Shown: one piece after another, positions 1-36,565 of the stretch
Layout of the letters: every line of letters starts with the position of its first letter
Position numbering within the stretch: position 1 is the first letter of the stretch
Source: a virus
IMG/VR virus record: IMGVR_UViG_3300025093_000006
Location: 1-36,565 of that record
Length of the DNA stretch: 36,565 nt
Strand: one strand, 5' to 3'
The notes under the pieces: generated by a model
What the model was told of the DNA's origin: nothing
Databases searched by the model: none
The model's input: only the letters and a program-made list of their open reading frames with translations
Program-made: the position numbers and the translations under genes

Positions 1-127
1 AGCCCATGTCCGGGAGACGATACTTGACCTGGATTGGCATTCGTGATGTTAGAAATTGATGCTCTTTCGACTAGATTAGGAAGAAGATTAATTTTCTTTT
101 CTGCGTAGGGAGAGTTTTCATTATTTG
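1..127. repeat. Left copy of 127-bp terminal overlap (circular closure)
   Basis: These bases are identical to the last 127 bases of the window. The repeat lies inside one open reading frame that continues in frame across the join. 127 is also a common assembler k-mer length. Together this points to a circular or circularly permuted genome and not to a physical terminal repeat. The unique length is about 36,438 bp. Confidence 0.93.
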
Positions 128-2036
128 TGAAAAATTCGACATCCAGAGTTGTCGTTTGGTGCGTATCTAAGAAAAGATCTACGTAACCCAGTTGCGATTG
201 GCGACCTTCTTGCATCCAGGGATTCCAAGCAGCTGATGTGAGATCAAAAGCGATTGAGTTCGCTTTAACAGCTCTAACGGTACCACCGCTCGTATAGGCC
301 TGTGTGACGTTCTCTCCAAGAAGTTCGAATGAGTTCCCTGATTTATTGGCCACAACGAACTCACGGTTGTTTATGTCTGTTGCTCCACCCACATCAGAAA
401 TGGTGATGATATCTCCATTAGACAATCCTACGTCTCCAGTCATCGTCACAACACCGGGATTCGCAGTGGTGACATTAACGATGCTAGCTTCAAAAAGCAC
501 CTCCGCATCATCACCTCCCTGCTCTAAAACGAATATTTGACCACTACGATCTCCTCCCAAAAAGATCTCCGATCCCTCGTCATATACAAATGATGTAAGT
601 GTATCGTCGGCGAATTGATCGATTGTCTTGTCACCAAAATCCGCAATCGTCGAATCTGATGCAGCTCCCCCATAACCTAATACGTTAAGTGCAACGTCAT
701 ATTTAGAAAATGCTGAAGATTCTTCATCATAGATAAGAGCAGAATCCGCGTCATCTGATTCAACTCTCGGATAGAGCATCCACATTCGACGATTACCAAA
801 GCTTCTTTTGGAAAATACTTTCGCAAATTCCGCATCATTGATGGTTTGATCGACAAAATCCTCTATTCTTTCATCAAACCTCCGAGTTTCAACCCCATCT
901 GTTGCGGTAAGTCCTCGAATTCCAGCTGAAACCACGTAGCGATCGAATTGCTCACTACTCATTCTAGCATCACAAGCTCTAAAATCATTGATTTTATCCC
1001 AGCGAAAGGGAAGAGCTGGATCAGCAGTAGGACGAAGTGTCCATACACTATTGCTGAAATAAACAATTAATACATCTTGAACGAACTCTGCACTAATGAT
1101 ATGATCACCAGTAGGCGCATCAACGAACCCTCCCTTTCCAGCAACGTTATCATCCCATCCATCGACTATAGCAGGCCCCTGCGCTTGACTCCATCGTGCC
1201 CGTTGAGGGTAAGTATTAGCACCCTCTACAGTATGAAGAAGAAGAAGACGCTGCCTAAAAGCAAATAGCAATTTACATCCATTAATGAATGGTCCGCCGC
1301 TGCCAGCGTTTATCTGTGGACGATAGGAGGTAGTGGTCGTTCCCCCATCATAATACCTGATACCATTGAGTCCAGCTGAGTATTCTTTTCCATTAGTGAA
1401 ATATATTCTGAATAAAGGTGCTGCCGAAGATGACGCTGTAGATGCCCAATTTGCAGCCCAGATATAATCTGTATCTCCTCCATCCATAATGTCTGATGAG
1501 TCTAGAGGATCATATTCTTGGTTCGTTGTGTTATATTTACATGCCCTTTTCGTATCAAACGCCAGAACCTCTTTAACATTCGTACGATCAACATAGCGCT
1601 CCAGTCCCATTACCCTGTCTTGAGGAATTAGATATACATCACCCAAGGAGCCCCATGCTGTAAAAAGTTGGGAATCGACATTTTGCAACTCAAATGAAGT
1701 GCCACCTACGTTGGCAATCGTGTACTGATTTCCATTGAGCTCTGTTGTTCCTACTACGTTTCTGATTTCTACGATATCACCAGCAGTCAGCCCTGCCGTG
1801 CTTGTAACACTCACAACACAGGGATCAGCCAGTGTTACCCCTGTTACTTTCCAATTCGTTTGATCCTGGTGAACAACATCACCCTGCTTGGAGTAACCTT
1901 CCCGCTTCTCCACTACACCGTGGTGGATATGAGCATTAACCATTTCACCAAAGGCATCTTGTGGTAAGAGCCATGGCTCCATATCTGTATCCAGACCAGT
2001 GCCAAAAGGTGCTATGAGAAATGGTTGATAACTCAT
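1..2036 (-). CDS. Tail nozzle / tail tubular protein B-like (N-terminal 678 codons; gene wraps the window end)
   Basis: The frame opens with ATG at 2036 and stays open to base 1. Across the circular join it continues in frame to the TAG at 36126-36128, giving about 782 residues. The N-terminus (MSYQPFLIAPFGTGLDTD, then LPQDAFGEMVNAHIHHG and EKREGY) resembles the start of P22 gp10 / T7 gp12-type proteins that form the nozzle of a short tail and seal packaged DNA. Position supports this, since it follows the head-tail adaptor and portal genes. It holds three copies of a beta-rich module (about residues 63-133; about nt 265-500; and across the join) with the pattern ANPG-V....GL..GD.V.I..V.G...-NG..Y.I. 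The start overlaps the upstream stop in an ATGA. The family call rests on recalled patterns and gene order. Confidence 0.78.
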   Translation of the reverse strand, partial: MSYQPFLIAPFGTGLDTDMEPWLLPQDAFGEMVNAHIHHGVVEKREGYSKQGDVVHQDQTNWKVTGVTLADPCVVSVTSTAGLTAGDIVEIRNVVGTTELNGNQYTIANVGGTSFELQNVDSQLFTAWGSLGDVYLIPQDRVMGLERYVDRTNVKEVLAFDTKRACKYNTTNQEYDPLDSSDIMDGGDTDYIWAANWASTASSSAAPLFRIYFTNGKEYSAGLNGIRYYDGGTTTTSYRPQINAGSGGPFINGCKLLFAFRQRLLLLHTVEGANTYPQRARWSQAQGPAIVDGWDDNVAGKGGFVDAPTGDHIISAEFVQDVLIVYFSNSVWTLRPTADPALPFRWDKINDFRACDARMSSEQFDRYVVSAGIRGLTATDGVETRRFDERIEDFVDQTINDAEFAKVFSKRSFGNRRMWMLYPRVESDDADSALIYDEESSAFSKYDVALNVLGYGGAASDSTIADFGDKTIDQFADDTLTSFVYDEGSEIFLGGDRSGQIFVLEQGGDDAEVLFEASIVNVTTANPGVVTMTGDVGLSNGDIITISDVGGATDINNREFVVANKSGNSFELLGENVTQAYTSGGTVRAVKANSIAFDLTSAAWNPWMQEGRQSQLGYVDLFLDTHQTTTLDVEFFTNNENSPYAEKKINLLPNLVERASISNITNANPGQVSSPGHG

Positions 2037-2689
2037 GCCGGAAATGCTCCTATGACCATCACAGTGAATGGTTGTTCAATTCTTGTGGCATTTTGATTTG
2101 CCTGGCGCAATAAAAAATCATTCACTGTTTTGTCGGAATAATTGATCGTATGTGGATTACCTTGGACATTTTCTATTGTTGCTACCACTCCATAATTAGC
2201 ATTGGTCACAGCAGCTCCAAATGTCATTGTGTATACTCCACCGGCTAACGCTGCCGTAATATTCCCAGAACTAGCCACGACTGTTCCTGCTGCGTTGACT
2301 GTAGCCCAGTGCGTTATGAAATTATTCTCATTATAAGTTGTCGTTCCATCAAAACTTATGGAGTTCGCTTCATAATCGACATCTGTCGCTCCAATTTTCC
2401 CATCACTGGTCAATTGAATCTCTTGAGCTGGGTCTTGTGAATCTTGGAAGAAAAGCTCGTTATTTGATCCATCGTCGCGACAATAGAGCATTCCTACGTC
2501 ATCAATACGAGCCGGGGTATTTGCCCCTCCAATGGTGCTTCTGTCCAGAAGATGAATCACCCATTGGTTGAGAGCATTTGCCTTAACAGCTGTATCATTT
2601 TGCTCAATCTCAAGCCAATTTGCCCGAATTACCGTACCGAGCTCTCTGATCTTTTCATTGTTACCAGGTTTGTCTTTATCCCACGCCAT
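2033..2689 (-). CDS. Virion structural protein, fibre- or knob-like (218 aa)
   Basis: It starts at ATG 2689 behind a perfect Shine-Dalgarno (TAGGAGGCAAA-ATG) and ends in an ATGA overlap with the nozzle gene. The N-terminus (MAWDKDKPGNNEKIRELGTV, then IRANWLEIEQND) resembles a short helical motif seen at the start of many phage fibre or head-decoration proteins. The second half is Thr/Ala/Gly/Asn-rich and predicted beta-rich, ending in a YGVVATIE...FTVMVIGAF stretch like a tail-fibre knob. It lies between the adaptor and the nozzle, so it is probably a minor virion protein translated with them. The exact role is unknown. Confidence 0.65.
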   Translation of the reverse strand: MAWDKDKPGNNEKIRELGTVIRANWLEIEQNDTAVKANALNQWVIHLLDRSTIGGANTPARIDDVGMLYCRDDGSNNELFFQDSQDPAQEIQLTSDGKIGATDVDYEANSISFDGTTTYNENNFITHWATVNAAGTVVASSGNITAALAGGVYTMTFGAAVTNANYGVVATIENVQGNPHTINYSDKTVNDFLLRQANQNATRIEQPFTVMVIGAFPA

Positions 2690-2697
2690 TTTGCCTC

Positions 2698-3603
2698 CTA
2701 AAACATTGGCAACGCACGGGAGGATTCGAGGTCAACGTGCGTACGTGTCAAAATGTAGTTAATTTGTTCTTTATAGAGTGCAGTAAGCTCACCGTATCTA
2801 TCCATTTCACCAAAATCGCTAGCAATACGTCGAGCAGCTCCAAACGCTATGGCCGCGCCCCATTCTTCTTCTAATGGTTTATCATCAGGGAGTGTGAAAG
2901 ACGTCTTATTAGCTCCTGTGGCCGGCTTTACATAAAGCAATGACCATGCCTTGATACGGAATCTGTAAGCTCGATCAGGAATGGGAAAGAATTTAAATTC
3001 GTTATCAAACATCAAAACAGCAACAGGCGTTCCTGCCGTATACTGAATGAAGCTTGCTTGAATTACCTGTCCGTTAGCTGGTGCGGCATTAAATGTGACG
3101 GATATAGCGCCAGTAGTGTAATTTACCGTCCCAGATCCGCCGGCATTTCCAGTCAAAACACCTGCTCCATCATCTGAAAAGACTTCTACAGTATCATCGA
3201 CAACTACTGATCCTGCTGAAATTGGTACATTGTTGGTATAGGTATTAGCAAACCCAGTAGTCGCCCCATCACCCGTCCATGTAGAAAAGCGCGATACATT
3301 CTCAGGATTCTCACTGAAGAACTTGTCTGGGTCTTGATAAAACTCCAACTCCCGACGGTCTAGAGTAGCCGCCGGGACGAAGTTAGTATAATCAGATGGA
3401 AAAGCATAATCTTGAGTGTCTGCCGTCGTGTTAAACTCATGGAGAGTATAATTCCGATTTAACTTGACTTCAGCTGGGAACTCGAACTGAAAATACTTAT
3501 TTATGTAATCATCCAGTTGCTGATTACTCAACTCAGCGACTGAGAGTCTACCGCTAAGCTGTCTAGTTTTGGTTCGTATTTCAGATAGATTCCACTCTGC
3601 CAT
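2698..3603 (-). CDS. Head-tail adaptor / tail tubular protein A-like (301 aa)
   Basis: The N-terminal ~60 residues (LSEIRTKTRQLSGRLSVAEL, then QLDDYINKYFQFEFPAE) match the helical opening of P22 gp4 / T7 gp11-type proteins that dock on the portal and receive the nozzle. The C-terminal helices (EEWGAAIAFGAARRIASDFG ... LYKEQINYILTRTHVD) also fit. Between them, about residues 105-190, sits a beta-rich insert with GDGATTGF and GTVNYTTGAISVTF, a module often inserted in phage structural proteins. SD is AGGA six bases before ATG 3603. The stop lies just before the SD of the next gene, in line with translation as one late unit. Confidence 0.7.
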   Translation of the reverse strand: MAEWNLSEIRTKTRQLSGRLSVAELSNQQLDDYINKYFQFEFPAEVKLNRNYTLHEFNTTADTQDYAFPSDYTNFVPAATLDRRELEFYQDPDKFFSENPENVSRFSTWTGDGATTGFANTYTNNVPISAGSVVVDDTVEVFSDDGAGVLTGNAGGSGTVNYTTGAISVTFNAAPANGQVIQASFIQYTAGTPVAVLMFDNEFKFFPIPDRAYRFRIKAWSLLYVKPATGANKTSFTLPDDKPLEEEWGAAIAFGAARRIASDFGEMDRYGELTALYKEQINYILTRTHVDLESSRALPMF

Positions 3604-3617
3604 CGGTCATCCTATTA

Positions 3618-3938
3618 TTATTCGAATATTTGTCGGCACTGAAAACGCGACTTATATCCCTCTAGTTTCTTCTGCATTACGCCTCTTCCATCCGGTTGAT
3701 AACCCCAAATTGGAACCTGGCGTGATTCGAGATGCTGGATAACCTCTCGTGGATAAGTGTATTTACCACCATGGAGCATTGTGTATGTTTCCGTTTTGTT
3801 CGTCGATCCAAACGAGAACTTCACGGGTACACCTGGCTCCTCGAGGTTGAAAAACTCAAAAGTTATCGGTTCTTTGAGCCATTCCCTCTGGCGATCTTTT
3901 TTGTCCTTTTGGACATTTGGTGCTTCTTTTGTAGTCAT
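3618..3938 (-). CDS. Hypothetical late protein (106 aa)
   Basis: A GGAGTAATA-ATG start signal precedes the frame at 3938. The protein is charged and soluble, with a Lys/Glu-rich N-terminus followed by a short beta-rich part (PITFEFFNLEEPGVPVKFSF) and HGGKYTYPREVIQHLESRQV. No enzymatic motif or membrane segment is visible. It sits between a capsid-associated gene and the adaptor gene, where podoviruses often carry small conserved proteins of unknown function. I assign no function. Confidence 0.6.
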   Translation of the reverse strand: MTTKEAPNVQKDKKDRQREWLKEPITFEFFNLEEPGVPVKFSFGSTNKTETYTMLHGGKYTYPREVIQHLESRQVPIWGYQPDGRGVMQKKLEGYKSRFQCRQIFE

Positions 3939-3956
3939 TATTACTCCATGTGTAAT

Positions 3957-3988
3957 AAAGGGCCTGGAATTTATCCAGACCCCTTTTT
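3957..3988. terminator. Hairpin between capsid block and tail block
   Basis: An inverted repeat (arms 3957-3967 and 3975-3986, loop about 7 nt, one bulged G and one G-T pair) lies just downstream of the 197-aa capsid-associated gene. On the minus strand it is followed by TTTATTAC. On the plus strand it ends in CCCTTTTTG, which is the better terminator shape. It may attenuate transcription after the highly expressed capsid genes. Strength is unknown. Confidence 0.45.
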
Positions 3989-3990
3989 GA

Positions 3991-4584
3991 TTAAGTTACC
4001 GATTCCTTGCCTCGGCAAACCATAACCATGACAGCGCTGTTAGCACCGACCGGAGTCGTTCCAACAGTGATGCCACGACGTGCAAGGTTCTCAATAGGAA
4101 TAGCTACCCCATCAGTATCGCTTACACGAGTTACCTTACCACCGCTGACATATGCGCTAGACGAAAGTGTGCTTTCATTTAACGTAATGGTCGTTGCGGT
4201 GATAGAGGCAATTGTATAGTCAGCATTCAGGCTCGTTGCCGAACCATCATCAGCTACATTCTCCACCTTGATTGTGTCACCAGCGGCAAAGCCATAAAGG
4301 GCTGTGTCGTCAACAGTGATTACACCAGGGTTAGCGACTGTAAATCCACTAATAGAAGCTGCATAGTTAGAACTTTCAGATAGAGGCGTAAAGCCGTTTG
4401 TCGTTGCATACGTTCCTGCGTCAACATCAAGAACAGCAGCGTCAGCCATCTGATCGTTCCAATACCATGAACCACCATTTGTGGTATCTACAGTTGTGAC
4501 TTCTGCCACTTCAAATCCTACATCCTGATCCCTAGCTACAGCAGAAGCTGCGTTGGTCCAGGTAAACGTTCTTACTTGTGCCAT
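3991..4584 (-). CDS. Capsid-associated / decoration protein candidate (197 aa)
   Basis: It begins at ATG 4584 after a perfect AGGAGG with a 7-base spacer, the strongest start signal in the late region, suggesting high expression. It is directly downstream of the major capsid gene. The sequence is Thr/Ala/Val/Asp-rich and beta-predicted. Residues ~78-155 carry the module also present three times in the nozzle (FTVANPGVITVDD ... GFAAGDTIKVENV ... SGGKVTRVS), reminiscent of FCCH-type domains annotated in phage proteins. Position and expression suggest a head decoration or similar virion protein; this is inference. Confidence 0.62.
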   Translation of the reverse strand: MAQVRTFTWTNAASAVARDQDVGFEVAEVTTVDTTNGGSWYWNDQMADAAVLDVDAGTYATTNGFTPLSESSNYAASISGFTVANPGVITVDDTALYGFAAGDTIKVENVADDGSATSLNADYTIASITATTITLNESTLSSSAYVSGGKVTRVSDTDGVAIPIENLARRGITVGTTPVGANSAVMVMVCRGKESVT

Positions 4585-4599
4585 TTTTCAACCTCCTTC

Positions 4600-5541
4600 T
4601 TAGCTATGAGTTGCTTGTAGATTCAACATGAACGCATCATTCAAGATACGGCTAACGAATGGGTGTTGCCAACCAACGGTGCCTCTCTGATGCAATGGAT
4701 CGGCAGAACCGGCAGAACCAAGAGGTTCCACATAGAACTCCCCACTCTCGGAGCCAAGATGCACTACAGCGTAGGCCTCTTTACCGATGATGAAGTTGTC
4801 ATACACAGCTGGACTTGCAGCTGATACGCTTCCAACTGATGTGTAAAGCCAGCGAATGTTACCCGTTGTTCCCCATTCTGCTTCTAGAACAGATTGTTGG
4901 TTCGGATATTGTGAGCTGTGCACAAAGTTCGATACAGCTTCTAGGTCATCTAGAAGAGCAGTATCAATATATGCCCAGAATGCTGGTCTTACCGGGGCTG
5001 TACCGAAGGCATCACGGCCAACTACCACTTCGCTGATCATCTCGGCGTCGTTTCCGAGCAAAGTGAATACAGCGGAATCGAGGTCAGCTTTTGTTAGCTC
5101 CGTTGGAGTGTTTCCGTTAACACCATTCGAGCAAGCTACAGTCGAAGCTGTGGATGCAAGCACGTCTCGTGTTACTTCATCAATTGTTTGACCAAGGTTT
5201 TGTGCCAAAAGACGTGCTGCCTCATTGAGGACGCGGTCTTCGACTGTGAGTTCTACTTGGTTCGTGATGGTCACGAAGTTACCGTAGAAATCAACGCGAG
5301 CCTTGATGTCAGTAGCAGAAAGAGCAGCTCCAGGAGGAGTTACGCCATCTACTAGCGGGACAGGAACAGTATTCATTCTGGCATAGCGCCGGAATACAAT
5401 CGTGTCACCTTCCTTTTCGGGTAGAACGCGCTTCTGCGCGAACTTTGTGTGGATCAGTTGCGGGTATGCCGTCATGAGCAAAAGACGATCATAGTATTCC
5501 CGTACTGCTGGCGGCAATGCTGCTACATCTGTAATAGCCAT
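4600..5541 (-). CDS. Major capsid protein, N4-gp56 family (313 aa)
   Basis: This is the HK97-fold coat protein that builds the procapsid. Supporting stretches are AVREYYDRLLLMTAYPQLIH near the N-terminus, a VLPEKEGDTIVFRRYARM strand, and GVTPPGAALSATDIKARVDF then YGNFVTITNQVELTVEDRVL, all characteristic of the N4-gp56 capsid family as I know it. The C-terminal part has VSRILNDAFMLNLQ. Length (~310-340 aa) is normal for the family. SD AAAGGA lies 8 bases before the ATG. It lies directly after the scaffold gene and before the decoration candidate, the classic head-gene order. Confidence 0.85.
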   Translation of the reverse strand: MAITDVAALPPAVREYYDRLLLMTAYPQLIHTKFAQKRVLPEKEGDTIVFRRYARMNTVPVPLVDGVTPPGAALSATDIKARVDFYGNFVTITNQVELTVEDRVLNEAARLLAQNLGQTIDEVTRDVLASTASTVACSNGVNGNTPTELTKADLDSAVFTLLGNDAEMISEVVVGRDAFGTAPVRPAFWAYIDTALLDDLEAVSNFVHSSQYPNQQSVLEAEWGTTGNIRWLYTSVGSVSAASPAVYDNFIIGKEAYAVVHLGSESGEFYVEPLGSAGSADPLHQRGTVGWQHPFVSRILNDAFMLNLQATHS

Positions 5542-5565
5542 ATTTGCTTTCCTTTAGTTCAGGGT

Positions 5566-6237
5566 TTAAAAATGACCCAGATTTTTATTCGCAAACTTCC
5601 TAAAGTCCTCATCCGACATGTTCTTGATATTACTCACTGCCGACTGAGGTGACGTACTGCCAACAGCTGACAAATTCCCGGCTCTCTGGCCATTGTCAAT
5701 GATTCGCTGTGCTTCAGTAGACTTTTTAGCCTCATGTGTAGCTCCTCTATAAGAGTCACTATTTTTCGCTAAGTAATATGCTAGTTCATAACGGTTGGGA
5801 TCGTTCTGAAGAGTGTTTTTTAATGCTGGGTTCTTCTGGACTACTTCGGGGAGATACTTTGTAACAACCTCGTTATAGTCACTATACTTCTGTTGAACAC
5901 GTAGCTCTTCAACACTGGTCTGATAGTTCTGTTGGATTCTATCCATGAATCTCTTGGCTTCTCCAACAGTCAAAACATCGTCATCAGACAAACCATTCAT
6001 CTCATCTTGCTGTGGAGCAGCTTGCTGAGTAGTTTGATTTGCCTGCATCAGAGATACATGATCTTGAAGCATTTTCATTTGCTCTTGAAGCTGTTGACGT
6101 TCTCGCCTCTCTGCTTGTAAAGCCGTAACCGGAACCATTTCCGGTGTGTGCTCAGCTTGAGGCTGTTCCTGTACAACTGCTTCCGGTTCGGCGGCAACCG
6201 CAACTGTCTCGCCCGTTTCTGCTACTGGATTTTCCAT
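5566..6237 (-). CDS. Scaffolding protein (223 aa)
   Basis: The protein is acidic and Glu/Gln/Ala-rich, with a low-complexity N-terminus (MENPVAETGETVAVAAEPEA), a predicted coiled coil at about residues 40-68 (ALQAERRERQQLQEQMKMLQ) and a Gln-rich linker. The C-terminal helical part ends in DEDFRKFANKNLGHF. Composition, length and position immediately upstream of the major capsid gene are those of an internal scaffold that directs procapsid assembly. SD AAAGGA precedes ATG 6237. The call rests on composition and synteny. Confidence 0.72.
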   Translation of the reverse strand: MENPVAETGETVAVAAEPEAVVQEQPQAEHTPEMVPVTALQAERRERQQLQEQMKMLQDHVSLMQANQTTQQAAPQQDEMNGLSDDDVLTVGEAKRFMDRIQQNYQTSVEELRVQQKYSDYNEVVTKYLPEVVQKNPALKNTLQNDPNRYELAYYLAKNSDSYRGATHEAKKSTEAQRIIDNGQRAGNLSAVGSTSPQSAVSNIKNMSDEDFRKFANKNLGHF

Positions 6238-6272
6238 GTGTAGTTTTCCTTTACGCCCTTAAGATGGCGGCT

Positions 6273-6647
6273 CTATATTGTGTTGTAAGCATACGCACCG
6301 GCAATATCACGACGCCCCCTCTGGACTGTTGGTGTATCCACTAGGCCCAAATGTGGTGCAAGTCGCTCTTCGTCGATAGGCATGTCATGTACGTTAATTT
6401 TATGATCTACGATGTCCCCGTCTTTCACCTCTAGGATGATCGTGCCAAGCAATGGCTTCGGGCGCTTGTCATAATCCTTGATCAAACGAATCAGGACGTA
6501 CTCTCCTGTATCCATTCTCACTTTGGCCGGTCTGTGGTGAATGACAATCCAGTAATGACCTTTAGGTCTGCGATTCAGAATGTCTTGGACAGCCTGATCA
6601 TCAGCCTTCATCATTTCCTGTGTTGTCTCTCCTAACTCTTGTACCAT
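6273..6647 (-). CDS. Hypothetical protein between portal and scaffold (124 aa)
   Basis: Start ATG 6647 has AAAGG six bases upstream. The N-terminus is helical and acidic. The remainder looks like a compact beta-rich domain (GHYWIVIHHRPAKVRMDTGE, then YVLIRLIKDY and LLGTIILEVKDGDIVDHKIN). No catalytic motif is seen. Its place between portal and scaffold suggests a minor head-assembly role, but I do not recognise the family. Confidence 0.6.
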   Translation of the reverse strand: MVQELGETTQEMMKADDQAVQDILNRRPKGHYWIVIHHRPAKVRMDTGEYVLIRLIKDYDKRPKPLLGTIILEVKDGDIVDHKINVHDMPIDEERLAPHLGLVDTPTVQRGRRDIAGAYAYNTI

Positions 6648-6663
6648 TACTAACCTTTATGAA

Positions 6664-6834
6664 TTAGTACTTATATTCATGTGCTTTCTCTGGATAGCCT
6701 TTGCGCTCCATCTTGGACCTTTGCATACGGCCCATATCAAATTTCTGGGCATCCGCTTTAATAGCAGATGTATTGCCATGATTCTTCATGACCTTCCCTG
6801 CTTTAGCGCCCATCATTTTTTTATAGTCCTTCAT
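6664..6834 (-). CDS. Small basic protein downstream of portal (56 aa)
   Basis: This short frame has a perfect start signal (AGGAGG, six bases, ATG at 6834) located inside the end of the portal gene, and it overlaps that gene by 14 nt. The product is strongly basic (MKDYKKMMGAKAGKVMKNHG ... AQKFDMGRMQRSKMERKGYP ... HEYKY). It is similar in size and charge to small proteins encoded next to portal genes in many podoviruses. Function is unknown; DNA binding or head assembly is possible. The SD makes it very likely to be real. Confidence 0.72.
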   Translation of the reverse strand: MKDYKKMMGAKAGKVMKNHGNTSAIKADAQKFDMGRMQRSKMERKGYPEKAHEYKY

Positions 6835-8881
6835 CTAGGACCTCCTGTTGGGTTTGGTTAAGTGCCCCTGATTGCGGACTTCCCGCAACGGCGGCAGAAA
6901 TCGTGACATCATCAGCCTTAATTTGCTCTTCTTCGAGTCTATTCTTCTCGCGAAGTAAAGCCGCTAATGCAAGTTCTTCCTTGGCAGTTCTTACATCAAT
7001 TTCATCAAGTTCTTTAATAGCCCTAGCCTGATCGAGAACAGCCTGCGTTCTATTTTGAATCGCTTCCGATGCTCTTTCATCTTCTAGACCAAGGTTTGCA
7101 ACTGAACGTGTAAAGCGCTCTTTTGCTCCAGCAACCTGTTGAAGTGATTGAGATTGCGCAAGTTGCATTTGTGCCTGAAGAAGTGCTTGTTGTTGCTGTT
7201 CAGCCTGCTGAGCTGCTTGCTGCTGCTGTTTCTGGAACTCTTCCATGTCCTCGTTGTACTCGGACTTACCCTGAATTGGTGCGATCTTGGCAAGGAACCC
7301 AGGAGGCATTGGCTCGCCAAGCTGCTTAATATCGACCATTTGACGGAAGAAGACTTGACGCTGCGTATCAGTAAGAAGACCTTCTTGGACAACACAGTCA
7401 TATTTGGTGAATTCCTTATTTTGGAATTCTGGCGTTGGCTCTTCATTAATGATTCGTTGGACCTTCTCCGGCGTCCATCCTTGAATGAGCTTGAGTGCTA
7501 AGCTTGACATGTGCTTCTGAGATACCCTAAGGTTATCAAATACATCCTGAAGATTAGTAATAGCAGCGCCTTGACGGAGCATGGCAAGAATGCCACTTTC
7601 ATTACCTGATTCCATTTGGCCAAATGCAGCATCATTAACACCGGCAATTTCCTTAATATCGGCATCGAATTGTTGCTGGAGTTGAAACATTGAGGGGGGA
7701 ATCTGAGCGGGCTGAATCTTTTCAATAGCCCCTGGCGCTGCGTCTTGATTTCTCCAGACAACCTTTCCTTGCGAAGCTTGGAAAAGAGAACGAGGATTTA
7801 CAACAGCGCCTTCTGTAGCTATCCATCCGGAGTTAATTTGGCTATCGAGCAAATCAATCATTTGTGAGCGACGGCGATTCGCCTCTCGCTGAGGATCCCT
7901 CATACAACGAATAAGGGACTGAACTTTCAGCCCCCATTGATCGCTTTCCGGTTCCCAAATTGCTGTATATGGGACGAAGGGATACTCGTCTAGCCCATAT
8001 GGATTCTCTTCCGTTCGCATCACTTGGTCATTTACGATAATATGCATCTCGATATATCGCTTTTGCCTGGAAGAGAGCTCGAAGTTGGGGTTGATTGCTT
8101 TGAGTTGCTGAAAGAGAGCTTTGTCGCCTTCCCAATCGCGATGCTGACCTGTTTCCATATCAACGAGTATGGGCTGGGACTTCCAACGCTGCATATAGAA
8201 CTCATTGTATGCCATGAGGTCTTGCCCGTTGGGCTGGCGCTGGTAAGGAAGCCACGTAAACTTGTCATCGCGCTCCCATCCAATACGATGTAAAGCATGA
8301 ACTTCCTCTTCTTGGCCAGGCAAAAGAGACGCTACGATATCAACACCGATATATTTTCGCCTTAGAATATATGAGCAATCTGAAAGGTCAAGCTTTGTAA
8401 GGTAGGGGTCTAGGATAAAGCCGTTCCATGGCTCGCGACTAAAGCGTATATCTCCATTGACAGGATCATCCCGATAATCCAACCAAACCGAAGCAAGATT
8501 CCAACCCGTTTTAACCGCCCCAGCAAAGCAATCACTAATTGTTTGGTAACCATCACCATAGTTCATCACGTGCATTAAACACTGGGAAAGCTGGTCGGCA
8601 GTTTTCTGATCGGAACTTTCAACAGGTGTTACCATAGAAGACAAGCGATGCTGTCTTTGGTAACCCGTGATCATGTTAATTACAGGGCGGATGCGGTTGA
8701 AAACGAAGGTATTTCGACCTTCAGCAAACAGAGCTTTCTTTTCGTTCTCATCCCACTGGTCACCCAGATAGAAGCGCAAATCCCTATCAGCTTCAGGAAA
8801 GTACGGATCCCAAGCGGAGTACGCCTCACTGTAGTATTCATCGAAAGCCTGGATAATGCCTAAATCTGTGTTATATACCAT
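6821..8881 (-). CDS. Portal protein, P22-like (686 aa)
   Basis: This would form the dodecameric vertex through which DNA enters and leaves. The N-terminal part (WDPYFPEADRDLRFYLGDQW, then NRIRPVINMITGYQRQHRLS) is typical of the P22-type portal family, as are RSQMIDLLDSQINSGWIATE and PAQIPPSMFQLQQQFDADIK, IAGVNDAAFGQ in the middle. Length (~690-720) is normal. The last ~150 residues are Gln/Ala-rich and coiled coil, as expected for the barrel. It follows the large terminase after a 97-bp gap and overlaps the small basic gene downstream. Confidence 0.88.
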   Translation of the reverse strand: MVYNTDLGIIQAFDEYYSEAYSAWDPYFPEADRDLRFYLGDQWDENEKKALFAEGRNTFVFNRIRPVINMITGYQRQHRLSSMVTPVESSDQKTADQLSQCLMHVMNYGDGYQTISDCFAGAVKTGWNLASVWLDYRDDPVNGDIRFSREPWNGFILDPYLTKLDLSDCSYILRRKYIGVDIVASLLPGQEEEVHALHRIGWERDDKFTWLPYQRQPNGQDLMAYNEFYMQRWKSQPILVDMETGQHRDWEGDKALFQQLKAINPNFELSSRQKRYIEMHIIVNDQVMRTEENPYGLDEYPFVPYTAIWEPESDQWGLKVQSLIRCMRDPQREANRRRSQMIDLLDSQINSGWIATEGAVVNPRSLFQASQGKVVWRNQDAAPGAIEKIQPAQIPPSMFQLQQQFDADIKEIAGVNDAAFGQMESGNESGILAMLRQGAAITNLQDVFDNLRVSQKHMSSLALKLIQGWTPEKVQRIINEEPTPEFQNKEFTKYDCVVQEGLLTDTQRQVFFRQMVDIKQLGEPMPPGFLAKIAPIQGKSEYNEDMEEFQKQQQQAAQQAEQQQQALLQAQMQLAQSQSLQQVAGAKERFTRSVANLGLEDERASEAIQNRTQAVLDQARAIKELDEIDVRTAKEELALAALLREKNRLEEEQIKADDVTISAAVAGSPQSGALNQTQQEVLDEGL

Positions 8882-8924
8882 CGCATCCCATTCCTGATGA
8901 CCAATCCTGCGTCCTGATCTAATT

Positions 8925-8939
8925 GTAAAGCTGCTTTAC
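8925..8939. promoter_or_regulatory. Perfect 15-bp palindrome between terminase and portal
   Basis: The element GTAAAGC-T-GCTTTAC has 7-bp perfect arms around one base. It lies in the 97-bp gap between the terminase stop (8979) and the portal start (8881), one of the few real gaps in the leftward late block. It could be an operator, a processing hairpin or a packaging-related site. No U-run follows on the minus strand, so it is not a simple terminator. Confidence 0.4.
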
Positions 8940-8978
8940 TGATAAATTTAGTCGTAGTCTACCTGTAATGCTTATTTA

Positions 8979-10298
8979 TTAATACCTGTTTGCATACATC
9001 CTCTCAAGATTATTCGCCTCATCTTCTGTCATGTGACTGCGTCTAGTCTTGTTCTGCATCACGCCCATGTACCGAAAACAGTCCGCAAAATGGCTGGACC
9101 AATCATGGCATGGCTTATCAGAGAATACATTAAGACGTTCATTATAAGTTCTGTGGTAGTTCTCGAGACACTTAATAAGGAAACTACACTTGTCCTTATC
9201 AATCCACAGCTTATGCCACATGCCGCGCGCCATTTCAATGCCCTCATGGATCGAGAGATTTGGCACTACTTCGAAATTCAACCCCAAATCCCGGGCCATT
9301 TGTAACCGCGTCTTCGCTCCATGCCCAAGCTCTCTAACCTGTATATCATGAGGAGCACAATGCTTCCCGTATTGCCAAAGCCCATCCGCCGCCTTTTGTT
9401 CTACCACTCTTGCATAATGATCAAGGCCCTCACCTTCGTTAGAATATGTGTCAATGATGTGGATCTCCTGACCAACATTTTGAGCGAAGATGATGGCTGT
9501 ACTATCCGATACCCCTAAATCCCAATACGTATCGACCTTGCAGTATGGATCATACGGCACATTAGTGATACGTTCTTCTTTCTCGGCCTCATTGAGGAGC
9601 TTGGCATAAAACGAGCCCTCTATTCCTTGGTCAAAGTTGCAATAATATTCCTGCTGAATGAGATTTTCGCTCATTCCCTCTTGCCGCTCTACCTCCATAT
9701 CTTCTTCAGTGAGCACGCCAGTATCATTGATAGTCAGCCTCTCGCAAAACCAATCGTCATTATCTTTTGCCATTTGATAAAGATCGTAGGCATGGTTTTT
9801 TCCACGGGGCGTAAAGTTAAAAACCGCCCACCCATCATTCTCGCGGAGAATTGGACGTACAAACGCCCACGACTTCGGATCCTGTAGTGAAAACTCCGAG
9901 AAGACGCAGCCAATCGGGTTAATACCAACGTTGATAATCTTATCCGTGCCCATTATTTGGATAACAGATCCATTGGCAAGCTCTATTTTCATCTCTACAC
10001 TATTAGGCTGCCCTTGAATCAATTCCTTAGGAATATAATCTACAAATCTCTTGCCATCTTTATTAGCACCATCCCACAAAATCCTGCGACCAAGACGTGA
10101 GGTAGGAAAAAAATAACAGTAAGTACCCACTCGTCCACAGCACGCCTCTCTTATCATATAATTCCAGCAGGTAATTTCCTTGCCTGCTCTTCTATGCCAT
10201 ACGAGAACAGCCCGCTTCTTTCCAGAATCCATCGCCCTAAAGAAAGGGAGTTGGTATTTTCTGGGAACCATGTCAGGTATTCTAATTTTCTTTGTCAT
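8979..10298 (-). CDS. terL: Terminase large subunit (439 aa)
   Basis: This is the ATP-driven packaging motor and nuclease. A Walker A of the terminase type is at residues 35-41 (HRRAGKE). Walker B with catalytic Glu is at 130-135 (GCVFSE), and the coupling motif FNFTPRGKN is at 160-168. The nuclease domain starts near residue 256 (DTYWDLGVSDST, key Asp260), with further acidic residues near the C-terminus (CHDWSSHFADCFRYMG). Length is normal. The start overlaps the small subunit gene by 17 nt. The motor appears intact. Confidence 0.93.
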   Translation of the reverse strand: MTKKIRIPDMVPRKYQLPFFRAMDSGKKRAVLVWHRRAGKEITCWNYMIREACCGRVGTYCYFFPTSRLGRRILWDGANKDGKRFVDYIPKELIQGQPNSVEMKIELANGSVIQIMGTDKIINVGINPIGCVFSEFSLQDPKSWAFVRPILRENDGWAVFNFTPRGKNHAYDLYQMAKDNDDWFCERLTINDTGVLTEEDMEVERQEGMSENLIQQEYYCNFDQGIEGSFYAKLLNEAEKEERITNVPYDPYCKVDTYWDLGVSDSTAIIFAQNVGQEIHIIDTYSNEGEGLDHYARVVEQKAADGLWQYGKHCAPHDIQVRELGHGAKTRLQMARDLGLNFEVVPNLSIHEGIEMARGMWHKLWIDKDKCSFLIKCLENYHRTYNERLNVFSDKPCHDWSSHFADCFRYMGVMQNKTRRSHMTEDEANNLERMYANRY

Positions 10299-10641
10299 CC
10301 GCGAATATAACCTTTTCGACGACGACTTTACCTGAGTGTTCTAGCTCTTTCTTAGGCTCTTTCTGCCCAAGATAACACTTACCTAGCCAAATAAGCATCG
10401 TCGGGTTTTTCTCAGCGATAGCCGCCTCAACCTGAGCTTTGCGCAATGACGCGCGAAGATTACCTCGTCCTTCATCAAGTTCTGCGCGCAAGTGGCGTTT
10501 TACTGACTCTTCACCGAAATCTATAATAGACGCAATTTCCTTGTCGGTACAGCCAAGCCTTGCTAGCTTTACAACTTGCGGTCTAGCCGCCTCAATCCTT
10601 TCTTTTGAAATTTTCGGTCTAGGTGCTCTTTTTTCACTCAT
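10282..10641 (-). CDS. terS: Terminase small subunit (119 aa)
   Basis: Residues ~15-55 form a helix-turn-helix (AARPQVVKLARLGCTDKEIA, then SIIDFGEESVKRHLRAELDE), followed by a helical oligomerisation segment (NLRASLRKAQVEAAIAEKNP) and a conserved-looking MLIWLGKCYLGQKEP. This pattern is well known in phage small terminases that recognise the packaging site. It directly precedes the large subunit and overlaps it; its ATG overlaps the stop of the ParB-domain gene by four bases. Confidence 0.85.
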   Translation of the reverse strand: MSEKRAPRPKISKERIEAARPQVVKLARLGCTDKEIASIIDFGEESVKRHLRAELDEGRGNLRASLRKAQVEAAIAEKNPTMLIWLGKCYLGQKEPKKELEHSGKVVVEKVIFADDKEN

Positions 10642-11150
10642 CCTCTCACCTTCATTTTTGCTGACGACGATTGAGCTATCTCCTCACATTTCTGCATATA
10701 TTCAAGCATCGTATCCTTGTTACTGAACTCCAAAGAGATCACCGGCTTTACTTCCTTCTTTTGTTTTTCTGGCTTTCCTAGACCTAGGTCATCCTCATCG
10801 AATCCCCATGTAAGTAAATCACCTACATCGAACGAATTAGCCAAAATATCATAATCCCAAGAACCATTATTGCGATTGAGGCGAATATTAAGCTCCTCCA
10901 TGTCTTTCTCATCGAGTTCTTGGTTCGGTACCCAACACTCCACTGCTGTTGCACCCTTCGCCGCGAGCACCTCAATCCTCTGGTGGCCACCGATAACGGT
11001 GTTATCTCGGTTAATAACGGGCTTATCGACCAATCCAAATCTGTCAATGGAATCAGACAAGTGCCTGTGTTCTTTATCACTGAGACTTCTTGGGTTTTTT
11101 TCATATCCACGAAGCTCCGATAGCTCCCTCGTTTCTAATTTCCATTGCAT
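10638..11150 (-). CDS. ParB/Srx-type N-terminal domain protein (170 aa)
   Basis: The first ~95 residues match the ParB-like fold: LSELRGYEKNPRSLSD, then HLSDSIDRFGLVDKPVIN, DNTVIGGHQRIEVLAAKGA (the GGHQR box) and VPNQELDEKDMEELNIRLNR. In phages this domain occurs alone or fused to a DNA methyltransferase. Here no methylase domain follows; the C-terminal ~70 residues are Lys/Glu-rich and then helical. Adjacency to the terminase suggests a role in DNA modification, packaging regulation or nucleotide-dependent DNA binding, but which one is unknown. Confidence 0.78.
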   Translation of the reverse strand: MQWKLETRELSELRGYEKNPRSLSDKEHRHLSDSIDRFGLVDKPVINRDNTVIGGHQRIEVLAAKGATAVECWVPNQELDEKDMEELNIRLNRNNGSWDYDILANSFDVGDLLTWGFDEDDLGLGKPEKQKKEVKPVISLEFSNKDTMLEYMQKCEEIAQSSSAKMKVRG

Positions 11151-11152
11151 AT

Positions 11153-11320
11153 TTATGTCCGTTTTCGATGTGATTGGCCGCGTTTGTTAATATCGGCCTT
11201 TTTTAGCTCTTCTTTTAGTCTATTACCTCTTCGCCTAGGAGACATTTCCTCTAATCGCTCCGCTTTCGTCTTGCGGCGCATACCATCTGGCTTTGCTCTA
11301 CCGCTGGATGATCTAGCCAC
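11153..11320 (-). CDS. Small basic protein (55 aa, GTG start)
   Basis: The longer frame opens at 11401, but its first 27 codons cover another gene. A GGAGG lies just before the GTG at 11320, which overlaps the stop of the membrane-protein gene by one base, so I choose the GTG. The product (VARSSSGRAKPDGMRRKTKA, ERLEEMSPRRRGNRLKEELK, KADINKRGQSHRKRT) is very Arg/Lys-rich and probably binds nucleic acid or a packaging component. No family is recognised. Confidence 0.55.
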   Translation of the reverse strand: MARSSSGRAKPDGMRRKTKAERLEEMSPRRRGNRLKEELKKADINKRGQSHRKRT

Positions 11321-11487
11321 TACTCCTCCAAAAATGTGAAAATTATAAACCACAACAATAATATTGCCAGGACAACCAGCCAAGGTGAAAACACCCACCA
11401 CCAGCTAATACCTGCCAGCTTTGTTAACTTTAGAACCAAGAGAACCAAGAATGTAAAGCCTGGAAGCCCAGGAAATCGGACTGTCAA
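11320..11487 (-). CDS. Small transmembrane protein, holin candidate (55 aa, TTG start)
   Basis: The frame opens with TTG at 11487, seven bases after a GGAG and overlapping the TGA of the upstream gene, and ends at TAG 11320-11322. The product has two hydrophobic stretches: FTFLVLLVLKLTKLAGI, then after SWWWVFSPW a second (LVVLAILLLWFIIFTFLEE). This LKLTxxxxxSWWWVFSP layout is familiar from small phage membrane proteins of unknown or presumed lysis function. No endolysin was recognised nearby, so holin is only a candidate. The non-ATG start makes it easy to miss. Confidence 0.7.
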   Translation of the reverse strand: MTVRFPGLPGFTFLVLLVLKLTKLAGISWWWVFSPWLVVLAILLLWFIIFTFLEE

Positions 11488-11822
11488 AACGGAACTCCAT
11501 CACCTTGACCGGTGTCTTCTCCTGGTTGCTTGATATCGTTTAATCCCTGCTTCTCACACCATTCATCAAGCGCCTGTAAAGCTGCCTTACAAAAGGCTTC
11601 GTTATGAGTCTTTTCCATGAATCGCATGATGCTGATGTATTTCTTCTCGCCAGATTCTTGGTCTTGATACTCTCGGCTCGGCATGTTTATCCAGCGCCTG
11701 CCATTTTTGCTAAAGACGCCACATCCGAACAACTCAATGCCCATTTTAGGTACCCTAAAGTTAGCAAACCCTTGTAAAGCTCCACTGGCATGGCTTTTGT
11801 ATTCAATGCATTCAATACTCAT
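11484..11822 (-). CDS. Conserved small phage protein (112 aa)
   Basis: Residues 14-85 follow a pattern I associate with small phage replication-region proteins: LQGFANFRVPKMGIELFGCG, KNGRRWINMPSREYQD, then EKKYISIMRFMEK and AFCKAALQALDEWCE. The shape (a strand-rich domain with KNG-RW-LP-REY, then a helix) resembles SpoVG-like or single-strand-binding-like folds, but no function is established. The C-terminal tail is acidic and Gly-rich. The start is ATG 11822 and overlaps the upstream gene by 11 nt. Confidence 0.62.
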   Translation of the reverse strand: MSIECIEYKSHASGALQGFANFRVPKMGIELFGCGVFSKNGRRWINMPSREYQDQESGEKKYISIMRFMEKTHNEAFCKAALQALDEWCEKQGLNDIKQPGEDTGQGDGVPF

Positions 11823-12087
11823 CGATAATTCTTTCCTTTGCCTTTGTTAACCTTCTTTCATAACAACCAAGACTGACGAAGGCCAGACCCTTTAATTCAG
11901 CGATAAGATTCTCCGGATCGAGTTCTACCTTCTCGGCTTTACCAATAAAATCCATGAATAGATTGCACGTGTCCTTAGACCCTTCATAAACCCCACACAA
12001 ATAAACATTATCTATAAATGACTTATCTTCAGGAGCACAGGGAAATATAAACTCGTATTCTTCATCTTCATGGTCACCGTCCATCAC
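11812..12087 (-). CDS. Hypothetical acidic protein (91 aa)
   Basis: The protein opens with a very acidic segment (MMDGDHEDEEYEFIFPCAPE) followed by a helical body (LFMDFIGKAEKVELDPENLI, then CYERRLTKAKERIIDEY). It overlaps both neighbours, as expected inside a compact leftward operon. A possible alternative start is the second Met. No family or motif is recognised. Confidence 0.5.
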   Translation of the reverse strand: MMDGDHEDEEYEFIFPCAPEDKSFIDNVYLCGVYEGSKDTCNLFMDFIGKAEKVELDPENLIAELKGLAFVSLGCYERRLTKAKERIIDEY

Positions 12088-12431
12088 TATCCTCCGGGAA
12101 CTGGTTTTTCTTTGGCTTCAATAGCTTGTACAACTGGTCCCACGCTGTCCTTTCCTTCTTCTTTAGAAGCTCCTTCTCTTTTAGAAGTTTCTCCATTTGC
12201 ATTTTGTAATTGTTTATCGCTAACCACAACTCTTTTTCCATTTGCATCCACTCGCTCTACATGGAAATATCTTATCTTATCGATTGGAACCCATACTCCC
12301 ACCCCTTTAGAATTGTTGAAGAATACCTCGGATTTATCCAAAGCTCCTATAAATTTCTCCATGTCATTGGGATGAACCTGAATTTCAAACTCCTCACCAT
12401 CCATGTACGTGAATACCACGATAAACTTCAT
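12087..12431 (-). CDS. Hypothetical protein (114 aa)
   Basis: An AAGGA lies seven bases before ATG 12431. Residues 1-65 look like a small beta-rich domain (MKFIVVFTYMDGEEFEIQVH, then GVGVWVPIDKIRYFHVERVD). The rest is a Lys/Glu/Gly-rich, probably unstructured tail. It stops directly at the start of the next gene. Function is unknown. Confidence 0.58.
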   Translation of the reverse strand: MKFIVVFTYMDGEEFEIQVHPNDMEKFIGALDKSEVFFNNSKGVGVWVPIDKIRYFHVERVDANGKRVVVSDKQLQNANGETSKREGASKEEGKDSVGPVVQAIEAKEKPVPGG

Positions 12432-12445
12432 GTTTTATTCCTTAT

Positions 12446-12640
12446 CTAATACACGCGATTCCGATCGCGCTTCGGTGACTTTATTTTTCTTTTGGTACTC
12501 GAAGAACCCGATTTCTGTTTCTTCGGCTGAGAGACCCTTTCCGGCAGCGTCTTCTTCTTGGTCTTTTTTTCGAACTTCTCGGCTAAAGCCGCGTCCTTGG
12601 CATAAATCGCACGTCTTTGAGCTTCTGATTTGAATGGCAT
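12446..12640 (-). CDS. Small Lys-rich MPFKSEAQRR-type protein (64 aa)
   Basis: The N-terminus MPFKSEAQRRAIYAKD matches a short motif (MPFKSxAQRRxxYA) recurrent in small phage proteins. The rest is Lys/Arg/Ser-rich (KFEKKTKKKTLPERVSQPKK), suggesting nucleic-acid binding. I prefer this frame to the competing one at 12435-12662 because of the recognisable start motif and the TAATG coupling with the upstream gene. Biochemical role is unknown. Confidence 0.6.
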   Translation of the reverse strand: MPFKSEAQRRAIYAKDAALAEKFEKKTKKKTLPERVSQPKKQKSGSSSTKRKIKSPKRDRNRVY

Positions 12641-12855
12641 TATCTCTGTCTTCCTCTCTCATATTCGCTTCTGTTAACTCCTTGAATGGTACACCCTATA
12701 GGGCAATCGCCCTCTTCTGCTGGTACCATATGCGATGCACTCCAACTGCAAAAGAAGCAGGTATCTGCTCCATTTCCATCTTCAGTAACGAAATGAACCC
12801 ATCCGCAATTAGGGCATTTGATCTTCTCTAACCCGTCATCATTCCAACCAATCAT
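12640..12855 (-). CDS. Small zinc-ribbon protein (71 aa)
   Basis: Two CxxC pairs form a likely zinc ribbon: CPNCGWVHFV near residue 14, and CFFCSW near residue 33. The tail is Arg-rich (NRSEYERGRQR). It overlaps its neighbours by a few to 17 bases within the operon. Such stand-alone ribbons are common in phage early or middle regions. Partner and function are unknown. Confidence 0.6.
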   Translation of the reverse strand: MIGWNDDGLEKIKCPNCGWVHFVTEDGNGADTCFFCSWSASHMVPAEEGDCPIGCTIQGVNRSEYERGRQR

Positions 12856-13084
12856 ACGAAAACTTCGGTAATGGCACCCACCCCTCCGGGGAGTCTGGTT
12901 CTAATTCGCATTCTACTTCCCAAAGTGGACATTCCCATGTTGCATCCTTTTTTCCGGTATAGCAAGCAACAGCCATGCGTCCACACTTCCAATAGGCGAG
13001 GACATCGACTCCGACTGGTGCGTGTTCGATGGGTCTCCACACAAGCCAACGGGCATTATCACAATTGGGGCAAAATTTTCCCAC
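12839..13084 (-). CDS. DUF551-like small protein with N-terminal CxxC (81 aa)
   Basis: It starts at GTG 13084 (GAGG seven bases upstream), overlapping the previous stop. The body follows the DUF551 pattern: WRPIEHAPVGVDVLAYWKCG, then ATWECPLWEV and a closing GWVPLPKF in the place of the usual HWMPLP. The N-terminal FCPNCDNARW adds a CxxC not typical of the short family members. DUF551 proteins are frequent in phages and have no known function. Confidence 0.62.
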   Translation of the reverse strand: MGKFCPNCDNARWLVWRPIEHAPVGVDVLAYWKCGRMAVACYTGKKDATWECPLWEVECELEPDSPEGWVPLPKFSYDWLE

Positions 13085-13278
13085 TACTCATCCTCAGACT
13101 TTTCCTCTTCTCCAACTTCTGGATTCGAGCAATAAATCTTACAATCCATCGGCACATCACTTTTCTCATGTCTGATCTGAAGATGCCCACGCATTTCCGC
13201 GCCATTGAGAATATTGATCACTTCCGAGCGTTCCAGCTCGATCTCTACTACCTTGCGGGTTTCTACTACACCAATCAT
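13084..13278 (-). CDS. Hypothetical protein (64 aa)
   Basis: This small frame overlaps the rusA-like gene by four bases at its start and the next gene by one at its end, so it is probably translated by coupling. Its N-terminal part is beta-like (MIGVVETRKVVEIELERSEV) and the C-terminus is very acidic (NPEVGEEEKSEDE). No family is recognised. Confidence 0.5.
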   Translation of the reverse strand: MIGVVETRKVVEIELERSEVINILNGAEMRGHLQIRHEKSDVPMDCKIYCSNPEVGEEEKSEDE

Positions 13279-13667
13279 ACCTTGCTCGCTGTGATGATGG
13301 TTTTTGGAGACTCACCGTAAATCTTTACCGAAGAAATACTGACTATCTGCTTATCATCATGCCACAATATCCCATTTCCAACATCCCCAATCCACTTGAT
13401 CAGATTATCCAAGTCGGGTTTCACAGTATGAAAAACCTCCTTCAGCTTCTTCCGGCTCTTTGGCTTAGGGAAGATGAAAATGCAGGAGAGAGACACGGGT
13501 CCATCCAGTGGCTCCTTTCCTACCATTCGAGATCTCAGTTGCCATTGCACCGTCTTCTTATCATCCGCTTGGGGGTCGTAAGTCTTGACACGCCCCTTGT
13601 ACCTCGAGAAACGCGGCCTCAGCTTCGTATTTGGAACACCCGGTATCGCAGCTGTTATTACATTCAC
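13275..13667 (-). CDS. rusA: RusA-like Holliday junction resolvase (130 aa)
   Basis: This endonuclease cuts four-way DNA junctions formed during recombination and replication, clearing DNA before packaging. The catalytic region reads VKPDLDNLIKWIGDVGNGIL, then WHDDKQI. Asp85, Asp87 and Asp104/105 match the conserved acidic residues of RusA, and the Lys-rich KPKSRKK just before fits DNA contact. Length is near the normal ~120. SD AAGG precedes ATG 13667. It overlaps its neighbours by four bases on each side. Confidence 0.88.
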   Translation of the reverse strand: MNVITAAIPGVPNTKLRPRFSRYKGRVKTYDPQADDKKTVQWQLRSRMVGKEPLDGPVSLSCIFIFPKPKSRKKLKEVFHTVKPDLDNLIKWIGDVGNGILWHDDKQIVSISSVKIYGESPKTIITASKV

Positions 13668-14056
13668 ATCTCGCCCTTCACTCGTTTATAATCACCATTT
13701 GCTCGTGTGCTTCTCGCACCGGCTGTATCTTCGAATTCATTCCACACGCTCTTTCCTGCTGCCATTCGGTCGCTGGCACCTCGTGTTAGGTAAAGCCTCT
13801 GTTTCTTTTGCAACATTCCATCCGGAAGCTTAAAAAAGGTCTCAAGCCTATGCATTTCCCATGATTCGAGTGGTTCCGCGAACCTTCCGAGCTCAAGTTT
13901 TTTATATCTAGGCTGCTCAAATCCGAGATACTCCGAGCATGCGTACTGCTTCAGCCCCATCAGCTCCCGGCAGTAGCGCACAAGTTCAGGGAACTCTAGC
14001 TTCTCCATCTCGGACATGTTATCCTTCATATTTTCTTCATAAATTTTCTCAATCAT
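13664..14056 (-). CDS. XRE-family helix-turn-helix protein (130 aa)
   Basis: Residues ~22-75 form a Cro/CI-type HTH: FPELVRYCRELMGLKQYACS, then EYLGFEQPRYKKLELGRFAE, followed by a helix. The C-terminal third is basic and without a visible domain. This is a second DNA-binding regulator besides the divergent repressor at 15816-16112, and it may control the middle or late switch. SD GAGG is eight bases before ATG 14056. A CII-like activator role would be speculation. Confidence 0.72.
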   Translation of the reverse strand: MIEKIYEENMKDNMSEMEKLEFPELVRYCRELMGLKQYACSEYLGFEQPRYKKLELGRFAEPLESWEMHRLETFFKLPDGMLQKKQRLYLTRGASDRMAAGKSVWNEFEDTAGARSTRANGDYKRVKGEM

Positions 14057-14136
14057 CTAAAACGCCTCTCGTTGGCCTCTACTGGCCTATCTTTTCTTCC
14101 TGGTATGATTCCCTTCCTTAACCGCCATTAGGCCCG

Positions 14137-15006
14137 TCAGCCGCTTCGTATGAGCTCCTGAAGCCTTCTGTAATGCTCTCCGACGACCTCTTTGAACGCT
14201 TGCATGCTGTAATCAAACACATCTGGCGGCTTGGACGAGCCGAGATACACGAATTCCAAAGTTTGGTTTAGAGCTTCGATGTTGACATTGGGAAGATTGC
14301 GTCTGGCGAATGTCTCCCTCGCCCACTTGCGGTTCTCTGCGACGTTGCTCTCTTTCGAGGGCTTTGGCTTGTAGCCTTTCTGGATGCAATCTCTTACCCA
14401 GCCGAAGAAGATCTCTGGCTTAGTGCCTTGCTCGACAGCGAGCTTACACGCGGCGATGATCTTCTCCTCGGGAAAGAGCTTCAAAAGACGACGATAGGAG
14501 TCTTCGTCCGCTCCTAACTGAAGACAAAGAGAAGGAACTACTACTACTGATTTCTTTGGAGACTCAGAAGTCGCGCGCGGTAGTAGTTCTTCTTTTATTA
14601 CTTGTTTATATTCATTAGTTATTAGGGGGCGATTATCCGCCTGACTGGTTTCCCGTATAGCGGGTTTCCCGTCTTTCGGTAAATCGTCATCGATGGTTTC
14701 AATCTTCCTAGGGGTTTCATAAAATATCCACTCCTGCCCAGTCATTTTTCCGCGCTCTCCCCTGGTAGCTTTTCTTTCCAAATATCCGGCCTTTTCTAGC
14801 TCTTTTAAACCCGCTCTTAGAGACTCTCTTCCATCTGTGCTTCGTTTTTCTAAATCTTTAAAATAGAAGACCCAATCATCTCTCTTACTAAACGCATAGA
14901 ACCAAATTCCCTTAGCCTTCCAACTAATACGGTCATCTGTTGCAATTGTTGTATTGATTGTAAGATATGGATTGTTCTTGTCATGAACTGCTCTGCACTG
15001 CGTCAT
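14137..15006 (-). CDS. Winged-helix replication initiator / DnaD-like protein (289 aa)
   Basis: The N-terminal ~110 residues match the winged-helix replication proteins of phages: ISWKAKGIWFYAFSKRDDWV, FYFKDLEKRSTDGRESLRAG and LKELEKAGYLERKATRGERG, ending in EWIFYETPRKI. After a polar linker, the C-terminal half (residues ~160-289) is helical, compatible with a helicase-loading domain. SD GGGGGTGAGATT precedes ATG 15006. No polymerase or helicase is found, so replication probably relies on host machinery recruited here. The exact subfamily (DnaD, O-like) is not determined. Confidence 0.68.
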   Translation of the reverse strand: MTQCRAVHDKNNPYLTINTTIATDDRISWKAKGIWFYAFSKRDDWVFYFKDLEKRSTDGRESLRAGLKELEKAGYLERKATRGERGKMTGQEWIFYETPRKIETIDDDLPKDGKPAIRETSQADNRPLITNEYKQVIKEELLPRATSESPKKSVVVVPSLCLQLGADEDSYRRLLKLFPEEKIIAACKLAVEQGTKPEIFFGWVRDCIQKGYKPKPSKESNVAENRKWARETFARRNLPNVNIEALNQTLEFVYLGSSKPPDVFDYSMQAFKEVVGEHYRRLQELIRSG

Positions 15007-15066
15007 AATCTCACCCCCTTCGCTGCTGGGTTGTCATTGTAGTGCCTCTCTCTTTCCGAATGCTCA

Positions 15067-15525
15067 TCACTCACCTGCCTCGGGAAGAATTGCTGATATT
15101 TGCTCCAGATCTTTAACTCTGAAATAACCATGCTTGCCTTTGATACCCATAGACTCTATGTAGCTGAGTACTAGAACGCGTTGGTTATAGAACCTCCTAT
15201 CCACTTTATTGTATGCGTCCAAAGTGCTTAAACTTGTGCTCTTGGGAAAGGTTTTATTGAGTGGTGGCAGGAAATGAAGAATGTATTCGGCTTCTACGTT
15301 TGATAGCTCCTCACGAGGTACTTCGATGTATAGGACTTGGACATCCTCATCTACCACGTGAGAGTGTCCAGACATCCGTGCTTCAATGTTCTTCGTTTGT
15401 CCTATATATAAAACTGTTCCTTCCTGGTCAAAAATCCCATAAACGTAGCCCATAGGGTTGCTGTCATCTGGATAGTATCTTTTGGCTTGTGCCCATAAGT
15501 GATGATCTGTTATATTGTGTGACAT
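15067..15525 (-). CDS. GIY-YIG nuclease-domain protein (152 aa)
   Basis: The GIY-YIG core is visible at residues 26-90: GYVYGIFDQEG, LYIGQTKNIEARMSGHSH (Arg50), the catalytic Glu in NVEAEYILHF (Glu78 or Glu80), and PPLN. The C-terminal ~55 residues are basic/helical and could bind DNA. Such proteins are free-standing homing endonucleases or small phage nucleases. It is the second gene downstream of the repressor, after a 290-bp gap containing hairpins. Confidence 0.78.
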   Translation of the reverse strand: MSHNITDHHLWAQAKRYYPDDSNPMGYVYGIFDQEGTVLYIGQTKNIEARMSGHSHVVDEDVQVLYIEVPREELSNVEAEYILHFLPPLNKTFPKSTSLSTLDAYNKVDRRFYNQRVLVLSYIESMGIKGKHGYFRVKDLEQISAILPEAGE

Positions 15526-15632
15526 GGTACGCTATCTCCTTTGTTGATGATGTGTATCCTTTTATTTTGCCCGCGTTTCTGCCCCGTAAAGCAGCGCGGG
15601 CTTTTTCTTTTGTCTATCTCGTCTTTTTTCAT
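15510..15632 (-). CDS. Possible tiny basic ORF (40 aa), uncertain
   Basis: A minus-strand frame opens at ATG 15632 with GGAG ten bases upstream and ends inside the start of the GIY-YIG gene. The product (MKKDEIDKRKSPRCFTGQKR, then GQNKRIHIINKGD) is basic. It covers a strong hairpin, so its composition is shaped by that structure. It may be a leader peptide or chance. Confidence 0.22.
   Translation of the reverse strand: MKKDEIDKRKSPRCFTGQKRGQNKRIHIINKGDSVPCHTI
15569..15611 (+). terminator. Rho-independent terminator-like hairpin (plus strand)
   Basis: Arms GCCCGCG (15569-15575) and CGCGGGC (15595-15601) pair perfectly, with an inner CTGC/GCAG pairing, and are followed by TTTTTCTTTT. On the minus strand it is followed by AAAATAAAA, so it works only for plus-strand RNA. 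No plus-strand gene is known upstream. Confidence 0.6.
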
Positions 15633-15715
15633 TGTACTTATCTCCAGTTTCATGATAGTCTTCTTGCAGAAATGGTCGATTTTCCCAGCAAAACGGGGGG
15701 GGTTGGTTTTTTTTA

Positions 15716-15736
15716 GCCCATGCTACTGGGCGTTTT
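15716..15736 (+). terminator. Short hairpin plus T-run (plus strand)
   Basis: GCCCA / TGGGC arms (15716-15720, 15727-15731) with a six-base loop are followed by GTTTT. A second small stem, CACC/GGTG at 15737-15748, then ATTTTG, follows directly. Both are weaker than the flanking hairpins but share their orientation. Confidence 0.35.
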
Positions 15737-15764
15737 CACCTAACGGTGATTTTGTGTGTGTAAA

Positions 15765-15806
15765 GGCGGGCTACGTATGGTGCGGGGGCCCGCCTTCTTT
15801 TTCTTT
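15765..15806 (+). terminator. Second strong terminator-like hairpin (plus strand)
   Basis: Arms GGCGGGC (15765-15771) and GCCCGCC (15788-15794) are perfect and are followed by TTCTTTTTCTTT. On the minus strand the stem is followed only by TTTACAC. It sits ten bases beyond the stop of the repressor gene, so it could also weakly terminate the leftward repressor transcript. Confidence 0.55.
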
Positions 15807-15815
15807 GCCCATTCT

Positions 15816-16112
15816 TTATATGAGACTAAAAACTTTTCTGCAAGAACTGTTTTCCTCTCCGGGCATTATTGGCTTGATATGTGCAGCTGCCACGCGCTTG
15901 GGCTTTCCCTCGTAGCCTGTAACTTTCCCTGATAAAACATCTTCTGCAGTAATTTCTCCATTGGTGGCTCTTTCGATCCTTCTTGCCAGGCTCCTGCCTG
16001 CCTTACGTGTTCCGGTAATCACACACGATAAATGTGCTCTTCCTGTATCGATCATGTCAGCAAATTCAGATTGCTTGATGCCGCGTTCTAATAAATAATC
16101 TCTAAGATTCAC
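15816..16112 (-). CDS. HTH repressor candidate (98 aa, GTG start)
   Basis: An upstream ATG exists at 16148, but the GTG at 16112 has a perfect AGGAGG with a 7-base spacer, so I choose it. Residues ~1-55 form a compact HTH (VNLRDYLLERGIKQSEFADM, then IDTGRAHLSCVITGTRKAGR) of the Cro/YdaS type, followed by RIERATNGEITAEDVL. The C-terminus is basic, with no visible cleavable domain. It is divergent from the early operon across a 125-bp region with operator-like palindromes, the standard layout for a phage switch. No integrase was seen, so lysogeny is not proven. Confidence 0.72.
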   Translation of the reverse strand: MNLRDYLLERGIKQSEFADMIDTGRAHLSCVITGTRKAGRSLARRIERATNGEITAEDVLSGKVTGYEGKPKRVAAAHIKPIMPGEENSSCRKVFSLI

Positions 16113-16237
16113 GTGTAAACCTCCTGTATACGCAATATATCCTATCACAGAGCTTTTTTTCTTTCACCCATCATTTTTTATGTTGCGTATGGAACACACA
16201 TGTGTTATAGTTGTGATATCTCAAAAGCGAGGATACG
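16113..16237. promoter_or_regulatory. Divergent control region with operator-like repeats
   Basis: The region separates the repressor (-) from the early operon (+). It contains an inverted repeat ATACGCAA (16128-16135) / TTGCGTAT (16183-16190), a perfect palindrome ACACATGTGT (16196-16205), and an imperfect 14-bp palindrome centred on GATATC (about 16211-16224). On the minus strand, TATATT near 16136-16141 could be the repressor -10. Repressor binding here is inferred. Confidence 0.55.
16183..16211 (+). promoter_or_regulatory. Early rightward promoter (sigma70-like)
   Basis: A -35 TTGCGT at 16183-16188, a 17-base spacer and a -10 TATAGT at 16206-16211 lie about 26 bases before the first early ATG. 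The palindrome ACACATGTGT occupies the end of the spacer, the usual place for a repressor to block polymerase. Confidence 0.6.
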
Positions 16238-16426
16238 ATGAAAAACTATCTGCATGTAAGGAATATAACCGAAGGGCGTAAGCTCGTTAATGGAAAGCCA
16301 AGCGAGAGAATTTATCGAAGTGAATGTTACACCAATTACAAGATGAGCAGACGCGAATTCATTGCCGAAGCTACTAAAGAGAACTATGACTTGACGACCG
16401 TGCGCTTCAGGTCAATTCGGGATTAG
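16238..16426 (+). CDS. First early-operon gene, hypothetical (62 aa)
   Basis: GAGG with a 5-base spacer precedes ATG 16238, just downstream of the early promoter. The protein is basic and polar (MKNYLHVRNITEGRKLVNGK, then YKMSRREFIAEATKENYDLT). No motif is recognised. As the first gene transcribed it may be regulatory or host-directed, but nothing in the sequence proves this. Confidence 0.55.
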   Translation: MKNYLHVRNITEGRKLVNGKPSERIYRSECYTNYKMSRREFIAEATKENYDLTTVRFRSIRD

Positions 16427-16445
16427 CTTAACACACAGGAGCACC

Positions 16446-16721
16446 ATGTTAGATTACAACGATTGTCCAAGTGACCATGGATATTTCCATGAAAGTGAAT
16501 TACCAGACTACGATCACCTCAAAGACCACGTGATCGGAATCCTGGAGTCTCTCTACAAGACTGGAAGCGTAAAACAACTAGAATCTAGTCTTGAAGAAGT
16601 ATGTGACCAGTTGGAGATACCATTTGAACCCCAGCAGCCTCTGTTAGAGAGGAAGGAGCTACGCAACTATGCAATGTGGCATCTTGGCTACCAGCGCTGC
16701 ATGCTAGATAGGAGTTTATAG
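16446..16721 (+). CDS. Hypothetical acidic early protein (91 aa)
   Basis: AGGAG with a 4-base spacer precedes ATG 16446. The protein is acidic and mostly helical (LKDHVIGILESLYKTGSVKQ, LESSLEEVCDQLEIPFEP), ending RNYAMWHLGYQRCMLDRSL. Its stop overlaps the GTG of the HNH gene by one base. Function is unknown. Confidence 0.55.
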   Translation: MLDYNDCPSDHGYFHESELPDYDHLKDHVIGILESLYKTGSVKQLESSLEEVCDQLEIPFEPQQPLLERKELRNYAMWHLGYQRCMLDRSL

Positions 16722-17266
16722 TGAAAAATTACAACGAGATGGAGTCTGATCGAGTAGTATCTCTTTCTAAGAGCTTCAAAAAGAAGTTTCATCGTAACGG
16801 TAACTGTAAGTACGCACCATCTATTCGATTTTTTGAAAAGGTTGCCTATGGGTTAAGTGAATGTTGGTTTTGGATTGGATGTCTCGATCATTCTGGGTAT
16901 GGCCGTTTTAATTATGCTGGAGAACACTTCGCACATAGGGTTTCTTGGGTAATGCATTTTGGTCCAATTCCAAAAACACTAAAGGTTTTACATAGGTGCG
17001 ATGTTAGAAATTGTGTTAATCCGGATCATCTTTTTCTTGGAACTCAACGGGATAATGTTTTGGATATGATTTCTAAAGGAAGAGGCGGTGCTCATGGCGC
17101 ATCTTCTGGTGAGCAAAATCCAATGGCTAAGTTAAACACTGTTCAAGTTGAATGGATCAGGACTAATCGTGCCCATCTTTCACAAAACAAAATGGCTATA
17201 AAATTTAATGTGTCTCCGATGACCATTAGCCGAATTCTTAACAACAAAACATGGAGAAATAAATGA
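16721..17266 (+). CDS. HNH homing endonuclease (181 aa, GTG start)
   Basis: GGAG six bases before the GTG sets the start. The HNH domain covers residues 72-108: HRVSWVMHFGPIPKTLKVLH, then RCDVRNCVNPDHLFLGT, with His91, Asn101 and His103 as likely catalytic residues and paired Cys for zinc. Residues ~136-176 look like a helix-turn-helix (VQVEWIRTNRAHLSQNKMAI, KFNVSPMTISRILNN) for DNA recognition. It is a typical free-standing homing endonuclease and is more AT-rich in appearance than its neighbours. It sits just before the recombination genes and overlaps the ERF start. Confidence 0.82.
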   Translation: MKNYNEMESDRVVSLSKSFKKKFHRNGNCKYAPSIRFFEKVAYGLSECWFWIGCLDHSGYGRFNYAGEHFAHRVSWVMHFGPIPKTLKVLHRCDVRNCVNPDHLFLGTQRDNVLDMISKGRGGAHGASSGEQNPMAKLNTVQVEWIRTNRAHLSQNKMAIKFNVSPMTISRILNNKTWRNK

Positions 17267-17847
17267 AAACATCTGAATCAATTAATGAACTTGCCACAGC
17301 TTTGGCTAAAGCGCAGAGCGAAATGAAGCCCGCTATCAAAAATGCTAAAAACCCACATTTCCGTTCTAAGTTTTGCGACCTAACTTCTATTTTCGATTCA
17401 ATACGAGAACCGTTAGCTACTAACGGACTTTCTGTTTTACAAGAAGCAACTACCATCTCAGATGGCGTTGCTGTTACGACCAGGGTTATGCATGTGTCTG
17501 GCCAGTGGATTGAGTTTGGTCCTCTTATTGTTCCTCTCGGAAAGAAAGATGCTCATGGAATTGGATCGGCAACTTCTTATGCAAAGCGCTATAGTTTATC
17601 TGCTGCTCTGGGTGTCGTTTCTGACGATGACGATGATGGAAACGCTGCTTCCGGTAAGTCCACCCCTTCTGCTAAGTTCATCACACAGAGTCAAGTGGCT
17701 GATCTAGAGAAGCTCATCAATGGACACACTGAGATCAGAGACCTTGTGTTAGCAAATTGTAACGGAAACATGGCTAGCATCACAGTAGATCGCTATCCAG
17801 GAGCTGTCCAATGGATTAAGAAAATGGTGGAGGAAGCCAATGACTGA
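17263..17847 (+). CDS. erf: ERF-family single-strand annealing protein (194 aa)
   Basis: ERF proteins anneal complementary single strands and, with an exonuclease, catalyse phage recombination. The family signature is at residues ~91-127: PLGKKDAHGIGSATSYAKRY, then SLSAALGVVSDDDDDGN. The N-terminal ALAKAQSEMKPAIKNAKNPH, FRSKFCDLTSIFDSIREPL is also typical. The C-terminal ~60 residues are a separate helical tail. Its ATG overlaps the HNH stop and its end overlaps the exonuclease start, so the pair is translationally coupled. Confidence 0.88.
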   Translation: MKTSESINELATALAKAQSEMKPAIKNAKNPHFRSKFCDLTSIFDSIREPLATNGLSVLQEATTISDGVAVTTRVMHVSGQWIEFGPLIVPLGKKDAHGIGSATSYAKRYSLSAALGVVSDDDDDGNAASGKSTPSAKFITQSQVADLEKLINGHTEIRDLVLANCNGNMASITVDRYPGAVQWIKKMVEEAND

Positions 17848-18724
17848 TCCTTTCATGAATCCAATACACGTCCAGGGGTCAGCCGAATGGCTGGCTCACC
17901 GTAAGAACTTTATTGGGGCTAGTGATGCCCCGATCATCATGGGCGATAGTCCGTGGAAAACTCCCTATCAACTATGGGAGGATAAGCTCGGGATGTCACC
18001 GCCTCAGGAAGAGACTTGGGCTATGAAGCGCGGTACTGAAATGGAACCGCTCGCTCGTAAAGCGTTTGAGGATGCTACGGGACTAGAGGTCTTCCCACAA
18101 GTTGTGTATCACCTCGAACATTCTTTTATGATGGCTAGCATGGACGGTGTCTCTATAGACGGTTCTGCTGCTGTTGAGATTAAATGCCCTGGGCAAAAAG
18201 CCCATGAATGTGCTCTTAGCGGTGAAGTTCCTCATTACTATATGCCGCAATTGCAACATCAGCTTGCGTGTATTGGTCTCGAAATGTTATGGTACTACTC
18301 ATACGATGGAACTAATGGAGTGGCTCTCAAAGTCTATCGAGATGACGGATACATTGAATGCCTAATTGAGGAGGAAAAGAAGTTTTGGAATTGCGTGGAA
18401 ACTTCTACGCCACCAAGCCTTACGGATAAGGATTACGAGGTGAGAGAAGGAGCCACATGGTGTGCATACGCTCATAGAGTAGAGGAAATTGATACGCAAC
18501 TCTCTGCGCTAAAACAGGAAAGAGATCAAATACGAGCTATCTTAATCGATGACTCCGATGGTCGTAATTCCCGTTGTGGTCCCTTAACTCTGAGTAAATC
18601 ATTCTCAAGAGGGAGGATTGATTATGATGCCATTCCGGAGCTACAAGGCGTAAACCTTGAACAATACCGAAAGAAGGCGAAAGAGCAATGGGTTATGAAG
18701 TTCTCTAGGAAGAAAGAAAGATGA
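17840..18724 (+). CDS. YqaJ/lambda-type exonuclease (294 aa)
   Basis: This 5'-3' dsDNA exonuclease supplies single strands for the adjacent ERF protein. Recognisable motifs are FIGASDAPIIMGDSPW (24-39), RGTEMEPLARKAFE (64-77), MDGVSIDGSAAVEIKCPGQ (101-119, with Asp102, Glu113 and Lys115 as the likely metal/catalytic set) and YYMPQLQHQLA (133-143). The C-terminal third carries a helical extension (EEIDTQLSALKQERDQIRAI). Length is normal for the YqaJ family. It overlaps its neighbours by 8 and 4 bases. Confidence 0.88.
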   Translation: MTDPFMNPIHVQGSAEWLAHRKNFIGASDAPIIMGDSPWKTPYQLWEDKLGMSPPQEETWAMKRGTEMEPLARKAFEDATGLEVFPQVVYHLEHSFMMASMDGVSIDGSAAVEIKCPGQKAHECALSGEVPHYYMPQLQHQLACIGLEMLWYYSYDGTNGVALKVYRDDGYIECLIEEEKKFWNCVETSTPPSLTDKDYEVREGATWCAYAHRVEEIDTQLSALKQERDQIRAILIDDSDGRNSRCGPLTLSKSFSRGRIDYDAIPELQGVNLEQYRKKAKEQWVMKFSRKKER

Positions 18725-18876
18725 TGTATTCAGTGATATTTGGATTGAGTGTTGGTGTTTGCGAGTTTTTGATTGATTATTTGCGTCATTCTGTAAGAGA
18801 ACCTGTGAGTTATTTTCGAGACATAGTACTCGTAACGATTGGAATGGCACTTATAAATTTATTGGAGATATTATGA
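18721..18876 (+). CDS. Small membrane protein in early operon (51 aa)
   Basis: This short frame starts ATG 18721 inside the exonuclease stop and ends with an ATGA overlap with the next gene. It has two hydrophobic stretches (SVIFGLSVGVCEFLIDYL and DIVLVTIGMALINLLEIL) separated by a polar loop (RHSVREPVSYFR). It is probably an inner-membrane hairpin protein. The tight coupling on both sides and the membrane character argue it is real. Function is unknown; a partner of the secreted protein that follows is possible. Confidence 0.62.
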   Translation: MMYSVIFGLSVGVCEFLIDYLRHSVREPVSYFRDIVLVTIGMALINLLEIL

Positions 18877-19331
18877 CAAAATTATTATTGACCGCACTTC
18901 TTTTAACCGGATCACTACATGCTTCTGATAGCATTTGTTCCTATGAACCAGATTGTTTTTTTTCTGTTGATACGAGACGTTCCCATGAATCGGAATGTTT
19001 TTTGAATGACGCACAGAGGCAACGCATCTGGGATGAAATTCATTTCTGTGTGAAGAAAATGAATATCTGTTTAGATAATGCTGATAGAGAAGCTGCTCGA
19101 ATCTCTGATATACATATCGAACGAACCACTCGAGCTGCTATCGCGGGAGCTATTTCAGGTCTTGCCACTCGAAATGTCTATGGTGTCGTAATAAGCACTT
19201 GTCTTAATACTCTTGGATCGATCGCCGGGGATTCCTATTCTCATTTTGTAGCCTCGAAACGTTATGTTAAAGACGCCCAGTACTATGCTTTTCGTGCTGA
19301 TGAGTTACAAGAGTTGTTATGGCGAGGTTGA
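18873..19331 (+). CDS. Secreted Cys-rich protein of unknown function (152 aa)
   Basis: A clear Sec signal peptide is visible: MTKLLLTALLLTGSLHA, with likely cleavage after Ala17. The mature part has six cysteines (22, 28, 42, 59, 66, 110), which could form disulfides in an oxidising compartment. A Gly/Ala-rich segment at 88-120 (RAAIAGAISGLATRN, then GVVISTCLNTLGSIAGD) could associate with membrane. Position in an early recombination operon is odd for a lysis protein; superinfection exclusion or envelope modification would fit better, but both are inference. No family is recognised. Confidence 0.68.
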   Translation: MTKLLLTALLLTGSLHASDSICSYEPDCFFSVDTRRSHESECFLNDAQRQRIWDEIHFCVKKMNICLDNADREAARISDIHIERTTRAAIAGAISGLATRNVYGVVISTCLNTLGSIAGDSYSHFVASKRYVKDAQYYAFRADELQELLWRG

Positions 19332-19334
19332 ATA

Positions 19335-19550
19335 ATGGACATACAGCTAGATCTATTCAACACACCAAAAAACGAACTATCTGCTCTATGGGAGTCGCTA
19401 GAGGCATTGAAGTTGTCACACAACAAAGTGAGAAAGAGACTCTTCGCAGAAATAGGAAGCTTACGAAAGCAGTTGGTCGATGTGAGGGCGGAGAACGAGC
19501 GCCTTAAGTTCCACACGGAAGCAAAACCCTTGATTAAATGGATCGCATGA
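19335..19550 (+). CDS. Small coiled-coil phage protein (71 aa)
   Basis: GAGG seven bases before ATG 19335. The sequence MDIQLDLFNTPKNELSALWE, then SLEALKLSHNKVRKRLFAEI, GSLRKQLVDVRAENERLKF follows a pattern I know from small helical phage proteins (LFxTPxxELxxLWxxxEAL...RKxLFAEI). It is predicted to be a continuous coiled coil. Function is unknown. Confidence 0.65.
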   Translation: MDIQLDLFNTPKNELSALWESLEALKLSHNKVRKRLFAEIGSLRKQLVDVRAENERLKFHTEAKPLIKWIA

Positions 19551-19771
19551 ATAAAGTATTATCGGTTGGTGATGTCGTACAAATTGACCCGGAGTATGAC
19601 GAAATATTTGGTGGATGTTTCATGGTTATAACAGAGGTAAAGCCATGGGGTCTGCAAGGATACTTCGATTCTCCTGGGGTCGATGGTCTAGCATTCTATC
19701 GAGTAAAACATGAGAATGTTTCCAAAATTGGACCTGCGGTGTGGTTAAGTAACGACGCTATCGAAGATTAA
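19538..19771 (+). CDS. Hypothetical beta-rich protein (77 aa)
   Basis: The frame opens at ATG 19538; ATG 19547 overlaps the previous stop as ATGA and may be the true start. The protein looks like a small SH3-like beta barrel (VLSVGDVVQIDPEYDEIFGG, CFMVITEVKPWGLQGYF, then FYRVKHENVSKIGPAVWLS), a type common in phages with no known role. It ends the rightward operon, with stops overlapping the convergent leftward gene by four bases. Confidence 0.6.
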   Translation: MDRMNKVLSVGDVVQIDPEYDEIFGGCFMVITEVKPWGLQGYFDSPGVDGLAFYRVKHENVSKIGPAVWLSNDAIED

Positions 19772-19962
19772 TCTTCTTGAGATGATGGAGATAGATCGAT
19801 ATCTTGACCCGTATGATGCTCAATCACGGCCTCCAATGACTCTTCTACGAAGTGATCGTCTTCTAGACCCAGCTTATGATTAATGTAAGTGCATCCTCCA
19901 CAAAACGAACCTATCATGGCTGCACATATAATAATTTTTGCTAAGATCTCTTTAGTAATCAT
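19768..19962 (-). CDS. Small membrane-anchored phage protein (64 aa)
   Basis: An AGGAG nine bases before ATG 19962 favours this start over the upstream ATG at 19983. An N-terminal hydrophobic segment (ILAKIIICAAMIGSFCGGC) is followed by a soluble tail, NHKLGLEDDHFVEESLEAVI, EHHTGQDIDLSPSSQED. The tail matches a widespread small phage protein pattern (KLGLxDDxxxEExxExxIxxxTGxxIDLSPxS) found near lysis and tail genes. The GGC may be a lipobox-like site. Function is unknown. Confidence 0.65.
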   Translation of the reverse strand: MITKEILAKIIICAAMIGSFCGGCTYINHKLGLEDDHFVEESLEAVIEHHTGQDIDLSPSSQED

Positions 19963-20185
19963 CTCTAAGAACTCCTGAATCATGAATCATGTCCCTAATC
20001 TTGGATAAATAGTCATAAACCTCTTCAATTTCGAGCCAACTATCTTCGCCATGTTTCATCTTACTCCGAAGCTCCTGATCTATATCATATAGAACGGAAT
20101 AATACTCACTTGCACGCATGATTTGGGTAACTTCATGCCCATCTTCATAATAGTCGAATTCATATTCTATTCTGATCTTTGCCAT
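19952..20185 (-). CDS. Conserved small phage protein (77 aa)
   Basis: The layout (IRIEYEFDYYEDGHEVTQIM, then RASEYYSVLYDIDQELRSKM, KHGE and a C-terminal helix) matches a common small phage protein with a strand-rich start and a YxxxLxDIDQxLR helix. No function is known for it. It overlaps the membrane protein gene downstream by about 11 nt and follows the 86-aa gene with no gap. Confidence 0.62.
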   Translation of the reverse strand: MAKIRIEYEFDYYEDGHEVTQIMRASEYYSVLYDIDQELRSKMKHGEDSWLEIEEVYDYLSKIRDMIHDSGVLRDDY

Positions 20186-20446
20186 TTAGGTAGCTCCGAT
20201 CTCAAATGGAACCGGCTCATCATCACCTTTAATGAATAGTGCAATCTCTTCATCAGTAAGACCGAGTTTCGTGAGTTTTGCTTTGACTGATGTTTTCAAG
20301 AGCTTTCGAGAAGCACAATAGTCACTTATTCGCTTCTCAGCAGCCGCGTACTTGTCGTCGTTTGCCTTCCATTCTGCTCGTACGTCAGCTTCTTCTTCTG
20401 GAGTGAGGTCAATTTTCTTGCCATTGACCATTTTATGTAGCACCAT
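20186..20446 (-). CDS. Small tail-region protein, fibre-assembly-like (86 aa)
   Basis: AGGAG five bases before ATG 20446. The N-terminus MVNGKKIDLTPEEEADVRAE, WKANDDKY resembles the short helical proteins encoded just after tail-fibre genes (MxNGxxxDLTPEE...). The C-terminal half contains KAKLTKLGLTDEEIALFIKG. Such genes are often considered fibre chaperones, but function is inferred from position only. Confidence 0.58.
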   Translation of the reverse strand: MVLHKMVNGKKIDLTPEEEADVRAEWKANDDKYAAAEKRISDYCASRKLLKTSVKAKLTKLGLTDEEIALFIKGDDEPVPFEIGAT

Positions 20447-20479
20447 TATTTCTCCTATTATCTCAGATTCGAGACGTTT

Positions 20480-21211
20480 TTATGATGGCGTTGTCATACC
20501 ATACATTCTGACTGTTCCGGCTAATATATTTCCTGAACCCATCAAAAATTGAACTGCATCTACATCTGCTGTGTTTCGGTTATATCCACCACCACGCATC
20601 GTACATACTGATCCACCTTGATTTTTGAGGACACCATCCCAATTAGCTTTTACCAATTGTGTTCCCGACGGATTATAAAGATACACACGTCCGCTATAGT
20701 GTTCATTGGTTCCGGTTCCTACCCTCGCGCTGCTATTGCTTCCACAAAGAACAAATTCATTTGAACCACTGAATCCTCCATTTGCACTGATGGACGGCCC
20801 GTAATAACTATATCCCCAATCATAATCTCCTGATGCATCAAACGAAACGCCTCCATTCGTGCTTGTTCTCATTTTAACATCAACGCTATTCGTATCTGGT
20901 TGCATTTCATCCAAGATGAAAAGATAAACGTTATATGTTGAATCAATAGAGGAGGTGAAGTCCAATGATGCGCTGGTAGATGCTGTTTGTGTAGCCAAAT
21001 GAACAATTCCGCCACCACCAGTAGCCGCTGCCCACGCAGGAACTCCGCCGGAAACTGTTAATACCTCATCTGAGCTTCCTATCGCCAGTTTGGCAAGAGA
21101 ATTAGCTGAGTCGGAATAGAGAATATCACCGGTGGTAAATGTCGCTGTTCCTGTTCCGCCTTTTGTTTCCTCTACTGGATCGTCCGATCCCCATGCGTTT
21201 ATACTGGTCAT
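20480..21211 (-). CDS. Tail fibre protein, distal (243 aa)
   Basis: The N-terminal segment GGTGTATFTTGDILYSDSAN, SLAKLAIGSSDEVLTVSGGV, PAWA is a very common phage tail-fibre repeat. The remaining ~170 residues are Ser/Gly/Asn/Tyr-rich and beta-predicted (VYLFILDEMQPDTNSVDVKM, then YDWGYSYYGPSISANGGF), like a receptor-binding head. It is the last fibre gene of the cassette, separated from the preceding fibre gene by an HNH gene. Confidence 0.75.
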   Translation of the reverse strand: MTSINAWGSDDPVEETKGGTGTATFTTGDILYSDSANSLAKLAIGSSDEVLTVSGGVPAWAAATGGGGIVHLATQTASTSASLDFTSSIDSTYNVYLFILDEMQPDTNSVDVKMRTSTNGGVSFDASGDYDWGYSYYGPSISANGGFSGSNEFVLCGSNSSARVGTGTNEHYSGRVYLYNPSGTQLVKANWDGVLKNQGGSVCTMRGGGYNRNTADVDAVQFLMGSGNILAGTVRMYGMTTPS

Positions 21212-21212
21212 G

Positions 21213-21665
21213 TCAATTCCTGTTCTTTGTTTCTTCTAATCTATGATGCCTTGAATGACAACTCCTACACAACGTCTGTCCATTTTCTATGTCAAACCTT
21301 TTGGATGCATCATCGTCCCAGGGTATGATGTGATGGGCTATCAAATTTTCCAAAGCTCCACATGTTTGGCACTTGTGGCCATCTCTATCCATAACCTTAA
21401 CAACCCAATCGCATGCTTTATATCCTTGCCTATCTTCTGAATGAAGCTTTCTACCGATTTTTTTATATCTCGGCTCTGTGCGCTTGGGGACTCCATCCAT
21501 TCCTTTATTCCAAGGATTATGCCCTTTTTTAAATCTGCCTGTATTTGGCTTTCCACTCCGATACTTTTTTGCGTGGCAAAGTTTACAGGTATGAGTTCTC
21601 CATATGTTTTGTTTTTTGAATAACTCAAGTTCTTTCTCTTCTCCGCAAGTTTTACATTTTCTCAT
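21213..21665 (-). CDS. HNH endonuclease with N-terminal zinc finger (150 aa)
   Basis: An ATG exists at 21707, but AGGAGG five bases before ATG 21665 defines the start. The N-terminus MRKCKTCGEEKELELF with CKLCHAKKY forms a zinc finger; FKKGHNPWNKG resembles NUMOD3-type motifs. The HNH domain (VMDRDGHKCQTCGALENLIA, HHIIPWDDD ... NGQTLCRSCHSRHH) lies at about 89-140. It stands between two tail-fibre genes on the same strand and is a likely mobile homing gene riding in the cassette. Confidence 0.84.
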   Translation of the reverse strand: MRKCKTCGEEKELELFKKQNIWRTHTCKLCHAKKYRSGKPNTGRFKKGHNPWNKGMDGVPKRTEPRYKKIGRKLHSEDRQGYKACDWVVKVMDRDGHKCQTCGALENLIAHHIIPWDDDASKRFDIENGQTLCRSCHSRHHRLEETKNRN

Positions 21666-21713
21666 TATCGCCTCCTGGATGTTTTCCAGCATAGGCGAAC
21701 TATCCATTTACCG

Positions 21714-23465
21714 TCAACTTACTGTCCAATTTCCAGTCATACTAAGCACATTCCAGGTGGTATCAGCCACTACACAGACTAATTCAATGGAATCAAATTG
21801 CTCCGTAGCCGTCAAAGAACCTTCAACACCTACAGTAGTAGTTGACCCAACTACATTGATAGATTCACCAGCATTCTGGGCAATTACCGGTAATCCAGCA
21901 CCAATATTTGTGATTCTGATAATTGAGCCTACTGCTGCAGTGTCCGGTAAGGTATATGTTATTGCCGTTGCTCGGTTTCCTATGTAACCGTTATCTACTG
22001 CCAATGCTTGAGTAGCCCCAGTAACAACAGTCCATGGCAGTCCACCGCCGCTCGTTGCTACTGTAATCGAGGATGCTCCATTAGTGATGGATATTCCATC
22101 TCCTGCTGTCAAGGTTGCCTTACCTAGCGTATTACCCGTCGTGTTACCAATTAGGAGCTGACCATTAGTATAAGAAGTATCTCCAGTACCACCTGACGCA
22201 ACTGGGAGCGCATTAGCAAGGGTAATCACCTGGGAACTATCAATTCGAAAAGCTTCAGTTGGAGTCTGTGCGCCATCTGCTGAAGTCGACAATATAATTC
22301 GTCCGGGCATATCATTAGCGCCTGGCGTTCCATCTACTTCGATTGAGATTTGCCCTGCTAATGCATAATCAGTACCGTCATGACCTGCCGCGGCGGTGAG
22401 ATAAAGAACATCATTGTCTGCTACAACGGAAGGAGATGCATGGCTTCCGCGACTTCTAAGCCCAAGAAAATGGCCCCCAAATCCTGCGGTTGCCGAATGT
22501 CTATGACTAATATAACCACCAAGATCACTGGCATTTAACCCTTCAGCGCTAACTGTTCCAGCGATAGATGCTCCATTGACTGTAAATGATACATCTTGTG
22601 AAGCATTTCCAACTGTTAAATCAGTTGTCACAACTGCTCCACCAGTTCCATTTGGACCAAGGATTACGTCTCCGTTTACATCTGTTGAAGATACGGTATT
22701 TCCATCAAGACGCAGGTTGTCTACGTTCAATTGCGTAATACCACTCATCACATCTGAATCATCGATAAGTACTGATGAATCTTGCAGTAACTTTCCCGTT
22801 GTTCCATCATATCTCGCGACTGCATTATCCGTAGAGGATCCTGGGCCGACAACATCACCGTTATTCGCTGCAGTAACTGTAACTGTGGAACCTGATCCAC
22901 TAGTACTGATTCCTGTACCACCTACTATATTTAGCGTATTACCGACTGGAGCTGCTGTTCCTGAATCGGTAACAAAACTAGTTGGGACAATAGCTGCCGC
23001 TGTAATGGTGACGGTATTTCCAGAACCGGAAGTCGTGATTCCAGACCCGCCAAAAATATCAATTTCACCCCCAGCCGCACTTGCTGTGCCTGAATCTGTT
23101 GGCATGTCAAGCGATGACGTCGCCGTTGATGAAATAGTGATAGCGCCAGCACCATTGGCTATGCTAATGCCACTTCCCGCAGTCAAAGTTGCAACTGATG
23201 GTTCTGCATTGGCCGTATGACCAATCAGAAGTTCTCCATCTGCTGCTGGCTCCAGAAGTTTTACCTCTATCTGGTTACTCGCTGGCGTTCCTTCGGTAGT
23301 TAGATATGCTTGGGTTGCATCTCCGATGAGATTAAAATTACCACTACCATCAGGACTAACAGCTCCTCCGGAATCACCCGTGATCGTGTCAACGCCACCA
23401 CCACTGCCTCCAGCACCATCTGTTAAATCGAGTTCGCTTGTAACTGGATTAAGTTTAAATGGCAT
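21714..23465 (-). CDS. Tail fibre protein (583 aa)
   Basis: AGGAG seven bases before ATG 23465. The protein is Gly/Ser/Thr/Ala-rich and beta-predicted, with repeated units of the form TDSGTAxxxGxxxxIxGGxGIxTSGSGxTVTVTAA (residues ~120-210). A module VVGPGSSTDNAVARYDGTTG, then KLLQDSSVLIDDSD, is shared with two other fibre genes. GGTGDTSYTNGQLLIGNTTG is a further fibre repeat. The end (WTVVTGATQALAVDNGYIGN, then TYTLPDTAAVGSIIRITNIG) resembles a fibre knob. Host contact is the likely role. Confidence 0.8.
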   Translation of the reverse strand: MPFKLNPVTSELDLTDGAGGSGGGVDTITGDSGGAVSPDGSGNFNLIGDATQAYLTTEGTPASNQIEVKLLEPAADGELLIGHTANAEPSVATLTAGSGISIANGAGAITISSTATSSLDMPTDSGTASAAGGEIDIFGGSGITTSGSGNTVTITAAAIVPTSFVTDSGTAAPVGNTLNIVGGTGISTSGSGSTVTVTAANNGDVVGPGSSTDNAVARYDGTTGKLLQDSSVLIDDSDVMSGITQLNVDNLRLDGNTVSSTDVNGDVILGPNGTGGAVVTTDLTVGNASQDVSFTVNGASIAGTVSAEGLNASDLGGYISHRHSATAGFGGHFLGLRSRGSHASPSVVADNDVLYLTAAAGHDGTDYALAGQISIEVDGTPGANDMPGRIILSTSADGAQTPTEAFRIDSSQVITLANALPVASGGTGDTSYTNGQLLIGNTTGNTLGKATLTAGDGISITNGASSITVATSGGGLPWTVVTGATQALAVDNGYIGNRATAITYTLPDTAAVGSIIRITNIGAGLPVIAQNAGESINVVGSTTTVGVEGSLTATEQFDSIELVCVVADTTWNVLSMTGNWTVS

Positions 23466-23507
23466 ACAATTTCTCCTCTCCGTAATGGATAATCTCAGGA
23501 CAACCGG

Positions 23508-23807
23508 TCAGGCATACACATACGTGGCACGGTTGTCCCATATAAACTCATATTCTGAGGATGGGTTCCCTTCATCATTCTGTGGCCATGTCCTAGTCAA
23601 TAATGCATCATTGCCATCATATGTTTGAAATGATATCTGCCATTTTGACTCGCTACCCGATGTGCCAACTTTAGCCCTACCGATATAAATGGCGTTTCCA
23701 GAACCATCATTCTGTACCTGAATTGCTACTTCACCATCAGAGACAATGAATTCTCTGCGATCTTTTGCCCCATACTTAAATGGACGATTATTTCCTGATC
23801 TTGTCAT
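23508..23807 (-). CDS. Short fibre-associated protein, paralogue A (99 aa)
   Basis: The C-terminal ~65 residues (NDGSGNAIYIGRAKVGTSGS, then FQTYDGNDALLTRTW and EFIWDNRATYVYA) clearly match the protein at 26920-27183 (NDANGNAVYVGYAKAG ... FTYDGNNAVTRG ... FVWDDRSTYF). Each copy stands just upstream, in transcription order, of a fibre gene carrying the TDNAVARxDGTTG module. It could be an adaptor or chaperone for that fibre; this is inference from pairing. Confidence 0.7.
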   Translation of the reverse strand: MTRSGNNRPFKYGAKDRREFIVSDGEVAIQVQNDGSGNAIYIGRAKVGTSGSESKWQISFQTYDGNDALLTRTWPQNDEGNPSSEYEFIWDNRATYVYA

Positions 23808-23816
23808 CTCATTTCC

Positions 23817-25382
23817 TCAGCTAAATCTCTCTTGCCAACTTATTCCCACCGTAGCATCTCCAGCCTGCGAACTTTCGGCTGATACTGTTAATGTGGATCC
23901 AGGTGACAGGATAAATCCAAACTCATTAAAAGCCACCGAATTTTGACCGGTTTTTGATGTTATAATCGTTGCCACTAAGGTGCCACCTGAAACAGTAGTG
24001 CCCGCCGTATCATAATCTACTACTGAAGTGTTTGTCGAAATATCTGCATAACTAGGAGATCCTCCCAATGTCGCATTGACATAAATTCGATAGGTGAAAT
24101 TTTTATTTCCATCTGATGCTACAGTCAGGAAATCAGGCTGGATTTGTACAGAATTCGTCACCGATTGATATGTCGTTTTATTTCTGATGGTTAATATATT
24201 AGTTTCTGTCGCTGCCGAGAGGGTCTTTTCGTTATCTATTGCATTTCTTGTGTAAGACTTGTTGTTCTCAAATCCTTCATTGAACATGCCGATTGAAGGT
24301 GATTTGATGACAATATCAGAATTATTTGTGGTATTTTCAGCTTCAATACGAAAAGGGAATGACGGATTTTGTACCGATACTGAAGTGTTCAAGTTTGCGT
24401 AGGCAAGTCTATGAACTTCTTGAAATGCACCCGTCGCACTATCTTCTATAGAAAAGGTAATTGCTCCAAAGCCAAGCCATTGATATCGTATTTGAAATAC
24501 ATTGCCCTTATTCGTATCCAAAACCTGTCCAGACGGCCCAGTACCATCCATAGGATCTATATTCCATGTCGGCTGTGGAACCCATGTATCAACTGAGTCT
24601 GAACGCCGCATCACGCCGAAAGAATCTGCATTATAACCAACGAAAAATCCATCGGTTGCATTTCCAGCGCCAATAATCTGTGAACTACCGATCACTCCGT
24701 CAGTAAAAATGGCTGTAAAACGAATTAAGCCGCCCTGTCCCGGCTGGTATTCCAAAAACCTATTGGTAAGAAGCTGAGCACTACTACTTGTGGCTGCTCC
24801 CGTTGATATTATGGCAAATTGCTCTGAATGTGTAACTGTTCCAGACCCAGCCGTCGTCGTATTTACGATGTCTGTATTCAAATTATATGGGAAATGAACG
24901 AGAACGGCAGGAATCAAGTTTGCTGTTAACATTTCTCCAAAAGCTGATTTCTGCATATTTGCTCCCTCTTCAATCCATTTTAGACCCGCTTCTTCGGCGT
25001 CATCAACTGAGAGTATTTGATTATTTGTTCCTACCGATAGTCTTTGTGGTGCGCCAACACCATCACCTACTATAATCTCCCCTTTGGCCAGGGTGCCTGT
25101 GTCAGTTATAGTTGATCCACCAATCAGTACAGATCCAGTATTGAATGAAGATGCCCCTGTTCCACCGTGACTCACAGCGAGGTCAGTTGTTAAATTTAAT
25201 TCACCTGTTGAGAGGAGATCGGCATCAGAGAGAGTTGTTCCTGAGTTTTGAATAAGTTTGCCAGTAGTTCCATCAAAACGAGCAACTGCATTATCTGTTG
25301 CTACAGCTGGACCTATGACTGTTGAGCTGACTTCATTAACAAGATCGATATTATTCGTGAATATGTTCCATTTTGTTCCCAT
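23817..25382 (-). CDS. Tail fibre protein with shared N-terminal module (521 aa)
   Basis: The first ~48 residues (MGTKWNIFTNNIDLVNEVSS, TVIGPAVATDNAVARFDGTT, GKLIQNSG) are paralogous to the N-terminus of the 272-aa fibre gene. GGTGASSFNTGSVLIGGSTI is a further fibre repeat. The C-terminal two thirds look like lectin-type beta sandwiches (FRIEAENTTNNSDIVIKSPS ... GTTVSGGTLVATIITSKTGQ), probably the receptor-binding part. The start signal is weak, suggesting coupling to the LamG-like gene that ends four bases upstream. Confidence 0.77.
   Translation of the reverse strand: MGTKWNIFTNNIDLVNEVSSTVIGPAVATDNAVARFDGTTGKLIQNSGTTLSDADLLSTGELNLTTDLAVSHGGTGASSFNTGSVLIGGSTITDTGTLAKGEIIVGDGVGAPQRLSVGTNNQILSVDDAEEAGLKWIEEGANMQKSAFGEMLTANLIPAVLVHFPYNLNTDIVNTTTAGSGTVTHSEQFAIISTGAATSSSAQLLTNRFLEYQPGQGGLIRFTAIFTDGVIGSSQIIGAGNATDGFFVGYNADSFGVMRRSDSVDTWVPQPTWNIDPMDGTGPSGQVLDTNKGNVFQIRYQWLGFGAITFSIEDSATGAFQEVHRLAYANLNTSVSVQNPSFPFRIEAENTTNNSDIVIKSPSIGMFNEGFENNKSYTRNAIDNEKTLSAATETNILTIRNKTTYQSVTNSVQIQPDFLTVASDGNKNFTYRIYVNATLGGSPSYADISTNTSVVDYDTAGTTVSGGTLVATIITSKTGQNSVAFNEFGFILSPGSTLTVSAESSQAGDATVGISWQERFS
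25267..25298. repeat. 32-bp exact repeat shared with 26778-26809
   Basis: These 32 bases are identical to 26778-26809. Both encode the TDNAVARFDGTT part of the shared fibre module. The exact DNA identity within otherwise diverged genes marks a recent duplication or a gene-conversion site between the two fibre genes. Confidence 0.8.
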
Positions 25383-25385
25383 ATT

Positions 25386-26072
25386 CTATCCCGTACTTTG
25401 CTCTGGAAAATACACTGATGGACCATCTCGATCCACAACCGTCCCCGTGTTCGTGCCATCATTGCCATTACCACTTTGATCTTTAGGAGAAGTCGTCCAT
25501 AGTGGCCAATATCCCTGGCAATTATCCATCACTGAATCTGGTTTATACATCACTTCAAGCACTTCTTCTTGGGACAGCATTTTATCCCAAATCTTCACGT
25601 ATGCTATTTTTCCTGTAAAATCATACGTTCCACTTAAATTAGAATCTCCAATGTTAAGATCTCCAGTACCAGTGCCCATGGCCGAAATATTATCATCAAA
25701 AGTTAAATTGACATATTCTGTAGTTTTTAAAACACCGTCTATATATAAATCGACCACCTGAGAACCACCATTATAATCCCAAACCCATGCAATATTATAC
25801 CACGTGTTATTGGAAAATAATGCACTTGGACTAGAAGTGGATTTTCTAACAAATGTTCCACCTGTTCCATCTATCCTCAGTATCACGCTATTTACATCAA
25901 ACGCTATATTAAAACTCGTTCCGAAGTCACGACCAAACCAATATTGGGTTGTATCAGTTACATCAGCCCATTGTATCCACATACTCCATGAAGCTGCTGA
26001 TACTCCAGCTAAGGGATTCACCGCTCCAAGGCTAATCTTATCAGTAGCATCAAAATCTAAACTTGCTCCCAT
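25386..26072 (-). CDS. Concanavalin/LamG-like lectin domain protein (228 aa)
   Basis: The whole protein fits a laminin-G / concanavalin-like beta sandwich: ASLDFDATDKISLGAV, then SWSMWIQWADVTDTTQYWFG, NTWYNIAWVWDYNGGSQVVD, LYIDGVLKTTEYVNLTFDDN, and the typical DFTGKIAYVKIWDKMLSQEE, VLEVMY. These domains bind sugars and occur at phage fibre tips. It is encoded alone between two fibre genes, so it may be a separate receptor-binding subunit. A closing DQSGNGNDGTNTGT motif is also typical. Confidence 0.8.
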   Translation of the reverse strand: MGASLDFDATDKISLGAVNPLAGVSAASWSMWIQWADVTDTTQYWFGRDFGTSFNIAFDVNSVILRIDGTGGTFVRKSTSSPSALFSNNTWYNIAWVWDYNGGSQVVDLYIDGVLKTTEYVNLTFDDNISAMGTGTGDLNIGDSNLSGTYDFTGKIAYVKIWDKMLSQEEVLEVMYKPDSVMDNCQGYWPLWTTSPKDQSGNGNDGTNTGTVVDRDGPSVYFPEQSTG

Positions 26073-26074
26073 GA

Positions 26075-26893
26075 CTATGCTCTTGGTATTCGGATATTAA
26101 AAGCAATGACATCATAGTCACCACTCAAGTTGCTGGTGGTCGCAGCCTCCCGATACAGCCGATAATAGATTTCTCTTCCTGCTACCCAACCGAGATTGGA
26201 TACAGTCTCTGTATTACTGATAATATCTTGATCGTCTTGTGTTCCACTAATAGATTGATCATCCCAGATTTCTGCATTTCCATATGCTCCGGTAAGTAAT
26301 CCATCGGCAGCCACTTGGACAAAATCAAACGTGAACTTTACATTTTTTGACGCAGCTGCTGTAGCTGCCGACCCCACTATCTCGAATGTGACTGTTCCAG
26401 ATGTATCGATGTCTGCTGGAACGCGAAAAATACTCTGCATATATTCCGGGCCGGTAGCATCGAATCCCCGGGTTAATATTTCGATACTGCCAAAGTCTCG
26501 ATAAACGACTGGAGGAAACGCGGTAGTTGTATTTACTTGATGAGAAGAAGCCAACCCTCCAACGACAACCTCTGGCATTGCTGCGGACGGAAGAGCGTCC
26601 ACGTACGTCTTCACAGCCTTCTCAGTAGGAAGTGCTGTATCCGAATTTCCCGCTAATGTTCCATCTGTAGAGAACTCATCAATAGATGCGCCAATATCTA
26701 ATGTTAATGATGCCACGCCTGTCACAGCATCTGCATCGCTAATAATAACGCCACTATCCTGTATAAGCACACCGGTGGTTCCATCAAAACGAGCAACTGC
26801 ATTATCTGTAGATGACGACGGCCCAACTACGAGGTCATCAAGATCTGATACCAGATCCAAATTATTAGTAAATACATTCCATTTAGTCCCCAT
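26075..26893 (-). CDS. Tail fibre protein with shared N-terminal module (272 aa)
   Basis: GAGGA six bases before ATG 26893. The N-terminus MGTKWNVFTNNLDLVSDLDD, LVVGPSSSTDNAVARFDGTT, GVLIQDSG is the paralogue of the 521-aa fibre start. It is followed by a short linker (LAGNSDTALPTEKAVKTYVD, a common fibre motif) and then a beta-rich C-terminal domain (IFRVPADIDTSGTVTFEIVG, KNVKFTFDFVQVAADGLL). It carries a different C-terminal domain from the 521-aa protein on the same base, the sign of modular exchange. Confidence 0.77.
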   Translation of the reverse strand: MGTKWNVFTNNLDLVSDLDDLVVGPSSSTDNAVARFDGTTGVLIQDSGVIISDADAVTGVASLTLDIGASIDEFSTDGTLAGNSDTALPTEKAVKTYVDALPSAAMPEVVVGGLASSHQVNTTTAFPPVVYRDFGSIEILTRGFDATGPEYMQSIFRVPADIDTSGTVTFEIVGSAATAAASKNVKFTFDFVQVAADGLLTGAYGNAEIWDDQSISGTQDDQDIISNTETVSNLGWVAGREIYYRLYREAATTSNLSGDYDVIAFNIRIPRA

Positions 26894-26919
26894 CAGTTAT
26901 CCTCTACTGCTCGATCTAA

Positions 26920-27183
26920 TCAAAAATATGTGCTTCTATCATCCCATACAAATGAAAAAGACAGATTGTTATTTGCAATCTGTCCTCTCGTTACCGCATT
27001 ATTTCCATCGTATGTAAATTTTTTAATTAACCATACTGCATCCGATGTAGCCGAGCCAGCTTTTGCATATCCTACATAAACGGCATTACCATTTGCGTCA
27101 TTTTCAGCTCTTAGTTCCCTATCAAATAAACCATCTACAGACGGTCCCACACTAGAGAAGTCATTGAATCTGTTTCCACCCAT
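26920..27183 (-). CDS. Short fibre-associated protein, paralogue B (87 aa)
   Basis: Paralogue of the protein at 23508-23807 over the last ~60 residues (NDANGNAVYVGYAKAG, then FTYDGNNAVTRG and FVWDDRSTYF). The N-terminus differs (MGGNRFNDFSSVGPSVDGLF). The start ATG directly follows the stop of the coiled-coil gene (TAAATG), suggesting coupled translation. It is followed by a TDNAVAR-type fibre gene, like its paralogue. Confidence 0.7.
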   Translation of the reverse strand: MGGNRFNDFSSVGPSVDGLFDRELRAENDANGNAVYVGYAKAGSATSDAVWLIKKFTYDGNNAVTRGQIANNNLSFSFVWDDRSTYF

Positions 27184-28062
27184 TTATTCACCATCTAGCC
27201 TCTGTTGCAACTTTGCTATCTGAACAGCATTATAACCTACCTGCTTCAGGAAATCATCAATATCTTTTTCTGACTTCGAATTCTTTACCTGAATCATCTC
27301 ATCTCTGATCGTATCCATTTTTTCTTCTATGAGTCGCCGTCTCTTGTCAGCCTGATTCAACTCCTCACGAAGAGTTTTCATGAATTGTGCTAATTCTATC
27401 TTGATCTCTTCATGAAGACGTTTTGAGTCTTCCTTTATGCGTTTATCTGACTTTTGGACAGCTTTATTAATTTGCTCAAGCTCTATATGTTGTATTTCAC
27501 TCTTGCGATCAGCATTTTCGAAAAATGAAGCTGCTTGCCGCGAAAGTTCTAGTTGTGATTTTTTCGCCGCGGCCTCGATGACTTGATTGTTTTCCTTTAC
27601 GTTCTTCAATTCGTTTCTCAATTCTTGCGATTCTCTCGCCAATTCCTTACACAAGATCTTAATCTGGTTGACTTCCATTCTCTGCTCAGAGTTCTCTTGC
27701 GATTTTTGTCTAATGTTAGCGTGTAATTCCGCTATATCAGATACCATATCCTTCATGATCAATCGCACTTCATCATTATGCTTTTGTGCAATCTGTTCGA
27801 CATCGCTCTTATCTACTTTTTCGTCTAACAGATAGCTAAGCTTTTGATATTCTTGCTCTGATTTGTGAGTGGATTTACTCAGAGCACTAAGCTTTGATGC
27901 TAATTCGTCGCCTTTTTTCTCAACAAAATCCACATCTTTGGTGAGATTTTTAATCGCTTCTTTGACATATAATTTAAATTCATTAAGAGCTTGTTCGAGA
28001 AATGCAATTGGTTTCCGCATTTCTATTCGTCTAGCCCTCTTCTCATCTTGTCTAGAATCCAT
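27184..28062 (-). CDS. Long coiled-coil protein in the fibre cassette (292 aa)
   Basis: AAGGA six bases before ATG 28062. Nearly the entire protein is a highly charged coiled coil (QALNEFKLYVKEAIKNLTKD, then ILCKELARESQELRNELKNV, KRIKEDSKRLHEEIKIELAQ and KRRRLIEEKMDTIRDEMIQV), with no membrane segment and no enzymatic motif. A trimeric stalk or an assembly factor for fibres is plausible. It is the first gene after the minus-strand terminator at 28075-28108. Confidence 0.7.
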   Translation of the reverse strand: MDSRQDEKRARRIEMRKPIAFLEQALNEFKLYVKEAIKNLTKDVDFVEKKGDELASKLSALSKSTHKSEQEYQKLSYLLDEKVDKSDVEQIAQKHNDEVRLIMKDMVSDIAELHANIRQKSQENSEQRMEVNQIKILCKELARESQELRNELKNVKENNQVIEAAAKKSQLELSRQAASFFENADRKSEIQHIELEQINKAVQKSDKRIKEDSKRLHEEIKIELAQFMKTLREELNQADKRRRLIEEKMDTIRDEMIQVKNSKSEKDIDDFLKQVGYNAVQIAKLQQRLDGE

Positions 28063-28074
28063 ATTGTATCCTTA

Positions 28075-28108
28075 TATAAAAAGCGTGAAGAGCCTTAGCC
28101 CTCCACGC
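28075..28108 (-). terminator. Rho-independent terminator after the 837-aa fibre gene
   Basis: Reading leftward, GCGTGGAGGGC (28108-28098), loop TAAG, then GCTCTTCACGC (28093-28083) pair over 11 positions with two G-T pairs, followed by TTTTTATATAAG. This is a strong intrinsic terminator. It stands 20 bases beyond the 837-aa gene stop and before the coiled-coil gene, so the fibre cassette downstream needs readthrough, antitermination or its own promoter. Confidence 0.8.
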
Positions 28109-28127
28109 CAATGAGAACGATTTCTAA

Positions 28128-30641
28128 TTATTGAAATCCAATCTTTAGATCAACGAGCTGCACATCGCCAGCTACGTCAGCTCCATTGAGGAAATGAATG
28201 AATGGCATAACAACATCCGCATTATCAAAAGTATAAGCTTGAGTTGCTGATGGAGCACCACCATCAATCTGGAATGTTACCACCCCAGCCGCACTTACAA
28301 GTACACTAAGTTTATGACTAGCAGCATCTGCCCATGCATCTGTTGTATCAGTATTAGTGGTACCACCACTGTTAAGCTCTGTAGAAATAACCACATTACC
28401 AGCAGCAGCGACATTATCCAAACCAATACATGCGTAATCAGTATAAGAGGTAATTGTGGCATTATTGGCCTCTACCTTTCTGAATCCCATCATCAGTGGC
28501 TCACATCCCGATACGTCTGCTACTTTAAAAGTAGCCTCCATTTGGAAAGCGGCTGATGTTCCAATAGTAAATGCATGTTTTGCATTGTTCCTGGCACCGA
28601 AATTGTATTCTGCGCCTTCATTGTCAACCTGGTCTAGGGCGATATTCAATCCATTAGCATCCATGCGAGGAGAGATAATCGTTTGACCGGCACCAAGAAT
28701 AAACTGTTCCATGACAATTCCATCCTGGAGTGCCATGAGGTTTATGTCACCAGTAGCTCCAGTAGCCGCACCACCTGTCGTAGCATTAGTTTGCATAACC
28801 GGGGATTGGTTGAGAGTAATATCAATGCCCGTAGGAACAACGTATTTAGCATCAATAGCTTCGAATGTTCCGGTTGTGGCAATATTCCCCGTACCCGCGA
28901 CAAGCGTAAGTCCGGAGGCTCCTGTCGAGTTACCAACTGTTACTTCTCTTGCAGCAGCACCTGTACCGATGTTAATATTCTGAGCGACCGCGTCGTTGCC
29001 GATGCTGATTACACCGCCAGAGCTATTTAGTTCAAGAACACCACCGGAATCTAGAAGCATTCCACCTGCAGCATTTGAAGCATTGATTGTAATCGCAGCA
29101 CCATCAGCTTCTGTTGATTGAATATTAACCGAGCTTCCTGTTGCCACGATGTCAATATCTTCGCCTGCAGCTGCGCCAGAAGCTAAGATGTCGATGCCAC
29201 CAGCTGTTGCTTCAACCTTAATTGCATCATTAGCGCTTTCGGTAGCAGATACATTAACCGATCCACCAGTGTTGACGATATCGATGTCAAGACCAGCACC
29301 AGCACCTGAGGCTAGAATATCAATACCACCAGCTGTTGACTCAAACTTCATGCTATCTGCGATTGCTTCGCCAGCTGACATTACAACGGACCCGGCCGCA
29401 TTGGCGATGTTAATATCTTCACCAGCGGCGCCAGCTGCGTCGATATCAATACCACCAGCAGAAGCATTAATACGTACAGCATCTGCAGCATTCTCGGATG
29501 ACGCGATATTAACTTGAAGAGCACCGTCAATATCAACGCCACCTGCAGAAGCATTAAGATTGATGGCGTCGTCTGAAGCTAATGCTGCAGTAAGAGTAAT
29601 TCCACCTGCATCTGAATCAAGAAGTACTGAATCCACCGCAGTACCCTGATCGGCATGAAGACGGATTCTTTCCGATGTTCCTCCATTAGCGCGAATGTAG
29701 ATAGCACCGTTGTTGTCTTCTGTAGCTGAGATATTAACTGAACCACCGGTATTAGCGATGTCAATATCCTGACCAGCTTCGCCTGTAGCAAGAATATCAA
29801 TACCACCTGCTCCTGCTGAAATAACAACAGCGTCAGCGGCATCTTCACCACCAGAAAGGTTTGCTGAACCTGAAGTACAGACAAGATCTAGGTCTTCACC
29901 AGCGGCGCCAGCTGCGGTAATATCAATACCACCGGCAGAAGCATTCATAGTGATAGCATCAGCTACATTTTCAGATGCACTAATATTTACGGAACTGCCT
30001 GTTGCTGCGATATCAATATCTTCACCAGCTGCCGCACCAGAAGCTAAAATATCAATTCCACCAGCGCTTGCCGTAAGGACGAGAGCGTCATTTGCTGACT
30101 GAGACGTGGCAATGTTGACTTGAAGAGCTGCATCAGCATCAATTCCACCTGCTGCGGAGAGCAATGTAATGGCATTTGCTGCAGCTTCTTCACCATTAAT
30201 AATAACGCGTCCTGCGTCACTTGAAAGTGTAAGATCATTACCAGCACCGGTAACATCATATACAGAAGCTGCATTCGATGTTAGGGTAACAGTTCCTGTT
30301 CCATCAGCAGTAAGGTCGGTAAAAGTACCAGCCGCGGCTGTTGTGCCACCAATTGCACCAGGAGATGCAAATTTATTTGCTACCTTCAGAGGAGTCATGA
30401 TTTTCGCGTCGTTCGTGCCAGTTGTGGCCTCGGCTGAAGTAGCTAGTTGGGCGATACCTTTTGTGCCTTCACTTGCATCAGGCGCGCCAGCTATGGCTAC
30501 GGCTGCTACACCGGCTGGTGTACAAACTAGATTTGTCGCTGTCCCAGTCACAGTCTCCGCTGTCGTTGCCAGCTCTACCTTACCTTTTACTGTCGTTGTT
30601 GCATCTGGCACGCCAAGATAGTCTAGTGGATCTCTACCCAT
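28128..30641 (-). CDS. Large repetitive tail fibre (837 aa)
   Basis: GGAGGAG four bases before ATG 30641. The N-terminal ~95 residues (ATTTVKGKVELATTAETVTG, then TKGIAQLATSAEATTGTNDA, KIMTPLKVANKF) are the tail-repeat type that begins many fibres and probably attach to the virion. Residues ~155-550 contain about ten repeats of roughly 42-43 residues, AADAVxINASAGGIDIxAxG, AAGEDIDIxxTGGSVNxSxx, predicted to form a beta-solenoid shaft. The C-terminal ~170 residues (AFQMEATFKVADVSGCEPLM ... VVTFQIDGGAPSATQAYTFD) look like a lectin-type tip. It is the longest gene here and a host-range candidate. Confidence 0.85.
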   Translation of the reverse strand: MGRDPLDYLGVPDATTTVKGKVELATTAETVTGTATNLVCTPAGVAAVAIAGAPDASEGTKGIAQLATSAEATTGTNDAKIMTPLKVANKFASPGAIGGTTAAAGTFTDLTADGTGTVTLTSNAASVYDVTGAGNDLTLSSDAGRVIINGEEAAANAITLLSAAGGIDADAALQVNIATSQSANDALVLTASAGGIDILASGAAAGEDIDIAATGSSVNISASENVADAITMNASAGGIDITAAGAAGEDLDLVCTSGSANLSGGEDAADAVVISAGAGGIDILATGEAGQDIDIANTGGSVNISATEDNNGAIYIRANGGTSERIRLHADQGTAVDSVLLDSDAGGITLTAALASDDAINLNASAGGVDIDGALQVNIASSENAADAVRINASAGGIDIDAAGAAGEDINIANAAGSVVMSAGEAIADSMKFESTAGGIDILASGAGAGLDIDIVNTGGSVNVSATESANDAIKVEATAGGIDILASGAAAGEDIDIVATGSSVNIQSTEADGAAITINASNAAGGMLLDSGGVLELNSSGGVISIGNDAVAQNINIGTGAAAREVTVGNSTGASGLTLVAGTGNIATTGTFEAIDAKYVVPTGIDITLNQSPVMQTNATTGGAATGATGDINLMALQDGIVMEQFILGAGQTIISPRMDANGLNIALDQVDNEGAEYNFGARNNAKHAFTIGTSAAFQMEATFKVADVSGCEPLMMGFRKVEANNATITSYTDYACIGLDNVAAAGNVVISTELNSGGTTNTDTTDAWADAASHKLSVLVSAAGVVTFQIDGGAPSATQAYTFDNADVVMPFIHFLNGADVAGDVQLVDLKIGFQ
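28992..30180. repeat. Degenerate ~126-129-bp tandem coding repeats
   Basis: Inside the 837-aa fibre gene, units of about 42-43 codons recur, with starts near residues 183, 226, 268, 385, 427 and 470, plus longer or shorter variants at 155, 310, 357 and 513. DNA words such as ACCAGC-GCTAAGATATCAATAC recur on the plus strand in diverged form. Unit number could change by slippage or recombination. Confidence 0.75.
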
Positions 30642-30727
30642 TTTTCTCCTCCGCGGAGTTATTGTTTAAACTTGATATACGTGAACTTACCATGCGTCAT
30701 ATTTATATGGTAGGGATAATCGAAATA

Positions 30728-30756
30728 TTGACATCCGTTATCGACCCTGCTATAAT
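30728..30756 (+). promoter_or_regulatory. Perfect-consensus sigma70 promoter
   Basis: TTGACA (30728-30733), a 17-base spacer and TATAAT (30751-30756) match the consensus at all twelve positions with optimal spacing. It points rightward, against the surrounding late genes, towards the zinc-finger gene whose ATG begins eight bases after the -10 element. Confidence 0.85.
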
Positions 30757-30763
30757 GTTTTTC

Positions 30764-31003
30764 ATGATATGCCACAATTGCCAAAATAAACTGACCGGAA
30801 GACAGAAGAAATTCTGTTCTTTGAAGTGCCTAAACACACATAGAGGACAGAAAAAAGGCAAAAATAAGCGTCAGTACAACTGCTTTTGCCAGTGGTGTGG
30901 GAAGAACTATACTAAAAAGAAATCTCAGCTAGATAGAAGTAAGTTTTGCAGCAGAAAGTGCCAAGGCCAGTTCCGCGCAAAGCAAATCCATGAGGAGAAA
31001 TAA
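30764..31003 (+). CDS. Double zinc-finger protein, apparently leaderless mRNA (79 aa)
   Basis: The ATG at 30764 falls at the expected transcription start of the consensus promoter, and no SD precedes it, so the mRNA should be leaderless. Residues 3-22 (CHNCQNKLTGRQKKFCSLKC) and 42-66 (CQWCGKNYTKKKS ... KFCSRKC) form two CxxC...CxxxC fingers like those at the N-terminus of HNH endonucleases. The rest is Lys/Arg-rich. No HNH catalytic part is present, so it may be a DNA-binding regulator or a truncated homing gene. An in-frame ATG at 30755 lies within the promoter -10. Confidence 0.7.
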   Translation: MICHNCQNKLTGRQKKFCSLKCLNTHRGQKKGKNKRQYNCFCQWCGKNYTKKKSQLDRSKFCSRKCQGQFRAKQIHEEK

Positions 31004-31005
31004 AC

Positions 31006-31098
31006 ATGGGCATTGTATTACCAGCAATTATTATCGGATTAATTATCGGATATCTGATGGACCAGCACGATGAGGATGAGTTCTTTATTGATTATTAA
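31006..31098 (+). CDS. Tiny transmembrane peptide (30 aa)
   Basis: GAGGAG nine bases before ATG 31006, located at the end of the zinc-finger gene, gives a strong start. The product is MGIVLPAIIIGLIIGYLMDQ, then HDEDEFFIDY: one membrane helix with a very acidic C-terminal tail. It ends tail-to-tail with the leftward ejection-protein gene, overlapping it by four bases. It forms a two-gene unit with the zinc-finger gene. Function is unknown; a toxin-like, exclusion or lysis-modulating peptide is possible. Confidence 0.62.
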   Translation: MGIVLPAIIIGLIIGYLMDQHDEDEFFIDY

Positions 31099-32450
31099 AA
31101 CTCAACAGTCTCATAAGGCTCCTCTTGAAAACTTTTTTCCAATCCTTTATTCAATTGATTCATCGCTCTTGTGAAGCTGGCCTTATTTTCATTTAAAGCG
31201 CCAGTTATGACATTGGTATAATACCTTCGTAATGCCGGGCTTTGTGCTATACGTTTCATTACTTCGGCGCTATATGCTGTTGCTGCTAAACCACCACCTC
31301 CGGCTAATGTAGCTGCTGTTGCAGGCGCCCCAGCAACACTTCCTTCCATTCCCAGCACGCCGGCTGCATATAGATAGTCTTTAGGCTTCACATTCCTTCT
31401 TACCCATTTTCCAATGCGTCGTGAAGTTTCAGTAGCTGCGTATGCCTCATTGGCAGCCTGCCATTTTTCAAGCATTTCCCTGTTTACCGCACCATACTCT
31501 TTCGTTGTATCATGCAATGCTTCTCGGATTTTATATAACTGATTTTGACTTCGTTTAAGTTCACCAAGACCAAAGATCGATTCATTCGTCCCTTTAGTCA
31601 ATTCGATGAGCTCATCTACGGGAATCATACCACCATTTATTTTGTCCCTAATGGCTTTAATCTTTTGAAAGGCTGGTGCTTTTGACGCGTCTAATGGATC
31701 TCCTTTGCGTAAAACAGATTCTATTTTATCCAGTTTAGAAGACAGTGATTTAGCTGATATCTCAGCTCCCTCCGGGATGGTAGCCTCCATATCTTTATAC
31801 AGATTACGGATGTGTTGTTTTACACCGCCCCCTTTATGACCAGCAAGACTCGTTGTCAAGAGAAGACCCATCTTGGTAGCTGCCGCTGCTTCATCTCCAC
31901 CAAATGCTTTAGCCACTTCTGCTCCAGAATTCGCTATTACAGATGATCCGAGAGCTCTTGCAAATGGAACTTTACCTTTTACTGGGACTGCTAATGCGGC
32001 GAAATCTTGAGCAATCTCATCTGCAAATCTTTCATACCCACTTTGTGGTTCTAAATATTCACCGGCAAGTGGCTGGGAAATCTCTTCTCTAATCTCTCTA
32101 GAAGTAGGTAACTTTAATCCAAGAGGTTGTCCCACAGACGGACCTTCAACCATTTGTCTCCATCTAGGAAGCTCTTCGCCGGCAAAGTATTCAGGAATAC
32201 CGATAGCTATGCTATTAAATAGTTCAACTACGTCACCTGGCAAACCCATTAGAGTTTCGCCAATTCTAGCTCCAGTACGAGTTAGATGTCGTCTTCCTTC
32301 TTCTGTAGCAAGAGGTCCAAACATACCTACCTCTGCAGCTTTTCCAAGAAGTCCTTTTTCCTCACCTTCCGTGGGTTGGCCCTGAGCTTTTAGAACATCG
32401 TCAAAGTATTCAATCCCCAAATCGTCGTTATTTACTTCTGGTACAGTCAT
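31095..32450 (-). CDS. Ejection / internal virion protein candidate (451 aa)
   Basis: The protein is Ala/Gly/Glu/Lys-rich and helical, with stretches such as LLGKAAEVGMFGPLATEEGR, RIGETLMGLPGDVVELFNSI and a Gly/Ala-rich near-membrane segment VAGAPATAATLAGGGGLAAT. No enzymatic motif is seen. Proteins of this size and composition next to S74 and structural genes in podoviruses are released with the DNA to form a channel. The start overlaps the upstream gene by four bases. The role is inferred from composition and position. Confidence 0.6.
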   Translation of the reverse strand: MTVPEVNNDDLGIEYFDDVLKAQGQPTEGEEKGLLGKAAEVGMFGPLATEEGRRHLTRTGARIGETLMGLPGDVVELFNSIAIGIPEYFAGEELPRWRQMVEGPSVGQPLGLKLPTSREIREEISQPLAGEYLEPQSGYERFADEIAQDFAALAVPVKGKVPFARALGSSVIANSGAEVAKAFGGDEAAAATKMGLLLTTSLAGHKGGGVKQHIRNLYKDMEATIPEGAEISAKSLSSKLDKIESVLRKGDPLDASKAPAFQKIKAIRDKINGGMIPVDELIELTKGTNESIFGLGELKRSQNQLYKIREALHDTTKEYGAVNREMLEKWQAANEAYAATETSRRIGKWVRRNVKPKDYLYAAGVLGMEGSVAGAPATAATLAGGGGLAATAYSAEVMKRIAQSPALRRYYTNVITGALNENKASFTRAMNQLNKGLEKSFQEEPYETVEF

Positions 32451-33685
32451 AGTATTTCATATCCCCTTTCAACAGCCTTATCCTGTTGATTCGACCAAAT
32501 ATACACGATGTTTCCTTTAGGATCTCTTGCTGGAACTTTTCCCTCTGGTGCCATCGACCTGGCTTCATACACCTGCTGTGCCTGTGTAGCATTAGCGACT
32601 TTTTGCTTTAATGCTTCTTCTTTTGGAGCACGAAGTTCTGCAGCAATTTGCTCCGCCTTTTGCTTATCAATACCTCTAAGACCATAGTTGTCATAGACTT
32701 CTTTAAGACTATCGTAATAGAGTCTATCTAGATCTCCCATAGCTTGCATCTGAGCTATGATTTGTCTACGGCCTTCCGTTGAGTTAGCCAAAGTAGGGAG
32801 ACGACGCATAAAAGCCCCTAATTCAAAGTTAGTGACTCTGGCACCAAATGTCTCTTTAGCTTTCACGGTAAAATCATTGACGGTTTTGACAAATCCCTGT
32901 GTCTCAGCATTTGCCAAAGCTGGAAACCGAATATCACCTGTTTTCCAGTTGATATTAAGTTTGCCCATTCCTTCAGGAAGCCTATTACTTTCATTATATC
33001 GCTCTAAGGTATTCACTCGAACAGCATCATCCTTGAGAGATTTAATCTTCCCACTAAGTTCATTGAAGTCCTTAGCATTAGCATTAAATAATTCCTTTTC
33101 TCTCTGAACTTTCTCCTTAGGAATAAGACCCTCAAAAAGATCTACTTCAGGGAACACGAACTTCTCTTCGGCCGCCTCCACATCAGCTGGTCCGCCTGGT
33201 TGAAATTCTCTAGGAGCAAGATCTTCCAGGCTCACCTGCGCTGGGCGCCCAAACTCGCCTCGTTGCAGTCTGTCGATGAACATATTAGCAAATGATGTGC
33301 GTCCACCTTGAGATAAATTTCCGTAGAGATCGGCATAATCCTGGGCTACATCTTCTGGAACACCTAGTCTATTGAAAAGACCAGCAAGTGCTTTTGGATC
33401 ATCTACCTGGAACATTCTTTGTGATGCGCTTTGCTGCTTGATCGCTCGATCAAGAATGCCAAGTGCGTCCTGAGTAGGAATGCCGGCTTCCGTCGTCTTA
33501 CGAAGAAACTCTTGTTGACCAACTTGAGTCTGTAGATCAGCACCTTCTAAAGCTGTATCGAGTGCACTTCGTTGCTGTTTTATGAGGCGATTTTGTGCTC
33601 TTCTCTCAAGAGCGCTAGCTAATGCACCACCTACTTGTGAAATTCCTTGGGCTAAACCAGATGGATCCTGTAATACAATAGGCAT
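32447..33685 (-). CDS. Ejection / internal virion protein candidate (412 aa)
   Basis: GGAGG seven bases before ATG 33685, inside the end of the S74 gene. The N-terminus (DPSGLAQGISQVGGALASAL, then ERRAQNRLIKQQRSALDTAL) is the helical, Ala/Gln-rich start seen in phage DNA-injection proteins. The rest is helical and charged (PKEKVQREKELFNANAKDFN). It forms a block with the 451-aa gene. No lytic transglycosylase motif is recognised in either protein. Confidence 0.6.
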   Translation of the reverse strand: MPIVLQDPSGLAQGISQVGGALASALERRAQNRLIKQQRSALDTALEGADLQTQVGQQEFLRKTTEAGIPTQDALGILDRAIKQQSASQRMFQVDDPKALAGLFNRLGVPEDVAQDYADLYGNLSQGGRTSFANMFIDRLQRGEFGRPAQVSLEDLAPREFQPGGPADVEAAEEKFVFPEVDLFEGLIPKEKVQREKELFNANAKDFNELSGKIKSLKDDAVRVNTLERYNESNRLPEGMGKLNINWKTGDIRFPALANAETQGFVKTVNDFTVKAKETFGARVTNFELGAFMRRLPTLANSTEGRRQIIAQMQAMGDLDRLYYDSLKEVYDNYGLRGIDKQKAEQIAAELRAPKEEALKQKVANATQAQQVYEARSMAPEGKVPARDPKGNIVYIWSNQQDKAVERGYEIL

Positions 33686-34452
33686 TATCTAGCCTCCAAT
33701 GCTTCCACTTTAACTGTGAGTTCCTTGATCGCATTAATTGCGATTGCTAACAATCCGTATAGATCTACACCAAGCACACCATTCACATCAGCCTGAACAC
33801 TTTCAGGAACATCTTCCGCTATGAAACCGACTTTATTCTTACCGCCGAATGGCTCCTTGTAATCATACTGCTTGACTTCCATTTCTTTAATGTAGTCCAA
33901 TCCATGATGATAGTCCTCGATATTCTCTTTTACTTCTTTCGAAGACATCATGGCAGCTGCTCCGATTTGCCCTCCAGCTCCAATAAGAGGACCAAGAAGC
34001 CCCTGTCGCTGTTGAATGATCGGATCGTAGGCTCTTTGTCCCATAGCACCAGAAAGGGCTCCAAGAGCTCCTAATTGCCCCTGTTGTCCTAATTGCTGTT
34101 GTCCCATGTAGAACTGTCCCATCTGAGAACCTAGCATTGTACTTAAATCAGCAGCGGATTGACCTAGAGCCTGATTAAGGGCTGACGAAGAAGCGGCATT
34201 AGCATCCACAAACCGCTGCTGAATTGCTGGGAGAACCTGTTGTTCATAAGACAACATCGCTGGATCTACAAATGCTTGTTGAAACAACTCCTGATAATCG
34301 CCAGGCTCATCCGGTTGAAGCAATTGCCGCAATGCTAGATTCATCTCCGGACCCAAGCCCGAGATTCCCTCCATTAATAACTGTTGCTGTTCTGGGGTCA
34401 TCAGAGGAGCTTGACCCGTGTGCTTGGCTCCCCCCATTAGTGTCTTGCCCAT
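33685..34452 (-). CDS. Virion protein with C-terminal S74 chaperone domain (255 aa)
   Basis: An ATG exists at 34467, but GGAGG six bases before ATG 34452 marks the start. Residues ~20-165 are Gln/Leu/Ala/Gly-rich (LSYEQQVLPAIQQRFVDANA, ASSSALNQALGQSAADLSTM), like injection proteins. From about residue 170 a full intramolecular chaperone domain follows: SSKEVKENIEDYHHGLDYIK, EMEVKQYDYKEPFGGKNKVG, FIAEDVPE, DLYGLLAIAINAIKEL. In endosialidase chaperones a Ser just before the KEN motif is the cleavage and catalytic residue; it is present. No fibre domain precedes it, unusual for S74. Confidence 0.78.
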   Translation of the reverse strand: MGKTLMGGAKHTGQAPLMTPEQQQLLMEGISGLGPEMNLALRQLLQPDEPGDYQELFQQAFVDPAMLSYEQQVLPAIQQRFVDANAASSSALNQALGQSAADLSTMLGSQMGQFYMGQQQLGQQGQLGALGALSGAMGQRAYDPIIQQRQGLLGPLIGAGGQIGAAAMMSSKEVKENIEDYHHGLDYIKEMEVKQYDYKEPFGGKNKVGFIAEDVPESVQADVNGVLGVDLYGLLAIAINAIKELTVKVEALEAR

Positions 34453-34927
34453 GATCTTCCTCCACATATTCCATTAACACAGATTTCGACCGTTTAAAGC
34501 CATATCGTTCACTGTGTTTTGGGTAATTTGTACACCAAAATATCTTCTTCAGTTTGCATTCCTTTGCAATTTCCTTGGCTTTTTTCGCGAGCAGTTGAAC
34601 TGCCTGTCCTCTCAACCAGTATTTCTTATCCATAGAGAAAGTTTGTACAACCAAATCTTTCCCAAGCGGGTCCACTTCACACCATAGCATTCCAACCACT
34701 TTGTTGCCTTCATCCGCCACCACATATAGTAACGAAAAAGGGTTAAGCTGTGGGCCATTTGGTGTTTGATGAACGCAAATCTTTTCCTGATATTTGTACC
34801 AATCATCGACATCATACGCTCTGTCCCTTACCTGTTCAATCAGTTCTTTTGGAACATGCATTGGCGTAAAAATACGAATAAATCTAAGTTCATCGAAATC
34901 AACTTCTTTCGATTGTTTGTCCGACAT
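34307..34927 (-). CDS. GNAT-like acetyltransferase candidate (206 aa)
   Basis: The first ~155 residues fit a GNAT-type fold (RIFTPMHVPKELIEQVRDRA, then LLYVVADEGNKVVGMLWCEV, GQAVQLLAKKAKEIAKECKL, FWCTNYPKHSERYGFKRSKS). The YGFK near a helix is typical of the end of the family. Similar proteins are encoded among podovirus structural genes, with unknown targets. The last ~48 residues are read in a second frame over the start of the S74 gene, a 146-nt overlap, and are Ser/Gly-rich, unlike the core. Either the tail is dispensable or a frameshift extended the frame. Confidence 0.62.
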   Translation of the reverse strand: MSDKQSKEVDFDELRFIRIFTPMHVPKELIEQVRDRAYDVDDWYKYQEKICVHQTPNGPQLNPFSLLYVVADEGNKVVGMLWCEVDPLGKDLVVQTFSMDKKYWLRGQAVQLLAKKAKEIAKECKLKKIFWCTNYPKHSERYGFKRSKSVLMEYVEEDHGQDTNGGSQAHGSSSSDDPRTATVINGGNLGLGSGDESSIAAIASTG

Positions 34928-35468
34928 ATCTAATATATCCCGCTATTTGGCCCGATGATACTGATCCCTGATTTGCCGATGTAAACCCATCTCCGACGTT
35001 CCAAACTTCGAGACGATAGGTATTTTGTATGGCATTAATCACGCATGCAGTGCCGCCTGTGAAAGCAAACGCAGACGGCTGCACCGAACCTACAAATGGT
35101 TTTTCTTCTGATACTGCTACCTTGTACGGCAGCTCTAAATACATGTTCCCTGTGATGGCACCCGCTGAAGCTGACCACTTCACATCAAAGAATACATCAA
35201 TCATCAATCCTCGTCTTAGGACTGTTCCAATTTGATGATCATATGTAAATGTAGTCCCTGCATTTGCTGTATCTTTGAGAAGAGGCTGCCATTGAAAACT
35301 CCCTTCGTCTACACTTCTTCGCGTATCTCCGTTAATTGCTTGCGCCATTTCTTCATATTGACGTTGAAGCGAGAAGATAAGTTCCCTCATATAGGCATCT
35401 AAATCTTCGCCGCCTTTCTTTATACGTTCACTATGAAGAGGGAGGATAGTAGTAAGTGGTAATGTCAT
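34899..35468 (-). CDS. Virion structural protein (189 aa)
   Basis: AAGGA eight bases before ATG 35468. The N-terminal ~60 residues are helical (DLDAYMRELIFSLQRQYEEM, AQAINGDTRR), and the rest is a beta-rich domain (GTVLRRGLMIDVFFDVKWSA, GNMYLELPYKVAVSE, then QNTYRLEVWNVGDG) like a small head or tail spike. It overlaps the GNAT-like gene by 29 nt. It follows the nozzle gene across the inserted plus-strand gene, so it probably belongs to the tail. Role not determined. Confidence 0.6.
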   Translation of the reverse strand: MTLPLTTILPLHSERIKKGGEDLDAYMRELIFSLQRQYEEMAQAINGDTRRSVDEGSFQWQPLLKDTANAGTTFTYDHQIGTVLRRGLMIDVFFDVKWSASAGAITGNMYLELPYKVAVSEEKPFVGSVQPSAFAFTGGTACVINAIQNTYRLEVWNVGDGFTSANQGSVSSGQIAGYIRYVGQTIERS

Positions 35469-35498
35469 ATTTTTATTCCTTTTAAGCGAGCACTTCCG

Positions 35499-35504
35499 TA
35501 CAAT
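35499..35504 (+). promoter_or_regulatory. Possible -10 element for the plus-strand HNH-like gene
   Basis: TACAAT (five of six consensus bases) ends eight bases before the ATG of the plus-strand gene at 35513, which has no SD. The upstream -35 (TTCCTT at 17-base spacing) is poor. The geometry resembles the consensus promoter at 30728 and would also give a leaderless or near-leaderless mRNA. Confidence 0.3.
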
Positions 35505-35512
35505 CTATAGCT

Positions 35513-36133
35513 ATGAAAAGGAAATACGATCACACGAATAAATCTTTTGGAAAATGGACCGTTCTTTCTAGAGCTTCTCCTAAAAATAGAAACGATAGAT
35601 GGAATGTCAAATGTAAATGCGGAACACTGTCCATAGTGCTTGGAACAGAACTTAGAAAAGGAACGTCTAAAGGCTGTAAAAAATGCCATAAACTTACTCA
35701 CGGTATGTCTAAGACAAGGACCTATAATATTTGGTGTGGAATGAAAGATAGATGTAACAATCCCAACAACTCTCATTATCATTCTTATGGTGCTAGAGGG
35801 ATAAACGTGTGTGACAGATGGCTTAATAGTTTTATCAATTTTTTTGAAGACATGGGAGAATCCCCAACAAATCTTTCTCTTGATCGAATTGATAACGATA
35901 AAGGTTATTTTAAAGAAAATTGCAAATGGAGTGATAATTTTATTCAGCAGAGAAATACCAGAAAATCTATCAAAATAGGGACAATTAGAGGGAATTGGTG
36001 TCTTAAGAAACGTCTTTTTAATGAAGGAAAAGCCATCATTGAGTGTATCTTTTGCAAGAAAACTAAAATGCGAGCATTTGCAAATTTTAGACAAAATCGA
36101 ATCGGAAAATGTGGATGCAGTATTTCTAAATAG
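35513..36133 (+). CDS. HNH/AP2-like homing endonuclease family protein (206 aa)
   Basis: Opposite in orientation to all neighbouring late genes. A zinc-ribbon pattern (Cys34, Cys36, Cys55, Cys58) precedes the core MKDRCNNPNNSHYHSYGARG, INVCDRW, then MGESP and LSLDRIDNDKGYFKENCKWS (77-140). This SYGARGIxVCDRW...SLDRIDNxxGYxxxNCxW layout is well known in phage HNH-type/homing proteins. The C-terminal ~60 residues add another Cys cluster (ECIFCKK ... KCGCS). It ends tail-to-tail with the nozzle gene, overlapping by eight bases. Confidence 0.8.
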   Translation: MKRKYDHTNKSFGKWTVLSRASPKNRNDRWNVKCKCGTLSIVLGTELRKGTSKGCKKCHKLTHGMSKTRTYNIWCGMKDRCNNPNNSHYHSYGARGINVCDRWLNSFINFFEDMGESPTNLSLDRIDNDKGYFKENCKWSDNFIQQRNTRKSIKIGTIRGNWCLKKRLFNEGKAIIECIFCKKTKMRAFANFRQNRIGKCGCSISK

Positions 36134-36565
36134 CACGATGCCCTCTTGGTTTGAACCAGGGCATAAATGCATGAATACGAACAGGTCGATCTCTTCCTTC
36201 CGATTGAATACGAATACGATGTTGATACCCAGTTCCACCCGCATATACCCGTTTCCAGGCTTTCGATGAGGCATACGGTAATTCGGTTACGACACCGCCG
36301 CTGGTATAGATCCCGAAATCCGTAGTATCAACTCCAACAGTGAAACTATCTGCATCCACAACAGTGACCGTATATGGAACACCATTGGCCGCAGCCATTC
36401 CTTCTACATTATATAGATAAACGATATCACCATCACTAAGCCCATGTCCGGGAGACGATACTTGACCTGGATTGGCATTCGTGATGTTAGAAATTGATGC
36501 TCTTTCGACTAGATTAGGAAGAAGATTAATTTTCTTTTCTGCGTAGGGAGAGTTTTCATTATTTG
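36126..36565 (-). CDS. Tail nozzle protein, C-terminal part (wraps to 1-2036)
   Basis: This is the end of the nozzle gene described at 1-2036. Bases 36439-36565 duplicate 1-127, and the frame phases match exactly across the join (2,349 nt in all). The terminal part holds the third beta-rich module (GVPYTVTVVDADSFTVGVDT, then YTSGGVVTEL) and a C-terminal RIRIQSEGRDRPVRIHAFMP, WFKPRGHRAI. It stops with TAG at 36128-36126. Confidence 0.78.
   Translation of the reverse strand, partial: NNENSPYAEKKINLLPNLVERASISNITNANPGQVSSPGHGLSDGDIVYLYNVEGMAAANGVPYTVTVVDADSFTVGVDTTDFGIYTSGGVVTELPYASSKAWKRVYAGGTGYQHRIRIQSEGRDRPVRIHAFMPWFKPRGHRAI
36439..36565. repeat. Right copy of 127-bp terminal overlap
   Basis: Identical to bases 1-127 (see left copy). 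It should be counted once in the circular genome. Confidence 0.93.

Follow-up and report, generated by a model that had tools for sequence, protein, structure and literature searches.

What RNA, if any, is read rightward through a gap between two leftward genes of an uncultured bacterial virus? The gap measures 290 bp (15526-15815) and lies in IMG/VR virus record IMGVR_UViG_3300025093_000006, whose 36,565 nucleotides were analyzed in full and are referred to here as the window. It is bounded by the start of a GIY-YIG gene (15525) and the stop of an HTH gene (15816). An earlier note had described in it a cluster of plus-strand terminator-like hairpins fed by no plus-strand gene, and had offered three options, namely small regulatory RNAs, an antisense RNA resembling lambda OOP, or insulators. 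We consider it likely that a plus-strand small RNA, ending at terminator B, pairs in trans with several mRNA starts of its own phage and thereby blocks ribosomes.

Plus-strand hairpins in the gap

When the terminator-like sites on the plus strand of the whole window were ranked by energy, hairpin B came first and hairpin A second, both within the gap. A simple scan of both strands from 14000 to 17500 found nine terminator-like sites, compared with 2.6 ± 1.7 in dinucleotide shuffles, and the plus-strand sites in the gap make up four of the nine. The whole-window ranking and the shuffle scan thus confirm the two strong and the weaker plus-strand hairpins of the gap, whose coordinates had been given correctly to within a few bases. 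Only three plus-strand open reading frames reach the gap (15489-15716, 15541-15915 and 15756-15932), and all run across the hairpins. The U tract that follows hairpin B stops at 15806, short of the HTH stop codon at 15816, leaving the 3′ end of the HTH coding region without overlap. The features of the region are:

14137-15006, minus strand: O-like replication initiation gene, which in relatives directly follows the RNA region
15067-15525, minus strand: GIY-YIG endonuclease gene; its start ranks second by match energy
15569-15601, plus strand: hairpin A (-18.1 kcal/mol), then TTTTTCTTTT; upstream terminator-like hairpin
15680-15701 and 15716-15731, plus strand: weak hairpins in the body of the proposed RNA
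15736-15749, plus strand: small hairpin TCACCTAACGGTGA, directly before the linker
15750-15762, plus strand: linker TTTTGTGTGTGTA, predicted to be unpaired and corresponding to the conserved CUCGCGUGUAG; first putative seed
15763-15796, plus strand: hairpin B (-21.8 kcal/mol), putative small-RNA terminator with a covarying stem, adjoining the HTH gene
15777-15783, plus strand: loop of hairpin B, AUGGUGC; second putative seed
15797-15806, plus strand: U-rich tail of hairpin B, CTTTTTCTTT
15816-16148, minus strand: HTH gene, Cro/repressor-like, beside hairpin B; the same neighbor in most relatives
16431-16437, plus strand: ACACACA, proposed target part facing the linker
16441-16447, plus strand: GCACCAT, proposed target part facing the loop; includes the first two bases of ATG
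16446-16721, plus strand: orf91, a small early gene whose start region (16431-16447) is the proposed target

Several further features of the layout were noted. Hairpin A lies inside a leftward, minus-strand 47-aa ORF (15510-15653), which overlaps the start of the GIY-YIG gene as well. Free-standing homing-type endonucleases flank the switch region, GIY-YIG at 15067-15525 and HNH at 16721-17266. A perfect 12-nt inverted repeat with nearly palindromic arms 162 nt apart (15661-15672, TTCTTGCAGAAA; 15835-15846, TTTCTGCAAGAA) possibly represents two operator copies. The same hairpin sequence occurs at about 95 and 36533 of the window; the ends of the record therefore probably overlap, and the map is probably circular.

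Relatives of the locus

The window showed no DNA similarity to phage records. In viral contigs, the HTH and GIY-YIG proteins had no relatives and the replication protein one partial relative only; orf91 had no match in phage records and was insufficiently conserved as an alignment query. The terminase, by contrast with these queries, was productive, yielding 27 loci in a search of viral contigs and 80 with an alignment query. All relatives are metagenomic viral contigs. In several of them the gene order is recombination genes, orf91, HTH gene, gap, O-like replication gene and then terminase, with the proposed RNA encoded on the opposite strand beside the O-like gene; in L096 this neighbor of the RNA matches Phage_rep_O (Pfam, 3.8e-13).

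The gap of L088 contains two opposite-strand terminators of -17.9 and -16.0 kcal/mol, which rank first and joint second within the 10 kb scanned, at a spacing of about 215 nt versus 195 in the window. The GIY-YIG gene is absent at the corresponding place in L088 and was thus probably inserted in the window. When the HTH-side hairpins were aligned, the stem sequences proved unrelated, the loop was UGGU in seven of seven, and all had a linker with GTG. A pattern derived from three members retrieved eight stretches from viral contigs, namely the three source contigs, L110, L111, L113 and L114 (the same contig as L135, also fetched through its terminase), and L116, whose match was judged fortuitous. 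With a second pattern, designed for the window type, the L088 contig alone was found again. In cellular genomes there were nine pattern matches, the best at 17.5 bits, and all were read as chance.

A covariance model built from eight sequences was then run on the window, on 79 of the 92 loci L083-L174 and on 81 loci fetched through other genes. At least 24 bits were reached in the gap region of 11 distinct phages (the window, L088, L093, L096, L098, L109, L110, L111, L113, L120 and L135), eight of which were in the model. Lower scores were obtained at the same place in L090 (18.3 bits), L139 (16.0) and L141 (11.7). Loci carrying the same contig (L112 and L109, L115 and L096, L117 and L098) or the same region (L090 and L091) were identified, the latter pair being counted once. 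The HTH gene was recognized beside the hairpin in nine of the 11 phages, the exceptions being L111 and L113, and no convincing hairpin motif was found in the gap of L089, L125 or L132, where HTH and O were both recognized.

The best of the 81 loci fetched through other genes was L022, at 20.9 bits. This match is a terminator at 9094-9138 (minus strand), with loop GGATGGTCC after GTGTAT, in a phage found through its Erf protein. It may be a remote member, but 29 of 200 shuffles reached its score in the target test, which was therefore unconvincing. A motif-like site in L132 (3684-3727, plus strand; the same in L134) consists of TTTGTGTAG, a GC-rich hairpin and a T run, without the UGGU loop, and adjoins an exonuclease gene rather than lying in the HTH gap.

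The surroundings of hairpin B also recur. The U-rich tail is present in the aligned relatives, and a hairpin is predicted or visible in several of them at the place matching 15736-15749 of the window. A terminator-like hairpin upstream of B was found in eight of 12 phages examined; it is absent in L090, L113 and L135, and L111 has only one with a poor tail.

Hairpin B as an RNA structure read on the plus strand

Conservation of the stem by compensatory changes was a check that the earlier note had called for, and it can be assessed across 12 phages. In hairpin B, 90.1% of the cells in 13 pairs are standard, and 12 of the 13 pairs are changed on both sides. The covariation score is 0.892 versus 0.234 in shuffles, and none of 500 shuffles reaches it, in an alignment that was fitted to the covariance model. 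A MAFFT alignment of eight phages, which was not model-fitted, gives the same picture (84.5% paired, 10 of 13 pairs changed on both sides, none of 500 shuffles). Moreover, G-U cells in the stem outnumber A-C cells by 20 to 2 in the 12 phages, which identifies the plus strand as the RNA; a minus-strand leader structure was rejected for this reason. While the stem is rewritten, two elements are kept, namely the loop UGGU and the linker that precedes it, about GYGUGUAG or a variant. The compensatory pairs and the strand bias demonstrate, at the level of sequence comparison, that hairpin B is an RNA structure kept by selection and read on the plus strand. Rightward RNA, as had been suggested, is thus strongly supported by comparison, namely by the compensatory changes, the conserved loop and linker, and G-U pairs possible on the plus strand only.

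The RNA has no match in Rfam. Rfam scans found no family at its gathering threshold, c4-type RNAs included, in the window or nine relatives; the best sub-threshold match in the window had 21.6 bits against a cut-off of 50, and an rseX match had 24.8 against 50. The same scans led us to reject a known Rfam RNA and a group I intron around the GIY-YIG gene. An intrinsic terminator of its own is present, in the form of hairpin B with its U-rich tail, conserved and covarying. Among 12 phages examined, L090, L093, L109 and L120 have plus-strand promoter-like sites about 2 sd or more above shuffles; the window has no clear plus-strand promoter, its best site scoring 7.7 versus 8.3 ± 1.4 in shuffles. 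The transcription of the small RNA, its 5′ end and the direction of its regulation are inferred.

Complementarity of linker and loop to gene starts

A search of each genome for complements of its own RNA revealed that linker and loop are complementary to translation starts of the same phage, above all that of orf91. The orf91 start of the window, at 16446, reads AACACACAGGAGCACCATG, facing UGUGUGU and AUGGUGC. In L088 the orf91 start has TTTTTACACACGGAGCACCACCATG where the RNA has TCCGTGTGTA and GGTGGTGC; in L096 it has TATACGCGAGGAGAACCAATATG, matching CTCGCGT and ATTGGTTC of the RNA; and a start in L093 has GCTACACGAAGGAGAAAACCACATG, matching CGTGTAGC and GTGGTTT. In a set of picked targets, the linker complement lies mostly at -23 to -9 and the loop complement at -9 to -1 relative to the start. 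That is, the linker matches the stretch before and over the Shine-Dalgarno, and the loop the stretch up to the start codon; pairing at these places should therefore block ribosomes.

The orf91 protein is acidic and has no Pfam match. A RecT-like protein is a predicted target in L098, L135, L113, L110 and L093, its identity being taken from a weak Pfam RecT match (0.0093, in L098) and from RecT-like phage proteins at 30-38% identity. Other predicted targets are a 171-aa protein near terminase (L088 and L091), the replication gene (L091) and a RusA-like gene (L113). These proteins come from a list of picked rows, and only some of the targets named in this paragraph pass the strict two-seed test given below.

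A further set of complements lies on the late strand after terminase, where relatives carry GAACCAC-type loop complements and then CUACACGCGAG. A regular expression run over the 92 loci gave 22 matches, comprising six of the RNAs' own sites, one orf91 start (L112), one site before terminase (L097) and 14 after it. The last group corresponds to 13 distinct phages and lies, where readable, ahead of the portal gene, which was identified by eye in the relatives. In L096 (GAACCAAT) and L093 (AAACCAC), the after-terminase site has the phage's own loop variant.

The stretch from terminase to the next gene in L092 (about 2055-2200), and similarly in L095, L098, L101, L109, L130 and L135, resembles a structured leader. 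Read by eye, its order is CTACACGCGAGG, GGACTGATCATCC, a hairpin, CCTCGCACC, a second hairpin, and GGTGCGATG at the gene start. Two alternative pairings can be drawn, of CCTCGC with GCGAGG or, over the start codon, of CGCACC with GGTGCG, and it is conceivable that they constitute a switch.

The order of the complements bears on the geometry of pairing. At gene starts the two complements appear in the same order as in the RNA, and one continuous antiparallel duplex is therefore impossible; either the hairpin would fold back along the linker duplex, or the two contacts would alternate. After terminase the two complements stand in antiparallel order, an arrangement that would suit a kissing loop together with a strand.

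Specificity of each RNA for its own genome

Whether these matches are specific can be assessed by exchanging the RNAs between phages. For the best gene start in each of 12 phages, the phage's own RNA scores 15.9 on average versus 13.6 with the RNAs of others, and the sum for own RNAs was not equaled in any of 20,000 permutations. Seed boundaries in these first 12 phages had been drawn by eye at a stage when some targets were already known but the genome-wide scans had yet to be run. With shuffled seeds, the best score is reached in at most two of 200 cases for seven of the 12 phages, and more often for L091 (8), the window (13), L109 (44), L113 (55) and L111 (63). With orf91 starts alone, in nine phages, the own score is 14.9 versus 11.2, reached by one of 20,000 permutations. 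The orf91 start of L093 is not a match (score 8); neighboring genes are.

A stricter test, run on 14 phages, demanded a 6-base linker match upstream together with a 6-base loop match at the start. It found 16 sites; shuffled seeds gave 2.43, the sense control one, and the RNAs of other phages 7.23, a number already this high because many phages share the motif. At least one such site was present in 10 of the 14 phages, with orf91 among the sites in eight, and none in L091, L111, L113 and L135.

Two phages outside the model were scored as well. In L139, orf91 has the best of 162 starts, and both seeds have altered accordingly (score 15; five of 200 shuffles as high), this start having been seen before the test. 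In L141, the best of 272 starts belongs to a 119-aa gene (19; none of 200 shuffles), and orf91 is second (14). Among the 52 genes of the window, orf91 leads in matches (14, the runner-up having 11) and in summed energy (-24.9), the energy of the GIY-YIG start being almost equal (-24.7). When 633 window starts were scanned freely, orf91 (14) was surpassed by a start inside another gene, at 35782, with a score of 15. Taken together, these comparisons demonstrate statistically that the RNA and its predicted targets change together between phages.

Alternative explanations

Could the RNA instead pair only with the overlapping leftward HTH-replication transcript and destabilize it, as an OOP-like cis-antisense RNA? 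Its position and direction are indeed those of OOP, with the O-like gene on one side and the 3′ end of the HTH gene, at which it points, on the other, and any plus-strand RNA of the gap is perfectly complementary to a leftward read-through transcript. However, a purely cis-acting RNA needs no conserved letters in loop and linker, yet these are kept while the stem changes, and they match covarying gene starts elsewhere. In addition, the promoters predicted in relatives would start the RNA outside the coding region of the replication gene. Because the indicated targets are translation starts elsewhere in the genome, the RNA seems to act in trans and not solely as an antisense to the adjoining leader. 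The OOP-like antisense proposal thus holds for position and not for targets, and we regard pairing in cis only as unlikely.

We think it very improbable that the hairpins only stop stray rightward transcription before the HTH gene and switch region, with no functional small RNA. Several tandem terminators in one orientation, ending just before the HTH gene, would fit such insulators, but insulation leaves the UGGU loop, the linker before the stem and the covariation with gene starts unexplained; of the three options first offered, it is the small regulatory RNA that fits. Slightly less probable still is a protein-binding or antitermination element in which linker and loop are bound by a protein and not by mRNA, since such a site would also show a conserved loop and flank on a variable stem but would recur in the same sense, whereas the gene starts carry the complement (one sense-control site versus 16), which covaries with the RNA.

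Proposed mode of action

In the trans-pairing reading that we prefer, the small RNA gene would lie on the plus strand between the HTH gene and the replication gene. Hairpin A may act as an earlier terminator or attenuator of the same transcript, cutting short part of the transcripts and so setting the amount of full-length RNA. The RNA would pair in trans with the orf91 mRNA in the window, and in relatives with the mRNAs of orf91 and the RecT-like annealing protein, with the portal leader and with others. By keeping ribosomes off, pairing would delay or limit early recombination and late genes. A group of uncultured bacterial viruses thus shares what looks like a small regulatory RNA, which probably switches off the genes that it matches.

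A bolder proposal, to which we give an even chance, is that this is a new phage RNA family forming a private translational regulon, in which RNA and targets share a two-part address (CUACACGCGAGG plus GAACCAC) that drifts in step on both. Such an address, on the starts of early recombination genes and on the late portal leader, would time early and late expression post-transcriptionally. The terminator loop and the linker would both be seeds, and the stem would be kept for geometry only.

Relation to known systems and significance

On the lambda map, OOP is a small RNA beside replication gene O, on the opposite strand, which ends at the neighboring regulator gene. The RNA proposed for the window likewise has an O-like replication gene as its opposite-strand neighbor and ends at a regulator gene. 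It differs in ending past, not inside, the HTH gene, and in that its conserved parts match other gene starts in trans. OOP itself causes cleavage by RNase III and is described as a cis-antisense RNA to cII (PMC12197685).

A second likeness is offered by antisense RNAs of phages whose pairing site on the phage mRNA is close to the ribosome binding site. According to the available text of PMC12197685, P22 sar and P1 c4 block ant translation by antisense pairing, and for c4 the pairing bases are believed to lie exposed in loops. As described there, c4 (P1/P7) and sar act on one mRNA, ant, of the same locus, whereas here several unlinked targets are predicted and one putative seed is the terminator loop. 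VpdS of phage VP882 and PreS of lambda are, like the proposed RNA, phage-encoded base-pairing small RNAs, VpdS affecting phage and host mRNAs (PMC12197685, same portion); they are presented as Hfq-bound and largely host-acting, while the targets predicted here are the phage's own gene starts. By analogy, then, the proposed RNA has the position of OOP and would act in the manner of c4 or sar, but on several targets in trans. We found no such multi-target phage RNA in a literature search that reached few subscription papers. Since the phage antisense RNAs covered by the available part of PMC12197685 act on one neighboring mRNA or largely on the host, an RNA with several targets in its own phage would differ from them.

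The co-variation of RNA and targets is a signature usable for searches in other uncultured phages, and the swap between a phage's own RNA and those of others offers a route to small-RNA targets where no host is in culture. If the proposal is true, a small DNA phage coordinates its early and late genes with one RNA.
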